Positions 1 through 64,000 of a stretch of DNA of 64,000 nucleotides are shown piece by piece; within the stretch, counting starts at the first letter, position 1; each line of letters opens with the position of its first letter. Made by a program: the position numbers and the translations under genes. The notes under the pieces are model-generated. The model did not search any database, was not told where the DNA came from, and saw nothing but the letters and a program-made list of their open reading frames with translations. The stretch comes from Ophiura sarsii (taxonomy: Eukaryota > Echinodermata > Ophiuroidea > Amphilepidida > Ophiuridae), in the NCBI GenBank assembly GCA_035610835.1, contig CM069449.1, positions 13,039,855 to 13,103,854 on the forward strand. Direction: 5' to 3'.

Positions 1-195
1 ATCGTTACTGTTTTTGGCAGGTTTTCGGCCATTTTCGGAGTATTTCAAAACACCGTAACACAAGAATGCATTGACCGATTGTCATAATTCTTTTTGGAAA
101 ACTGACAAATACTTGACCAGAAAGTTAATTTTCGATGCCGCCAAGTCAAAGACTTTACGGGCTATTCGAAACCGATAGAATTCATGCAATTAGAT

Positions 196-345
196 AGTGC
201 CAACCCTAAACCGACAGTGCCATTCTCAAACTATAATGACAATCTCAACCGACAGTATCAATTTCGGTCGATATTTCCATTCTCAACCGACAGTGACGAT
301 CTCAACCGAAAGGATTCAATTTCAACCGACAGGATTCCAATTTTG
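196..345. repeat. Degenerate minisatellite of CTCAACCGACAGT words
   Basis: The phrase CTCAACCGACAG and close variants recur at irregular 20-40 bp spacing (about 245, 285, 310 and 333). Open frames across it follow from the repeat and an assembly gap, so I do not call it coding. It is cut short by the N gap that starts at 458. Confidence 0.5.
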
Positions 346-457
346 GATTCCACCCTGGCTACGCCACTCTCAGCAATAATGAACCCCTATAACATGTATA
401 AGCTTAGGAACAAACGAGCATGGCAGCCCGTTTCCTCAAAAAATCCCACCATTTCTG

Positions 458-557
458 NNNNNNNNNNNNNNNNNNNNNNNNNNNNNNNNNNNNNNNNNNN
501 NNNNNNNNNNNNNNNNNNNNNNNNNNNNNNNNNNNNNNNNNNNNNNNNNNNNNNNNN
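458..557. other. Assembly gap (100 N)
   Basis: Exactly 100 N, the conventional length for a gap of unknown size. Features should not be joined across it. Confidence 0.99.
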
Positions 558-859
558 CAGTAGCGTTTGCCACTCTGTTTACGTCTTCAAGAACGAGGTT
601 ATCTGCCAGCCATACGGTCAGCCATTGAAAACGGCTGATTGATGATAAGTCACTCATGATTGGTCGGTTTGGAGTCACGTGGCAGGGTTATTTCCTGTAA
701 TAACCAATGGAAAGTAATAAATGATTTTCAATTAGGGTCTCTTTTAATCTATGATGATAATTTGTATTTTGGTAAAAATATATCAGCTTCATGTCGCATT
801 TATTCATTGTAATGTTAAGAGAATAATTAATTTGGCTGTACTCAGATCCCTTCCCTTAC

Positions 860-2660
860 TATATACCGGGCTAGTGACTGGATTGAGCTAGTTAACGGAC
901 ATGCCGAATTTTGGGCCCATAGGTTTCTTTGAGTTCAAGAAATTACGTTTTAAATCACTTCACATTTTGTGATGTAAAATATAGATATTTTATAAGTTTG
1001 TGTCCACATAATTATACCCCCTAATCATTGAAAACTACCATATACAGTGGTAATATGGATAACACATCCCTCTGTAACCAACTAACATGCATCCATAATG
1101 ACACGATTGAAAAGTGCCGAATTTGGGCACGCAGTGATAATTACTTTTAGTTCACAAATTGTTCTTGTAATTATCATCGCGTTCTTTGATACTAAATTAC
1201 ATTTATTTACAAACTTCGTGTCGCATATATTTCTTGTACAATCAGTAGAAGCACATACGTCAACGTTATTTTGTAGCTAACCCCTTCCACAGTCGGGGGA
1301 ATCACGGGTCTACATAGGGTTAATAAATAATGCCGAATTTGGGCTCAAATCTTAAATTATTTCAGCCTTTCATAATTTAGATTTTTGTCTGTTTGTTTTG
1401 TTTGGTATGGTAACATGAAATACATATAGATTCAGTCATTTATAATAATCGGATTAGCTACAAAGGACCACGTTCATCGATTATATTTGTAGAATGCGCC
1501 CCACCCCCTATCTATAACACACTTACAAGCGTATAAGAAAAAATGCCGAATTTGGACACAGCTCAATGTCATTTCAGAATACCATCTTTTGTTCATTAAT
1601 TCGTATATATTATTTGAATTTTGTTGATCTCTGATCTAGAATAAATTATGGAATAAAGCAAATTCATCATTGTCTATAAATTCCTTATTTCTTATGGGAA
1701 CATACCCCCCTCCCCCCCTCCTCTCTCTCTCTCTCTCTCTCTCACCCGCCCCCATCATACCTACAGAAGGATGAGAATTACATTACGAATAAAAAGCCGA
1801 ATTTTGGCATAGATATGAGTCATAACATCTTTTCTTTTCTTTTTTAGGTAATGATTATTTTATGGATATGAAATGATTAAGAATATAAAAACTGCATTTA
1901 TTTCTTATCATATATAAAGAGGACATGTTCCTTGTTGTTATAAAATAACATCCCAACCACCTAATACACATGGAGAATGACCGAATTGAATCAATGGATA
2001 AAATGCCGAATTTGGGCGCAGATCTTAACAATTTCACTACACTATTTTGTTTGAGATATATTTTTTAATTTAGCTATTAAATAAAGATTTATTATTTATA
2101 CTTTTATGTTTGACATCTTTCTAATTAAGTAAGCTGGCCATAGATATATTAAACCAAAGGGTAGTAAATATACCATCACCGCACTTAAGGAATAGCAGGT
2201 TAGAACGATTATAAACATGCCGAATTTGGGCACACACATTATTATTATATTTACAGTTTGAGTTTGAGAAAATGGTTTGTATTTGCGGCTTATAAAATGG
2301 AATAAAATGAAAAAAGATTACAATTATCTGCCATTTATATCCTCAAATAAAGTAAAAGTAACGTATTTCACCGTACTAGTAGTTCCATACCCCGTCATAC
2401 TACAAGTAAGGCATGCCTAAAATGATAAACAGATTTTGCCGAATTTCGGCTGCAGTCTTGCTGTCAATTGTTCGATGTGGAACAGCGCCGCGCACGACAA
2501 AATAGAAATTATTTTAATTTATTCTGACTTGACACCAGCTACGTCACGATACGGCTTATGCTATAAATGATATATTTATAGTAATATCATGGGTTGTATA
2601 GGGTATATCCCACGCAATAACCTCTGCAACACATATACAAAGTGCCGTTTGTCAGTATCA
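860..2660 (+). repeat. Phased ~214-bp degenerate array with conserved near-palindromic core
   Basis: A core GCCGAATTTGGGC (variants GCCGAATTTTGGC, GCCGAATTTCGGC) starts at 903, 1116, 1332, 1545, 1796, 2005, 2219 and 2438, with a decayed copy near 2644. Spacings are 213, 216, 213, 251, 209, 214, 219 and 206; the 251-bp unit contains a CT microsatellite. Sequence between cores is strongly diverged. Weak shared words remain (CAGATCTTAA and ATTTTGTTTGA after the core, GATAAAAAT before it), so these look like old tandem copies. The core is close to palindromic and, as CCGAATTTGG, resembles a CArG box with one mismatch. A reverse-strand copy lies at 3115-3127 and a decayed one at 3313. Function is unknown. 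Confidence 0.7.
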
Positions 2661-3544
2661 TAATTGTCTTAGAAACCGCCGTTTTATTCTGCGTCGGCGA
2701 CTGACTTTAAACGCTTGTTTTGGAAACCCAAGCCAAATAAATTACTAGCGGAACAAATAGTACATGTAATAACAAAGAGTAAAGTCCATTGTTGCCATTC
2801 AACAAGGTCTGTGTTTGCAAACGAACCAGCCTTTACGATCCTAATGACCCCTAAGCCGCACTAAGACCCCGGTAGCTACACCGCTCCAAAACGCGTTGAC
2901 GAAAAACGACCGTCATTTTGGGATTTCGATTGTCGCACGCGAATATTGAACGGTACCAACCAAATTAATGGCATTCTTTTGGCATGTAATCATGCATGCA
3001 AACCCACGCCACGCTACCAGTGAATATACAACGATATTAACTGGTTAAAACACGCATGGGGCCCTATGGTATACGGTGTGTTACACCCACTACTTGAAAT
3101 GGCGCGTTGTTTGTGCCCAAATTCGGCAAAATGGCTTTGTCGTGAGAACATGATTTTACAACGAAACAAATATATATTTTTTGTATTGTAATTTTGCCAA
3201 GATATCATATAAATGTTGCATATATATCTCGCATTTACTGTACCGACAATAGCAGACTGTATAGACTCGACAGATGGCCCCTTAACCATTACTAACATGC
3301 CCTAACATTTGTGCCGTTTTTGGAGCAAATCGTTGTCGACAAAAAATGACATAACTATATATTATGTCCCACGAAAGTAAATGAAAATGAAAATATCAAA
3401 TTAATCTGATCAAAAGCATTAAACCTTGTTGATATAAATTGCTTGTTTTAGGCATATAAAGTATTAGCCATGTATAATACCTAGTCATATATCAATAGAC
3501 AATAGAGGCACGTGGATAATTTCCCGCCATCAGACCATGGAGAT

Positions 3545-4015
3545 GAGTACAATTTTGGCGCAAAAATTTGCCCGCCAGCGTCCTCGACAACAACAATATT
3601 CGACACACAACGAACTTGCTTACGAAAATATGTAAGGTCACTTAAGGGGGCGGGTACTGCCAGCTGTGTATAATATATGTTAATGACGTCTGCTTGATGC
3701 TAGCAGAGAAAATGGCGCAAAAATATACCAGCTACCCCGGGCAGCTAACACTCCTACTGATATTATACCGGCAGGGTGACGAACGTAAAAAGACTATGCC
3801 GAAACATCGTTATATTTGTAAAAAACTTGTCATCAAAAAATTATCTTAAATGTGAAGTCTATAAGAGAAAAGGAAAAAGCTTTCCCGCGTTATTTAGAGT
3901 AATGCGTTGTGCAAATGTACATTGTATAGGTTAACATGCACATAACGTCCCTTTAAATTTGACGTCAGCAAATATCGAGACTTACCCCTGTTAAAAAGGC
4001 GCCAAAATTACAACA
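3545..4015. promoter_or_regulatory. Cluster of E2F-like GGCGC motifs
   Basis: TTTTGGCGCAAAAA near 3552, ATGGCGCAAAAAT near 3713 and AGGCGCCAAAATT near 3999 match the E2F-type word TTTGGCGC in one or other orientation. No promoter, first exon or CpG island is recognisable next to them. They could equally be decayed relatives of the GCCGAATTTGGGC core upstream. Confidence 0.25.
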
Positions 4016-4610
4016 CTCCGCTCACTGGTAGCCGAACTATTTCCTTAATTTAAAGTTGATTCCAAAAATGAAAATTGTCATTCTTTTTGGCAAAATTGAT
4101 GTTCCTGCGCGACTGGTTACACGAAGCAATGGGCTTACGTCCAGAGAATATAAGCATAGATATATTATGCTGAGTGACGATAATGCAGATGGTAATTGAT
4201 TCAGTGACGATGTATGCCGGTGGTGGCGACAGCGTATGCGCAGATCGCCGTCGTCGTCATTGCCAATGCGGCGATGGATGACGAAAAAAAGTTTAAGAAA
4301 CAAGGATAAGCCGCTTTGGTTCTAAAGCTGTTTTAGACTTGCAAAAGTTGTAAGATATAAGATATTTAAATGCACGCGCCTTCAATGATGTAGGCTATCA
4401 TGATACACTATGCCGAGGCCGATATAAATAAAGAAACGAATACCTATCGATTACATGCATACATAATGACTTTTCGCTTGAATTTATTGAATTATGCCTT
4501 TCCATAAGAAGAGGTTAACAAAAATGTTTTAGAAGAAAAATGAGCTAAATTCTTTGATTTATTTTGAATTCTTATTGTGAATCAAAGACAATTTCTTAAT
4601 TCTATGTTAA

Positions 4611-4847
4611 CACTTTCCACGCGGCAGGCAGCTGCAGACGACTCCAAAATTTCACAAAATGTTTAAAAATGTCAAAATTATTGAATTTCATTAACATATT
4701 CAGAATCACCATGAGAAATGCATTGACATAAGTACAAACATGCCTAGTATTGGGTCAGTTATCCTTGAGATAGACCTTGAAAGTTGGGAAAGGTTTCTGA
4801 AAAAATATGTTTTGTGTATGGTACAAATAATAGCCGCGTGGAAAGTG
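4611..4847. mobile_element. MITE, TTAA target site, TIR CACTTTCCACGCGG
   Basis: This 237-bp element is bounded by perfect inverted CACTTTCCACGCGG and flanked by TTAA on both sides (4607-4610, 4848-4851). TTAA duplication is typical of piggyBac and Kolobok-type elements. It has no coding capacity. A second, inverted copy lies at 8879-9117 and shares the internal words. Confidence 0.85.
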
Positions 4848-4851
4848 TTAA

Positions 4852-6353
4852 TAAGAGTAGGCCTAAGCATTATGAATACCTAATTAGGATAAATTATCAC
4901 ATTTAAGACTGAGTGGCGTGTAACTTCAGTGCGTGCGTCGCCGAGCGAGTCGCCGAAAAGTGTCAAAGCATTTGAAAAAGGTGACAGTTTTATTCACAGT
5001 TTTATTTTGATGCATGTTGATGAAATGCCAATATATTATGTAGACTTTCAATTACCACACAACATCTTTAGCGGTATAAACAATGTATACATGCATAGGC
5101 CTAGGAATCACAGTGATTCATCGCCGAAGGTGTGAAATGGTGTAAAGTTTCAAAAACGATAGAAGATAATAAAGCGATCTTCACTTTAATTTACAGTTAA
5201 AAAAATATAAAACAGGTCTCGATTACATGCTTTACGATGTCATAAGGGTATAATATCATAATAAGTAGACCCTATCTTTCTATCTATTGACCACCGGTGG
5301 ACACCCTAAACAGCGGTAGGCTTCAAACTTTGTCAATTGTTGTGCATCATGTTGTGCATTGGGGTGTGTGCATCAACTTTGCCGACACGTGGTGGGTGAC
5401 ATAGTTTCAAAAATAAGATGACACGTTAACACTTTGTTTTAAAGTTTTAAAGACATTTAAGAGTATAATATACAAAGTTTTATATACAGCATATGGTATG
5501 TTGCTGGGTCTAAAGTGACATCTACTTACTGATGATTAAGGCGGGATATATATAGTTGCATTGTGGTCGCCGCGTCGCGGTGCCGGGATTTGACGCTGCC
5601 TGGGAAAAACAAGTTGACGGTCAGGTAGTTTCCAAATTGATTCAAAACAAATCATGGCATAACTGAATTTACAAATGCATGTACATGGCTCCATACACTA
5701 ACGTGTGATGTACAATAACGGAACTGTATGCCTATGTAAAGGGTGGTCCGGTGGTGATCATTGATTTCATGCATAATTAATAAATGTATTGTATAACTTG
5801 AAATGTAATGATTGCGTTTATAATCGAAATATTATCAGAACATCGAATGTTGCTCGACATAAGAAATCATCTGGGTTTTTTATAAACTTCAAATAATAAT
5901 AATAGAAAATATGAAGTTCATTTAGATTTTGATAAGATTTAAGATCCCGACCCTTATTTAGTTACCCGGGACCCTGTTACAGTACTTGCTGTATCATGAC
6001 TCCGACACTCACGCAAGCAAAGAGGGCAGCATTTGTTGTTGAAGTAGCACGCCCTCACTTGTCAAATCAATTGATTTTGAGTGTTATTAAAATATTGTAA
6101 GCTCAACCGAACCGTGAAAAAAAGTTGTTCCACAACATTTTTTAACTTAACTTCTATGAATACAAGTCCAGCCATACTTGAAGTGTTAGGTCTACACTTT
6201 ATTTTTCAAAATATATAAGGGTTGTCCAAACAATCAAAGCATAAGAGTTTTGAAGACTATTCAAATGTTATCTACTGAAGATAGCAATTTCTTTGATCTC
6301 ATGGAATCATTGTAAAACACTACATAAAAGGCCCTAAATGCCTAGATCTAATT
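4852..6353. other. AT-rich stretch with no recognised gene
   Basis: I see no gene, exon pair or RNA gene. A 50-bp segment at 6262-6315 (containing ATAGCAATTTCTTTGATCTC) recurs at 8194-8245, so at least part is dispersed repeat. Confidence 0.5.
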
Positions 6354-6376
6354 ACGGGACGCACTATTAGATACTC

Positions 6377-6407
<31 letters not shown>

Positions 6408-6731
6408 TGGAAGTTTTCATTAAAAAAACTTTGCCCACTACCAGGAAAAACAACAACTTTGCCCACGAACCTGAAAAGAAGAAAAAAAGAGTTGACCCAC
6501 TGCTGAGTAAAAAAAAAAAATCTGACTCACCCAACTTAATGTAAAGAAATACAGTAAAACCTTTAAAAAAAACCTTTGCCGCCTTTGCAAAAAGAAAAAG
6601 AAGAAAAAAAACCGCCAAAATTATTTTTTGCGGACTTAGGTGGCAAAAAAGAAAATCCGCCCGACCCCAACTTCCATGACCCCAACTTCCATGCCCCCCC
6701 CCCCCTCAAAACCAAATGGTGCGTCCCTAAG
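6354..6731. mobile_element. Probable MITE with GGGACGCAC ends and internal poly-G/poly-C
   Basis: The ends are imperfect inverted copies: GGGACGCACTATTAGAT on the left, and the complement of ATGGTGCGTCCCT on the right. Just inside them are a 28-nt G tract (6378-6405) and a matching C tract (about 6694-6705). No clear target duplication is visible. The interior is purine-rich on the plus strand; open frames there are compositional. Confidence 0.5.
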
Positions 6732-6734
6732 TGA

Positions 6735-8870
6735 CCCATTACGTTTCAAGTTGTATCACGTGCATAACATGTTGAATATGCAAATATATTTATCAGTCGC
6801 GTGATAGCTATGTTATTAATACCAGACTGTTACTAAATGAAGTCTATTTTTCCTAAAATTGATATTAAGGTAATGAATTTAAAAGTTTGTTTTCAAAATA
6901 ATATATTTGCTTAAAGAAATCAGTGCCGCCAAGTACCGACCGAATTTATTGGTATCTGAAATAACACTGGACTGCAATTTTATTATCATTTAATATTTAA
7001 GTGAAAGCGTTCTAAGGGTATAGTAGAAATGACTGTAAAAGATTATATGCAGTTAATAATGAGATATTAATTTTGACAATAAATTGTATTCAGATTCAGA
7101 ATACACCTCTTAGAATATTTTAAACACATTGATTGTTGTTGGCGGTATTTTAAAAATGTTTAAAAATAGATACTTGTTTCGAGTTTTAAATTGTTTAGTG
7201 ATAAAGAGCTGGTGAATAAAAATCATAACCATGATGTGCAATAACAGAAAAGGTATTTAAAAGGGGAAATTGAGTGTGAGATTTGACTGTTTTTCCTTAT
7301 TAAAGTCTGTAAAACAACACTGGGTTACATTGATAAGATTAAAGTCGTAACCTTCCTCAATCATGCATTGTGAGCGTATTTTAAACAGGAGTAACATGAT
7401 ATAAAATTAATGACAAGAACGACAAGGGCTATTTATAGATGGTGTGACCGGTGACGTCATGTATTTACAAATGGGACACCCTCTGTTGATTCCCTCCAGG
7501 CAGAATATACAGTAAAGTTAATGAAGACAACATGAAATTTCTTTCTAATGAATTGTAAAACTCATTTATTTTTAATTTTTTTTGTGAAATGCGATAGCTT
7601 ATAGCATTCCTAAGCAAGTTTAAAGACAGTTTTGATAACAATATGCTGTGACACCACAATCTAGTTAGAAAACCTGATCTGGCCTATGTAAACTATAGGA
7701 ACTCTTGCCCGGTGTGTTTTGTCTCAAATCAACAGAGGGCGTCCTAAATGTAAACAACGGTCACCTCATCTATATAATTCGGATGGAGTTGCAGGATGAA
7801 TGGACGCCGACGACAATAATTTTAACTTTAGCATTTTATGGTGTTACAAATTGCAATACAAATAATTGAATGCCTAAATATGGTAAATATTCCAAATGCC
7901 TACAATTTCTATAAATGATACGATTGAATGACTACCGAGTACGCAAATCAAATTGTTTGATTATGCCAATTTTGGTGGATTTAAATCCACATTATCATTA
8001 TCATAAAATAAGTTTTAGATAAACACGGTCCACGTGGAAAAATAGATAAGGAACTTATTCCGAATTTACATATTCCAATTGAGTTCAAAGTTGTTAACGG
8101 TTTACTGCAATAAGTTAAAATGATTAAAAGTCAAGTCAAAATAAATTGTTTGGTTGGCAAGCCTAATAATTATCACAAGCTTGTAGACTAATGCAAATGC
8201 TATCTACTAAATATAGCAATTTCTTTGATCTCATTGAATCCTCGTATTACTGTATCAAAAAACCAAAAAACTGGCGAACATAAAAATAACTAAAATTAAA
8301 TAAACATGGTGAAAAATATACTATTTTAGTTCAGATTTTCAAATTATGTTTCAAATACAAAGGAGAACATTAGTGTCATAAGTTCACTTGAAGATGCAAT
8401 TAATACTCAAAATCAAAACACATGCTTTAATTCCCTACATCCAAAACTTTCCAAAGAATATTCACAGGCCGGATTATGTAAACTTTTAATCATGTATCAT
8501 TCGAAAGTGACCTACAATCGGTAGGCATCACCAAACTAAATAGCTTAAAATGGTTCTGTATTACAAATTTGCATGAGCATTTCTTGCGCGGGTACCAATT
8601 TCAAATTTTCTGTCGGAACACATTATACTTTATCAAATTTTAGTTCCTGACATTGTTTTCTTCAGAAGATAACAATTTGCTTTATATTAACATTTGCGAA
8701 ACCAATCCTTAATTTGTTTTTATGTAGCCTAAGTCCTAAAATGTGATGAAGCCTACATATTATAGGAAAAGAATAAAATCTCGAAATAATGTTATTGTGA
8801 ATGTAATGTTAATGATATATTTTCATGAGTAGGAAGATAAGGCCAATAAAAAAGATCTGTCTCACATTCA
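6735..8870. other. AT-rich stretch with no recognised gene
   Basis: Nothing here is supported as coding or as a structured RNA. The only repeat seen is the 50-bp word at 8194-8245, shared with 6262-6315. Confidence 0.5.
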
Positions 8871-8878
8871 GATCTTAA

Positions 8879-9117
8879 CACTTTCCACGCGGCTATTGGT
8901 TTTAGCATTATACAAAACAGATTTTTCAGAAACCTTTCCGAACTTTCAAAGTCTCTCTCAAGAATCACTGAACCAATTATACTAGGCATGTTTGTACTTA
9001 GTTTAATGCATTTCTCTCGGTGATTCCAAGTATGGTGATATATAGAATGTTGACATTTTTCAAACATTTTGTGAAATTTTGGAATGTCGTCTGCAGCCGC
9101 ATGCCGCGTGGAAAGTG
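8879..9117. mobile_element. MITE, second copy of the CACTTTCCACGCGG family (inverted)
   Basis: Flanked by TTAA at 8875-8878 and 9118-9121, with the same 14-bp TIR as the element at 4611. The interior matches that element in reverse orientation (for example the words around ACTAGGCATGTTTGTACTTA). At 239 bp it is nearly the same length. The 164-codon minus-strand frame covering it is incidental. Confidence 0.85.
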
Positions 9118-9465
9118 TTAAGTATGTGACATCAGTTTTGCTGTATAATCCTAAGCGATGAGCCCAATTTTTTGCTTTAAAAAAAAAAAAAATTATAGTT
9201 ATCCGGGGGAAATGAAAATCAATTGGCTCTGAAATGGCAATAAAAAGGGCAACAATTTGGCCAAAACCACAATAAAAAAGAAACATTTAGCATAGATTTT
9301 TTTGGTAAATAAAGAAAAGCATTTTGCAAAGCTATTTTGTCAAATCCTTAAAATTCAACGAGGGTATAGAGGCGATTTGAATGGAACATTACGAGAGTGC
9401 TTGAAGGGCTGTTGGTTTGGAGATTGCATACAACGACAACATCTTGATCTAATTAGTACCCCAAT

Positions 9466-9751
9466 CAGGGGCGGACTGGGACCTGAAAGCGGCCGTGGCA
9501 AAATTATTAAAGCGGCCCTTTTTGACCATGTCAGGCAGAAGTATGTCGTCCCAGTAGTAAATTTTCGTAAAAGGTTGCCCCAATTTTTTCCCCCAGTCAG
9601 TCACCTCGTGAATTTCACGTAAGTGGGGGGTGGGGGGGGGGGGGGGGGGGGGGGCACGGTCACCAAATTTGAGTAACCGGCCCTGAGAGGCCCAAAACCA
9701 AGCGGCCCATGTGGCGATCGCCACAACGCCACAGTGGCCAGTCCGCCCCTG
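9466..9751. mobile_element. hAT-type MITE with 8-bp target duplication
   Basis: The ends are perfect inverted CAGGGGCGGACTGG, flanked by ACCCCAAT at 9458-9465 and 9752-9759. A CAGGGG start and an 8-bp duplication are characteristic of hAT elements. It is 286 bp, non-coding, and contains a 23-nt G tract (9632-9654). Confidence 0.9.
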
Positions 9752-10116
9752 ACCCCAATCTAATAACTCCACTGTATTTATGAACAATTGCATTACTTAG
9801 AAAATGTGTAAATGATTTAATTCTATGTTTTATTTCGATGTACACATTTTGCAATCTGGTATACAATTAGGGTTAGCACAGGACATAATGTCGCTCAACG
9901 CCTATGCTAGGAAGTGTTACTTTATGCATGTTCAGGGGCAAGTTCAGAGCACTTACAATGTTTTGATAGATCTGTTTTGGACCCAACACTGTTTAGAGCA
10001 GCCCAAAGGGTATACATAGGATTGAAATATTACTTCATTCGTGCTGAAGGGCCATATCGAGATGCGAGGTTTTGACAGAACAGTGATAATATTAAATTAA
10101 TACATCTATAACTTAA

Positions 10117-10487
10117 AGGCATATTATGTGATCTTTTCCAGAGAGCGCCCTCTATTCATGATTTTTTTTAGAAAGTAGATTTTCTTGCAGATTTACATTT
10201 CCGATCATAAATCATACATACATTCCAAGTTACAGAGCGATACGATTCCTAATTACCTCAAAATCATGGTTTTAGAGTGAATTTAGAGTGAAAAATATAA
10301 ACTGTCGGAATCCCGACAGTTTATTTTCATGACTCTAAAACCATGATTTTGAAGTAATTAAGAATCGTATCGCCCTGTAACTTGGAATGTATGTATGATT
10401 TATGATCAGAAATGTAAATCTGCAAGAAAATCTGCTCTTTTTTTTCGATGTTGAGGGCGTTCCCTGGAAAGATCCCATAATATACCT
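10117..10487. mobile_element. Foldback MITE with ~180-bp arms, TTAA target
   Basis: The two halves are inverted copies that meet near 10300-10325, so the strand folds into one long hairpin. The ends read AGGCATATTATG and its complement, flanked by TTAA (10113-10116, 10488-10491). A short related fragment occurs at 38170-38235. Confidence 0.85.
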
Positions 10488-10491
10488 TTAA

Positions 10492-11672
10492 GGTAGCCTG
10501 TATAATAGCACCCACCTGATCTACTTGATTGCAGACTGAGCTGGAAACGGTATATTTCTAGATCCTTGAAAGTTTATCTACATCAGGATTCGTTATAGAA
10601 AATCAGTATATTCTCGTGAATAACTAACTCGAGCAAGCCTTGAGCATCGAATACGACGTTACATGGAAGTTCAGACGTAAACCTTGAATAAATTCGGAAA
10701 GCGTTCGTTGGGTTTTTTATATCATTTTGGGGTGTGTCGAAATTGTTGGAAATTTAAGTGACACGTTGACTGACACATGTCAAATTAAAAAGGATTATAT
10801 TAGATAAGAATAATTGACAAGATATAGATGTCAAAGCCAGCCATTTAGTTTACAAAAAAATGACATAATTGACAATTATGATGAAAGACGTGTTTTTAAA
10901 TCTAAATTGGAATGTGATTTATTTTAGACTAAGCCTATCCGATTCAACAGTTACAAGTAAACCGCTTAAACATTAAATATTAATGTAGTTTATGTCTAAA
11001 ATTAATGTCTGCGATCGTACTTCAGGTTGGCTATATTAAAGTCCAACATTCCTGAATCTAGATAAATTGAGTAGTGTCGCGCGCTGTTTGACAAAGTATT
11101 ACGGCAATCGAAATAGCGCCCTCTTATTTCAAGCGTCGCAGAGACGGCGTCAGACATGATCACATAAATCGATTGAAATAAATTTGAGACTATAATACGC
11201 TACTGTATTATTTCAGTCAACATGTGTGACGTGTTCTACCAAAACCAGACACAATTGGGCAAGATATCAAAATTGAGTTAGTAATTGATTATTAAACTAG
11301 AGATCTTCAGCTTTACAGTGGTACCTCTACTTTTTTAATCGGACTTCCCAAAGCGGAGTTAACTGATTTTCAAGTTCGTCTTTTATGGTCTTTATGAAAA
11401 CACCAAACTGAGATATCGCCCTTTAAAGTTACTAGAACTAGGCTTTTTACTAGAACTAGGCTTTTTTAAATCACTAAAACATACATTAAGGATGATTTTT
11501 TAATCTGAATCTTTCACAATATTGTTAGTGTGAAGATACTAAGGAAAATGCATACTGGCCGTATTTTCTACCCAATGGTAAATATTTTCTTGAAGTACAC
11601 ATCCATGAAAAAATATTTACCCTTGATCATATAACAGAAACTGCTTGAAAGTATGGAATATCCACATTATAG
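10492..11672. other. No recognised feature
   Basis: AT-rich sequence. I see no exon with matching splice sites, no RNA gene and no clear mobile element ends. Confidence 0.4.
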
Positions 11673-11673
11673 A

Positions 11674-12032
11674 AGGTAGATGACCCGATCACATTCCGAT
11701 TTTCAACTTGATGTTTTCTATTCTACATGAAAGGTCATCCTTAAAAAAGTCGTGTTCCAAAGTTTGAGTTGCATAGCTCTAATGGTTCTTATTTTAGACG
11801 CACAAGATGCTGTGAACTGTACCCATATCCATTGAGTAGTACACAAACTATATCGGTGGTTACCACCATTCGCGGTAATTCGACGTTATTTCATCGATTT
11901 CTCCGTAATTATACAGATTTAGGCCGTCAAATTTCAGTATGATGATGAGAAAAATACGAGCTTTCATATGATATGAAAATCTCCGTATGTTTGAAATAAT
12001 TCTGTGTTACGAAAATGTGATCGGGTCATCTA
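11674..12032. mobile_element. MITE, AGGTAGATGACCCGATCACA family
   Basis: Starts AGGTAGATGACCCGATCACA and ends with the inverted TGTGATCGGGTCATCT. The right tip runs into an ATA microsatellite, so no target duplication remains. It is nearly identical to the element at 21390-21740. Confidence 0.75.
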
Positions 12033-12051
12033 ATAATAATAATAATAATAT

Positions 12052-12120
12052 AACGTATTTATAAAGCGCAACATGTATAAAAACCTCAGAGCGCTGTACA
12101 CAAAAATACACATAAAAGAA
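12052..12120. repeat. Dispersed repeat fragment (TTTATAAAGCGC...AGCGCTGTAC)
   Basis: TTTATAAAGCGC, then a gap, then AGCGCTGTACA. The same pair of words recurs at 56621-56665, and similar segments are common in aquatic animal genomes. Superfamily not determined. Confidence 0.45.
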
Positions 12121-14390
12121 GGGAAAGGCAAAGAATATAACATCAACATGGAGCATCTACCTTTAAGACAACTATGGAGAGACTGAGACTATTAAATAAA
12201 AACAATACTAATTGCATTTTCTTTCTCGTGCGTGGAGTACAAACAAGAGCTTGTTGTTTGGTTTTCTGTGTTTCGTTGGCTTTAAAGATGCATTCCAACG
12301 CTCACAGGATTTCTGGAAGGACTCCCAATTCTGTCTAGGGCCCTCTATAGGCCATTATATAGCCTAATATAAGGTTTATGTTTGGTACGCCACATGTAAT
12401 GTAAACCTACACTTTACAAGGACAAACTGTGTAATAAGAAATGAGATTGTGTGAACCACCAGCAATAGTTTCCCAGTTACTATAGCTACATGTCAATCAA
12501 AACCTTTAGCCAATGACAAACTCAACCACATTTAAAACTTGTGATAGACATATCATGATTTTATATTGGGGCACTGTCTTTGGTTGGTGTTGTAATACCA
12601 GGGCCAGACACACGACTATCTGTGGACACACACACAGCAGGTGGAACTAGTGCAAAACTTCCCTGCCTGTAATTTCATAAGGGTAATTTCCAGCGTTGAT
12701 ATGTGGCAAAACAAGACCTAATTATACTCCCATACATTCATGATTCCAAACATTGACCCTATAGAGTCCAAAATATGTTCATGGGTTGGGTAATTTTTAC
12801 AGGAAATAAATGTAAACATAATAGGTACTGCATGCTGGGATAGGTACGCGAAAATTCATACAGTTTTATATCTGAACTACAATTGCTTGGTAGTATTCTT
12901 TGGTAGTATATTAGAGGTTTTGTATAGTGGTGGTTTCCACCATCTGTGATTGCAGCCTATAGATACTGACCTATTTATATCGGGATTTATATATAATTAC
13001 ATACATTTCCATTGTAGGCCTATATCATTTGGTAAAAGTTCCATTGAATTTTAAATATATAATAACATTACAAAAACAATCATCTGTCTAGTGTATAACA
13101 TAACATTTAATTGCATTTTGAACACTTATTTATTCAATTCGAAAATGTGTTGCAACATAAATTCTTTCAAATTATTATTGGTTGTCTAAGAGATTTGCCT
13201 TTATATCAACAGCATTATTTCAAGGTCTAACACAGTAAATGTCACTACTATAATCAGACTATCAAACCACAACAGACTGAAACCATAAACATTATATCAG
13301 CTATGCTGAAACCACATGTTTGCAACATTCAGAAATAAATAATTTAATAGTGGTTATTTTTATGGCGTGATTTTTTCACACATTGTCACGTTCAAGTCAT
13401 ATTAGATTTCTGTTTCATCATTTCATGTATTCTTAATTAAATTCTTCATTTTCGCTTCCTTGAACAAATAAATATATGTAGGCCCTAGTACCTTGTCATG
13501 TTCAATATTCATGTGTTAGGCCTAACTTTCTATGTAACTTTCATTTCATTTCTTTTATTAACTTTCTTGCCCGGTTTATTCTAGGCCCAGTAAAAATATT
13601 AAAAAGTTTCCCGTCTCCGCCCGCGGGTATTAAAGGAACTCCTCGTCCGCCTCCATTTTAGCCGCCGTCTCTTTTTTTTACTATTTACTATTTAAACATT
13701 TTTATTTATTTTTTAATTTTAAATTTTCAGAACTTGGTCACCTAAATAGCTTTAAAGTACCCGCAATTTTTTTTAAAGTGTTTTACAGATATCTGACCAT
13801 GGATGTTCCTGACCGCTTGAGTGACCCATATCATGCCCAATTATCTTGGTGTGTTGAAATAATTAAGAAATACTTTCATCAATTCGAAAGACATTTTCAT
13901 TTTAAACAACGATCAAGACACACAGTTTTAAATTATTTTCAACATTTCAAAAATACATTAACCCTCCCTCCTCCTTTTTTTAAAAAGTCCGGACGGGAAA
14001 CATGTTTGTTTTTTTACTATGCCCTACATGAACAATGAAGTAACAGTAGCATAAGGCTATACTGGAGAGCAAAGGCCAACAAAAGAAAAAGTTGTTCGAT
14101 TGTCCTCATCCGACCGACCCTATTTAATATTTTGAAAACTTAGAAACACTTTTTTCTCTTCCTTTTAGTACAAATGAATACCGACCCTTTTTTTGGAAAT
14201 TCCAGATTTTTTTTGTCTTCAAGAATTTTACTTCCTGGAAATATGCTAAACATTTGTTCTCTTCATGGTTTCTTTTGGTCTTTTAAACTGTTTTGAAAGT
14301 GATGAAATAACCCATTCATATTATGCAGTAACTATTCCAGAGTCATGGATTTTCATGACAAACTTTTCAAAGTTAGAGACTATGATAGGG
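12121..14390. other. No recognised gene
   Basis: No supported exon or mobile element. A long plus-strand frame at 13778-14038 has composition like its surroundings and no family resemblance. Confidence 0.4.
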
Positions 14391-14392
14391 TT

Positions 14393-15038
14393 AGAAGGTG
14401 CGGAATTGTAAAGCGTGGAGTTCATAGAATCCTTGATATTTAGCGCTAATTTGCATCATTTGCGTTATCACTAATAACGATATGAAGTAAGATTTAATCA
14501 AATGGGTTTAGCTTTTTAGCACATTAGCGCGTGGAGTTAGCTACTTTTGGCCCGTCTTCTTCACCATGTTCACGGTCGTCTGCCGACATCAGCGACTGAT
14601 ATCAGTTCTAGTTGATATGACTCGGGATCCGCACTTACCGGTAGTTGAATTTCGACCCGCCCAAGTCTCTACATCAAACTGTAACACACTCTAGGGTCAC
14701 CTGAGGTCGTTTTTGGAAATTGAAACATTTTCGACCAAATATTCGAAACATAAGTATAGATATGAAATTGACCAGAATTTCGACCTAACCCAATTTTCTA
14801 CACTTTACTGTTTACAGCGCTAGCACAAGATCAAAGTGTTATTTGTGCTAGACTTGCTAATAAAAGCTCAACTAGCGCTATAAGCACATTATAATCGTGC
14901 GACTCCCAGACTTGGTTCATGTTGAAACAATTTTAGCGCTAATTTACATTAATCTTACTCGCTATTTGGATGCAATTAACGATATTAGCAACATTGCGAT
15001 GTTTTGCTAAGCATAGATCCTTCTAAAGCCAATGTCGC
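14393..15038. mobile_element. Possible MITE with AAGGTGCG ends
   Basis: AAGGTGCGGA near 14396 and the inverted TCGCACCTT near 15028 bound a segment holding repeated TTTAGCGCTAATTT words (about 14440 and 14933). No target duplication could be seen, and the TIR is short. Confidence 0.3.
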
Positions 15039-15181
15039 ACCTTGATGGGGGGGGGGGGGGGGGGGGGAGCGGGCAGGTATGACAATTTCACCTTTTTGAC
15101 AAAATGTAATGTTCATATTGTATTTATGGCTGTGCAAATGATTAATGATTTTTCATTTTCATTTTATTTCAAAGGTAAAAG

Positions 15182-15338
15182 AATTGTATTTCCTATCATT
15201 AGCAGGAGTACTCTGAATGCGGTATTGTTATGTTAATGAAGAGGTCAGCGGGAAGTATGAAGGAAGGTGAACAGTGCGTGACGCCTCCACTGATGGCTTT
15301 AGATTCGGCGCTGCAAGACATGCTTTATCGGTATAATC
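15182..15338 (+). repeat. Split direct repeat A1 (left end of YR element)
   Basis: 157 bp that reads as identical to 27421-27577, 12.2 kb downstream. It begins AATTGTATTTCC and ends CGGTATAATC. High identity despite decayed coding regions suggests recent insertion or gene conversion. Confidence 0.85.
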
Positions 15339-15742
15339 GTATTGCGTATGTTTTGTGTATGCTTTACGACGTTTTGTGAATCAGCTATAGCGGGAGCTAT
15401 AGGCCTTTAACATGTTTAATGGTGTTGGCTGTGGATTATGTTTTCCTTTGATATAATTATTATGTCTTCTGAAGAACAGTCTTCATCGATAGAGCCTCAG
15501 GAGGTTCAGGCAAGTACTATTTAGTATCATATCTGTGTTTTTTTCGAGTATGGCTATACAAGTCATAGGCAGTGTTCTATCTTACTTTCATAAAAAGTGG
15601 GACGATGACTATTCAATGGCGTAAGTTTTCCAGATAAAGATGGCTGCCTATATCTTATTCAAGTTTTAATACATTGGTATTCGGAATATATATGAGTTTG
15701 ACCTGAGACGTATAATCGTCTTAATAGGGCAGAAGGTCATAG

Positions 15743-15763
15743 CATGGACTTTATAAGTCCATG
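15743..15763. repeat. Short palindrome CATGGACTT/AAGTCCATG
   Basis: A 21-bp near-perfect inverted repeat in the left part of the YR element. Role unknown. Confidence 0.4.
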
Positions 15764-17099
15764 GTTATAGTATGATGAATAATTTTCTGAGGAATTTGCG
15801 TCTGATGACAGTGATTATCATTAAGATGAGATCCTTATTCACAATTGTGTAAGCCAGAGCTGCTAGAGAAAGATAGGGAGGTAAGACTGGTAAACAGTTT
15901 ACAGTTTAAGCGTTGAGCTTATTTAGTGGGTTTTGTTTCTGACAACCTTTTTCGAGGCTTTATCCCACAGATTAAGTACCAGTTTAGCCACATAAGTTTC
16001 GGTATCAGGCTCCACAGGCACTTGGGGTCGTAAATCTGGGGTTGGAGATGAGATTGTATACTACCGACTAAACAAGTGGGTTTGCCTGGGAGGCATAAAA
16101 TATCCAGACAATACAGGTATGTGATACTTTACAGATTTTATTCTCAAGCTTGTGTGTTTATTTTCGTGAAGTGTAAAAGTTTTACACTACATCTCTTGAC
16201 ATTTAATAAGTGTTATTATACTCACTGTCTCTAGTATTTTATGCTATCACAAATCAATATGTATTGTGAGTGGAGTATTATTGTTAATTTTAATCTTGGT
16301 ACCAATCGATGTAACATGATATGTTATTTATTCTGCTGATACAGATTACAACGTGTATTACGACACGGGTGTCTCTACCTGCCTAGTCCTATTGTAATGG
16401 TGTACATGATATGGCGGATTATCACTGGGCTTGAATGCCAGATCACTCAGAGGACATAGTACACGATTTATACGTTAACGATTTTTATCTGTGTATACGG
16501 TTTATGAATGAACAGGGGTATTTAGCTCCTATATGATTGAAATTACGACTTTTGAGTCTCCACAGGCACTAACAGGAGGTGCTATTTGTTATCGAATGGG
16601 TACAATTTACCTTTTGTTCCTACCACCTGTGTTTGAAGAACTTTAAATCTTCATTTTAATCATAATTGATTTCGTTTCAGAGATAATTGAGTGTATTCTC
16701 AGAATTATCCACAGCATGCACCTTTGTCGGTTTCCTTTCAAGATTCAGGAACCCGGGTTCAGGTATATATATATTTTATAAGTTCTTATGGAATAAATTT
16801 GTTTTTCCTTTGACGATTAGTGTGAAAGTAGGCTTATAGAGCTTTTCCACGAAGGGATTCTTGTGTTCCTTCGACCAAGTCCTTGCTTCGACTTATATCA
16901 GCATATCATCATATTGATATCACACTGCATACTTGATGAGTTGAGTTGGATTTTTTAAGATGGTATTTGATGATATGTTTGTGTAGTTTTGCCCTGTATA
17001 TTTTTACTCAGTGTATGCGATCATGGATCAAGACTGGTGATACAAAGGTACCGTATTATATACGAAGGGTCCTACACTCAACGATGGGTAGATAAGAAA

Positions 17100-17634
17100 C
17101 AACACGAGGAATGGAATCTGCAGTATTTATAGCAGACCCGATAGCTGCTGGAGTAGAGCCAACAGAATATCTGTTTGTTTGGTAATAGATTGGTTTGGGA
17201 TATACATGGGATGCGACATCAGGTTGTTTGGTAGTTATAGGATGAAAGTATCTAATGTTTTAATTTGTATTGTTTTCTAGATCGGATGCATACCTCCAAT
17301 CATGGTCATAGCAGGCTAGATGTCTATTATAGTTTACAGGCTATTTAACATGTATAATACCTCTGTAGGTTTATCCCATCATTGCCAACTGAGTTTATAT
17401 ATATTTATCCATCACGAGAGTGGCACTGGGATAAGGTATTTAGATTACTGCAGACAGTGGTATTATTATGATAATAATTATATTCTTTTGAGAAGAGATT
17501 ATCGTATATTTGAATAACCGAATGGTATTTGTATATACTTACCACATTTCTTATGCATTCAAATGCAAGTGGAGTTATGTTCAATGTGATGTATTGAATT
17601 TAACCAGTCACGTGAGTCGTAGGAAACAGGTAAA
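17100..17634 (+). pseudogene. YR retrotransposon: RT/RNase H region, 5' part
   Basis: Around 17107-17180 one frame reads GMESAVFIADPIAAGVEPTE, tentatively like the segment joining RT and RNase H in DIRS elements. SDAYLQSWS follows near 17282, where the first catalytic Asp of RNase H is expected. Stops interrupt it. The reading frame entering the insertion (CAG GTA AAG CTC CAC at its edge) continues beyond it at 25031. Low sequence conservation makes the exact domain limits uncertain. Confidence 0.45.
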
Positions 17635-17999
17635 GCTCCACATCAGAGGGTGATTTAAGCAAGCCCCAAAATTCAATTCGTTTGTTCAAATGACGTCATC
17701 AACAGGATTCAGCGTTCAAAACGCTTATTTACGTGTGTATTTACCCCAAACGCCCCCACACAGAGCTACCGTAAAAGACAAAAAGTTGCGTATTTCAAAT
17801 GCTTCGATCTCTGCGAAAATTCAGTCGATAAGGATTTTTTAAGCTGATCCCTGAAGCTAGATATTCAATGTACCTGTTTATGCTCCTTTATTCCCTATCG
17901 ACTAATGTTTTACTATGGAAAAAGGCCTGGTTCCTAGCTAGAAAAAGCTAGAAGACATTCGAAACCACCGAGCGTAAAATATCGATAACGAAGAGGTCA

Positions 18000-18447
18000 A
18001 GTCAGTGTACATGCGGTACGTGAGCGCTGTGTTGGTATACACTCGTTGTGCACTGTCAGTACAGTGGTGGTATTAGTAGTTTACTTCAATAACTGTGCGG
18101 TCGAGTCGTGCTTGCAGAGTTAGAAAACCAAGTTTGATCGGGATAACACCCTTTTTTCACTGAATTTATAGACTGCATATCTCCAACTTTTGCTTTAGCC
18201 TTTTGTGATTTGGATTATATTTGTCTCTGATTTGGAGCCATCACGTTCTGCTTGCAGAGAGTAGAGAGCTGATCGAGAAAAAAATTCTTTCCATTCAATT
18301 CAACCCGGGCATTCAACATCAACATTTTGAACTTTGGAAAGTCGAGAAAGAGATTCGTTTTTGTTTGACATTTGTGTCTTGTGGTCCAGGATGATTTAGT
18401 TTTCTATGATTGGAGCTGGATGGTACATTTCAGAGCATATTCTTGGT
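18000..18447 (+). other. Possible leader exon with splice donor
   Basis: A less AT-rich stretch ends at a good donor (CTTG, then GTAAGTGC, at 18447/18448). An ATG at about 18409 opens 13 codons to the donor. No TATA box or matching acceptor was proved. It could be the first exon of a transcript that uses the exon-like units downstream, or chance. Confidence 0.2.
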
Positions 18448-18728
18448 AAGTGCGCCAATTTATGAATTATTGAGTTTCTAATTTAGTTTGGTATTTTATT
18501 TTCACTCCCACTCATGAACTGGCCAAAAAGAGGAAGTAAGTTTTTCAATATCAGAAACAGATTATGTGGTCATAGTAGTGCAATGATTTGACTTTTATCA
18601 ACTTAAACCATCTTCCATGTCACGAAAATACAATTGTTTCCATTAAATTATATACTCAACATTCGCAAGTATTTGCAGTTGATGTATAGAACTGTAGTGT
18701 AGACGTAAATTGATTCCCGAATTGATTT

Positions 18729-18810
18729 GACGGAATAAACCGTATACTTCATGAATTGACTGTACATGCCGTCAATAGTCAAATTCATGAAGTATACGGT
18801 TTATTCCGTC
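18729..18810. repeat. Hairpin, 32-bp arms
   Basis: GACGGAATAAACCGTATACT... at 18729-18760 is inverted at 18778-18810 with a 17-nt loop. A related word (GGCTTATTCCGT) recurs at about 19079. Probably a small foldback element. Confidence 0.65.
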
Positions 18811-19314
18811 AATAACTTCTAAAAGTACAGGCGTGACCAAATCCTGCCTAATTTTATAATTAAACTTTATTTAAATTAAAGACTAGGCCTAGTTAGTCTT
18901 TGTTTAGTTAGCGACAACTGACATGCAGTGATTTCAGAAAGTTTGGATGATTTACATACCAAATCGAATATTTAAATAATTGCTCGTTTATTTCATGGCC
19001 TATCCAGGCAATAGACAAAAATATTCTCGGTAAAAATGTCGTATTTGTTGCCCCGGACAGAATAAACGTATATTTCACGGCTTATTCCGTATGTGTGTGT
19101 GTAACTGTATTATTAACACTTATTTAAATCATTGCATAGCGGGGGAGACTCAGGTTATTGCCAGTAGACTCTCAAGTAAACAAGTTTTCGAGGGTCATTT
19201 ATCGCCTATCGGTTATTTCTGCCGTCATGCGCGATAATTTATTCGAAACATTTTTAGCCGAGCGAAATGATAACCAAATTCTCTCCTTTTCCTTCATTTC
19301 TTTTGCTTACACAG

Positions 19315-19382
19315 GTACCCGAAAACTGGTGGATGTCCGGTCCAGAAGACAGTTTAAACAACCAGTCTACTATGCAAACATG
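19315..19382 (+). other. Exon-like unit 1 of a tandem trio
   Basis: 68 bp between TTGCTTACACAG and GTAAGACG. It is similar to the units at 20095-20164 and 20638-20706, together with about 85 bp of upstream intron (ATTTTTAGCCGAGCGAAATGATAAC, then a pyrimidine tract). One frame reads ENWWMSGPEDSLNNQST. The frame starting at GT reads GTRKLVDV...QPVYYANM. A one-base indel relative to unit 2 means no single frame is conserved. Family not recognised. Confidence 0.45.
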
Positions 19383-19441
19383 GTAAGACGAGCTTCAAGG
19401 CCAGGGTGATGATGATGGTGATTTGTCAATATTTAAAGTCA

Positions 19442-19638
19442 TGGTCAGAATTTCGAGGAGAATAAGAGAATCCGTTCGTGCAAAGATTCCTACTGGTAAA
19501 GTTGCGAGAATCCATGTTGATTCTCGTAGAGATATTCTGTCTACGCTTAATTTCAATGGAGGAGAATCCATAGATTCCTCGCAAAATCCTCTGCAGGAAT
19601 CTAAATGAATTCTTGCAACCTTTGACAAAATTCTGACC
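19442..19638. mobile_element. Possible short MITE with GGTCAGAATTT ends
   Basis: GGTCAGAATTT at the left and AAATTCTGACC at the right bound about 200 bp with repeated GAGAATCC words. No target duplication established. Confidence 0.35.
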
Positions 19639-20094
19639 CTGTCCATGTAGGTCTCCAAATTTATTCAAGGAAGTATTTTCTTGGAAATAGATACAGGTTG
19701 AGGTGGGTTGGGATTGGGATATTTCAAGTTAAGGGCAGAATACATATTATTTGAACAGTTTAATTTTATTAACCTGATCTGGAACAAAAGTTTGACTATA
19801 ATTTTATCCAGAACAGTTGAATGATATACATGTATATGGATGAAAAATATCCCTCGCCGACTCGGATGCTTTCATTTCATGGCTCTCAGTATGTATTGGC
19901 TGCAAGACTTTACAAAAGTAATTAAAGCTCACTTTCACTACTAACACTTAAACAGTCTAAGTTTGATCATATTCATATCAGCAAACCAGGGCGGTCTACT
20001 CGAGAGAGCTGCTCAGCCTGCTGTCTGAAATATTTTTAGCTGAGAGAAATGATAACTCAATTATTTCCCTCACCTTCATTTCTTTTGCTTACAG

Positions 20095-20164
20095 GTACTG
20101 AAAACTGGCAGATATCCGGCCCAGAAGGCAGTGAACAACCAGTCTACTATGGCATGCAAGCATG
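20095..20164 (+). other. Exon-like unit 2 of a tandem trio
   Basis: 70 bp between TTGCTTACAG and GTAAGACG, about 780 bp after unit 1. It reads ENWQISGPEGSEQPVYYGM from the third base. It shares acceptor context, donor and the CCAGTCTACTATG core with unit 1. Confidence 0.45.
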
Positions 20165-20637
20165 GTAAGACGAATTGTTCTCAAAATCTGACAAATAAAC
20201 TCTTTTTATTTTTGGTGGGCGAAAGTTACCCATCACAGCTCAAAGTATCTCCAGTCTACGGTACATCACAAGTCAACATGAATACTTCAAACTTTTTATA
20301 ATTAGCAACAACACACCTCCATCAATTTTAATCAGGTCTGGGGGCGATTGGAAACATTGCTAGACTGTAATTAAGTCCATGAATAGAGCGTAACGACACT
20401 ATTTATGCGACATTTGTATAGTCTAGTACAAATGGTTGCGCACAGTTGCGCCCAGGTCTGTACACTACTATACATTACTATACAGTACATTGTGTACAAG
20501 GCTTTATCAAATTCATTCTTGAGGGGCACACCGCTAAACAGTCAAGTTAAATTGATAACTAGCAATATTTATGGCTGAATGAAATATTAACCCAGTTTTG
20601 TATTTCCCTTTTCTTCTTCAAATTTTTTGGCTTACAG

Positions 20638-20706
20638 GTATCATCAGACACAGGCGGATATGTCCAGTCCAAAAGACAATAACTACCAGTCTACAGGCAG
20701 GCTTAG
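20638..20706 (+). other. Exon-like unit 3, donor lost
   Basis: Shares the TTGGCTTACAG acceptor and the body words (GTCCAGTCCAAAAGACAA, CCAGTCTAC) with units 1 and 2. The donor position reads AAAGACG instead of GTAAGACG. One frame gives ADMSSPKDNNYQST, parallel to WMSGPEDSLNNQST in unit 1. Confidence 0.35.
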
Positions 20707-21059
20707 AAAGACGAACTGCAAGAGTGATCAAGAATCGTAGGAAACCTGATTCTCCGTTAATTGTCGCTTGACATTAAATTTTGACTCTTGGAAAAAAAAC
20801 CAATAAATCCTTACATGTATACACATAATTGGGTGAGGTAAATGATGATGTAATCATCTCATAAGCTGGATTCTTCAAATGAAATGTGTGTTTATATTAT
20901 TATAAAGGTACCTTTCAAGTCACATACAATTTAAAACCTCGACCTTGCTTGTATTGTTTCTTTGTTTTATATGTCCACAAGTCTTGAAAGCTGCTATGTG
21001 TTATCCTGAAATTGGTGTTATCAGTTTCCACTGAATTAAAAATTCCCACAAGTTTTTAA

Positions 21060-21370
21060 GGTATATGACCCGATCACTTTTTTGGGGCTTTGATTTTTTT
21101 TCACATCAAGATATTTTGGTATATCAGAAGAATCCCCATATTTTTCTCATTATTTCTGTAAAATATTAGGGGCCAGAAATGTTTCATTTGGAAATTATAT
21201 AGGCTAAAATGTAGTGAATTACTGCCAAAGGTGGTTAACCACCAACCAGTCTGTGTACTACTCAATGGGCACATGTCTTTTGACCTTGCGCTTCTAAAAA
21301 TAGAACCATTGGAGTTATGCAACTCGAACTTTGGAATGTAACAATTTTCGGGTCATCTACGGATCTACCT
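21060..21370. mobile_element. MITE, GGTAGATGACCCGATCAC family, diverged copy
   Basis: Starts GGTATATGACCCGATCAC after TTAA (21056-21059) and ends before TTAA (21371-21374). The interior corresponds in reverse to the copy immediately downstream. Confidence 0.65.
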
Positions 21371-21389
21371 TTAATGAATAATTGCTTAA

Positions 21390-21740
21390 AGGTAGATGTA
21401 CCGATTTTCAACTTGAAGTTTTCTATTCTACATGAAAGGTCATCCTTAAAAAAGTCGTGTTCCAATGTTTGAGTTGCATAGCTCTAATGGTTCTATTTTA
21501 GACGCACAAGATGCTGTGAACTGTACCCATTGAGTAGTACACTAACTATATCGGTGGTCAGTGGTCACCACCATTCGCGGTAATTCGACGTTATTTCATC
21601 GATTTCTCTGTAATCATACCGATTTAGGCCGTCAAATTTCAGTATGATGATGAGAAAAATATGAGCTTTCATATGATATGAAAATCTCTGTATGTTTGAA
21701 ATAATTCTGTGTTACGAAAATGTGATCGGGTCATCTACCT
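21390..21740. mobile_element. MITE, AGGTAGATGACCCGATCACA family, intact right end
   Basis: Flanked by TTAA at 21386-21389 and 21741-21744. The right end is TGTGATCGGGTCATCTACCT; the left end lacks the CCCGATCACATT part of the TIR. The interior is almost identical to 11674-12032. Confidence 0.8.
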
Positions 21741-22106
21741 TTAAGATGTTACTGTGTCAAACTGTTTCAAACTGTTTCAAACAATTGCACAACAGGGGTA
21801 GAAAATCTGTTCTGGCAAGTAGAACACACACTGTTGAATAGAGGTTGAGAATCCACATATTTTCACAAAGCAGAATAAAAACAGATTCTTGTAACCTTTG
21901 ATGAACCTGACATTATCCAAAATGGATGTTAATCAAAGAGCATGAGAGCATTCACTACTATTTATAGAGCCCCTTGTTTAAACAAATTGTGATGTAAAAA
22001 AATGAATCAAATTTTAAGGACTAAATAAAACAAAACCTAAATGTACATGAGTTCAAGATTTTAGCTGTTTTGACAGGCTCTCACCTTTGGTGATACTTAA
22101 TTTTAT

Positions 22107-22275
22107 AATTTTCAACTTGATGTTTTCTATTTTACATGAAAGGTCATCCTTAAAATTGTCGCATTCCAAAGTTTGAGTTGCATAACTCCAGTCCAGTGGT
22201 TCACAAGGTTTTAAGAAATTTACCAATTGAGTAGTATAAAAACTGGCGGGTGGTTAACCATCTTTGGCAGTAATT
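22107..22275. mobile_element. Truncated copy of the same MITE family
   Basis: TTTTCAACTTGATGTTTTCT onward matches the interior of 21390-21740 for about 170 bp, without termini. Confidence 0.65.
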
Positions 22276-22552
22276 CAAATATAATTTTCCAATGGAATTT
22301 TTTATTTCTGGTCTAATATCTTTGTGAGAGAAAAAAATTGTAGCTAATAAAAAGTGATCAGAACATAAACCTTTAATAACAAACCCTTTTTTGAGATGCC
22401 AAAATTTCCCATTCTTGTACAAGCTGTAAACATGATCTATAATTGCTCTCTGCAATGATTAGATTCAAAGCAGTCCTTATATTTTGAACATCAATACAAC
22501 GAATGGAATACAATAAAAGACCAATAAGTGTACATTTATAAATAAAAATTCA

Positions 22553-22684
22553 AAGTTTAGACCTTCCGAGAAAGGGAGTCGTTACTCTGAATTTCATGCT
22601 TAACGCAATCTTCAGACGACACTGATGATTGCGTTAAGCATGGAACTGAGAGTAACGACTCCCTTTCTCAGGTCTAAACTTTTT
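22553..22684. repeat. Hairpin, ~58-bp arms
   Basis: The arm 22553-22610 is inverted at 22627-22684 with a few differences and a 16-nt loop. It could be a foldback MITE or a source of hairpin RNA. Confidence 0.75.
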
Positions 22685-22911
22685 ACTTCCGTTTGGAATT
22701 GAGCACTCTAATTCGAAAGATACTAAATCTGACCATGAAATCGATTCAATATTCATGATATTTATGACTTTATTTTTAATATGCATTTACATGTAACATC
22801 AATGATTATGGCAATAATAAAATCTGAATTATGCTAACATGTATATAGATTAATATTTCCTTGTTGAGTGAACTATAACTGTGTAAATTCTGTATTAGAA
22901 AGTGTGTGTGT

Positions 22912-22931
22912 GGGGGGGGGGGGGGGGGGGG
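22912..22931 (+). repeat. Poly-G tract
   Basis: 20 consecutive G after a TG repeat. One of several long plus-strand G runs in the window. Confidence 0.95.
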
Positions 22932-23812
22932 CGGCGGTACAGTTTTACTCCCTCTTTCCCATTTTCTGTCATGGTATAAAGTCAGGCCTTTACAAAAATT
23001 GGAATCTCATTCCGGGGAAATATCATGGCACTGGGAGGGATATGTTATTTCTGTAAGGCTATATTAAAAAAATCTTGTCTCGAAGCTATTCAGTTTTTCA
23101 AAACCTAATGAGGAATGCGTGTTTTTTTAATTTTTAAATAGACCGTGTAAAAGTGACCTTTTGTATTTAAAATGATGTGATCAATGAAAATCTGAAAAAT
23201 CATTGAAATTTTGGGATTTTTTTTTATAAAAAAAAGATTTTTTCTTTTCTTCTAACATGCATCAATTAACTAACGCGCGCAGGAGCTTTTAAGATTTTTT
23301 TTTTTTAATATAGCCTTATTAAAGAAAATTAAAAAAATGATTGTGTTCTGTGCCCCTTTTCGTAATGGGTACACGTCAACGGAATAAGCTTCAAAATGTA
23401 ATATGTTTATTCGTATAATAAGGCAGCAAACATGATATTTGCCATAAAAGGAGGAGAACGATTTCCTCCTCTTGAAGACAATTCAGAAAAGTGTAATTGA
23501 GATTCAAGATTCTGGACTCGACTAGTATCCTCCGATACTGGAACACCCAGAATCGTTCGATACTGTTACAAAATCAGTTCCAGTTGTATCGGTTGTTATA
23601 CTGGCACATAATTTATGAGTTGTTTTCGTATCGGGCAATCGTGCAATACTGGGACAAATCGCACTGGTAGCATGTGTATACTAGGAGCGGTTGATATAAA
23701 ACCATGTTCCAGTATCACTCGATACTGAACACAATCATTCTTTTGTAACATCGTACATACCAGTATGAGGTACACTTTTTCTTTAAATTCTTCCTATGTT
23801 TCTGCGAAATGT

Positions 23813-24233
23813 GTCCCTATTCTCTATTTGGCTTCCTCTGGACAGTGACGTCTTTTAACAGCCGCACCTTTTACGCATGCATATGTATCTTCTGTCTTTC
23901 AACGCTCGTGTGTATATGCCAGCGCGAGTTAGCACGCATGTTAGGAGTGCAATTAGTAGAATACGCAGTTACGTCATTGTCTCGTGATGGCCAAATTCTC
24001 GAAAACAGTTGTTAAGCAGTCATGGCTATATAGTCTTTTGGCCATCATGAGCCAGTGATGACGTAACTGCGTATTCTACTAATTGCAGCACATAGCGCGC
24101 ACCTCCTGGAGGCACTGGCGTACACACGAGCGTTGAAAGACGGAAGATACACACGCGTGTGAAAAAGCTGCGCCTGTTATGTTACGTCACTGTCCAGAAG
24201 AAGCCAAATAGATAAGAGAATATTGAAAAAGGA
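23813..24233. mobile_element. Foldback element with ~185-bp arms
   Basis: The arms 23819-23996 and 24036-24223 are inverted copies (about 80% by eye) around a 40-nt loop. Both contain TTGGCTTC, CTGGACAGTGACGT, CTTTCAACGCTCGTGTGTA and AATTAGTAGAATACGCAG. No coding potential. Confidence 0.8.
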
Positions 24234-25030
24234 CTTGTTGAATGACTGCGTTACATTGGGGTATCAAGTTTACATAAATTTACGCAATTTGTTTTTCCAG
24301 GACTATATTACGAGTCGTTACGAAATATAATGTGCTGAGTGATAGGCGTGTGTAAAGCATCTATTCGATTCTAAAATAGGGCTCTAAATATCAGGTTTTG
24401 CATTGGGCATAAATTAATTTGGCATGTTGCGTTATAAAAAATAAAACCAAAAATGCTTTTTGTTGGCGCAGAAACTTCAATTTACTACTTACGACCTGAT
24501 CATCATCATCGCAGTATTTAAATTAAAATTATTAGCATGGTTTACTGCAAGAAAATTGGTTCGATTTATCAAGAAGCCCGATTTTATTCATTTTAAAGGT
24601 ATTTGCGGAAATGGATTGTTTCGAGATATTTTCAATTCGCGAAATGTTTACCGCCCGTGTATAATTAATCGCACAGCTGCCGAATTTTGTCCGTCATCCA
24701 AACTCCTGATGCAAATATCATAAAAACGGGGACTTTTTAATTTTGAGCACATGCGGAATAAAGTTTGGATTAATATTATCTTATGGATTCTGAAGGTTGG
24801 TGTAATTTCTTTGCAATTTCTTTCTGAAGGGTTTTTCGCCAGCTAAACAGTCACACAACAGTGATCTGATCGCGACGATGTCTGAGTTGTCTGGGTCAAA
24901 GGCCATCGGGTCAACTATCGGAAAAGTGTGTATCGACTGATTGGTGACGTCAGCACGAAATATTACTTATTCATGAGTAACGATCGCAAAGCATTCGGGG
25001 TACTGCTTAAATCACCCTCTGGCTCCACAT

Positions 25031-25150
25031 GAAGAGAGTTGAAAGAGTGTTCCTAGCTTTAGATGCATTTCTGCCAGAGTTTATTAAGGAAATGTGAACT
25101 GTTCACAGATAATAAAGGCATAGTCTCAATCGTGAGTAAGGGTAGTATGA
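25031..25150 (+). pseudogene. YR retrotransposon: RNase H domain, 3' part
   Basis: Read across the insertion, the frame continues as VERVFLALDAFLPEF (25038-25079), matching the E...A..AL..F segment of RNase H. After a +1 frameshift comes FTDNKGIVSIVSKGS (25102 on), the TDN...V..I...GS segment with the third catalytic Asp. This orders the RNase H residues as in DIRS elements and shows that the TIR element landed inside this domain. Confidence 0.7.
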
Positions 25151-25164
25151 TACATTTCTATTGT

Positions 25165-26095
25165 GCATGTCATGTCTCACTGGAGTCTTAATTTATAGAC
25201 TTTGATCCTGACAGTCAGAATTGTATCCACTGAGCTTGATAGTTTTGGAGTAGCCACACGGGGCTCTATATATTATCGTAGCTATACTGGACTTGACGAT
25301 TTGGAATAATCTGCCATCGCTCATATGGTTTTGATTATTTGGTGCAGATATTTATATGGTTTGATAATTTGCCATAGCCACTGGGTTTATAGACTGTTTT
25401 TAGTCTTCAGTGGATCCACGAGATGAGTAAGTATATTGATTTTTGACGATTGGGGTGTATTGACAATTCTTTCAATTTGTCGTATTTTGGGGTTCTATGA
25501 TCAGATCCTTTATACCAACTAGCCAAATAAATGTTGGTGCGCATGTTCAGATCATGCGGATGCATTTACGATTAGCCAGGCTGGGGCCATAGTTGAGTTG
25601 TTCCCCCATATGTTTCTAGTTTCTAGACATATTTATCTTTTAAGCACGTCAACTGCATGTTGGTCTTATGAGTTCTCAGATTTCTGATCCTCCTTGTTTT
25701 TCGTGCATGGGAGAAATCACACATATATCTTTGGATCTTAGATGATAAGTGATTAGGACATGTATGTGTCAGGATATAATAATGCTTGTCTGTGAGCACT
25801 ATTATAAGTTCGTGTTTTAGCGGCAGAACTCATTTCTTGGAGTTGTAAATCCACTGGGTGTACTCCAAGTGTATAAGTCATGTCTCACTGGAGACTTAGA
25901 CTTCAATTCTGACAGTCAGAATTTTAGCCACTGGGTTTGATAATTTTGAAGTAGCCGCGGCCCGCGGGGCTAGATAAATTGTCGTATCCACTGGGCTTGA
26001 CGATGGTATAGCCACACTAGGGCTAGATGATCTGCCATTATAGCCGATGGGCTTGATTATTTGGTGCAGCCACATGGCCAGATTTTTATATCTTA
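25165..26095 (+). repeat. Diverged internal duplication inside the YR element
   Basis: GTCATGTCTCACTGGAG...TAGCCAC...GGGCT blocks at 25169-25380 recur at 25877-26095. Both carry several short variants of AGCCACTGGGCTTGATGATTTG. This splits the region between RNase H and the recombinase. Confidence 0.55.
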
Positions 26096-26147
26096 TGAGA
26101 TTAATTTCATTATTTTATGTATCTTTATTGTACAGGGATGTAGAGTA

Positions 26148-26369
26148 TTTTCCTACCATGTGGAAAATTAGCCACGATGTGCAAGCAAGGTACTTTATCC
26201 ATCTATATAATAACGATGTTTTTGACTCCTATCTGTCTATCGATTCAGCATTTTATGCTGTCAAGTTGCACTTTGACTGTTGCCCACCTGTGGCTGACAA
26301 CCCGTGCGACATGAAATTACCCATCGGTGGTTTGCTATAAGATAAGTACTAGCTAAATCGGTAAGGTAG

Positions 26370-26404
<35 letters not shown>

Positions 26405-27040
26405 ACAGCCGATATGCTTCACATAGTAGTGGAGAAGTTTGGGTTTTGTGATTATCGTTATGCATAGAATGTGTGCATATATTTGCTACTAATTTCTTAC
26501 GCCGGTTTTTCATCCGTTAAGAATAATATGAGTATTTTTCTTACAGTAGATGTGTGGTGTTCAGCTGTATTCATATCATGCTTATTATTGTTAGACAAGT
26601 ATAACAGTTCAGTGTTTAGAAGGGCATGGATGATAGTAGCTGCCTCTGGTTACCACTTGTACAGTTTTTATAATACCAATGGAATATTTATCCCTTGCTA
26701 AACTAGATATGAGTTCTGATGATTGTCTCCAGGCAGGTCACGTTTTGTTGTTGTTGTTTTTTAAAAATGTGTACCCGGTTATATGTAACCAGGAGTCCTA
26801 AGCTCTCATACCATGCATACAGTAGATGCCGTGAAAATTTTACATTTTCCCCTAGAATTATTGGATTGTTTCCTAAACATTTTTGGACTTTATAGTTTGA
26901 GTTCTGGTGGAGCATCAGCAGAAGCTGCTGTAGTAGTTCCATACGGTTTGCTTAAGAAGCATGGTATATGGCAAACATATATCCGAGGATAGGTATGTTT
27001 ATGAGGAACTTATTCATCAACTTATAGATGATTCATGGAC
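26148..27040 (+). pseudogene. Tyrosine recombinase pseudogene (DIRS-like)
   Basis: In order: an N-terminal core-binding-like segment near 26245-26335 (SAFYAVKLHFDCC...NPCDM...GGL); ISYAGFSSVKNNMSIFLTVD from about 26492, which fits the YAGFLR..E...L...D block with the catalytic Arg replaced by Ser; AWMIVAASG near 26624; then YSLSSGGASAEAAVVVPYG (26891 on), where the H-x-x-R box reads Y-S-L-S; LLKKHGIWQ near 26950-26974; and, after a frameshift, EDRYVYEEL at 26985, giving the nucleophile Tyr region. The order and the GGASA...KKHG.W signature are characteristic of DIRS-type recombinases. Several catalytic residues are lost, so it is inactive. Confidence 0.8.
26370..26401 (+). repeat. Poly-A tract inside recombinase pseudogene
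   Basis: About 33 A between the two open blocks of the recombinase. No target duplication or retrocopy body is seen beside it, so slippage expansion is as likely as an insertion scar. Confidence 0.8.
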
Positions 27041-27293
27041 TCTCAGTATCATGTTAGTGTCCTGCATGAAACATGATATATATAATTGTTATTCTCTTCA
27101 CATCATAGGTGTGTATGATTGGTATGCCAATGGTTAATATTTTGATGTTTCCTTACATGTACATGTAAAAGTAATATTTAGTGATCTGGTGTCACTTTTT
27201 TGTTTACAGAAATACATCAGTATTGATAATGCATAATTCTCAAACGATACTTGTATTGCCCGTTCTTTGATATCTGATTAGGGGTTAGCGGAG

Positions 27294-27422
27294 GCTATGT
27301 GCCCGTCGTCTAAGAGCCGTGCGCCCCAAATAGTGTATTTGATTAATGTGTTTCTTTCAGGAAGACGAATAGCGGGATAGGAAAATTCTTATTTGCGGTT
27401 GAGCTAGCGAATTAGAAAATAA
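27294..27422 (+). repeat. Split direct repeat B1
   Basis: GCTATGTGCCCGTCGTCTAA, then 109 bp (27314-27422) matching 28349-28457. Its end overlaps the start of A2 by the dinucleotide AA, as expected for a circle-junction crossover site. Confidence 0.8.
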
Positions 27423-27577
27423 TTGTATTTCCTATCATTAGCAGGAGTACTCTGAATGCGGTATTGTTATGTTAATGAAGAGGTCAGCGGGAAGTATGAA
27501 GGAAGGTGAACAGTGCGTGACGCCTCCACTGATGGCTTTAGATTCGGCGCTGCAAGACATGCTTTATCGGTATAATC
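27421..27577 (+). repeat. Split direct repeat A2
   Basis: Second copy of A1, directly abutting B1. The next 370 bp (to 27948) separate it from B2 and hold no recognisable ORF. Confidence 0.85.
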
Positions 27578-27948
27578 CGGACCTGTTCACTTAAGAAGAG
27601 GGGAGGTATGTTGATTTAATGAGAGGAATGTTTTAGAAACATGTTTGAGTAAACTTTACTTGGAACTAATTATTTAATACTAGCCATGTCGTTTCAGAGA
27701 AGATAAGACGTCTGGCATAGGATGATGCTACACAAGACGGAGTCTGATAACCTAGTTGGAAGGATGAGGAGGATCCATTTGCAGAGAGATGCAGAAGAGA
27801 CTTATAGAACTGAGAAGATTCCTTTGGCAATGAAGAATAGTTAGCGCAGGATTTTGATTCAGGAGAGATACAGAGAAAAGGTGAAGGGAATGAAGGTCGG
27901 GAGGAGAGTGGGTAAGTTTGGAATTATATTTGTTCTCTATCCACGTCT

Positions 27949-28457
27949 GCTATGTGCCCGTCGTCTAGGAGCGTGTTTCTACAGGAGCCTCCGCTATTTG
28001 CCCGCGGAGATTTAGCCGTCTAAAAAGGCGGAGGTACTTGAACGCGCTGTTTCTACAGACGACGTAAAAGACGGCTAATCAATTTCCCGATGACCTCTAA
28101 TCGCAAAAGCCGTAGGATAAGGTCGGGGGTCAAATAAGCAATGCATTGTGGGTCATTTTTATACTGCAAAATGGCGCGACTTGCACAAGCAGAAATCGTG
28201 ATGTTTGTTGGCTTGTTTTCAATTTTATCGCGAAATTCTGACGACAATCCTATTCAAGAAAGAAGAGTGCGTTCCAGGAGAATTCGAAGAATAACATGTG
28301 CCTTAAGACGACTACGACGAGCGGATGATTTAGCAACAAAACGACGAGGAGCCGTGCGCCCCAAATAGTGTATTTGATTAATGTGTTTCTTTCAGGAAGA
28401 CGAATAGCGGGATAGGAAAATTCTTATTTGCGGTTGAGCTAGCGAATTAGAAAATAA
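27949..28457 (+). repeat. Split direct repeat B2 (right end), carrying a ~380-bp insert
   Basis: Starts GCTATGTGCCCGTCGTCTA (27949-27967) and resumes as GAGCCGTGCGCCCC at 28349-28457. Compared with B1 it contains an extra segment at 27968-28348. Either B2 received an insertion or B1 lost it. Confidence 0.75.
27968..28348 (+). mobile_element. Insert with GTTTCTACAG motifs (possible PIF/Harbinger end)
   Basis: GTGTTTCTACAGG at 27973 and CTGTTTCTACAG at 28047 recur in the segment at 40020-40337. A reading frame starting ATGGCG at 28171 and running to 28368 gives MARLAQAEIVMFVGLFSIL, then an Arg-rich stretch ending TKRRGAVRP. An Arg-rich stretch before RP is seen at the N-terminus of PIF/Harbinger transposases, so this may be a 5' fragment of one. 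No inverted partner end is visible. Confidence 0.35.
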
Positions 28458-28576
28458 GTTTGTCACCCTTGAGTGACCCCAGGGCCGTAAGACACTTTTT
28501 TCAAAGGGGGGGCGTTTTCAAAAAAAAATCACGAGATTTTTTTGAGTCAAATATGCGCGCGTAGCGCGCGAAAATT

Positions 28577-28676
28577 NNNNNNNNNNNNNNNNNNNNNNNN
28601 NNNNNNNNNNNNNNNNNNNNNNNNNNNNNNNNNNNNNNNNNNNNNNNNNNNNNNNNNNNNNNNNNNNNNNNNNNNN
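28577..28676. other. Assembly gap (100 N)
   Basis: 100 N just after the palindrome GCGCGCGTAGCGCGCG, a likely cause of assembly failure. Confidence 0.99.
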
Positions 28677-28950
28677 AAATATGGTTTTATCTTGGTCACA
28701 CAAGTGGTTATTTGTCGGGAAATGTACTTGAAATAGTGAAACAATATGATCGCATAAATATGTTAGAAAATGGGCCTGATTGCCATTCGACAAAATAGGC
28801 AATTTCGCGTTATTTTCTTTATTGTCATAACTGTATTGAAAATGCATGTAAACGCTATGATAGAAAAGTTGATTCAACACATGGCACGCATGTATCATGA
28901 CGTACAAGCGTGATTGTCTTATTGTGATTGGTTTAACTACTAGAGATCAT
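28677..28950. repeat. Dispersed repeat, copy 1
   Basis: AAATATGGTTTTATCTTGGTC through TTGTGATTGG matches 57576-57845 along its length at roughly 85-90% by eye. The left part lies in the gap. Superfamily not determined. Confidence 0.8.
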
Positions 28951-30460
28951 TATTATTCATGATACGAAATCAGCGGAAAGTAAAAATACAGCCGTCAAAG
29001 TGAAAAATAGGTGGGGAGGTCGTTTTTCGTTAATTGATGTTAATCGCATCTGTATATATTCTTCAAACTATGTCTCCGATTTCAGCGGCCAAAATTATTG
29101 GAAAATATTGTTTTCAAAGGTTTTTCATCATGAGGTGCTGTTAGAAATTCGCGAAAAAGAGTAAAACTTACGAATATTGCCTTGCCAAAATGTTGAATTT
29201 GCGTGATTTATCGTGCCGTAATATCTTTTATTACCCCCACCAGTTTGGTATCGTCTGCCATTGATCAAATGTCAAATCTACATATTATTATAGTCCGATG
29301 TAAATGAGGCAATTACATTTACCGAGTTACCCCGTCTGTTTCAATGTGTCGTGAGCTTTCCTCAAACAGTTGCACGTGCGAATATGTGAGGGTGCAGTGT
29401 TTAATAACGAAACAATCGGAGCTCTACGAGTTCACTCATTTTTTGAAAGTCGTGTTATAACGGGGGAGGGTTGGGTTTAACGGCACATTTATGTATTATA
29501 TTTAGATATTGTGTAACTTCCGCCATGTCGAAATTCCACATTTAATACAAATTTACTCAATAAATATTCATAATGACATGCCGCATGTTTATATTATAGC
29601 TCAAGTAATTTATTGAAAATAAAAACATTGTTTAAATAAAACATGACACCCCTTTCAAAAGTGAAAGCGTCCAACCCCAAAAAAAGTTTTCAGTCCGAGC
29701 ATGCCGCGGCCGTGTGTTCTCAGAAAATAATGGCGTCTTCTCACCTTATTTCATGTTCTGTTTCTTGTTGTTCTGTAATACTTCAAGTTGTTTTCATCTG
29801 CATCTACTTTGACGTTAATTTTTAGCAGATAAAAAATGACTACGAGTGAGTCGAAAGGCTGATATAGCCTAGACGTGAGTACAAAATAAACCAAATATAA
29901 AATGAAAAGGGGTACTTTAAAATAAATACTACATCATCGTCCAACCCCGCCTGTTCCTGATACGGTTGTTCTCCTACTAAAAAAGGAACCCAAGAGTATG
30001 GCGCCGCTCACATCGCCAGCGGTGTGTGTTTACGCCGTACGCACGATGTTGCTCTAAAATTCGCTTCATTGTGCACATTTGGTTGCACTTATGAAAGTTT
30101 TATGCATTTTGGTAGTACACAAAATTATTCTGATGGTAAATCTTGAACGAATCGCGATTTTAATAATATGTAATGTTAATGTCCGGAAGCTGATTAAAAC
30201 CGGTGCAGATTTGACAATAATAAAAGGCAAATGAACTGAAGACAACACAGAGAACAGAAGTACATATCTACTGTACAGTACAGTACACTTTGGTGGACAT
30301 TTAGTATATTTTATTGCGTTTTCACTTCCTCGAAAATCTGGACTACCAATTTTCGTAAATCCTGAGTCCCGCCCGAAAAACAAAATCGAGTCCCGGGAGC
30401 ACTGAATTCCCGAACATCCTAGACCCAATGGTGGCTATACTATCGTTCATGCTTCACTAT
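28951..30460. other. No recognised gene
   Basis: No supported exon. Open frames at 29643-29825 (plus) and 30066-30428 (minus) have no recognisable domain, and no splice or promoter context supports them. Confidence 0.4.
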
Positions 30461-30746
30461 ACTATAGCCACAACACCCTCTATAGACACACGACGTCGCG
30501 AAAATCACATTTTTAATTCAAGATTTTCACATCAAATATGATTTAAATCAATCAAAATGCATTCACATGTTGTTCCTAGAACTCTTAGTAATACATTGTG
30601 TTAATTAATTTTGATCAAGCGGCAGTCGGCAGTGCTGACACTCGATGTGAATTTCGCGACGTGAACAGTCAATAGGGAGTTTTGTGACCCTAGGTAGCCA
30701 GCTACCTAGGACAGGTCACTATTGGGACTACGAACATCCCAGCCTA

Positions 30747-30858
30747 GCCCTATGCCTATAGGCTATAGCCTAGGCTATGTAGCCTATAGCCTAGGCTATG
30801 TAGCCTAGGCTATGTATGGTTTAACCAGGGAGGTGTAATATCTCTCTGGTTAAACTAT
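30747..30858. repeat. Palindromic minisatellite TAGCCTAGGCTATG plus hairpin
   Basis: The 14-bp self-complementary word TAGCCTAGGCTATG recurs across 30747-30816. It is followed by a hairpin with arms GTTTAACCAG and CTGGTTAAAC (about 30820-30856). CCTAGGTAGC/GCTACCTAGG forms another palindrome at 30689-30710. Confidence 0.7.
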
Positions 30859-31561
30859 ATGTAGTAGTACTATTTTGATATCAGAAGAAAAGCCTATCTT
30901 ATTTTCAATATTCCCCTAAACCAATCACCTCGGTAGATGTTATTGTTACTTATTGAACCATCCAGAAGAGAACGCCAATTCGCCAACTGGTTTTTGTGGC
31001 AGTACCAAAGTCAAAGTGGCGCACCATTTAAAAGGCCAAATAAAAAATAGTAGTTTCTCTTCCCCGCGCGTGCGCATCCATTTTGGCCGCCACGTCAAAA
31101 AAATAATTTTTTTCTTCAAATTTTGTTCAAATTTTGTTTTCTAATTTTTTTAAATTTTTAAATTTTTTTAAATTCTTTTTCTTCAATTTTTATTTTTTGA
31201 ATGTTCTCAAGATCACACTGATGTTGTCAATGGAGAACGTGTCAATATTTTTAAAAAACCTGTTAAAATGAAAGAACAACATAACAGGCAAACTGTTAAT
31301 ATCAAAACATGATACAAATTAAACTGTATCTGCATCAGATGATATAAATAAACCGTGAGTAAAACTGGTGTTTTAAAATACCAGTGTGGTCTTCGCCTTC
31401 GGAACATTTGTTTGTCGTTTTTGGCTGGAACTGATTTATTTATCAAGATATTCCCGAGATCACACTGATATTTTGTAAATCTAGAATACACATCTTTTCT
31501 TATTTAGCTTTGTATTCCTGAAAGAGAAAAAATAGAGAATAAATCCTTGTGTTATCTATAT

Positions 31562-32575
31562 AATAATACTCTACTCTCTGTCTGTCTGTTTTTTTGTTGG
31601 TCTGTTTGTTTGTCTGTCTGTCTGTGCGCGCTTTTTCGTTGCCTTCCCGGGGTCGGGCGGCGTTCAAACTCAGTGGGTGGGTGCAGCTCGGTCCCCGCAA
31701 GAGCAAGTTCGCATTCGCTAGAGCGTACGAGGTCAAAGGTCATATAGGGGTCAAAGGTCATATGGGGGTCAACTTTTTGAAGTTGGTCGGATCATGCTTA
31801 AACTCGGTGATCTCGATGCGAGGCGAGCGTGGCAAAAATAAAACGGGTTGGCGTTTGTCGGGTCTTCCGGGGTCAAAGGTCGTCTAGGGGTCGAATTTTC
31901 AAAGTTTGTCCGATCGGGCTTAAACTCGGTGACGGGAAGCCTGAATATGAGTCGAGCGTGGAAAAAATAATACGCCTTTGTTTTTCTTGGGTCGTCCGGG
32001 GTCAAAGGTCATCTAGGGGTCAAATTTTTAAAGTTTGTCCGATCGGGCTTAAACTCGGTGATGAGAAACTCGGTGTCTGTTTGTTCAGTCCCCGCAAGAG
32101 CAAGTTCACATTCGCTAGAGCATACGAGGTCAAAGGTCATCTAGGGGTCAACTTTTTGAAGTTGGTCGGATCGTGCTTAAACTCGGTGATCACAATGCTC
32201 GATGCGAGGCGAGCGTGGCAAAAATTTAACGGGTTAGCGTTTGTCGGGTCTTCCGGGGTCAAAAGTCGGGGTCACAAAGGTCGTCTAAGGGTCGAATTTT
32301 CAAAGTTTGTCCGATCGGGCTTAAACTCGGTGACGGGAAGCCCGAATACGAGTCGAGTGTGGAAAAAATAACACGGCTTTGCTTTTCTTAGGTCGTCTAG
32401 GGGTCCAATTTTCAAAGTTTGTCCGATCTGGCTTAAACTCGGTGACGGGAAGCCCGAATACGAGTCGAGCGTGGAAAAAATAAAACGGTTTTGCTTTTCT
32501 TGGGTCGTCCGGGTCAAAGGTCGTCTAAGGGTCGAATTTTCAAAGTTTGTCCGATCGGGCTTTATGCATGCATTC
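31562..32575. repeat. Seven-unit ~127-bp tandem array
   Basis: The phrase CGATCGGGCTTAAACTCGGT or a variant recurs at 31789, 31911, 32040, 32168, 32311, 32423 and 32552 (spacings 112-143). GGGGTCAAAGGTC and GTCGAGCGTGGAAAAAATA lie between. It opens with a CTGTCTGTCTG-rich stretch at 31573. Long frames on both strands (one of 180 codons on plus) reflect the repeat. It may be the start of a larger Helitron-like element, which is unproved. Confidence 0.7.
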
Positions 32576-32585
32576 TACAAACCAC

Positions 32586-32655
32586 CAAACCCGAGAACCG
32601 ACAAACCCCGGGTGACCGCCCAAACCCGAGAACCGACAAACCCCGGGTGACCGCC
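32586..32655. repeat. 35-bp unit repeated twice
   Basis: CAAACCCGAGAACCGACAAA plus 15 bp ending GTGACCGCC occurs at 32586-32620 and again, identical, at 32621-32655. Confidence 0.9.
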
Positions 32656-33159
32656 TAGTATTAAAATAAACATGTAAAATATCGCGAGCAGTTTCCAGTA
32701 TGTACCCATTTTAAGGTTATAAAGCTAGTCTTAGAAAAGTGGCAGCCATTTTGAAGCAAAAACATTTCCACCATGTTGGAAAAAGCGAAACCAGTTTTGG
32801 AAAAAGGGGCATTCGCCATTTTGGGAAGAAGAAAAAAACAAACTCATCTTCCTTTTTTCAAAAAGTTAGCACGAGAAACTAGTTTTATTTTTACTTGGCC
32901 TAAGATCCAGGGGCCATGGGAGTTTGGTGACCTGTAAATATTATTATTTTCATTAAATGATTTATATTTTCATAAAATAGGTGTTTGTATTTTGCCATTG
33001 TTATGTACCGAAGTTATTCATCTCTGTACATATTATTTATTGAACCTTCACACATTACAAAAGAGAACAATCATCTACCATTAGGTCGCACCATTTAATA
33101 TCCAAGGTGTTTGGCAATAATTTGTTTTAATATCAGAAAGACTATTTCTTGATCTTGAA

Positions 33160-34035
33160 ATCTCAACCGAAGCATATAGAAGGGCAAATGTGCTTACACG
33201 GTGAACGGTGAATGCATAATAATATATATATATAATTCTTGTTTCATGTAAGATATAATATGGATTCGAGCTTTGCATCATTTGTTATATGCTGGACAGA
33301 TTATAGTGGTTTACAATATGAAGAGGTTTTTTGCAAAAGGGCCTGCATCCACTTTGGCTCTTATTGAGAAAAAGTTTAAAAAAACCTGTTTCTAAATATT
33401 CAAGTTGAGCAATTGAAAAACTGAATGGATTATGAAAGAGGTACACTACATACTAATTTAAATTGAAATACATTCCAAATGCGCTAGTTTTCAAAAACAA
33501 ACAAAAATCATGTTTACATTTTTTGAAAATTTGGATGTAGGCCCTTTTGCAACAAAACTCCATCTGTTTGTACTTAAAGAAAAAATCATTTATTTTAATC
33601 ATTTAAAAAAAAAAGGTTTGATACAGAAATGTTAAATGATACAATCATATGTTTCAAGGAAATAAAGTCATTTTTTTTCAAAAAGACCTACACTTATTGT
33701 AAACTATTGAAGTTGTTGTTTTGTTTTAAAAGGGCCTGTATCCCGATTTAATTCTGGACACAGGCCCTTTTGCAACTTCAATGACTGTTTACAATGAGAA
33801 AAAAAATGACTTTTTGAAAATGACTTTTTGAAAAATGTCTTTTTGAAAAAAAATGACTTTGTTTCCTTGAAACATCAGATTTTCCCCTATACATTTCTAT
33901 AGTAAAATCATTTTTGAAAAAAATGCACCATCGCCCTTTTGCAACAACGCTCTTCATATATAGACATGAGTTATGAATTTTCCCAAATTCTCAGCTGTAG
34001 TCAGCTTCTGCATCATTGATGCTCTCGTTTCATAA
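33160..34035. repeat. Dispersed repeat split by a MITE
   Basis: 33160-33318 and 33957-34035 together match 62030-62270 (GCATAT.GAA.GG, TTGTTTCATGTAAG, GATTATAGTGGTTTA, TTCTCAG.TGTAGT.AGCTTC). The copy at 62 kb lacks the element between them. Confidence 0.8.
33319..33956. mobile_element. Foldback MITE, TA target, CAAAAGGGCCTG motifs
   Basis: The ends are TGAAGAG...TTGCAAAAGGGC and their inverse, inserted at TA. Internal arms (about 33640-33737 and 33768-33880) fold around 33748-33760. CAAAAGGGCCTG or its complement occurs five times (about 33333, 33552, 33728, 33763, 33934). The related sequence at 62.2 kb is an empty site, which fixes both ends. Confidence 0.8.
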
Positions 34036-34326
34036 TAGCTGCCGGGTTGACTTTAGCAAAATAAACAATTTGAGTGATTGTGATTTTTCTGAAATTCATC
34101 AGAATAATACTTCTATATTTGTTTTGAATACAATTTGAAATAGAAAAGTTAAGCAATTGTAATGTACGCATTTCAACACTAATTGTATCAAAGTGAACAA
34201 TTCAATCAAATAAAAACACCATGCTCTGTCTACAATGTGTGTAAGCTTAGACTTCTATTAGCTATTTAGTCGTGTGTGATGTGTGACCATTGAATTATGT
34301 GCAAGCCTAAAAAATCAACAAATCTT

Positions 34327-35300
34327 ATACACAAAAATAAGAAAACAAAACAAAACAAAGTAACCTTATAATCCATGATTCAAAGATATAGCCTTTTCCA
34401 AGTGACGGACTGGTCTCAATTTTCTTAAACTTGTGCGCATGCTTTGGTTTAAATCTTGAGGGAGCACACAACTAAATAGGTCTCGCGACATGCTATCGAC
34501 GCGATCAATCAAAGTTGAGTACGACAATAGTTACTATTTGGCGGGAAAGAGAGTTATTTTTGGACGGTTTATGATATAATTTTTCACTAATATGTTGTGT
34601 TTGAAATGTGTAGTTGATGTTCTGACATTTAAACTAGGTGATTTGAGGTCAATTTTAATTTCACGGACCGATTTACACATGCGGTAATATCCAGACCGGA
34701 GACCAAATTTAGGTAGGCATATCACTACGTTGTTATGCGGCGGCTTATATCAAAAAAAGTGCGCGGTAATGTCTCCTTCATATTCAGATATGTTGTAGAT
34801 AACCCTTGTGAGTATACACAAAAATAAGAAAACAAAACAAAACAAAGTAACCTTATAATCCATGATTCAAAGATATAGCCTTTTCCAAGTGACGGACTGG
34901 TCTCAATTTTCTTAAACTTGTGCGCATGCTTTGGTTTAAATCTTGAGGGAGCACACAACTAAATAGGTCTCGCGACATGCTATCGACGCGATCAATCAAA
35001 GTTGAGTACGACAATAGTTACTATTTGGCGGGAAAGAGAGTTATTTTTGGACGGTTTATGATATAATTTTTCACTAATATGTTGTGTTTGAAATGTGTAG
35101 TTGATGTTCTGACATTTAAACTAGGTGATTTGAGGTCAATTTTAATTTCACAGACCGATTTACACATGCGGTAATATCCAGACCGGAGACCAAATTTAGG
35201 TAGGCATATCACTACGTTGTTATGCGGCGGCTTATATCAAAAAAAAGTGTGCGGTAATGTCTCCTTCATATTCAGATATGTTGTAGATAACCCTTGTGAG
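34327..35300. repeat. 487-bp tandem duplication
   Basis: 34327-34813 and 34814-35300 are nearly identical; I noticed one or two substitutions (for example CGGACC vs CAGACC) and one extra A. Near-identity means a recent event or an assembly duplication. No gene is recognisable in the unit. Confidence 0.9.
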
Positions 35301-36518
35301 TAAAACATATCAAAATCTCATTGAACCAAACGCACTAATATAGAAACTAGAGCCATTTAAGTAAGCCTTTCCTAACAGTAAAGTCTATGGAGAGCGTCTT
35401 GGTGTTGTGCTCCCTTAATTATAGGACCAGGTTCCCGATCTCCCGCGTGCTTCGTTCCATTTTAGGTGTATTACACAATGCAATAAATAAAAGTCGGGTT
35501 TCACCCAAATCTATGCGTTTTGATATCTACTGGGCAGTGTATTTATGGCATAGGCCAACATTGTCCGGTTTAAAAAACAGGGGGGGGAGGGCATGTGGTT
35601 GCTCTATTTTATACAAAACCAGGCGTTATTTCAGTGATGTGTTATAGGTGGGTTAGGTCGACATAATCAGAGACTGATCAAAATCAAAATCAGTTGAATT
35701 TGAGACAAAAAGGTTTAATTTTAAGAGTGTAGGCCTAACAATTCAAAGCGTGCCGCGTCCAGAGTCAAAAGTTACAGGCAAAGTTACTGTAATCTAAACA
35801 GCATATGCCACTTCTGTTAATGTTATTTGGAGCCTTTAACGGGCACTGCCCTGATTTAGAAACCCATTGAAAACACACGCAAAAATTCTGCGAAATTTTT
35901 TATTTTCTAACTGCTATAAAAGAAAACGGGGATCAACGAAAAACCCGTTGTTTCGAAATCTATATAAATAAAAGGACGAATGTAAATCTTGTCCGCGAGT
36001 GTTCTCAGAGATGCCTTGACTTTCAACTCTGATTTTTGCGTACATTGATTGAGTACATATTGCCATTAAACCATTGGACACTAATTTTTGCAAAACTATT
36101 CAATTACTATGGAAATAACCAAAAAAACAGGTCGGTTGCTATGATTCACGTCTTCTATTCTTACCTCATGAAACTGGCCAACGCATGCGCATACCGCCGT
36201 TGGTGGAGCTGTTGCGGAGACAGGGAGGTAGCTACATGGGCGGGGTGGCATGGGAGACATGAACTTACTAAATTTAGGCAAATTGTTGATTTCTCTTGGC
36301 CGTTATCCAATAGACGAAAAACGACTTTCATACAACGATCCTGGGTTGCTACGTGTAGTGGTCGTTACTACTGTAACAACTACTGTAACAGCTGCTTGAC
36401 GTGGCAAGTATATGTACGCAAGAGCGATGCGTGCAAGTAATTAGTCTATGGTTGGCCACGCAACACTCCGCTACGCGATGGCCGGTCGTCACGCGTCACA
36501 CACGCGTAACAGACCTGT

Positions 36519-36833
36519 TTTATAGTGTGATCAGTTCCAAATTGGCGAAAATTCATGTGAGGCTAATTATATTTATCAGTGTGGGCACAAATAGAATACC
36601 TTGCCCACGGCTGGTGATTTTGCTTATTGCTTATTGTTTGTTAACTCCCTATAACAGCTACATTCTAGCTAAACTGGAAGTCCTCTGAAACAAGGCTATG
36701 GGTTACGCGATGGCCGCCACGCGACACACGTGTAACGGACCTGTGTTATAGTGTGATCAGTTCCAAATTAGCGCAAATTCATGTGAGGCTAATTATATTT
36801 ATCAGTGTGGGCACAAATAGAATACCTTGCCCA
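36519..36833. repeat. 88-bp direct repeat pair
   Basis: TATAGTGTGATCAGTTCCAA through ATAGAATACCTTGCCCAC occurs at 36519-36606 and 36746-36833. The flanks share ACACGCGTAAC/ACACGTGTAAC words. Confidence 0.85.
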
Positions 36834-37206
36834 CCGTTTGGTGCCATACCTGCGTATGATGTACAAACCACACTTTCAGCGCCCTCCGCACCATTGTGTC
36901 ATTATTTTGTCCCGTCCCGTTCGCTTTATTGCTATACAAACACCCCCACCCCTATCCTGAATGGGATACGGCTTATTGAAGGCGCAACACCAGTTTGTGT
37001 CATTATTTGTTCCGTGTTTCCTCCTGTATAGCTTTATTGCTACAACCCCTCCGGCCAGATGGGTTAGGCCTACCGTAGCAGAATGTCTTTCACAGTATGA
37101 GTATGCGTGATAAAAAAATACATATTGAAGGAAAAATTTAATGTTATTTGGCCAAACAATAAGCCGGATGGCACATAAAAAGTGCTTAAGAATGGATACC
37201 ATAAAT

Positions 37207-37496
37207 CAGTGGTTCTCAACCTTTTTGCCCCACTACCCCTTTTGACATTCCTGGTCAGTACCGTGACCCCCAAAAACAAAAATTGAAAAAAGAAACCAGC
37301 CGGATATCATAAATGAAACTGCTTAGTTTGGATGTGAGCGTAGCGAGCAGGAAATTTTGCATATTTGAACGTTTCTTTTGGGTTTTCTAAGCTTTTTTTA
37401 AAGCGAAATGTAGCACAGTTCCCCCAAAACCTATATTCACGAGCCCCTTATGACCCCCTGGAAAACCCCAAACGACCCCCAGGTTGAGAACCCCTG
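37207..37496. mobile_element. hAT-type MITE, TIR CAGTGGTTCTCAACC
   Basis: The ends are CAGTGGTTCTCAACC and GGTTGAGAACCCCTG, flanked by CCATAAAT at 37199-37206 and 37497-37504 (8 bp). These termini are a familiar hAT/Charlie-like signature. The element is 290 bp and non-coding. Confidence 0.9.
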
Positions 37497-38160
37497 CCAT
37501 AAATGATCATGATGAGAGCTCCGACCATTGGCCCGCCGACTAATACAACTAAAAGGCACACTATAAAAAAACTAAGTCCCTATGCTCTTCCTAATGAATT
37601 CCCGACTGATTCACGTGTACCTGGATATACAATATGCACATGGGGTAGGCCTATCTTGATAAGAGCATCTATCTGTGATGTGGATTCTAAGGGTGAATTG
37701 GATGGGGTAAGGCCATAAAGATCTGGATTGCAGATTATCATAAATGAAACTGCTTAGTTTGGATGTGAGCGTAGCGAGCAGGAAATTTTGCATATTTGAA
37801 CGTTTCTTTTGGGTTTTCTAAGCTTTTTTAAAGCGAAATGTAGCACAGTTCCCCCAAAACCTATATTCACAAGCCCCTCATGACCCCCTGGAAAACCCCA
37901 AATGACCCCCAGGTTGAACCCCTGCCATAAATGATCATGATGAGAGCTCCGACCATTGGCCCGCCGACTAATACAACTAAAAGGCACACTATAAAAAAAC
38001 TAAGTCCCTATGCGCTTCCTAATAAATTCCCGACTGATTCACGTGTACCTGGATATACAATATGCACATGCGGTAGGCCTATCTTGATAAGGGCATCTAT
38101 CTGTGATGTGGATTCTAAGGGTGAATTGGATATGGGGTAAGGCCATAAAGATCTGGATTG
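37308..38160. repeat. 428-bp tandem duplication including half of the hAT MITE
   Basis: ATCATAAATGAAACTGCTTA begins both units, at 37308 and 37736. Each has the right half of the hAT MITE and the following 240 bp of flank. The duplication therefore came after the MITE insertion. Confidence 0.9.
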
Positions 38161-38169
38161 CAGATTTGC

Positions 38170-38235
38170 AATTGAAATCAAATCATGAAGATCTTCCAAG
38201 TAACAGAGCCATACAATTTTTAATTACTTCAAAAT
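38170..38235. repeat. Fragment related to the foldback at 10117
   Basis: Words CCAAGTAACAGAGCCATAC and TAATTACTTCAAAATCA parallel the inner arm of 10117-10487. Confidence 0.5.
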
Positions 38236-38320
38236 CAAGGTTTGAATACGTTGAAATAAACGGCGAAGTGCAGTGTGCTCCGGTAACTTATTTTCTGAGC
38301 GGATTGTCCCCGTTTTATCG

Positions 38321-39260
38321 TAGTGTCGGAGGTACAAAATATCATTGGTTGTGTCGTGTTTTTACAAGGAAAATATGACAGGGGGTCATGAAATTAATAC
38401 CATTGTAATGGGAGGGGGGGGGAACAAGATCTATAGGGGGCATAGGCCTGATTAGTTTCTTAACCCGATGCTAAATGCAACAAAATTCAACAAAACTGAG
38501 CACCGCACCGCACCGCAATTATGGTAGTACACAACATAGACCTCGAAAAGTTATTTGGGAGCGTGACCCCTGAGCATTATTCACGCTCACCGACATCCGC
38601 ACACATCATTGTGTCATTATTTGTCCCGGTGTCCTCTCCCGTTATAGCTTTATTGCTAGAATACACCCCCATCCCAAATGGGTACGGGTTATTGAGCCCC
38701 ACGTTGAGAGCGCAACCCCAGCCCAGCGAGATGCCCGATCACCTACTTGGACTCCGGCTCAACGTGGCCATCCTCGGGGCGGCAGACACAATTTTTTGTG
38801 TCATTATTTGTTCCGTATTTAACGCTTTAGGATACCCCCATGATCAAGTACCTGATTATCAAGGGCATAGGGCCCCCTTCAGTTGCGTGCGCAAAGTGCG
38901 GTTTTTTTGACCGTGCGATATTTTTTGAACCCACCCACACTTACGTGAAATTCACAAAAAAATGTGGGGCTATACCTTTTACTTTTTTTGGGTACATCCG
39001 GGGAATTGAGAAGACTCTGAGTCGGGGGAATTTCACTCACAATATCCTGCGCACTCCCGGACTGGGCCCCTTGATTATTAATGGCACATGGTATGTTATG
39101 GATTATTTTAGGGGGCTGTCATTTTCTTCGTTAAGGGGGCCAGGGTCGGAGGTACCAAATATCATTGGAGGTGTCGTGTTTTTACACGGAAAATAGGGGG
39201 GAGGGGTGGTCATGAAATAAATACCATTGTCAGGGGGGGGGGGGGGGGGGGGGGGGGGGG
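38321..39260. repeat. Diverged direct repeats ending in poly-G
   Basis: GTCGGAGGTAC.AAATATCATT through ATACCATTGT plus a G run occurs at 38325-38418 and again at 39147-39260, the second with 28 G (39233-39260). The segment around 38590-38830 also resembles 36880-37030 (GTGTCATTATTTGT.CCG). No gene is supported. Confidence 0.6.
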
Positions 39261-39540
39261 TCAAAACTAAATTTTAGTCCAAAAAAATCTTTCTTTTTTT
39301 CTTTCTACATTTGTATACCCTTATTTTTAATTTTCCCTTCCGCATCAACTCCCCCCCCCCCCCCAATAGGGCCTATTCCGAATGTAACCATTAATAGGCC
39401 TGAGAATGGGAGTGGTCATAACAATAATTACGTTCGTTGAGCGGGGTGGGGGGGGGCATACAAAATGACGATACATGACATTTTGGGACCGCGTACCAAA
39501 AAAAAGACCACCTCTATAATAAACCGCTCAAGGGGAGGCT

Positions 39541-39586
39541 CACTACTAGCGGGGCCCGCGCAAAGCGCGGGTTCCCGCTAGTAAAT
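39541..39586. repeat. GC-rich hairpin ending CTAGTA (Helitron-like end?)
   Basis: ACTAGCGGGGCCCGCGC, then AAA, then GCGCGGG and CCCGCTAGT form nested inverted repeats. A GC-rich hairpin close to a CTAG-type 3' end is typical of Helitrons. No matching 5' end was proved, so this stays a suggestion. Confidence 0.35.
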
Positions 39587-40019
39587 AAATAAATGAATGA
39601 AATAAAGTCGCTTCCAAATTGTACAGTTCCAAACATGCGTATCGGTAGAACGTTGAAGTTCACAGAACGCGGTTAATGTATTGACAACAACAAGTTCACT
39701 CCCTCTGAAAATTACTCCCTCTGAAAAGTTAAGTTGTTTTGAACGCGATGTCTACGTGAAGAGAACCCAGTGGAGATGATTTGTGTCGTGATGATTCTAT
39801 TTTTAATTGAACATTTCAACTTTCTGTCGTGGGGTATGGGGGCGATAAAACTTCAAACATGGCCAAGCAAAGAAGGAAAATACACTTGACTTGAGTATAC
39901 ACTTATACAGAGTATCAGGTCATTTGTGGTAACATGTTTAAAATATAAATTACATAATCATAATTTGATAAAGATTAATAATAATAAGAAGTTTGTCACT
40001 TTTAAACATTATTTTAAAC

Positions 40020-40337
40020 CGTTCGGTGAGCTGATATCGAAATGTCAAGACGCGACGCAATGACAACAAACAGCTCGTTGCTATCGGGTCAATAAATTAA
40101 TCACATGATCGAACCAATTTCCGGTTAGCCGTCTAATCTTGCGGCGGGCTGTTTCTACATAGCTCCCGCCGGCTTTAGATGTCTTATCTACCACCGCTAT
40201 CCTACTTTTTGAGGATAATTTGCCGGTGGTAGATTAGCAGGCTAACGGCGTCAGGGACTGTTTCTACAGAGCTGTTAGACGTCTACCCCCGTGTTCAGCG
40301 GCTAATGACTCTCTGTAGAAACACACTCTAAGAGAGA
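40020..40337 (-). mobile_element. GTTTCTACA-motif element end
   Basis: CTGTTTCTACATAGC at about 40148, CTGTTTCTACAGAGC at 40259 and CTCTGTAGAAACACACTC at 40312 are repeated subterminal words, shared with 27968-28080 and with 43464-43481. GACGGCTAA-type words also occur in both. Likely one DNA transposon family, possibly PIF/Harbinger-like. Confidence 0.4.
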
Positions 40338-40340
40338 CTA

Positions 40341-43300
40341 CCCAGCAAACACAGAACGTTTCCGCAACGTTGCACCTAGGTTGCAGTTAGGTTGCGTCAT
40401 TTAAAACGTTTTAACAACGTTTTTATAACGTTACGGTTTGGTTGTGATTTGGTTGTTTTAAGTTGGTCCGTTGAAACGTGAGCAAAACGTTCTCTGAACG
40501 TTAAAGTTTAGTTCTAGTTTGGTTGCACTTAGGTTGTGGTTAGGTTGTCATTATAAACGTTCTTACAACGTTATTATGACGTTGCGGTTTGTTTGTTTTA
40601 GGTTGGTTCTTGGAAACGTGATTAAAACGTTCTCTGAACGTTGCATGTTGATCATCGGAAACGTTTACATAATGTTTTAACAACGTTGTAACACTCAAAT
40701 AGTTGGTTGTTTTAGTTTAATCCTTTAAACGTGAAAAAGATGTTCCATGAACGTTGTAGTTTAAGTTCTAGTTTGGTTGCACTAAGGTTCTGGTTAGGTT
40801 GTCATTAAATACGTTCTTACAGCGTTATTATAACGTTGCGGGTTGTTTGTTTTAAGTACCAAATCACACCCAACCGCAACGTTATATATAACGTTGTAGA
40901 AACGTTTTAATGACAACCTAACCACAACCTAAGTGCAACCAAACTAGAACTTCACTGCAACGTTCAGAGAACGTTTTGCTCACGTTTCAACGGACCAACC
41001 TAAAACAACCAAATCACACCCAAACCGCAACGTTATAATAATGTTGTAGAAACGTTTTAATGACAACCTAACCACAACCTAAGTGCAACCTAACTAGAAC
41101 TTAACTGCAACGTTCAGAGAACGTTTTGCTCACGTTTCCATGGACCAACCTAAAAGAACCAAATCACACCCAAACCGCAACGTTATAATAACGTTGTAGA
41201 AACGTTTTAATGACAACCTAACCACAACCTAAGTGCAACCAAACTAGAACTTAACTGCAACGTTCAGAGAACTTTTTGCTCACGTTTCCATTGACCAACC
41301 TAAAACAACCAAATCACACCCAAACAGCAACGTTATAATAACGTTGTAGAAACGTTTTAATGACAACCTAACCACAACCTAAGTGCAACCAAACTAGAAC
41401 TTAACTGCAACGTTCTGAAAACATTTGGCTCACGTTTCCATGGACTAATTAAATAATGAATTACATTTTATTTAAAAAGGTTTATTACGAATCAAAATGT
41501 TAATACAAAACAATTTGGCATTACAAATTTGATGTACTAATCTAGGCGTATACAGGGTGACCCAAAAATGTTAACACTCTGGGCACATAAGATATCTTAA
41601 AAGGACAGGAACACACGGGTCTAATCTTGATGTATAATGAAAGCTGAGTAAATAAGCTTTCATTTGCATTTTATTGCGTTCCAATTGGTTATTTAGAACG
41701 GGAGATATGCTTCAGCAAACATGAGGAAGCAAAATCGGCTTGGTCCAATTTGCATTAATTACAACTATGATTACGAACTTGTAAGAATGCCAAAAACATC
41801 ATTGTACAGTAATTCAAAAGTAACAATACCTTTGCAACATTTAATCATAAGTTAGAATGTATCGATTATTGAATATAATTGAATCTTTTCATTCATTTAT
41901 CCAACGATACAAGCAAGTTATAACAGGTGGTATTACCATTGACATTAATTGGATGGACCATTTCAACAAAGAGCATGAAATGTTTCAATTTCAATTTTAA
42001 AGACTGCTTTACTGACTTTCTGGTTTCCTTGTGAACTTAGGCATTTTTATGCTTTTCCGTTAGTTCCCGTTTTAACTCAAGCGCAATATGCTCTTTTCTA
42101 AGCGTGTAAATCCGTTAAAGTTTGAATCGAATTCGTTCCTCGTGGGTATTGCACATGGAAAAAGAGTATAGAACTTGAACTCATGACAAAATACCTGTAT
42201 AATTTATGTGGAATATATTTATTTATGTCTTTTAAGCTTGAAAAGAATCTGGCTTCATCACGACGTTCATATAACGTTCATATAACGTTTACACAACCAA
42301 ATTATGTTACCTGGGCTGTAATCGCTAATTTGCATATTTTACCTGGCCTTACATGAGTCGAGTAAATTGTGGAAATAGCTCATTAGCATAATTTTAATGG
42401 TACAAAAATTAGCACGGTGCTCGTTTGTAACCTTTAAATTATGGTAATGAGCTAATTTGCAACTTTTATTTATTTAAACCTTTTTTTTTTTTTAAATTTA
42501 AGTCGATACATACATTTAACAGCTTTTAACACCATAGAAAGTATTTTGATCTGTATACGTAAGTTCTCATATGTATAGCTAAAGGCAAGTCATTGTTCAC
42601 TAATGCCATATACATTGAGCAAGAACATAGAACACATGAAAAGGTCAATGCCCGCCCCATCCCTCTATAATACCACTACCATTCCCTGGTTGCCATGGTG
42701 TAACTAACCGAATTTGATGAAAGTTTTTTACACGTTTGGGATAACGTTGTGAAAACGTTCAAGACTAACGTTCATACAACATAAAAATGTGTCGACAAAT
42801 AAACGTTCTTTGAACGTTTAATCATAACGTTCCAAGAACGAAAGTGAAACGTTGTCACGACGTTCCAACAACGTAATAAATAGGTTATAAAAACGTCATT
42901 TGGACGTAATGGTATAACTAACAGAAGTTTTTTAAACGTTTGGGACGTTGTTATAACGTTGTGAAAACGTTCATAACTAACGTTCAAACAACGTAAAAAT
43001 GTGTCGACAAATAAACGTTCTTCTAACGTTGGATCGCAACGTTCCATGAACGTTGTCACGACGTTCCGATAACGTAATAAAGACAGTATAAAAACGTCAT
43101 TTGGACGTAATGGTATAACTAACAGAATTTCAAGAAAGTGTTTTAAACGTTTAGGACGTTGTGATAACGTTGTGAAAACGTTCATGCCTAACGTTCATAC
43201 AACGTAAAAATGTGTCGACAAATAAACGTTCTCCTAACGTTGGATCACGTTCACAACGTTCTTTGAACTTTTAATCATAACGTTCCAAGAACGAAAGTGA

Positions 43301-43343
43301 AACCTTGCCACGACGTTCCAACAACGTAATATGGTTAGCTGGG
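40341..43343. mobile_element. 3 kb composite foldback rich in AACGTT, CCCAGC ends
   Basis: Bounded by CCCAGC and GCTGGG with TA on both sides. The left part (40350-40850) is diverged direct copies of one unit. The same unit is inverted and repeated four times with a 150-bp period (40861, 41011, 41161, 41311). A middle section (41450-42730) is mostly unique. The right part has three copies of a different 212-bp unit (GTGTCGACAAATAAACGTTC at 42789, 43001, 43212). AACGTT occurs throughout. The 137-codon minus-strand frame at 42772-43185 is repeat-derived. Confidence 0.75.
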
Positions 43344-43345
43344 TA

Positions 43346-43640
43346 GGGTCTATGCCAGAAAAGTGTGCATATTTCAACTCTTCAGAGTTAGAGCTTTCCA
43401 GTGATATATAATTTGTCAGTGGGTAATGTTTAGTAAGTAATTTTGTGCAATAATCTTGACTCTCTGTAGAAACACACTCGAAGAGTGACTGGTATACCCT
43501 ATGCCAGAAAAGTGTGCATATTTCAACTCTTTAGAGTTAGAGCTTTCCAGTGATATATAATTTGTCAGTGGGTAATGTTTAGTATAGTAATTTTGTGCGA
43601 TAATCTTTTCAACGTAAAATATATGTCGCTAATTTAAAGA
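43346..43640. repeat. 149-bp tandem repeat, host of the AACGTT foldback
   Basis: ATGCCAGAAAAGTGTGCATA starts at 43352 and 43501. The spacer CTCTCTGTAGAAACACACTC (about 43462) also occurs immediately left of the foldback (40311). The array therefore existed before the insertion and provides an internal empty site. Confidence 0.8.
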
Positions 43641-43725
43641 TAATTAGATAATTAATTAGTAACCGGTTTATTACCTTTATAATAAGTTTAAGTAATAACT
43701 GAATTTAACAATTGACTGACTGTAA

Positions 43726-44573
43726 GGCCAAAAAAAATTAATTGTTTGGTTGTCCTCCACACAGCTGAGAGTTGAGGTGCGGGCGGGCGGATTTTTATTT
43801 TATTTTTATTTTTATTTTTATTTTTATTTTAAAATTAAATGGGAACTCAGTCCCAGGTATTGTAGTGTTGTAGTGAAGCTCTGCATAGTTCCCCACGTTC
43901 TCAATGTCGGTTATGTAAACCTCCACTATTGTTGAATGAGTTGCAACACTGCAAACTCATTCAAGTAACATTTTTAAAACGAGCGTCGCGATGGGTAGAC
44001 ACAGCGTAGGTCGCCATTACAATTCTTGTCTTGTTTTGCCTAAAAGAACGTTGAGTTGATGTGCAAGCTTTAGCAATTTACGCATGAAAATATTAATAAA
44101 ACCTATATTTTTCGTACTAAATGCAGAACAAAAATGTTTTATACGGTGTTGAAATTAATAATGAAGCTGTTTTGCGAAATTTTCTTGTACAAATATACCC
44201 CAAAAAACATTTTTTTATATTTTCTCATAACACAATTTTTAAAATAAATTAATTAATTGCACGTTCAGCGAATTTTTGTATTTATAGTCCTTTTAATAGT
44301 CCCGACGCCCGTGCGATGTTATACAATGAACATCGTGTAACCACTGGTTACATGGAATTGCGTACTGAGATGATGTTGCAGTGCTTTGATTGCCGATGAA
44401 ACGGAGTTGGTCTGTTCGAATACTTAGGTTGTATATTAAAACGATACATTTGGGCTGTCAAATTGTTCAAAAAAATGAAATAAAAACTTTTTAAAAATAA
44501 AAAACATATTCGTGCGGCCCTGAAATTACGTGCGGGCGGTCGAGGACAACCAAACAATTAATTTTTTTTGGCC
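43726..44573. mobile_element. PIF/Harbinger-like element, perfect 32-bp TIR, TAA duplication
   Basis: 43726-43757 (GGCCAAAAAAAATTAATTG...GTCCTC) is exactly inverted at 44542-44573. TAA flanks both ends (43723-43725, 44574-44576). A 3-bp TWA duplication with a GGC-type end fits PIF/Harbinger. The 848-bp body has no transposase. A TTTTTA array lies at 43792-43830. Confidence 0.9.
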
Positions 44574-44579
44574 TAAGGT

Positions 44580-45545
44580 ATTGGCCACGCGTTTTGAGGT
44601 GGACCCATTTCCGTAACATCGTGTGATTTTCCAGAAATCGCTCCATTTTTTTTAATTTGGTGTAATTTTGTTGTTTGACATCCAACCCCCTTAAAATTAT
44701 ACATTTTCAGAAAGGAAATTGTCTCAGGAATCAAGAAATACAATCAGAAAAGTATTTTTTTGAAAAAATGAATGTGTAATTTTTGTTCCCCATATATCTT
44801 TCATAATGTCACAAAGATTTCTTGAGACACTTTTTCAGTGAAATGTTGCTCAAAATACTTGGTCAAAATCTGAAACGGGTTGCCGAATTCAGCAGTCACG
44901 ATACATAGAAAATGGGGAAAATACCCTCAATTTAAAAGAGTTGCCTGACCATGAAGATACTCTGACACCAAACTGACACTTTTCAAATAACTTCATTAGA
45001 GACATATCTTAAAACATATGTTTTAAAAAAAATGGTGCAATATTGCTGACATTGGTTTTCGGGGGGGAGGGGGGGGGGGGTCAAGTTAGGGTCAAAAACA
45101 CTTTAAAAGATTTTTTGGAAGGCTGTATCCAAGTCATACTTGTAAAGTATAATCAGTGCATAACTTTGCATATAGGTAGTACTACTGCTTGGCTACAGTC
45201 CCCCAAAATTTGGATTAAAAAAATTACTTGTACTTTTTGCGTTAGGTTAGGACCCCCAGGACCTGCCCCCCGAACATTGGTCCAAACCAGACTTTGGCCC
45301 ATTTTTAGGCCCTTGTCATTTAAAACTGGAACATTCTACAATTTTGTTGATAAAAGTTTTAAAATCAGCATAAAAAGTCTGTTTTAGATACCAAATCTCA
45401 ATATTCTAGGGGGTTTACTTCTTGAGATAATGGCCGCTCAACATGGACTTTAAAGGGTTAAAGACCATCATGTGATTATGATAATTTAAGATCGTACTAA
45501 TACTTTAACATACTTTCACATGTTTTTGAATCTGTTCCTTAATAT
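44580..45545. other. No recognised gene; G-rich patch
   Basis: Intergenic or intronic sequence. GGGGGGGAGGGGGGGGGGGG at about 45061 is the only notable feature. The 114-codon plus-strand frame at 45043-45387 spans that patch and has no family resemblance. Confidence 0.4.
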
Positions 45546-45549
45546 TCAG

Positions 45550-45593
45550 GACCGTTTTTCAAGTGTAATGTGTGCGGTGATACGTTCGACAAG
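45550..45593 (+). CDS. Internal exon of an unrecognised gene (CxxC, half zinc-finger-like)
   Basis: 44 bp between a pyrimidine-rich acceptor (TTAATATTCAG) and donor GTATAT. With one base from an upstream exon it reads PFFKCNVCGDTFDK and ends in phase 0, compatible with the exons at 45960 and 57181. FKCNVCGDTF looks like the first half of a C2H2 finger (C-x2-C-x3-F). The His pair is not supplied by either downstream exon, so it is not a classical finger as assembled. The upstream exon was not found in this window. Alternative: chance resemblance in an intron. Confidence 0.4.
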
Positions 45594-45959
45594 GTATATA
45601 GCAACTGCTTTATTAACTACTCGCAGCCACCATTATGAGAGGTGTCCATGCACGTCCAGCTCAATATAAGGTGAATATAATTAGGGGCCTGATCCTTCGA
45701 CCCTCTTTGGCCTTTCGATCATCCCACAATTTGATTTTGATGTTGTATTTTTATCGTTTTCATCTCTGATTTTGTTGCAATGTGATTTGTTAATTCTGAA
45801 AATAAAATTGATTTGATGTGATATATGATCGTATCTTATCATAATGGGACGGGATATGAAATCTTTAGTCTGAAACTACTGAAAATTCTAAAACGGCTCT
45901 CGCTAAGAAGAGCAATAGGACATTTTTGAATGACTACCGATTTACTATACTATTTCCAG

Positions 45960-46037
45960 GAACAATTGGGTAACAGAACTGCTGTGTTTGGTGACCACGA
46001 TGTGCAAGAAACATCTAGAACAAGCACTATAACCACC
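45960..46037 (+). CDS. Internal 78-bp exon, phase 0-0, probable cassette
   Basis: Acceptor TACTATTTCCAG and donor GTAAGTA bound 26 codons reading EQLGNRTAVFGDHDVQ, then ETSRTSTITT. Both ends are in phase 0, so it can be skipped without a frameshift. It starts with EQL, as does the next exon at 57181, which suggests an old exon duplication. Charged and Ser/Thr-rich; no domain recognised. The intron after it (11.1 kb) holds the tRNA-like array element. Confidence 0.5.
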
Positions 46038-46479
46038 GTAAGTAGATCAGCGTTGGAAGTAAGCCTTTTTTGGGTAGCATTTTTGCCCAGGAAGAAAACA
46101 CAAATTTGTAGGCAAAAAACGAGAGGCTAGTTTTCTACTTACAACCAAGATTTCCTGAGATTTCACTTTTTGCAATCAAAAACCGAGAAATCACGCGAAA
46201 ATAAACCAAATGCAAGATTGTGTACCGCTATAAAATCTGTCACTCACGCAATAGCAATGACCGAAAAAAATCACCCCAAAATATCGCTATTTTAAAAGTA
46301 AATAAGCTTACTTTTTAGTCCCATTTTCATACCTACATAACAGCATATTAATTTTGCAAGTTATTCCTGATGAGAGGTTTCATGATGTTCATTATATTCC
46401 AATTAAGAGCTGCCTTAATTCAGCTTTTTTTATTTCAAAGATTTTTCTATTTTCCGATTGCGCAATTAAGTAATCTCAA

Positions 46480-46640
46480 TGAGGCGCGGATACAGGGAGG
46501 GGGGGGGGGGCTTTGCCCCCTCCCCCCCTCCACCAAAAAAAAGAAAAAGAAAAAAAAGGGAAGAAAGAAAAAAAGGGAAAGAGAGAGGAAGAAGTGGGGA
46601 TAAAGCAAAAAGAAAAGGGTGGAGGAGGAGGGTACAACAA
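46480..46640. repeat. Strand-asymmetric poly-purine stretch
   Basis: G/A-only runs (GGAGGGGGGGGGGG, then AAGAAAAAGAAAAAAAGGGAA and beyond) interrupted by a short C run. Six overlapping open frames here are purely compositional. Confidence 0.85.
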
Positions 46641-46748
46641 GGCGGGAGGAAAGGCATGCGAGGGACAAGAACATTTGAAGTTTACTGGAATTTGGTCGGG
46701 ATACATACACGTACGTTGACGAGAAATCTGATATTTTGGAGGTAACTA

Positions 46749-46758
46749 TAGTTTATTA
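46749..46758 (+). repeat. Target-site duplication, left copy
   Basis: TAGTTTATTA, identical to 55361-55370 and directly outside both TIR tips. Two more bases (TA) match but could belong to the TIR. Confidence 0.8.
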
Positions 46759-49700
46759 TATAATAATGTTTTATATCATATATATAATATAATATAAAGC
46801 AGTTTACCAACCCACGGTGTTTACAATAGACAATGTAACAAACAAATAATAACAACCACCGGCGAATGTCCCAACGAAAAATAAGCAAGGACATCCACCG
46901 GCGGGGATTTGAACCCCGGTCTCCCGATCTCTAGACGGGCGCCTTCACCACTAGGCCACCGATAACTTGCTGATAAACGGCAATTTGAATCAGTGCTAAG
47001 TGAATAAGCGACGGGGTTATACAATACACACAGCACGATAACATGAGACATTTGGCCAAACACAGTAGGGATCACAAACGTGATGACAAGAGGAAACTGA
47101 ATAAATAAATCATATAATAATGTTTTATATCATATATATAATATAATATAAAGCAGTTTACCAACCCACGGTGTTTACAATAGACAATGTAACAAACAAA
47201 TAATAACAACCACCGGCGAATGTCCCAACGAAAAATAAGCAAGGACATCCACCGGCGGGGATTTGAACCCCGGTCTCCCGATCTCTAGACGGGCGCCTTC
47301 ACCACTAGGCCACCGATAACTTGCTGATAAACGGCAATTTGAATCAGTGCTAAGTGAATAAGCGACGGGGTTATACAATACACACAGCACGATAACATGA
47401 GACATTTGGCCAAACACAGTAGGGATCACAAACGTGATGACAAGAGGAAACTGAATAAATAAATCATATAATAATGTTTTATATCATATATATAATATAA
47501 TATAAAGCAGTTTACCAACCCACGGTGTTTACAATAGACAATGTAACAAACAAATAATAACAACCACCGGCGAATGTCCCAACGAAAAATAAGCAAGGAC
47601 ATCCACCGGCGGGGATTTGAACCCCGGTCTCCCGATCTCTAGACGGGCGCCTTCACCACTAGGCCACCGATAACTTGCTGATAAACGGCAATTTGAATCA
47701 GTGCTAAGTGAATAAGCGACGGGGTTATACAATACACACAGCACGATAACATGAGACATTTGGCCAAACACAGTAGGGATCACAAACGTGATGACAAGAG
47801 GAAACTGAATAAATAAATCATATAATAATGTTTTATATCATATATATAATATAATATAAAGCAGTTTACCAACCCACGGTGTTTACAATAGACAATGTAA
47901 CAAACAAATAATAACAACCACCGGCGAATGTCCCAACGAAAAATAAGCAAGGACATCCACCGGCGGGGATTTGAACCCCGGTCTCCCGATCTCTAGACGG
48001 GCGCCTTCACCACTAGGCCACCGATAACTTGCTGATAAACGGCAATTTGAATCAGTGCTAAGTGAATAAGCGACGGGGTTATACAATACACACAGCACGA
48101 TAACATGAGACATTTGGCCAAACACAGTAGGGATCACAAACGTGATGACAAGAGGAAACTGAATAAATAAATCATATAATAATGTTTTATATCATATATA
48201 TAATATAATATAAAGCAGTTTACCAACCCACGGTGTTTACAATAGACAATGTAACAAACAAATAATAACAACCACCGGCGAATGTCCCAACGAAAAATAA
48301 GCAAGGACATCCACCGGCGGGGATTTGAACCCCGGTCTCCCGATCTCTAGACGGGCGCCTTCACCACTAGGCCACCGATAACTTGCTGATAAACGGCAAT
48401 TTGAATCAGTGCTAAGTGAATAAGCGACGGGGTTATACAATACACACAGCACGATAACATGAGACATTTGGCCAAACACAGTAGGGATCACAAACGTGAT
48501 GACAAGAGGAAACTGAATAAATAAATCATATAATAATGTTTTATATCATATATATAATATAATATAAAGCAGTTTACCAACCCACGGTGTTTACAATAGA
48601 CAATGTAACAAACAAATAATAACAACCACCGGCGAATGTCCCAACGAAAAATAAGCAAGGACATCCACCGGCGGGGATTTGAACCCCGGTCTCCCGATCT
48701 CTAGACGGGCGCCTTCACCACTAGGCCACCGATAACTTGCTGATAAACGGCAATTTGAATCAGTGCTAAGTGAATAAGCGACGGGGTTATACAATACACA
48801 CAGCACGATAACATGAGACATTTGGCCAAACACAGTAGGGATCACAAACGTGATGACAAGAGGAAACTGAATAAATAAATCATATAATAATGTTTTATAT
48901 CATATATATAATATAATATAAAGCAGTTTACCAACCCACGGTGTTTACAATAGACAATGTAACAAACAAATAATAACAACCACCGGCGAATGTCCCAACG
49001 AAAAATAAGCAAGGACATCCACCGGCGGGGATTTGAACCCCGGTCTCCCGATCTCTAGACGGGCGCCTTCACCACTAGGCCACCGATAACTTGCTGATAA
49101 ACGGCAATTTGAATCAGTGCTAAGTGAATAAGCGACGGGGTTATACAATACACACAGCACGATAACATGAGACATTTGGCCAAACACAGTAGGGATCACA
49201 AACGTGATGACAAGAGGAAACTGAATAAATAAATCATATAATAATGTTTTATATCATATATATAATATAATATAAAGCAGTTTACCAACCCACGGTGTTT
49301 ACAATAGACAATGTAACAAACAAATAATAACAACCACCGGCGAATGTCCCAACGAAAAATAAGCAAGGACATCCACCGGCGGGGATTTGAACCCCGGTCT
49401 CCCGATCTCTAGACGGGCGCCTTCACCACTAGGCCACCGATAACTTGCTGATAAACGGCAATTTGAATCAGTGCTAAGTGAATAAGCGACGGGGTTATAC
49501 AATACACACAGCACGATAACATGAGACATTTGGCCAAACACAGTAGGGATCACAAACGTGATGACAAGAGGAAACTGAATAAATAAATCATATAATAATG
49601 TTTTATATCATATATATAATATAATATAAAGCAGTTTACCAACCCACGGTGTTTACAATAGACAATGTAACAAACAAATAATAACAACCACCGGCGAATG

Positions 49701-52700
49701 TCCCAACGAAAAATAAGCAAGGACATCCACCGGCGGGGATTTGAACCCCGGTCTCCCGATCTCTAGACGGGCGCCTTCACCACTAGGCCACCGATAACTT
49801 GCTGATAAACGGCAATTTGAATCAGTGCTAAGTGAATAAGCGACGGGGTTATACAATACACACAGCACGATAACATGAGACATTTGGCCAAACACAGTAG
49901 GGATCACAAACGTGATGACAAGAGGAAACTGAATAAATAAATCATATAATAATGTTTTATATCATATATATAATATAATATAAAGCAGTTTACCAACCCA
50001 CGGTGTTTACAATAGACAATGTAACAAACAAATAATAACAACCACCGGCGAATGTCCCAACGAAAAATAAGCAAGGACATCCACCGGCGGGGATTTGAAC
50101 CCCGGTCTCCCGATCTCTAGACGGGCGCCTTCACCACTAGGCCACCGATAACTTGCTGATAAACGGCAATTTGAATCAGTGCTAAGTGAATAAGCGACGG
50201 GGTTATACAATACACACAGCACGATAACATGAGACATTTGGCCAAACACAGTAGGGATCACAAACGTGATGACAAGAGGAAACTGAATAAATAAATCATA
50301 TAATAATGTTTTATATCATATATATAATATAATATAAAGCAGTTTACCAACCCACGGTGTTTACAATAGACAATGTAACAAACAAATAATAACAACCACC
50401 GGCGAATGTCCCAACGAAAAATAAGCAAGGACATCCACCGGCGGGGATTTGAACCCCGGTCTCCCGATCTCTAGACGGGCGCCTTCACCACTAGGCCACC
50501 GATAACTTGCTGATAAACGGCAATTTGAATCAGTGCTAAGTGAATAAGCGACGGGGTTATACAATACACACAGCACGATAACATGAGACATTTGGCCAAA
50601 CACAGTAGGGATCACAAACGTGATGACAAGAGGAAACTGAATAAATAAATCATATAATAATGTTTTATATCATATATATAATATAATATAAAGCAGTTTA
50701 CCAACCCACGGTGTTTACAATAGACAATGTAACAAACAAATAATAACAACCACCGGCGAATGTCCCAACGAAAAATAAGCAAGGACATCCACCGGCGGGG
50801 ATTTGAACCCCGGTCTCCCGATCTCTAGACGGGCGCCTTCACCACTAGGCCACCGATAACTTGCTGATAAACGGCAATTTGAATCAGTGCTAAGTGAATA
50901 AGCGACGGGGTTATACAATACACACAGCACGATAACATGAGACATTTGGCCAAACACAGTAGGGATCACAAACGTGATGACAAGAGGAAACTGAATAAAT
51001 AAATCATATAATAATGTTTTATATCATATATATAATATAATATAAAGCAGTTTACCAACCCACGGTGTTTACAATAGACAATGTAACAAACAAATAATAA
51101 CAACCACCGGCGAATGTCCCAACGAAAAATAAGCAAGGACATCCACCGGCGGGGATTTGAACCCCGGTCTCCCGATCTCTAGACGGGCGCCTTCACCACT
51201 AGGCCACCGATAACTTGCTGATAAACGGCAATTTGAATCAGTGCTAAGTGAATAAGCGACGGGGTTATACAATACACACAGCACGATAACATGAGACATT
51301 TGGCCAAACACAGTAGGGATCACAAACGTGATGACAAGAGGAAACTGAATAAATAAATCATATAATAATGTTTTATATCATATATATAATATAATATAAA
51401 GCAGTTTACCAACCCACGGTGTTTACAATAGACAATGTAACAAACAAATAATAACAACCACCGGCGAATGTCCCAACGAAAAATAAGCAAGGACATCCAC
51501 CGGCGGGGATTTGAACCCCGGTCTCCCGATCTCTAGACGGGCGCCTTCACCACTAGGCCACCGATAACTTGCTGATAAACGGCAATTTGAATCAGTGCTA
51601 AGTGAATAAGCGACGGGGTTATACAATACACACAGCACGATAACATGAGACATTTGGCCAAACACAGTAGGGATCACAAACGTGATGACAAGAGGAAACT
51701 GAATAAATAAATCATATAATAATGTTTTATATCATATATATAATATAATATAAAGCAGTTTACCAACCCACGGTGTTTACAATAGACAATGTAACAAACA
51801 AATAATAACAACCACCGGCGAATGTCCCAACGAAAAATAAGCAAGGACATCCACCGGCGGGGATTTGAACCCCGGTCTCCCGATCTCTAGACGGGCGCCT
51901 TCACCACTAGGCCACCGATAACTTGCTGATAAACGGCAATTTGAATCAGTGCTAAGTGAATAAGCGACGGGGTTATACAATACACACAGCACGATAACAT
52001 GAGACATTTGGCCAAACACAGTAGGGATCACAAACGTGATGACAAGAGGAAACTGAATAAATAAATCATATAATAATGTTTTATATCATATATATAATAT
52101 AATATAAAGCAGTTTACCAACCCACGGTGTTTACAATAGACAATGTAACAAACAAATAATAACAACCACCGGCGAATGTCCCAACGAAAAATAAGCAAGG
52201 ACATCCACCGGCGGGGATTTGAACCCCGGTCTCCCGATCTCTAGACGGGCGCCTTCACCACTAGGCCACCGATAACTTGCTGATAAACGGCAATTTGAAT
52301 CAGTGCTAAGTGAATAAGCGACGGGGTTATACAATACACACAGCACGATAACATGAGACATTTGGCCAAACACAGTAGGGATCACAAACGTGATGACAAG
52401 AGGAAACTGAATAAATAAATCATATAATAATGTTTTATATCATATATATAATATAATATAAAGCAGTTTACCAACCCACGGTGTTTACAATAGACAATGT
52501 AACAAACAAATAATAACAACCACCGGCGAATGTCCCAACGAAAAATAAGCAAGGACATCCACCGGCGGGGATTTGAACCCCGGTCTCCCGATCTCTAGAC
52601 GGGCGCCTTCACCACTAGGCCACCGATAACTTGCTGATAAACGGCAATTTGAATCAGTGCTAAGTGAATAAGCGACGGGGTTATACAATACACACAGCAC

Positions 52701-55254
52701 GATAACATGAGACATTTGGCCAAACACAGTAGGGATCACAAACGTGATGACAAGAGGAAACTGAATAAATAAATCATATAATAATGTTTTATATCATATA
52801 TATAATATAATATAAAGCAGTTTACCAACCCACGGTGTTTACAATAGACAATGTAACAAACAAATAATAACAACCACCGGCGAATGTCCCAACGAAAAAT
52901 AAGCAAGGACATCCACCGGCGGGGATTTGAACCCCGGTCTCCCGATCTCTAGACGGGCGCCTTCACCACTAGGCCACCGATAACTTGCTGATAAACGGCA
53001 ATTTGAATCAGTGCTAAGTGAATAAGCGACGGGGTTATACAATACACACAGCACGATAACATGAGACATTTGGCCAAACACAGTAGGGATCACAAACGTG
53101 ATGACAAGAGGAAACTGAATAAATAAATCATATAATAATGTTTTATATCATATATATAATATAATATAAAGCAGTTTACCAACCCACGGTGTTTACAATA
53201 GACAATGTAACAAACAAATAATAACAACCACCGGCGAATGTCCCAACGAAAAATAAGCAAGGACATCCACCGGCGGGGATTTGAACCCCGGTCTCCCGAT
53301 CTCTAGACGGGCGCCTTCACCACTAGGCCACCGATAACTTGCTGATAAACGGCAATTTGAATCAGTGCTAAGTGAATAAGCGACGGGGTTATACAATACA
53401 CACAGCACGATAACATGAGACATTTGGCCAAACACAGTAGGGATCACAAACGTGATGACAAGAGGAAACTGAATAAATAAATCATATAATAATGTTTTAT
53501 ATCATATATATAATATAATATAAAGCAGTTTACCAACCCACGGTGTTTACAATAGACAATGTAACAAACAAATAATAACAACCACCGGCGAATGTCCCAA
53601 CGAAAAATAAGCAAGGACATCCACCGGCGGGGATTTGAACCCCGGTCTCCCGATCTCTAGACGGGCGCCTTCACCACTAGGCCACCGATAACTTGCTGAT
53701 AAACGGCAATTTGAATCAGTGCTAAGTGAATAAGCGACGGGGTTATACAATACACACAGCACGATAACATGAGACATTTGGCCAAACACAGTAGGGATCA
53801 CAAACGTGATGACAAGAGGAAACTGAATAAATAAATCATATAATAATGTTTTATATCATATATATAATATAATATAAAGCAGTTTACCAACCCACGGTGT
53901 TTACAATAGACAATGTAACAAACAAATAATAACAACCACCGGCGAATGTCCCAACGAAAAATAAGCAAGGACATCCACCGGCGGGGATTTGAACCCCGGT
54001 CTCCCGATCTCTAGACGGGCGCCTTCACCACTAGGCCACCGATAACTTGCTGATAAACGGCAATTTGAATCAGTGCTAAGTGAATAAGCGACGGGGTTAT
54101 ACAATACACACAGCACGATAACATGAGACATTTGGCCAAACACAGTAGGGATCACAAACGTGATGACAAGAGGAAACTGAATAAATAAATCATATAATAA
54201 TGTTTTATATCATATATATAATATAATATAAAGCAGTTTACCAACCCACGGTGTTTACAATAGACAATGTAACAAACAAATAATAACAACCACCGGCGAA
54301 TGTCCCAACGAAAAATAAGCAAGGACATCCACCGGCGGGGATTTGAACCCCGGTCTCCCGATCTCTAGACGGGCGCCTTCACCACTAGGCCACCGATAAC
54401 TTGCTGATAAACGGCAATTTGAATCAGTGCTAAGTGAATAAGCGACGGGGTTATACAATACACACAGCACGATAACATGAGACATTTGGCCAAACACAGT
54501 AGGGATCACAAACGTGATGACAAGAGGAAACTGAATAAATAAATCATATAATAATGTTTTATATCATATATATAATATAATATAAAGCAGTTTACCAACC
54601 CACGGTGTTTACAATAGACAATGTAACAAACAAATAATAACAACCACCGGCGAATGTCCCAACGAAAAATAAGCAAGGACATCCACCGGCGGGGATTTGA
54701 ACCCCGGTCTCCCGATCTCTAGACGGGCGCCTTCACCACTAGGCCACCGATAACTTGCTGATAAACGGCAATTTGAATCAGTGCTAAGTGAATAAGCGAC
54801 GGGGTTATACAATACACACAGCACGATAACATGAGACATTTGGCCAAACACAGTAGGGATCACAAACGTGATGACAAGAGGAAACTGAATAAATAAATCA
54901 TATAATAATGTTTTATATCATATATATAATATAATATAAAGCAGTTTACCAACCCACGGTGTTTACAATAGACAATGTAACAAACAAATAATAACAACCA
55001 CCGGCGAATGTCCCAACGAAAAATAAGCAAGGACATCCACCGGCGGGGATTTGAACCCCGGTCTCCCGATCTCTAGACGGGCGCCTTCACCACTAGGCCA
55101 CCGATAACTTGCTGATAAACGGCAATTTGAATCAGTGCTAAGTGAATAAGCGACGGGGTTATACAATACACACAGCACGATAACATGAGACATTTGGCCA
55201 AACACAGTAGGGATCACAAACGTGATGACAAGAGGAAACTGAATAAATAAATCA
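46759..55254 (-). repeat. Tandem array, 354 bp x 24
   Basis: The period is exactly 354 and all 24 units read as identical. Layout on the plus strand: left-TIR copy (about 94 bp), a short spacer, an inverted tRNA-like sequence, then about 180 bp ending GAATAAATAAATCA. Each unit has an 84-codon minus-strand frame that runs through the tRNA-like segment and is not a credible protein gene. Complete homogeneity points to very recent expansion, concerted evolution, or consensus collapse during assembly. Confidence 0.97.
46894..46965 (-). tRNA. tRNA-like gene, first of 24 (apparent anticodon AGA)
   Basis: Read on minus, 72 nt fold as a cloverleaf. Acceptor TTATCGG/CCGGTGG (three G-T pairs), D arm GCC-TAGTGGTGAA-GGC, anticodon arm CCCGT-CTAGAGA-TCGGG (one T-T mismatch), 4-nt variable loop, T arm CGGGG-TTCAAAT-CCCCG, discriminator A. 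The box A word TGGCCTAGTGGT and box B word GGTTCAAATCC match RNA polymerase III promoters. The anticodon reads AGA (Ser), but the long variable arm of tRNA-Ser is absent. No clear T run follows within the first bases. More likely a tRNA-derived sequence than a working tRNA. Copies recur every 354 bp; the last is 55036-55107. Confidence 0.6.
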
Positions 55255-55360
55255 TATAATAATGTTTTATTATTTGTTTGTTATATTGTCTATTGTAAAC
55301 ACCGTGGGTTGGTAAACTGCTTTATATTATATTATATATATGATATAAAACATTATTATA

Positions 55361-55370
55361 TAGTTTATTA
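55361..55370 (+). repeat. Target-site duplication, right copy
   Basis: TAGTTTATTA directly after the right TIR tip, matching 46749-46758. Confidence 0.8.
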
Positions 55371-55571
55371 ATTAATTTAGTCTTCAACCCGATTATTGTA
55401 ATGCAATTACTTGTTGTAGCCATTTTGCGTGGAAACAAAATGACGAACAGCTTGTCTAAAACAGCTCTCTAAATTCTTTAATCGGACAATTTGGCCAACT
55501 CTTGGCATGTTTGTAAAAGAATTCGAACATCTTTGACTAACCCTGACTAATTATGCTTTAACGAGGTGTAT

Positions 55572-56097
55572 TAATAGGGAATAAATACCTTTGTCATTCC
55601 GCAACACGTCATTCCACAACGCTCGTTAGGGCTATTAATTAACAGAATTTTCTAATTTTTTTTGATCATTTCGAAGCATGTCAATTGTGTGCAGAGAAAA
55701 AATAGTTATATGAAAATAGGGTACATTTTTTTCTTGCTATCCTAAAAAAATTGTACTTTGCGTTGCGGAATGACATGAGATTATGCATACTAATTACCTG
55801 GATTAACGAGACTAATCGGCCGTTGATCTAAATTAAATTTATATCAAAACTTTTCCCATCAGTACTACTATTGTGCCTGACATTTATTTAAACATCATAC
55901 CTATGTGTCTAAAAGATATGGAATAAATAAAAACAAGCCTTTTCACTGATTTTGTGAGCATCAAAAAACATAGTATCACTAAACAAACTAAAAATTCCTG
56001 AACTTTGGACTCTTGCCTACATTATAGGCATAGAATTAAACTTTGGATGCAAATTTGAAATTTTGGCAATTTGGTTGACATTTGCTTGGAATGACCC
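55572..56097. repeat. Dispersed repeat R1, copy 1
   Basis: AGGGAATAAATACCTTTGTC, TATGGAATAAATAAAAACAA and AAACTAAAAATTCCTGAACT blocks recur in the same order at 60067-60335 with small indels. Contains GTTGCGGAATGAC words (55593 and 55608 inverted, 55762 direct). Confidence 0.8.
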
Positions 56098-56609
56098 ATA
56101 TGGTTTCATACACTTGAGATGTAAACATGTTGATATATTCTACTGAAACTGCGAAAAGAGGTATATTTCATGAAATAGACTCATGTAACACAAATGTAGC
56201 CCAGGTTAAAAAACATGACCCTCTCTTTATCTAATTTTCATTATTGTTGTAGTATTCTGTAGTTATGTGATATATTCGTACTAAAAGTTTATTTTTAGAT
56301 TAGTTCATTTTTATTGTTTCAAGAAGTTGTGTTGTACTTACATTCCAAATTAATAACCTATTTGTACTAGTTAGCCAACATGTCTATGCTGTGTATGTTT
56401 TGCAATTCACAATATTCTTGAGTCTCAACAAAGGAATATTTTAGTTCCATTAAAATTGTGCAAACACATTTGCCAAGCCCAAATATTTCTACTCAATTAG
56501 TTAATTTCTCTCAACATTCCATACAGTTTCAATAACAGCCCTTTTCCATGCAAAAATTATTTCCAAGTTAGGTCCCAGCAACAATATACCCACATTGGTA
56601 ACATAACAT

Positions 56610-56700
56610 AACATAATTACATTTATAAAGCGCTATCAACACTGTTTCTAAGCGCTGTACAATAAAAAGTACACTATAAAACATGAGCAGGAAAATATAC
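56610..56700. repeat. Dispersed repeat fragment (TTTATAAAGCGC family)
   Basis: TACATTTATAAAGCGCTATC, then TAAGCGCTGTACAATAAAAA. Same family as 12052-12120. Preceded by an ACATA microsatellite. Confidence 0.45.
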
Positions 56701-57180
56701 AACAGGTCATTGATTTAAAACCACATCAGTAAAAAGAAATAAAAAACGAGTAAAAATGGCAACCCCAAAAGCAATTATAACACCAACATACAAATATATC
56801 ATAACCAGAACAAGAGTAAAACATTAAACAGAGGCATACTGAAAAAAGTCATGGTGAAGACATTTAATACGTTGGAGTAAATCAGTTCAATTTGAAAAAA
56901 TGCGTCTTTTGGTAACACCCGAGGCGTTGTCTTTTTTAAAGACATTTCTTGTTATGAATAAGAAAAGAATGGAAAGAAATATATTACTCTTGCCAGTCAG
57001 TCCTTAACCAGATCTAGTGTTTAGGTCATGTTACAGGTGCTTTGTCTTGTTGGCTATTATTAATTTATTATCAAAAGTGATCAAGTTATAAAGCTGTTCA
57101 TGGTTGTAATATGACTGCCAAACAAAGGGAATAAGGACAGAAGGCATTTTTGATTCTGTGTTTACAATTTACTTTTCCAG

Positions 57181-57289
57181 GAACAGTTGAAAGATAATGC
57201 AGTTGGTTCCACGAGTTCAGCTCAATACAACTTGCGAAGGAAGAAAAAACAGAGAGAAAATGGTGTCGAAGAGTCGTCTACTCAAAATG
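57181..57289 (+). CDS. Internal 109-bp exon, basic region
   Basis: Acceptor TTTACTTTTCCAG, donor GTACGT. It starts EQLKDNAVGSTSSAQYN, then LRRKKKQRENGVEESSTQN, and ends in phase 1. The LRRKKKQR cluster could be a nuclear localisation signal or a juxtamembrane basic patch. The phase matches the last exon exactly. No homologue recognised. Confidence 0.55.
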
Positions 57290-57324
57290 GTACGTGAACT
57301 TCACCAACCAAATATTGAGAATAA

Positions 57325-57480
57325 GTCACCCGTGGTATAGTGGAAATTCATTGGCCCCGTGTGTTGGAGGTCCATGGTTCAAATCCGGTGGGGGGGGGAG
57401 TGGTCAAGGTCACATTTTAAGTCACTTTTCTCCACACGGAACAAATCTGAAAAAAGTGGCACACAGGGTTAGGGGTTAAG
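57325..57480 (+). mobile_element. tRNA-derived SINE-like copy
   Basis: A box TGGTATAGTGGA (57333), B box GGTTCAAATCC (57376), a G-rich segment, then CTGAAAAAAGTGG and AGGGTTAGGGG near the 3' end. It shares its head with 62290 and 62858 and its tail words with 62290-62410. It lies 36 bp after the splice donor of the exon at 57181. Confidence 0.65.
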
Positions 57481-57575
57481 GACAATTTGTCCCAATTTTT
57501 TTAGCTTACTACAAGTAAGCTAAAGCGGCCCGACGCGAAAGGTCACGGTATAGGTCAAGTGGAAAATGCGACTAT

Positions 57576-57845
57576 GAAATATGGTTTTATCTTGGTCACG
57601 CAAATGGTATTTGTCAGAAAATGTACATTGAGATAGTAAAACAGTATGATCGCATAAATATGTTATAAAATGAGCTTGTTTGCAATTCGACAAACTAGGC
57701 AATTTTTCGTTATTTTCTTTATTGTCAAAACTGTATTGAAAATGCATGTAAAACGCTATTACAGCCAAGTTGATTTACACACGGCACGCATGTATCATGA
57801 TAAACATGCGTGATTGCCTTATTGTGATTGGCTTACTACAGAAAT
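57576..57845. repeat. Dispersed repeat, copy 2
   Basis: Matches 28677-28950. Edges near 57512 and 57832 both contain GCTTACTACA, in inverse or direct forms, which may mark element ends. Confidence 0.75.
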
Positions 57846-58369
57846 CACGTTCGAAAATTGCAAACACGTCTTCTGCGTAAGTTTTGCGCATCAACAATTG
57901 CTAAACTCCACCACGTGTAGATCTTGGTTTTCAATGGGGCGTTGTGTACAGTGTAAACTATGCACCTTGTAGCAGAGATTACAACGTTTTGCTGAGTGCA
58001 ATTTTACAATCGCCATCTTGTTTATGATATCGTAATCAATCGCCAACAATTTTTTCTTCTTCAAATCCATCAATCCTTCGCCAATCTACAGCCATGTTCA
58101 GGTAAGCCATTTGTTGATGTTCTAAATTAGTTTTTAAAATGAAATGTTCGGCTATTGGGGGTCAGACCGATCAAAACCGACATTAAAAATGGAAAGAGCA
58201 AAATCGAATTGATAGCTAGAAATGATGGTTCATTTCAAGACATTGCGTCCTGCTTTTTGCCGCTTTAATCAATTCCAACTTTTTTGTCAATAAAACGATC
58301 ATATTTTTAGACATCTAGGGTAAACTTCAGCCTATTTTGGGGGTTTAAATATTTGTGTGTTTTTTTTTT

Positions 58370-58407
58370 GGGGGGGGGGGGGGGTTGGGGTTGGGGGGGG
58401 GGGGGGG
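58370..58407 (+). repeat. G-rich tract
   Basis: G15, TT, G4, TT, then G14. Could form G-quadruplexes on the plus strand. Confidence 0.9.
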
Positions 58408-58780
58408 TTTCTTGCCAAATGAATGTTTTGGGGAGGGAGTTTGATTAAACCAAAAGCAATAATGGCGATGGAGTGAATCCTTGATCATTGTTGAGGCTGT
58501 TATATTCAATTAATATTTATAACAGGTTCAAATGTTAACAAAAACATGACACGCCCACTAGTAGTTTCTTAATTCATAAAAACCAAGGGAATTCCCTGTT
58601 GACGTCATCAGGTGGGTTGGGGGGGGGGGGGGTATTGGGCGTCACATGGGCTGGGGAATTCTTCCAAAATCTAAATGTCTCTAATCAGCTATACTTTCAG
58701 AACGTATTAATTTTGTGGTTACAAACTTAAGGGTAAGGGATATATTTGCATTTATTAAAGTTTCTTTGGAAAAGGTGCCT

Positions 58781-58781
<1 letters not shown>

Positions 58782-58815
<34 letters not shown>
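58782..58815 (+). repeat. 34-nt poly-G tract
   Basis: The longest homopolymer in the window, within the last intron. Length is probably unreliable for sequencing. Confidence 0.9.
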
Positions 58816-58818
<3 letters not shown>

Positions 58819-59655
58819 GGGTTATATATTAACTTTTTTCCTTACCATAAAAGTAAGGGTAGTTGAAAAAAGCTAATCAAAATCTGTATTCTTTCATGTC
58901 TAAAAGTGCAAAAAACCCTAGTTTCAGGGGTTGGCAAATAAACTGTGAAATGAAACATAAATCTTAACGTTTTTAAATGACTTTTTCGGAAATTCTTTTA
59001 TTTATTGGTGGGGTACATCATTGATAGGGCTCCAATCCCGATCTGATCAGGCTTTATCTAACGGTTCTAATCGGTATCGATAGACTATAATAGTTGCAGA
59101 ATTATATTTTATGGATGTCGAACAGGTTTTCCTCGACAACATATCAATACAAAATTTACTAATTACCAGTACCCCTATCGGGCTATTATATCGGTCTGTT
59201 TTACTAAGTAGGATTCCCTCATTTTTATAACTGTGAAATACAGCACGTACATTTAGGTATCTGGGCAATTCCAGGCGTTGCGGAATGACATTTACACACA
59301 CAAAATCCACTTTCTTTTGGGTGTAAAACCCAGAGATTTATAGTTACTCCCCATTTTACAACTTTATTTGATAATAGCGATTGATACTCAAAAATTAAAA
59401 CCTAGGGAAAAAATTAGACTGCGCTTCCAAGTATCCTAATTTGCATATGCAAATTTGCGTTGCGGAATGACGCAGACGATTTTTTTTTTTTTTTACATGT
59501 TTACACAAAGTGAAAACTCTGAACTTTTTAGAGTGTATCATTATTGAAGTTACTTTTTAGAAGGTTTGAAGTGTTAGCTAACTGACAAAAGCATTTTCAT
59601 AAAACTTAATCATCAGCTATGATTTCTAGTAGGTCATCAAAAAATAAAAGTAGGT

Positions 59656-59694
59656 GTTGCGGAATGACGTTGCGGAATGACGTTGCGGAATGAC
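59656..59694 (+). repeat. GTTGCGGAATGAC x 3
   Basis: Three perfect tandem 13-bp copies. Single copies stand at 55762, 59277 and 59459; inverted or near copies at 55593, 55608 and 60084. Confidence 0.9.
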
Positions 59695-60066
59695 AGTGTG
59701 AATTTGTGTGCAAAACTCCATAGAGAAAAGAAAAAACATGTTTTTATGCTTTAATATGCATAAAAAATAAAAGAAAGAGTAATCAGTGGCATTTCATATG
59801 TTACAAATTCGTGAATACAGTAACCCAACTATTTTCACATTGAAATCATCATTTACAGGTAAAGTAGCCATGATTTTGTGATAAAGTTGCCGAATTCAAC
59901 AGCTTGCACATGTATCAAAGTTGCGTAATTCAGCAAATCATGAGTTTTCATCAATTTTGATTTTTTTTAGAAGTAGTCCATATTTGAATGAATTATCATA
60001 AATAAGGATGATCTTATACCAAGTACACAAAAATATCACAATTTGCTCAATAAATTACCTAAATAT

Positions 60067-60335
60067 AGGGAATAAATACCTTTGTCATTCCGCACCGTCA
60101 TTCGGAATAGATATGGAATAAATAAAAACAAGCCTTTTCACTGATTTTGTAAGCTGCAAATATGCAAATTTATGCTAATTAGTTTATACTTTATACATCA
60201 AAAAACATAGTATCGCTAAACAAACTAAAAATTCCTGAACTTTGGACTCTTGCCTACATTATAGGCATAGAATTAAACTTTGGATGCAAATTTGAAATTT
60301 TGGCTATTTGGTTGACATTTGCTTGGAATTGCCCA
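60067..60335. repeat. Dispersed repeat R1, copy 2
   Basis: Matches 55572-56097 with an internal deletion and a 50-bp insertion near 60160. It lies in the last intron of the putative gene. Confidence 0.8.
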
Positions 60336-60448
60336 TCTGTCTTTTTCTTCAGAATGATACCAGATACAATCCGATATTAAAAATATTGTAATAAAAATAT
60401 TTTTTTCCCCTTCTGTAATTCCATTTTCACTTAACTTTATTATCAATA

Positions 60449-61116
60449 CAGGGTGAGTCAAAAAGACTGCAATAGTGGAAAGAAGCCATTTAGTTTTCAA
60501 AACCAAAATGAATTTTAAAACTTTTTAAACGTTGCAAGAATGATGTATTTAATCCTAACTTTGTGTGAAAAAATGAAGTCGATTACATTTTCTGTTTGCC
60601 TTTGTGAACCTTTTGACCAGTGCACCCATTTCACACGTTTGTCCACGAGATATCCAAAATTTGCATCAAATCGCAAAATGTGTCTCTAATTCAAATTTGG
60701 CAACTTGAGTTTCATTTGTGATGTTATTGGAATTTGATGCATCCTTTCTTGTTTACATGTGAGTTAGCATAATCAATTATAATCATACCCATGCTATGAA
60801 AGCGTATAATGTTCTAAATTTTAATAAAAAACTGAAATTCTTTCATTTTTTTGTTGGCGGGAAATTCAAATATGAAAATGCAATGTGTGCCATTTCAAAT
60901 GAAAATCACTGTGCTCATGGACAAACAGGTAAATGCCGTTGTGCAGCAAAGAGGGTCACCAAAGACAACGAAAAATGCAATCGACTTCATTTTTTCACAG
61001 AAAGTTAAGATTAAATACATCATTCTTGCAACGTTTAAAAAGTTTTAAAATTCATTTTGGTTTTGAAAACAAAATGGCTTCTTTCCACTATTGCAGTCTT
61101 TTTGACTCAACCTGTA
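60449..61116. mobile_element. Mariner-type foldback, CAGGGTGAGTCAAAAA ends, TA target
   Basis: The ends are CAGGGTGAGTCAAAAAGACT and an inverse with one change, flanked by TA (60447-60448, 61117-61118). The TIRs exceed 110 bp (both carry TTTTAAAACTTTTTAAACGT or its inverse), and weak symmetry reaches the middle. Open frames in the right half are not a transposase that I recognise. A single similar end (CAGGGTGACCCAAAAATG) is at 41555. Confidence 0.8.
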
Positions 61117-61179
61117 TATCATCTTATGAATATCATTACAATTACATTGTAAAACCCATCTCTCTTATTTTCTCCCTAG

Positions 61180-61220
61180 GAAGCCTTTTGTTAAAGGACT
61201 CATCTCCAACAATGAAGTGA
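61180..61220 (+). CDS. Terminal coding exon
   Basis: Acceptor CTTATTTTCTCCCTAG. Joined to the single leftover G of the exon at 57181 it reads GSLLLKDSSPTMK and then TGA (61218-61220). The phase agreement and the downstream poly(A) signal support it as the 3' end of the same gene. The protein would end in a short Ser/Pro tail. A mariner-type foldback ends 63 bp upstream of the acceptor. Confidence 0.55.
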
Positions 61221-61645
61221 TCCATTGCCAGAAGGCGGAACCCTGATTGGTTCTGTATTGAGTGAAGATATTCTTAACATAATTTAGTTGGAGATTCAAG
61301 ATTCAACTAGCCAGCCTTTGCAGGATAGATTATACTTATGTTACCTCCAGACAATTGCACTTAGGAGTTGGTACACTGCAGTTGGGTGGCTCAGATCAGA
61401 TTACTTTGAAAGACTTACAATCTGACGAGGACAACATTAACTGGTCGCAATCCATCTCTGACAATTCTGCCACAGCAACGCTTTTTATTGTATTTAAAAG
61501 GGGAGGGGACCCAAATAGTAGACATTTTAGTATAATGTTCTTATGGTCTATTTACTACTCTAATATACAAGTATCCTCATTGCTATACATGGTAACCAAA
61601 TTATTAGCATCTTTATGTAAATAAAATTGCCTAAAATGGCAAAAT
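61221..61645 (+). other. Probable 3' UTR
   Basis: Unique-looking sequence between the TGA and the AATAAA at 61620. The 89-codon frame at 61355-61624 lies entirely within it and is probably incidental. Confidence 0.45.
61620..61625 (+). terminator. Poly(A) signal AATAAA
   Basis: First canonical AATAAA after the stop codon at 61218. GT-rich sequence (TTTGGTGTATGTTTGTGTTT) follows at about 61662, as expected of a downstream element. Confidence 0.45.
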
Positions 61646-62029
61646 ATTGACGTTATTCCATTTTGGTGTATGTTTGTGTTTCCATAGCAACACCCTAGCT
61701 ACCAGTGTGCAATATATACTATTTTATTTGTGTAGCAATTCCAAATATTGCGTAGCATTTCATCACATCTGTATGCAATACAATTGGGAAATTGATTAGC
61801 AATTCTTCAAAATTGTGTAGCATTTCGCTATGCGATACCGGATATATTGCACACTGCTACCAATGCTTAAATCTGACTGATACAGGTTTTTTAATGGTTT
61901 TTGCAATATATCACACCAATATGCATTAACACTTGTACAGCAGAAATCAAATATGCCACTATAGTCTGTTCAGTCCAAGATGACACAATGACCTTTATCT
62001 TATGCAATCTCCTTTATCTTATGCAATCT

Positions 62030-62270
62030 CTACCGAGGCATATTGAAAGGGTAAATTTGCTTACACAGTGAATGCATAATATATATATTATATATCTAAT
62101 CATTGTTTCATGTAAGGTATAACATGGATTTGAGCTTTACATCAATTGTCATATATGCTGAACAGATTATAGTGGTTTATATTATAAATACATAGATATG
62201 TGTTATGAATCTTCACAAATTCTCAGTTGTAGTGAGCTTCTGCATCATTGGTGCTCTCGTTGTAGTTTTC
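62030..62270. repeat. Dispersed repeat, empty-site copy for the MITE at 33319
   Basis: Collinear with 33160-33318 plus 33957-34035 without the 638-bp insertion. Confidence 0.8.
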
Positions 62271-62289
62271 GGTTCTATAACCCCAACCT

Positions 62290-62410
62290 TGACACCCATG
62301 TTGTAGTGGAAATACACTCGCCCTGTTTGTCGGAGGTCCATGGTTGTGCATCCCGGGGTCGGGTGACTTTTTGAAAAAAGTGGCCCGAAGGGTTAGGGTT
62401 TAGGGGTTTT
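62290..62410 (+). mobile_element. tRNA-derived SINE-like copy, short
   Basis: Head ACCCATGTTGTAGTGGAAAT (box A-like), GGAGGTCCATGG, decayed B box GGTTGTGCATCCC, then TGAAAAAAGTGGCCC and GGGTTAGGG. Confidence 0.55.
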
Positions 62411-62659
62411 AGTTCAAGGTATTATTATCTGAGAATATTGTGATATGTAGCTACATCTTCGGCTTTTGTTTGACTTCTACATGCGCTCTTCCCAAGACAT
62501 TTCATTCATATTTATTTCCCAGCTGGAAGATGTAGTCAGCATTGTATGAAAACAATGATTATAATTTTTTAATATTTTTATGATTGAATGCAATGCAGTC
62601 CAGTGTTGCACCAATAAAGAATTTGCTAAATCCAAATTAAAGATTTTTAATTTCAGAGA

Positions 62660-62755
62660 TTAGGAATCAGTGAGATATTTTGGTCAATTTTCCACGTTGG
62701 AGAAAAAATTCTGAAAAAGTGGGGGAGGAAGGGTAGAGTAAGGGTTAAGAAGCAA
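62660..62755 (+). mobile_element. SINE-like body without head
   Basis: TTTTGGTCAATTTTCCACGT, GAAAAAATTCTGAAAAAG and GGGTAGAGTAAGGGTTAAG match the body of the copy at 62858-63010. Confidence 0.55.
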
Positions 62756-62857
62756 CTTTTTATTTCTTTTAAAAAAAGAAAAATTCTAACTTTGGTTTAT
62801 TTATTTATTTAACCCTACCATATACTATACCCATATAGTTGGCGCAATATACTTAAA

Positions 62858-63010
62858 ACCCGTGGTGTAGTGGGGAGTCGTTCGCCTCTGGTGCTGGATC
62901 AAATCCCGGAGGATCGTGGTGGGGGGGGGGGGGGGGGATATTTTTGGTCAATTTTCCATGTTGAAGAAAAAATTCTGAAAAAGGTTGGGGTAGAGTTAGG
63001 GTGTAAACTA
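62858..63010 (+). mobile_element. tRNA-derived SINE-like copy with 17-G tract
   Basis: ACCCGTGGTGTAGTGGGGA (box A-like at 62863), GGATCAAATCC (box B with one change, 62896), G17 (62921-62937), then the TTGGTCAATTTTCCATG...GTAGAGTTAGGGTG body. Confidence 0.65.
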
Positions 63011-64000
63011 AAAAAGCTTTCTGTAATATTTTCAGTTTCCATTAGGTATCGGGAGTGTTCAGGCCTCAAAATAAGAAATGAAGCAGGGATAGCACTGGTC
63101 CCATGAATTTTTTTAAAACCCCGTAGGACTTCAAAAACAAATTTAAGGAGTCCCCCAGATAACTCATAGGCCTAACTCGATTTTGACATCAAGTGTCACA
63201 AGATTGTCGAAGTGTCTGATCTGCTCATTTAGGTGCTTGATATGAATGCCATCATCGTCCAAGTACTTCAATGATAATTTTTAATAGAGGGCAGTACGCT
63301 TTGTCAATAATAGTATCTATCCTACCTCTCCTGATTACACGGTCATGACGTAATTATTGATCAACCATGTCAATATCCACCATCATGACAAGCCTAAAGT
63401 CGCGTCAAGTGGCCGAGATTATAACGATTTGAAAGACGCCAAACAAAGGACGATTGCAGTTTAGTGTATCCATTGTAATATGAATGAAGTCTTGTTTGAA
63501 GTTTCGGTATTTGAAAATGGCCAAAACTGATACAGTCGCCACAGCCAAGTTGTGTAAATCATCTACCTATGTTGTGACCATGTCATATTACTCAAATCAG
63601 TAGAAGATACTGATAGAATGTATTTATATAGGAATCATTGAAACTTTCGCGGAAACAATTTGCCAGCGATTTAGACATGTTTGATTTTTAATTTTAATTT
63701 TTTTACGGACAGTTTTAATGAATTTATATTGTGAGCAAATGATGGATGTAATTTACAGCATTTCTTCAGGTTTCCATTTCCATACAATTTGTCATCAAAT
63801 TTAAGGGGTCCCTTGATCAGGACCGGCAAGTCTTTCCAATTTGAAACCTGACGCGTCAATCAAGAAAGTGAGAGGTCCAAGATGCGCAGACGCGTCAGAA
63901 TGCGACCCCTGATGAAGAGGGCATGCAATTTAAGGCAATTTGAAAGGGGCACCAACTTTCTCCTTGGCAATTATGTAATTTTGAATGGAGTGAAAACATA
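63011..64000. other. No recognised gene
   Basis: No exon with supporting splice sites, RNA gene or mobile element end was recognised. An ORF of 62 codons on minus (63671-63859) has no family resemblance. Confidence 0.4.

Follow-up and report, generated by a model that had tools for sequence, protein, structure and literature searches.

How could 24 identical units, each with a tRNA-like sequence, come to lie within a single target-site duplication? This question is raised by an element that occupies positions 46759-55360 of the window, the whole stretch of 64,000 nucleotides analysed here. The observation is far beyond chance. Taking the explanation as a whole, we consider it likely that the element is a non-coding tRNA-Ser-like retroposon copied by a Penelope-like enzyme from circular RNA.

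Layout of the element in the window

The element is flanked by two copies of a 10-bp target-site duplication, TAGTTTATTA, at 46749-46758 on the left and 55361-55370 on the right, as a first, sequence-only reading of this DNA had proposed. Its main arm (46759-55270, minus strand) contains 24 identical 354-bp units (46759-55254) followed by 16 nt of a 25th, and was described by TRF as a period-354 array of 24.0 copies with 100% match (46758-55270). The RNA sense of this arm corresponds to the minus strand, so that its fixed 3' end, unit position q1, falls at 46759. ARAGORN identified 24 tRNA-Ser(AGA)-like genes on the minus strand, one per unit. The first is located at 46894-46965 (q136-207), the sequence recurs every 354 bp, and the last copy lies at 55036-55107; each scores 52.9 bits with the Rfam tRNA model, against a cut-off of 29. 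The three programs thus bear out the earlier description of 24 identical tRNA-bearing units. The A and B boxes that it mentioned are present as part of the tRNA match, and their promoter activity is putative. Directly downstream of the tRNA-like sequence, each unit carries a T5 run (AAAAA on the plus strand; 46877-46881 in unit 1, minus strand), which is a possible Pol III stop and sits in the loop of a 17-bp hairpin predicted for the family's commonest unit. The unit has a GC content of 40%, and its antisense strand is predicted to fold at least as unusually as its sense strand.

The second arm is inverted and truncated (55264-55360, plus strand, unit positions q98 to q1). It corresponds to unit positions 1-98 in inverted orientation, with one gap at the junction, where a 7-bp overlap common to both arm ends forms a microhomology joint (55264-55270). 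The "94-bp TIR" of the sequence-only reading is therefore real as a sequence, but it is no separate module: it is the inverted end of the unit itself. Moreover, the two ends of the element differ in haplotype. Compared with the family's commonest unit, all 24 main-arm units carry A77G, T137C and A188C, whereas A77G is absent from the inverted piece. The window also contains two-copy repeats of 487 bp and 428 bp, around which no duplication of at least 9 bp was found.

Insertion ends and target sites across the genome

The earlier reading had tied its claim of transposition to the presence of the inverted end at other loci. This end is not confined to the window: of 67 candidates, 40 were scored and all 40 match it, on many contigs, and unit-unit junctions, exact over 35 bases, number 843 genome-wide. 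The element is indeed mobile, non-autonomous and tRNA-bearing; it is present in numerous further copies and makes target duplications. Loci for full reading were taken from the top-scoring matches listed for the window unit, a choice in which variant-only insertions are under-represented; two loci cut at one end (L053 and L055) were excluded from the counts of stops and duplications.

The copies share one fixed end, unit position q1, and begin there also at targets without any matching letters. The second end is either truncated within a unit or formed by an inverted arm that likewise starts at q1, and multi-unit insertions lie within one duplication. A fixed start, a variable stop and an exact duplication were observed together in 17 of 21 loci, to which two further loci were added; overall, duplications of 7-13 bp are present in 19 of 23 loci. 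No exact duplication of at least 7 bp was found at the other four (L031, L035, L041 and L046). L046 may have a 6-bp duplication. At L041, whose outer end is altered, the match begins at q13, and a later duplication of flank and array is visible. At L043, the uninserted site is preserved beside the insertion (289/289 identical). A second candidate empty site, L033, was dropped because 12 bp are missing at the critical place. As judged from the fixed q1 end, the variable second end, the 7-13 bp duplications and the empty site of L043, the element inserts by target-primed reverse transcription.

Two further features were picked after looking at the data. A target motif, RAC/GTY, flanks 7 of 17 sites on both sides, as compared to a background of 0.67%. 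In addition, stops cluster in the 3' part of the tRNA domain, which holds 10 of 31 arm ends against an expectation of 2.9.

The window copy alone, with its inverted ends and 10-bp duplication, would suggest a cut-and-paste transposon, and a Mutator-like element or MITE with terminal inverted repeats had been proposed for it. In such elements, each copy would be bounded by inverted repeats and the duplication length would be constant. Here, duplications measure 7-13 bp, truncation affects one end to a variable extent, and five loci (L036, L045, L047, L049 and L050) have duplications but no inverted repeat. These copies refute the cut-and-paste reading, whose probability we regard as practically nil.

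Variants along the arms

Among 33 arms comprising 205 full units, 11 variants are arm-wide, 35 are found in a single unit and none is intermediate; this count omits matches shorter than 25 bp or not above 94% identity. Arm-wide variants extend through the first unit and through the truncated last unit at the junction. The window haplotype has 24 matches, all in the window array and none elsewhere in 1.57 Gb, and the nine matches of the J54 haplotype all lie within its own arm. The two arms of one insertion differ in haplotype in five cases (the window, J32, J44, J54 and L043), and such a perfect separation by arm has a probability of 3.5e-14 if units are mixed. One arm-wide variant, G58T, is common to two loci (J32 and J54). 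The only single-unit variants shared between loci are two that adjoin the Helitron-like inserts of L034 and L042.

Because variants are either arm-wide or single-unit, and because the window haplotype is unique, each arm appears to have been copied repeatedly from one template. The arms of one insertion would often come from different template molecules. The genome thus keeps a record of retrozyme-type copying, in which single-template variants repeat exactly along an arm and switch at the arm junction. In the plus arm of L048, the haplotype changes at the third unit and, therefore, template switching does happen. In an array at C1:40.03 Mb, chosen from the junction listing for its odd spacing, all 11 spacings equal 353; its end extends beyond q1 by 2 nt that match the following unit, an observation at one locus that could be due to chance. 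In an arm at C1:47308606, the spacing is 356 in 2 of 15 cases, which makes it an intermediate case.

Tandem repeats commonly undergo unequal crossing-over or slippage, and the first reading had invoked internal expansion after capture of the tRNA unit. The later duplication at L041 and the 356 spacings would agree with a short insertion that was subsequently expanded. However, arm-wide variants that span the first and the truncated last unit, arms that keep separate haplotypes and the lack of intermediate variants in the 33 arms largely refute this explanation, to which we assign a very small probability; the variant pattern points to arrays each made from one template. Mixed-template jumping is ruled out by the same variant spectrum. 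The contrast between arm-wide and single-unit variants provides a simple test of one-template copying against later expansion in any satellite.

Template, enzyme and related systems

Since each arm appears to be copied repeatedly from one template, a circular RNA is the simplest template; probably, a small circular RNA is copied round and round into a broken chromosome. In the preferred scheme, a non-coding retroposon of about 354 nt with a tRNA-Ser-like domain would enter at a staggered break, leading to the duplication of 7-13 nt. DNA synthesis would begin at the fixed RNA point q1 and run for 1.5 to more than 20 rounds. Synthesis would start from one or both sides of the break and produce a single arm or an inverted pair, with a single template molecule copied per arm. 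These steps find support in the sequences. The template itself would be a one-unit circular RNA. A Penelope-like enzyme, with reverse transcriptase and GIY-YIG endonuclease, would cleave both strands, prime on each of them and initiate internally, and the finished strands would be joined through short overlaps. If so, synthesis from the two sides of one break can draw on different RNA molecules, and tRNA-like units are multiplied many times within one insertion.

The circle would be formed without a known self-cleaving ribozyme. Units from the window and units of the consensus type, scanned against Rfam at E<=10, revealed no ribozyme on either strand, and the CUGANGA core is absent from both strands of the closed unit, which rules out a hammerhead or another Rfam ribozyme in the unit; the unit might contain a ribozyme of an unlisted type. 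A genome search with Hammerhead_1 gave no match, but neither did its control genomes, so that this negative outcome is uninformative. This circular-RNA copying route would then dispense with the hammerhead. More speculatively, host tRNA-processing enzymes may cut and ligate at the tRNA-like domain. The full proposal would be a ribozyme-free retroposon with a tRNA-like handle for host-made circles, two of which a Penelope-like enzyme copies by rolling circle from the two break sides, so that each template molecule is recorded in an arm-specific haplotype; we regard it as possible but rather doubtful. A Pol III transcript would end short of the full unit because of the possible stop, which counts against the proposed full-unit template.

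Other templates can account for part of these observations. A single linear monomer RNA whose 3' end lies at q1 could be reused if the enzyme, on reaching the 5' end, jumped back to the 3' end of that molecule, which agrees with a start at q1 without matching target letters and with the exactness of the 843 junctions. On the other hand, one molecule would have to serve as many as 24 times, with nothing added at the joins, and the start 2 nt past q1, if not due to chance, matches the next unit, which a linear end does not offer; a linear monomer is quite unlikely. Long multimeric transcripts of uniform arrays could also be reverse transcribed, so that arrays beget arrays. Multi-copy Penelope-like transcripts are proposed in passages of PMC11167929, and the G58T variant common to J32 and J54 would fit. 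This explanation is very unlikely, given that the 35 single-unit variants are unshared except beside the two Helitron-like inserts, that no arm has a variant in more than one but fewer than all units, and that no other array in the genome could have been the source of the window haplotype; it also leaves the origin of array uniformity unexplained. A DNA circle copied by rolling circle and then inserted would produce uniform arrays as well, but synthesis has a fixed start at either side of an endonuclease-like site and its stops cluster in the folded tRNA domain, which points to RNA as the template and renders a DNA circle highly improbable.

As for the enzyme, LINEs show 5' truncation, variable duplications and 5' inversions, and a LINE-type enzyme with twin priming could produce the same features here. 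We consider it unlikely, as both arms begin at one fixed RNA position and the dyad target motif fits an enzyme that cuts and primes both strands. The motif, the priming of both strands and the fixed internal start fit Penelope-like elements. The insertions have the geometry expected of Penelope-like mobilisation, with both strands primed at one internal site and short variable duplications; mobilisation by such an enzyme is suggested by this geometry, not by a sequence link to a particular element.

tRNA-derived SINEs are non-coding, have a tRNA-like part with internal promoter boxes and show variable duplications and 5' truncation. All these features, with Pol III boxes as predictions, are shared by the present element. 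Unlike SINEs, which are inserted as single units, it forms multi-unit one-template arrays with inverted arms, and its unit has a possible internal Pol III stop. Metazoan non-LTR retrozymes are described, in passages of Cervera and de la Pena 2020 (PMC7229834), as tandem repeats of 150-450 bp with GC <50%, found as dimers to large multimers, with duplications >4 bp and a suspected Penelope-like enzyme; in the model given there, tandem DNA is copied from a circular RNA, with the DNA target as a possible primer. The present element falls within this size range (354 bp, 24 copies, and further arrays), and shares the low GC, the multimers, the duplications >4 bp and the proposed circular-RNA copying. 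However, retrozymes carry a type I hammerhead per unit, whereas our element lacks it and has a tRNA-like domain; two arms of separate haplotype and a dyad target are not described in those passages. The Schistosoma W-elements are satellite-like and transcribed, some are similar to the SINE-like SMalpha family, and one has a putative target duplication, according to parts of PMC8490949. They resemble our element in being satellite-like and in that duplication, but "hammerhead" occurs 17 times and "tRNA" is absent in that paper, whereas the present unit carries a tRNA-like domain.

Penelope-like elements share with the present one tandem and inverted copies, cutting and priming of both strands, internal initiation at a fixed RNA site and target duplications, of 8-10 bp in rotifers (passages of PMC11167929 and PMC3846280). 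In contrast to their frame for a reverse transcriptase and GIY-YIG, the present unit is 354 bp long and non-coding. A purified Penelope-like protein has been shown to cleave both strands, to extend both and to start internally, and the Anolis enzyme prefers AT-rich ATT sites (same parts of PMC11167929), unlike the GTY motif seen here. GIY-YIG domains are numerous in the genome (149 of 150 scored candidates matched, among 1,426). Intact frames that combine the two domains include one whose GIY-YIG is at C9:71139622-71139867. One of the 149 lies in a 1,128-codon open frame that also encodes a reverse transcriptase, 457 codons further upstream; this reverse transcriptase piece gave two chance-level matches among PDB sequences (E 0.67 and 0.98) and none in NCBIfam. 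Among the 149 matches, all seven close GIY-YIG pairs stand back to back, the same geometry as that of the element's two arms.

The element and its relatives in the genome

In the window, tandem-repeat analysis delimits an array of 24 identical 354-bp units at positions 46759-55254, a count that, like all unit counts here, depends on the assembly, where array collapse or polishing errors are possible. The sequence-only reading had described 24 such repeats with a tRNA-like sequence in each; this is a tRNA-Ser(AGA)-like sequence, encoded by the minus strand (Rfam, 52.9 bits). After 55254, the array is followed by 16 additional bases, 7 of which overlap a copy of the end of the unit in inverted orientation, with its right limit at 55360. 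The target duplication noticed earlier is also confirmed, TAGTTTATTA being present on both sides of the whole element. Unit positions are counted q1 to q354, starting at 46759. As the minus strand is the RNA sense, q1 corresponds to the RNA 3' end. The tRNA-like domain is followed by a T5 run. The domain reaches 57.9 bits (Rfam) in two of the three common-type units scanned, above the score of the window variant, and 49.1 bits in the third, which has a private change.

Elsewhere in the window, two tandem repeats with periods of 487 bp (34326-35302) and 428 bp (37305-38166) consist of two copies each, 97-99% alike, and no flanking duplications of at least 9 bp were found around them. Pure poly-G runs of 28-34 bases are located at 6378-6405, 39233-39260 and 58782-58815. 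Open frames at 184-642 and 28518-28907 contain X stretches that correspond to runs of N.

The 354-bp unit does have further copies, with at least 337 matches in the 1.57-Gb genome from 38 scored of 467 first-look candidates. An exact 35-base pattern of the unit-unit junction occurs 843 times genome-wide (401 + 442), and its reversed control 0 times. Twenty loci were compared together with their flanks, as were parts of four others (L053; L054 with L061, named J54; L055; and the C1:40.03 Mb locus, which is L062 and L063). L032 and L044 were each completed by one further piece (J32 and J44).

Two different arrays, L034 and L042, contain related Helitron-like inserts (L034:4751-7809 and L042:3096-5417) at the same unit position, q30-38. 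They end with a hairpin then CTAG, which we take to be the Helitron signature, and are 94-99% alike over their main matching parts; that of L034 contains an extra palindromic stretch of about 760 bp. At L041:1457-3640, flank and array were tandemly duplicated after insertion (99.9% over 761 bp).

Variants within arms and the template

Variants were called against the commonest unit (83 of the 112 full-length units of the 20 loci). For each arm (one head-to-tail run of units), a variant was classed as arm-wide when every unit spanning its site had it, as single-unit when just one did, and otherwise as intermediate. Across 33 arms with 205 full units, 11 variants were arm-wide, 35 single-unit, none intermediate and 5 uninformative. 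In the window, three variants are found in 24/24 main-arm units, while the inverted arm lacks the one that falls within its span. The haplotype is likewise split between arms in J44 (16/16 units versus 0/3), in J54 (a substitution and an insertion in 9/9 versus 0/8) and in J32 (6/6 versus 0/10). Arm-wise separation in five loci would have a probability of 3.5e-14 if units were randomly mixed between two arms. All 24 genome matches of an exact 73-base pattern of the window haplotype lie in the window array, and the J54 haplotype is confined genome-wide to its own nine units. In the first 100 entries of the junction list, which represent 21 loci on C1 and part of C2, the C1:40.03 Mb arm shows a spacing of 353 in 11/11 cases; the five differences covered by all three units examined there are common to all three.

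In the best explanation, which as a whole we hold to be fairly probable, each arm was copied from one template. Later growth of the arrays by unequal crossing-over should have left many intermediate variants, versus none in 33 arms, and is very improbable. Frequent jumps between RNA molecules during copying, from which many intermediates are expected as well, are rejected on the same count. Two cases run counter to the one-template pattern. The third unit of the L048 plus arm, scored as single-unit in the variant count, switches to the haplotype of the opposite arm, which we read as a template switch, and one C1 arm, with a spacing of 356 in 2/15 cases, is an intermediate case.

Concerning the nature of the one template, 10/31 arm ends fall within q136-168 versus 2.9 expected (scan probability 0.02, for a region picked post hoc). 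It is here that copying from the 3' side meets the acceptor and T-arm portion of the tRNA domain, so that the cluster fits a reverse transcriptase stalling on the folded tRNA and suggests that the template is RNA. One molecule would have been copied for up to 24 rounds; a circle would be the simplest template, and a circular RNA is probably what was used. At C1:40.03 Mb, the two bases beyond q1 are letters of the next unit, which suggests a template extending past q1, although two letters may be chance. The closed unit has a predicted fold of -98.3 kcal/mol, more stable than 60 shuffles (-77.5 +/- 5.5). The antisense strand also exceeds its shuffles (-78.3 versus -56.7 +/- 4.6 kcal/mol), hence fold stability says little on the strand used.

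Ends, joints and target duplications

As a rule, the outer array ends of the loci compared lie at q1. Exceptions are q3 in L037, L053 and J54, 2 nt beyond q1 at C1:40.03 Mb, and the altered end of L041, where the match starts at q13. The inner end takes two forms, either a stop within a unit or a junction with an inverted arm likewise starting at q1. Two arms are present in 9/24 loci (window, J32, J44, J54, L033, L034, L038, L043, L048), and their junctions are direct, contain 1-35 bp of filler, or show overlaps of 3 or 7 bp. Exact duplications of 7-13 bp surround 17 of the 21 loci with both ends visible, when ends are allowed to shift by a few bases; none of at least 7 bp was found at L031, L035, L041 and L046, the last having TGTTAC as a possible shorter one. 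Additional duplications are ACTTACAAAGG at C1:40.03 Mb and CAATTTACATG at J54. L043 is inserted in satellite-like repeats with many related units (L043:201-1658 and 3185-7001), a neighbouring copy of which represents the uninserted site, with 289/289 identity to the joined flanks and one duplication copy.

The sequence-only reading had taken the element for a non-autonomous transposon with terminal inverted repeats, by comparison with Mutator-like elements and MITEs. A transposon of that kind is ruled out because copies with a duplication exist that have just one q1 end. Target-primed reverse transcription, as established for LINEs and Penelope-like elements, characteristically leaves the 3' end constant and the 5' end truncated; judging from these two features, insertion is by this route.

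Retrozymes and the candidate enzyme

Metazoan retrozymes, as described in PMC7229834, are the nearest kind; they share with the tRNA element tandem repeats of comparable length and a template proposed to be circular. In PMC7229834 the retrozyme circle is released by a hammerhead ribozyme, whereas none was detected in the tRNA element. The latter appears to work like a retrozyme yet fails the defining hammerhead test, because no ribozyme was found in the unit by Rfam at E up to 10 and a CUGANGA core is absent. No such element was found in titles and abstract openings of the papers listed by searches of the open PMC literature.

With a motif picked post hoc, GTT or GTC lies within 5 bases right of the duplication at 13/17 sites, with 8.8% expected. 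To its left, the complementary triplet is present at 10/17 (8.3%), and the two occur together at 7/17 (0.67%). A target that reads the same from either strand is consistent with an enzyme cutting and priming both. In PMC11167929, a purified Anolis Penelope-like protein cuts and primes both strands, and synthesis begins at a fixed internal RNA site without target matching; that enzyme prefers ATT-type sites, versus GTT/GTC here. Penelope copies described for a rotifer have inverted ends and duplications of 8-10 bp, one copy having none (PMC3846280). These features fit a candidate mobilising enzyme of the Penelope-like type.

The same genome contains at least 149 GIY-YIG domain matches (150 scored of 1,426 candidates), several within long open frames of up to 1,128 codons. 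These domains look abundant and partly intact, and many matches share identical scores. In one 1,128-codon frame, 651 bases encode reverse transcriptase (RVT_1, E 3.4e-7, 30.6 bits versus 29.6 required); this piece has no stop codon and shares its frame with the GIY-YIG domain, which lies 457 codons downstream. Among the 149 matches, all seven pairs less than 10 kb apart are back to back (minus, then plus), which places their 3' ends outward, as in the tRNA elements with two arms.
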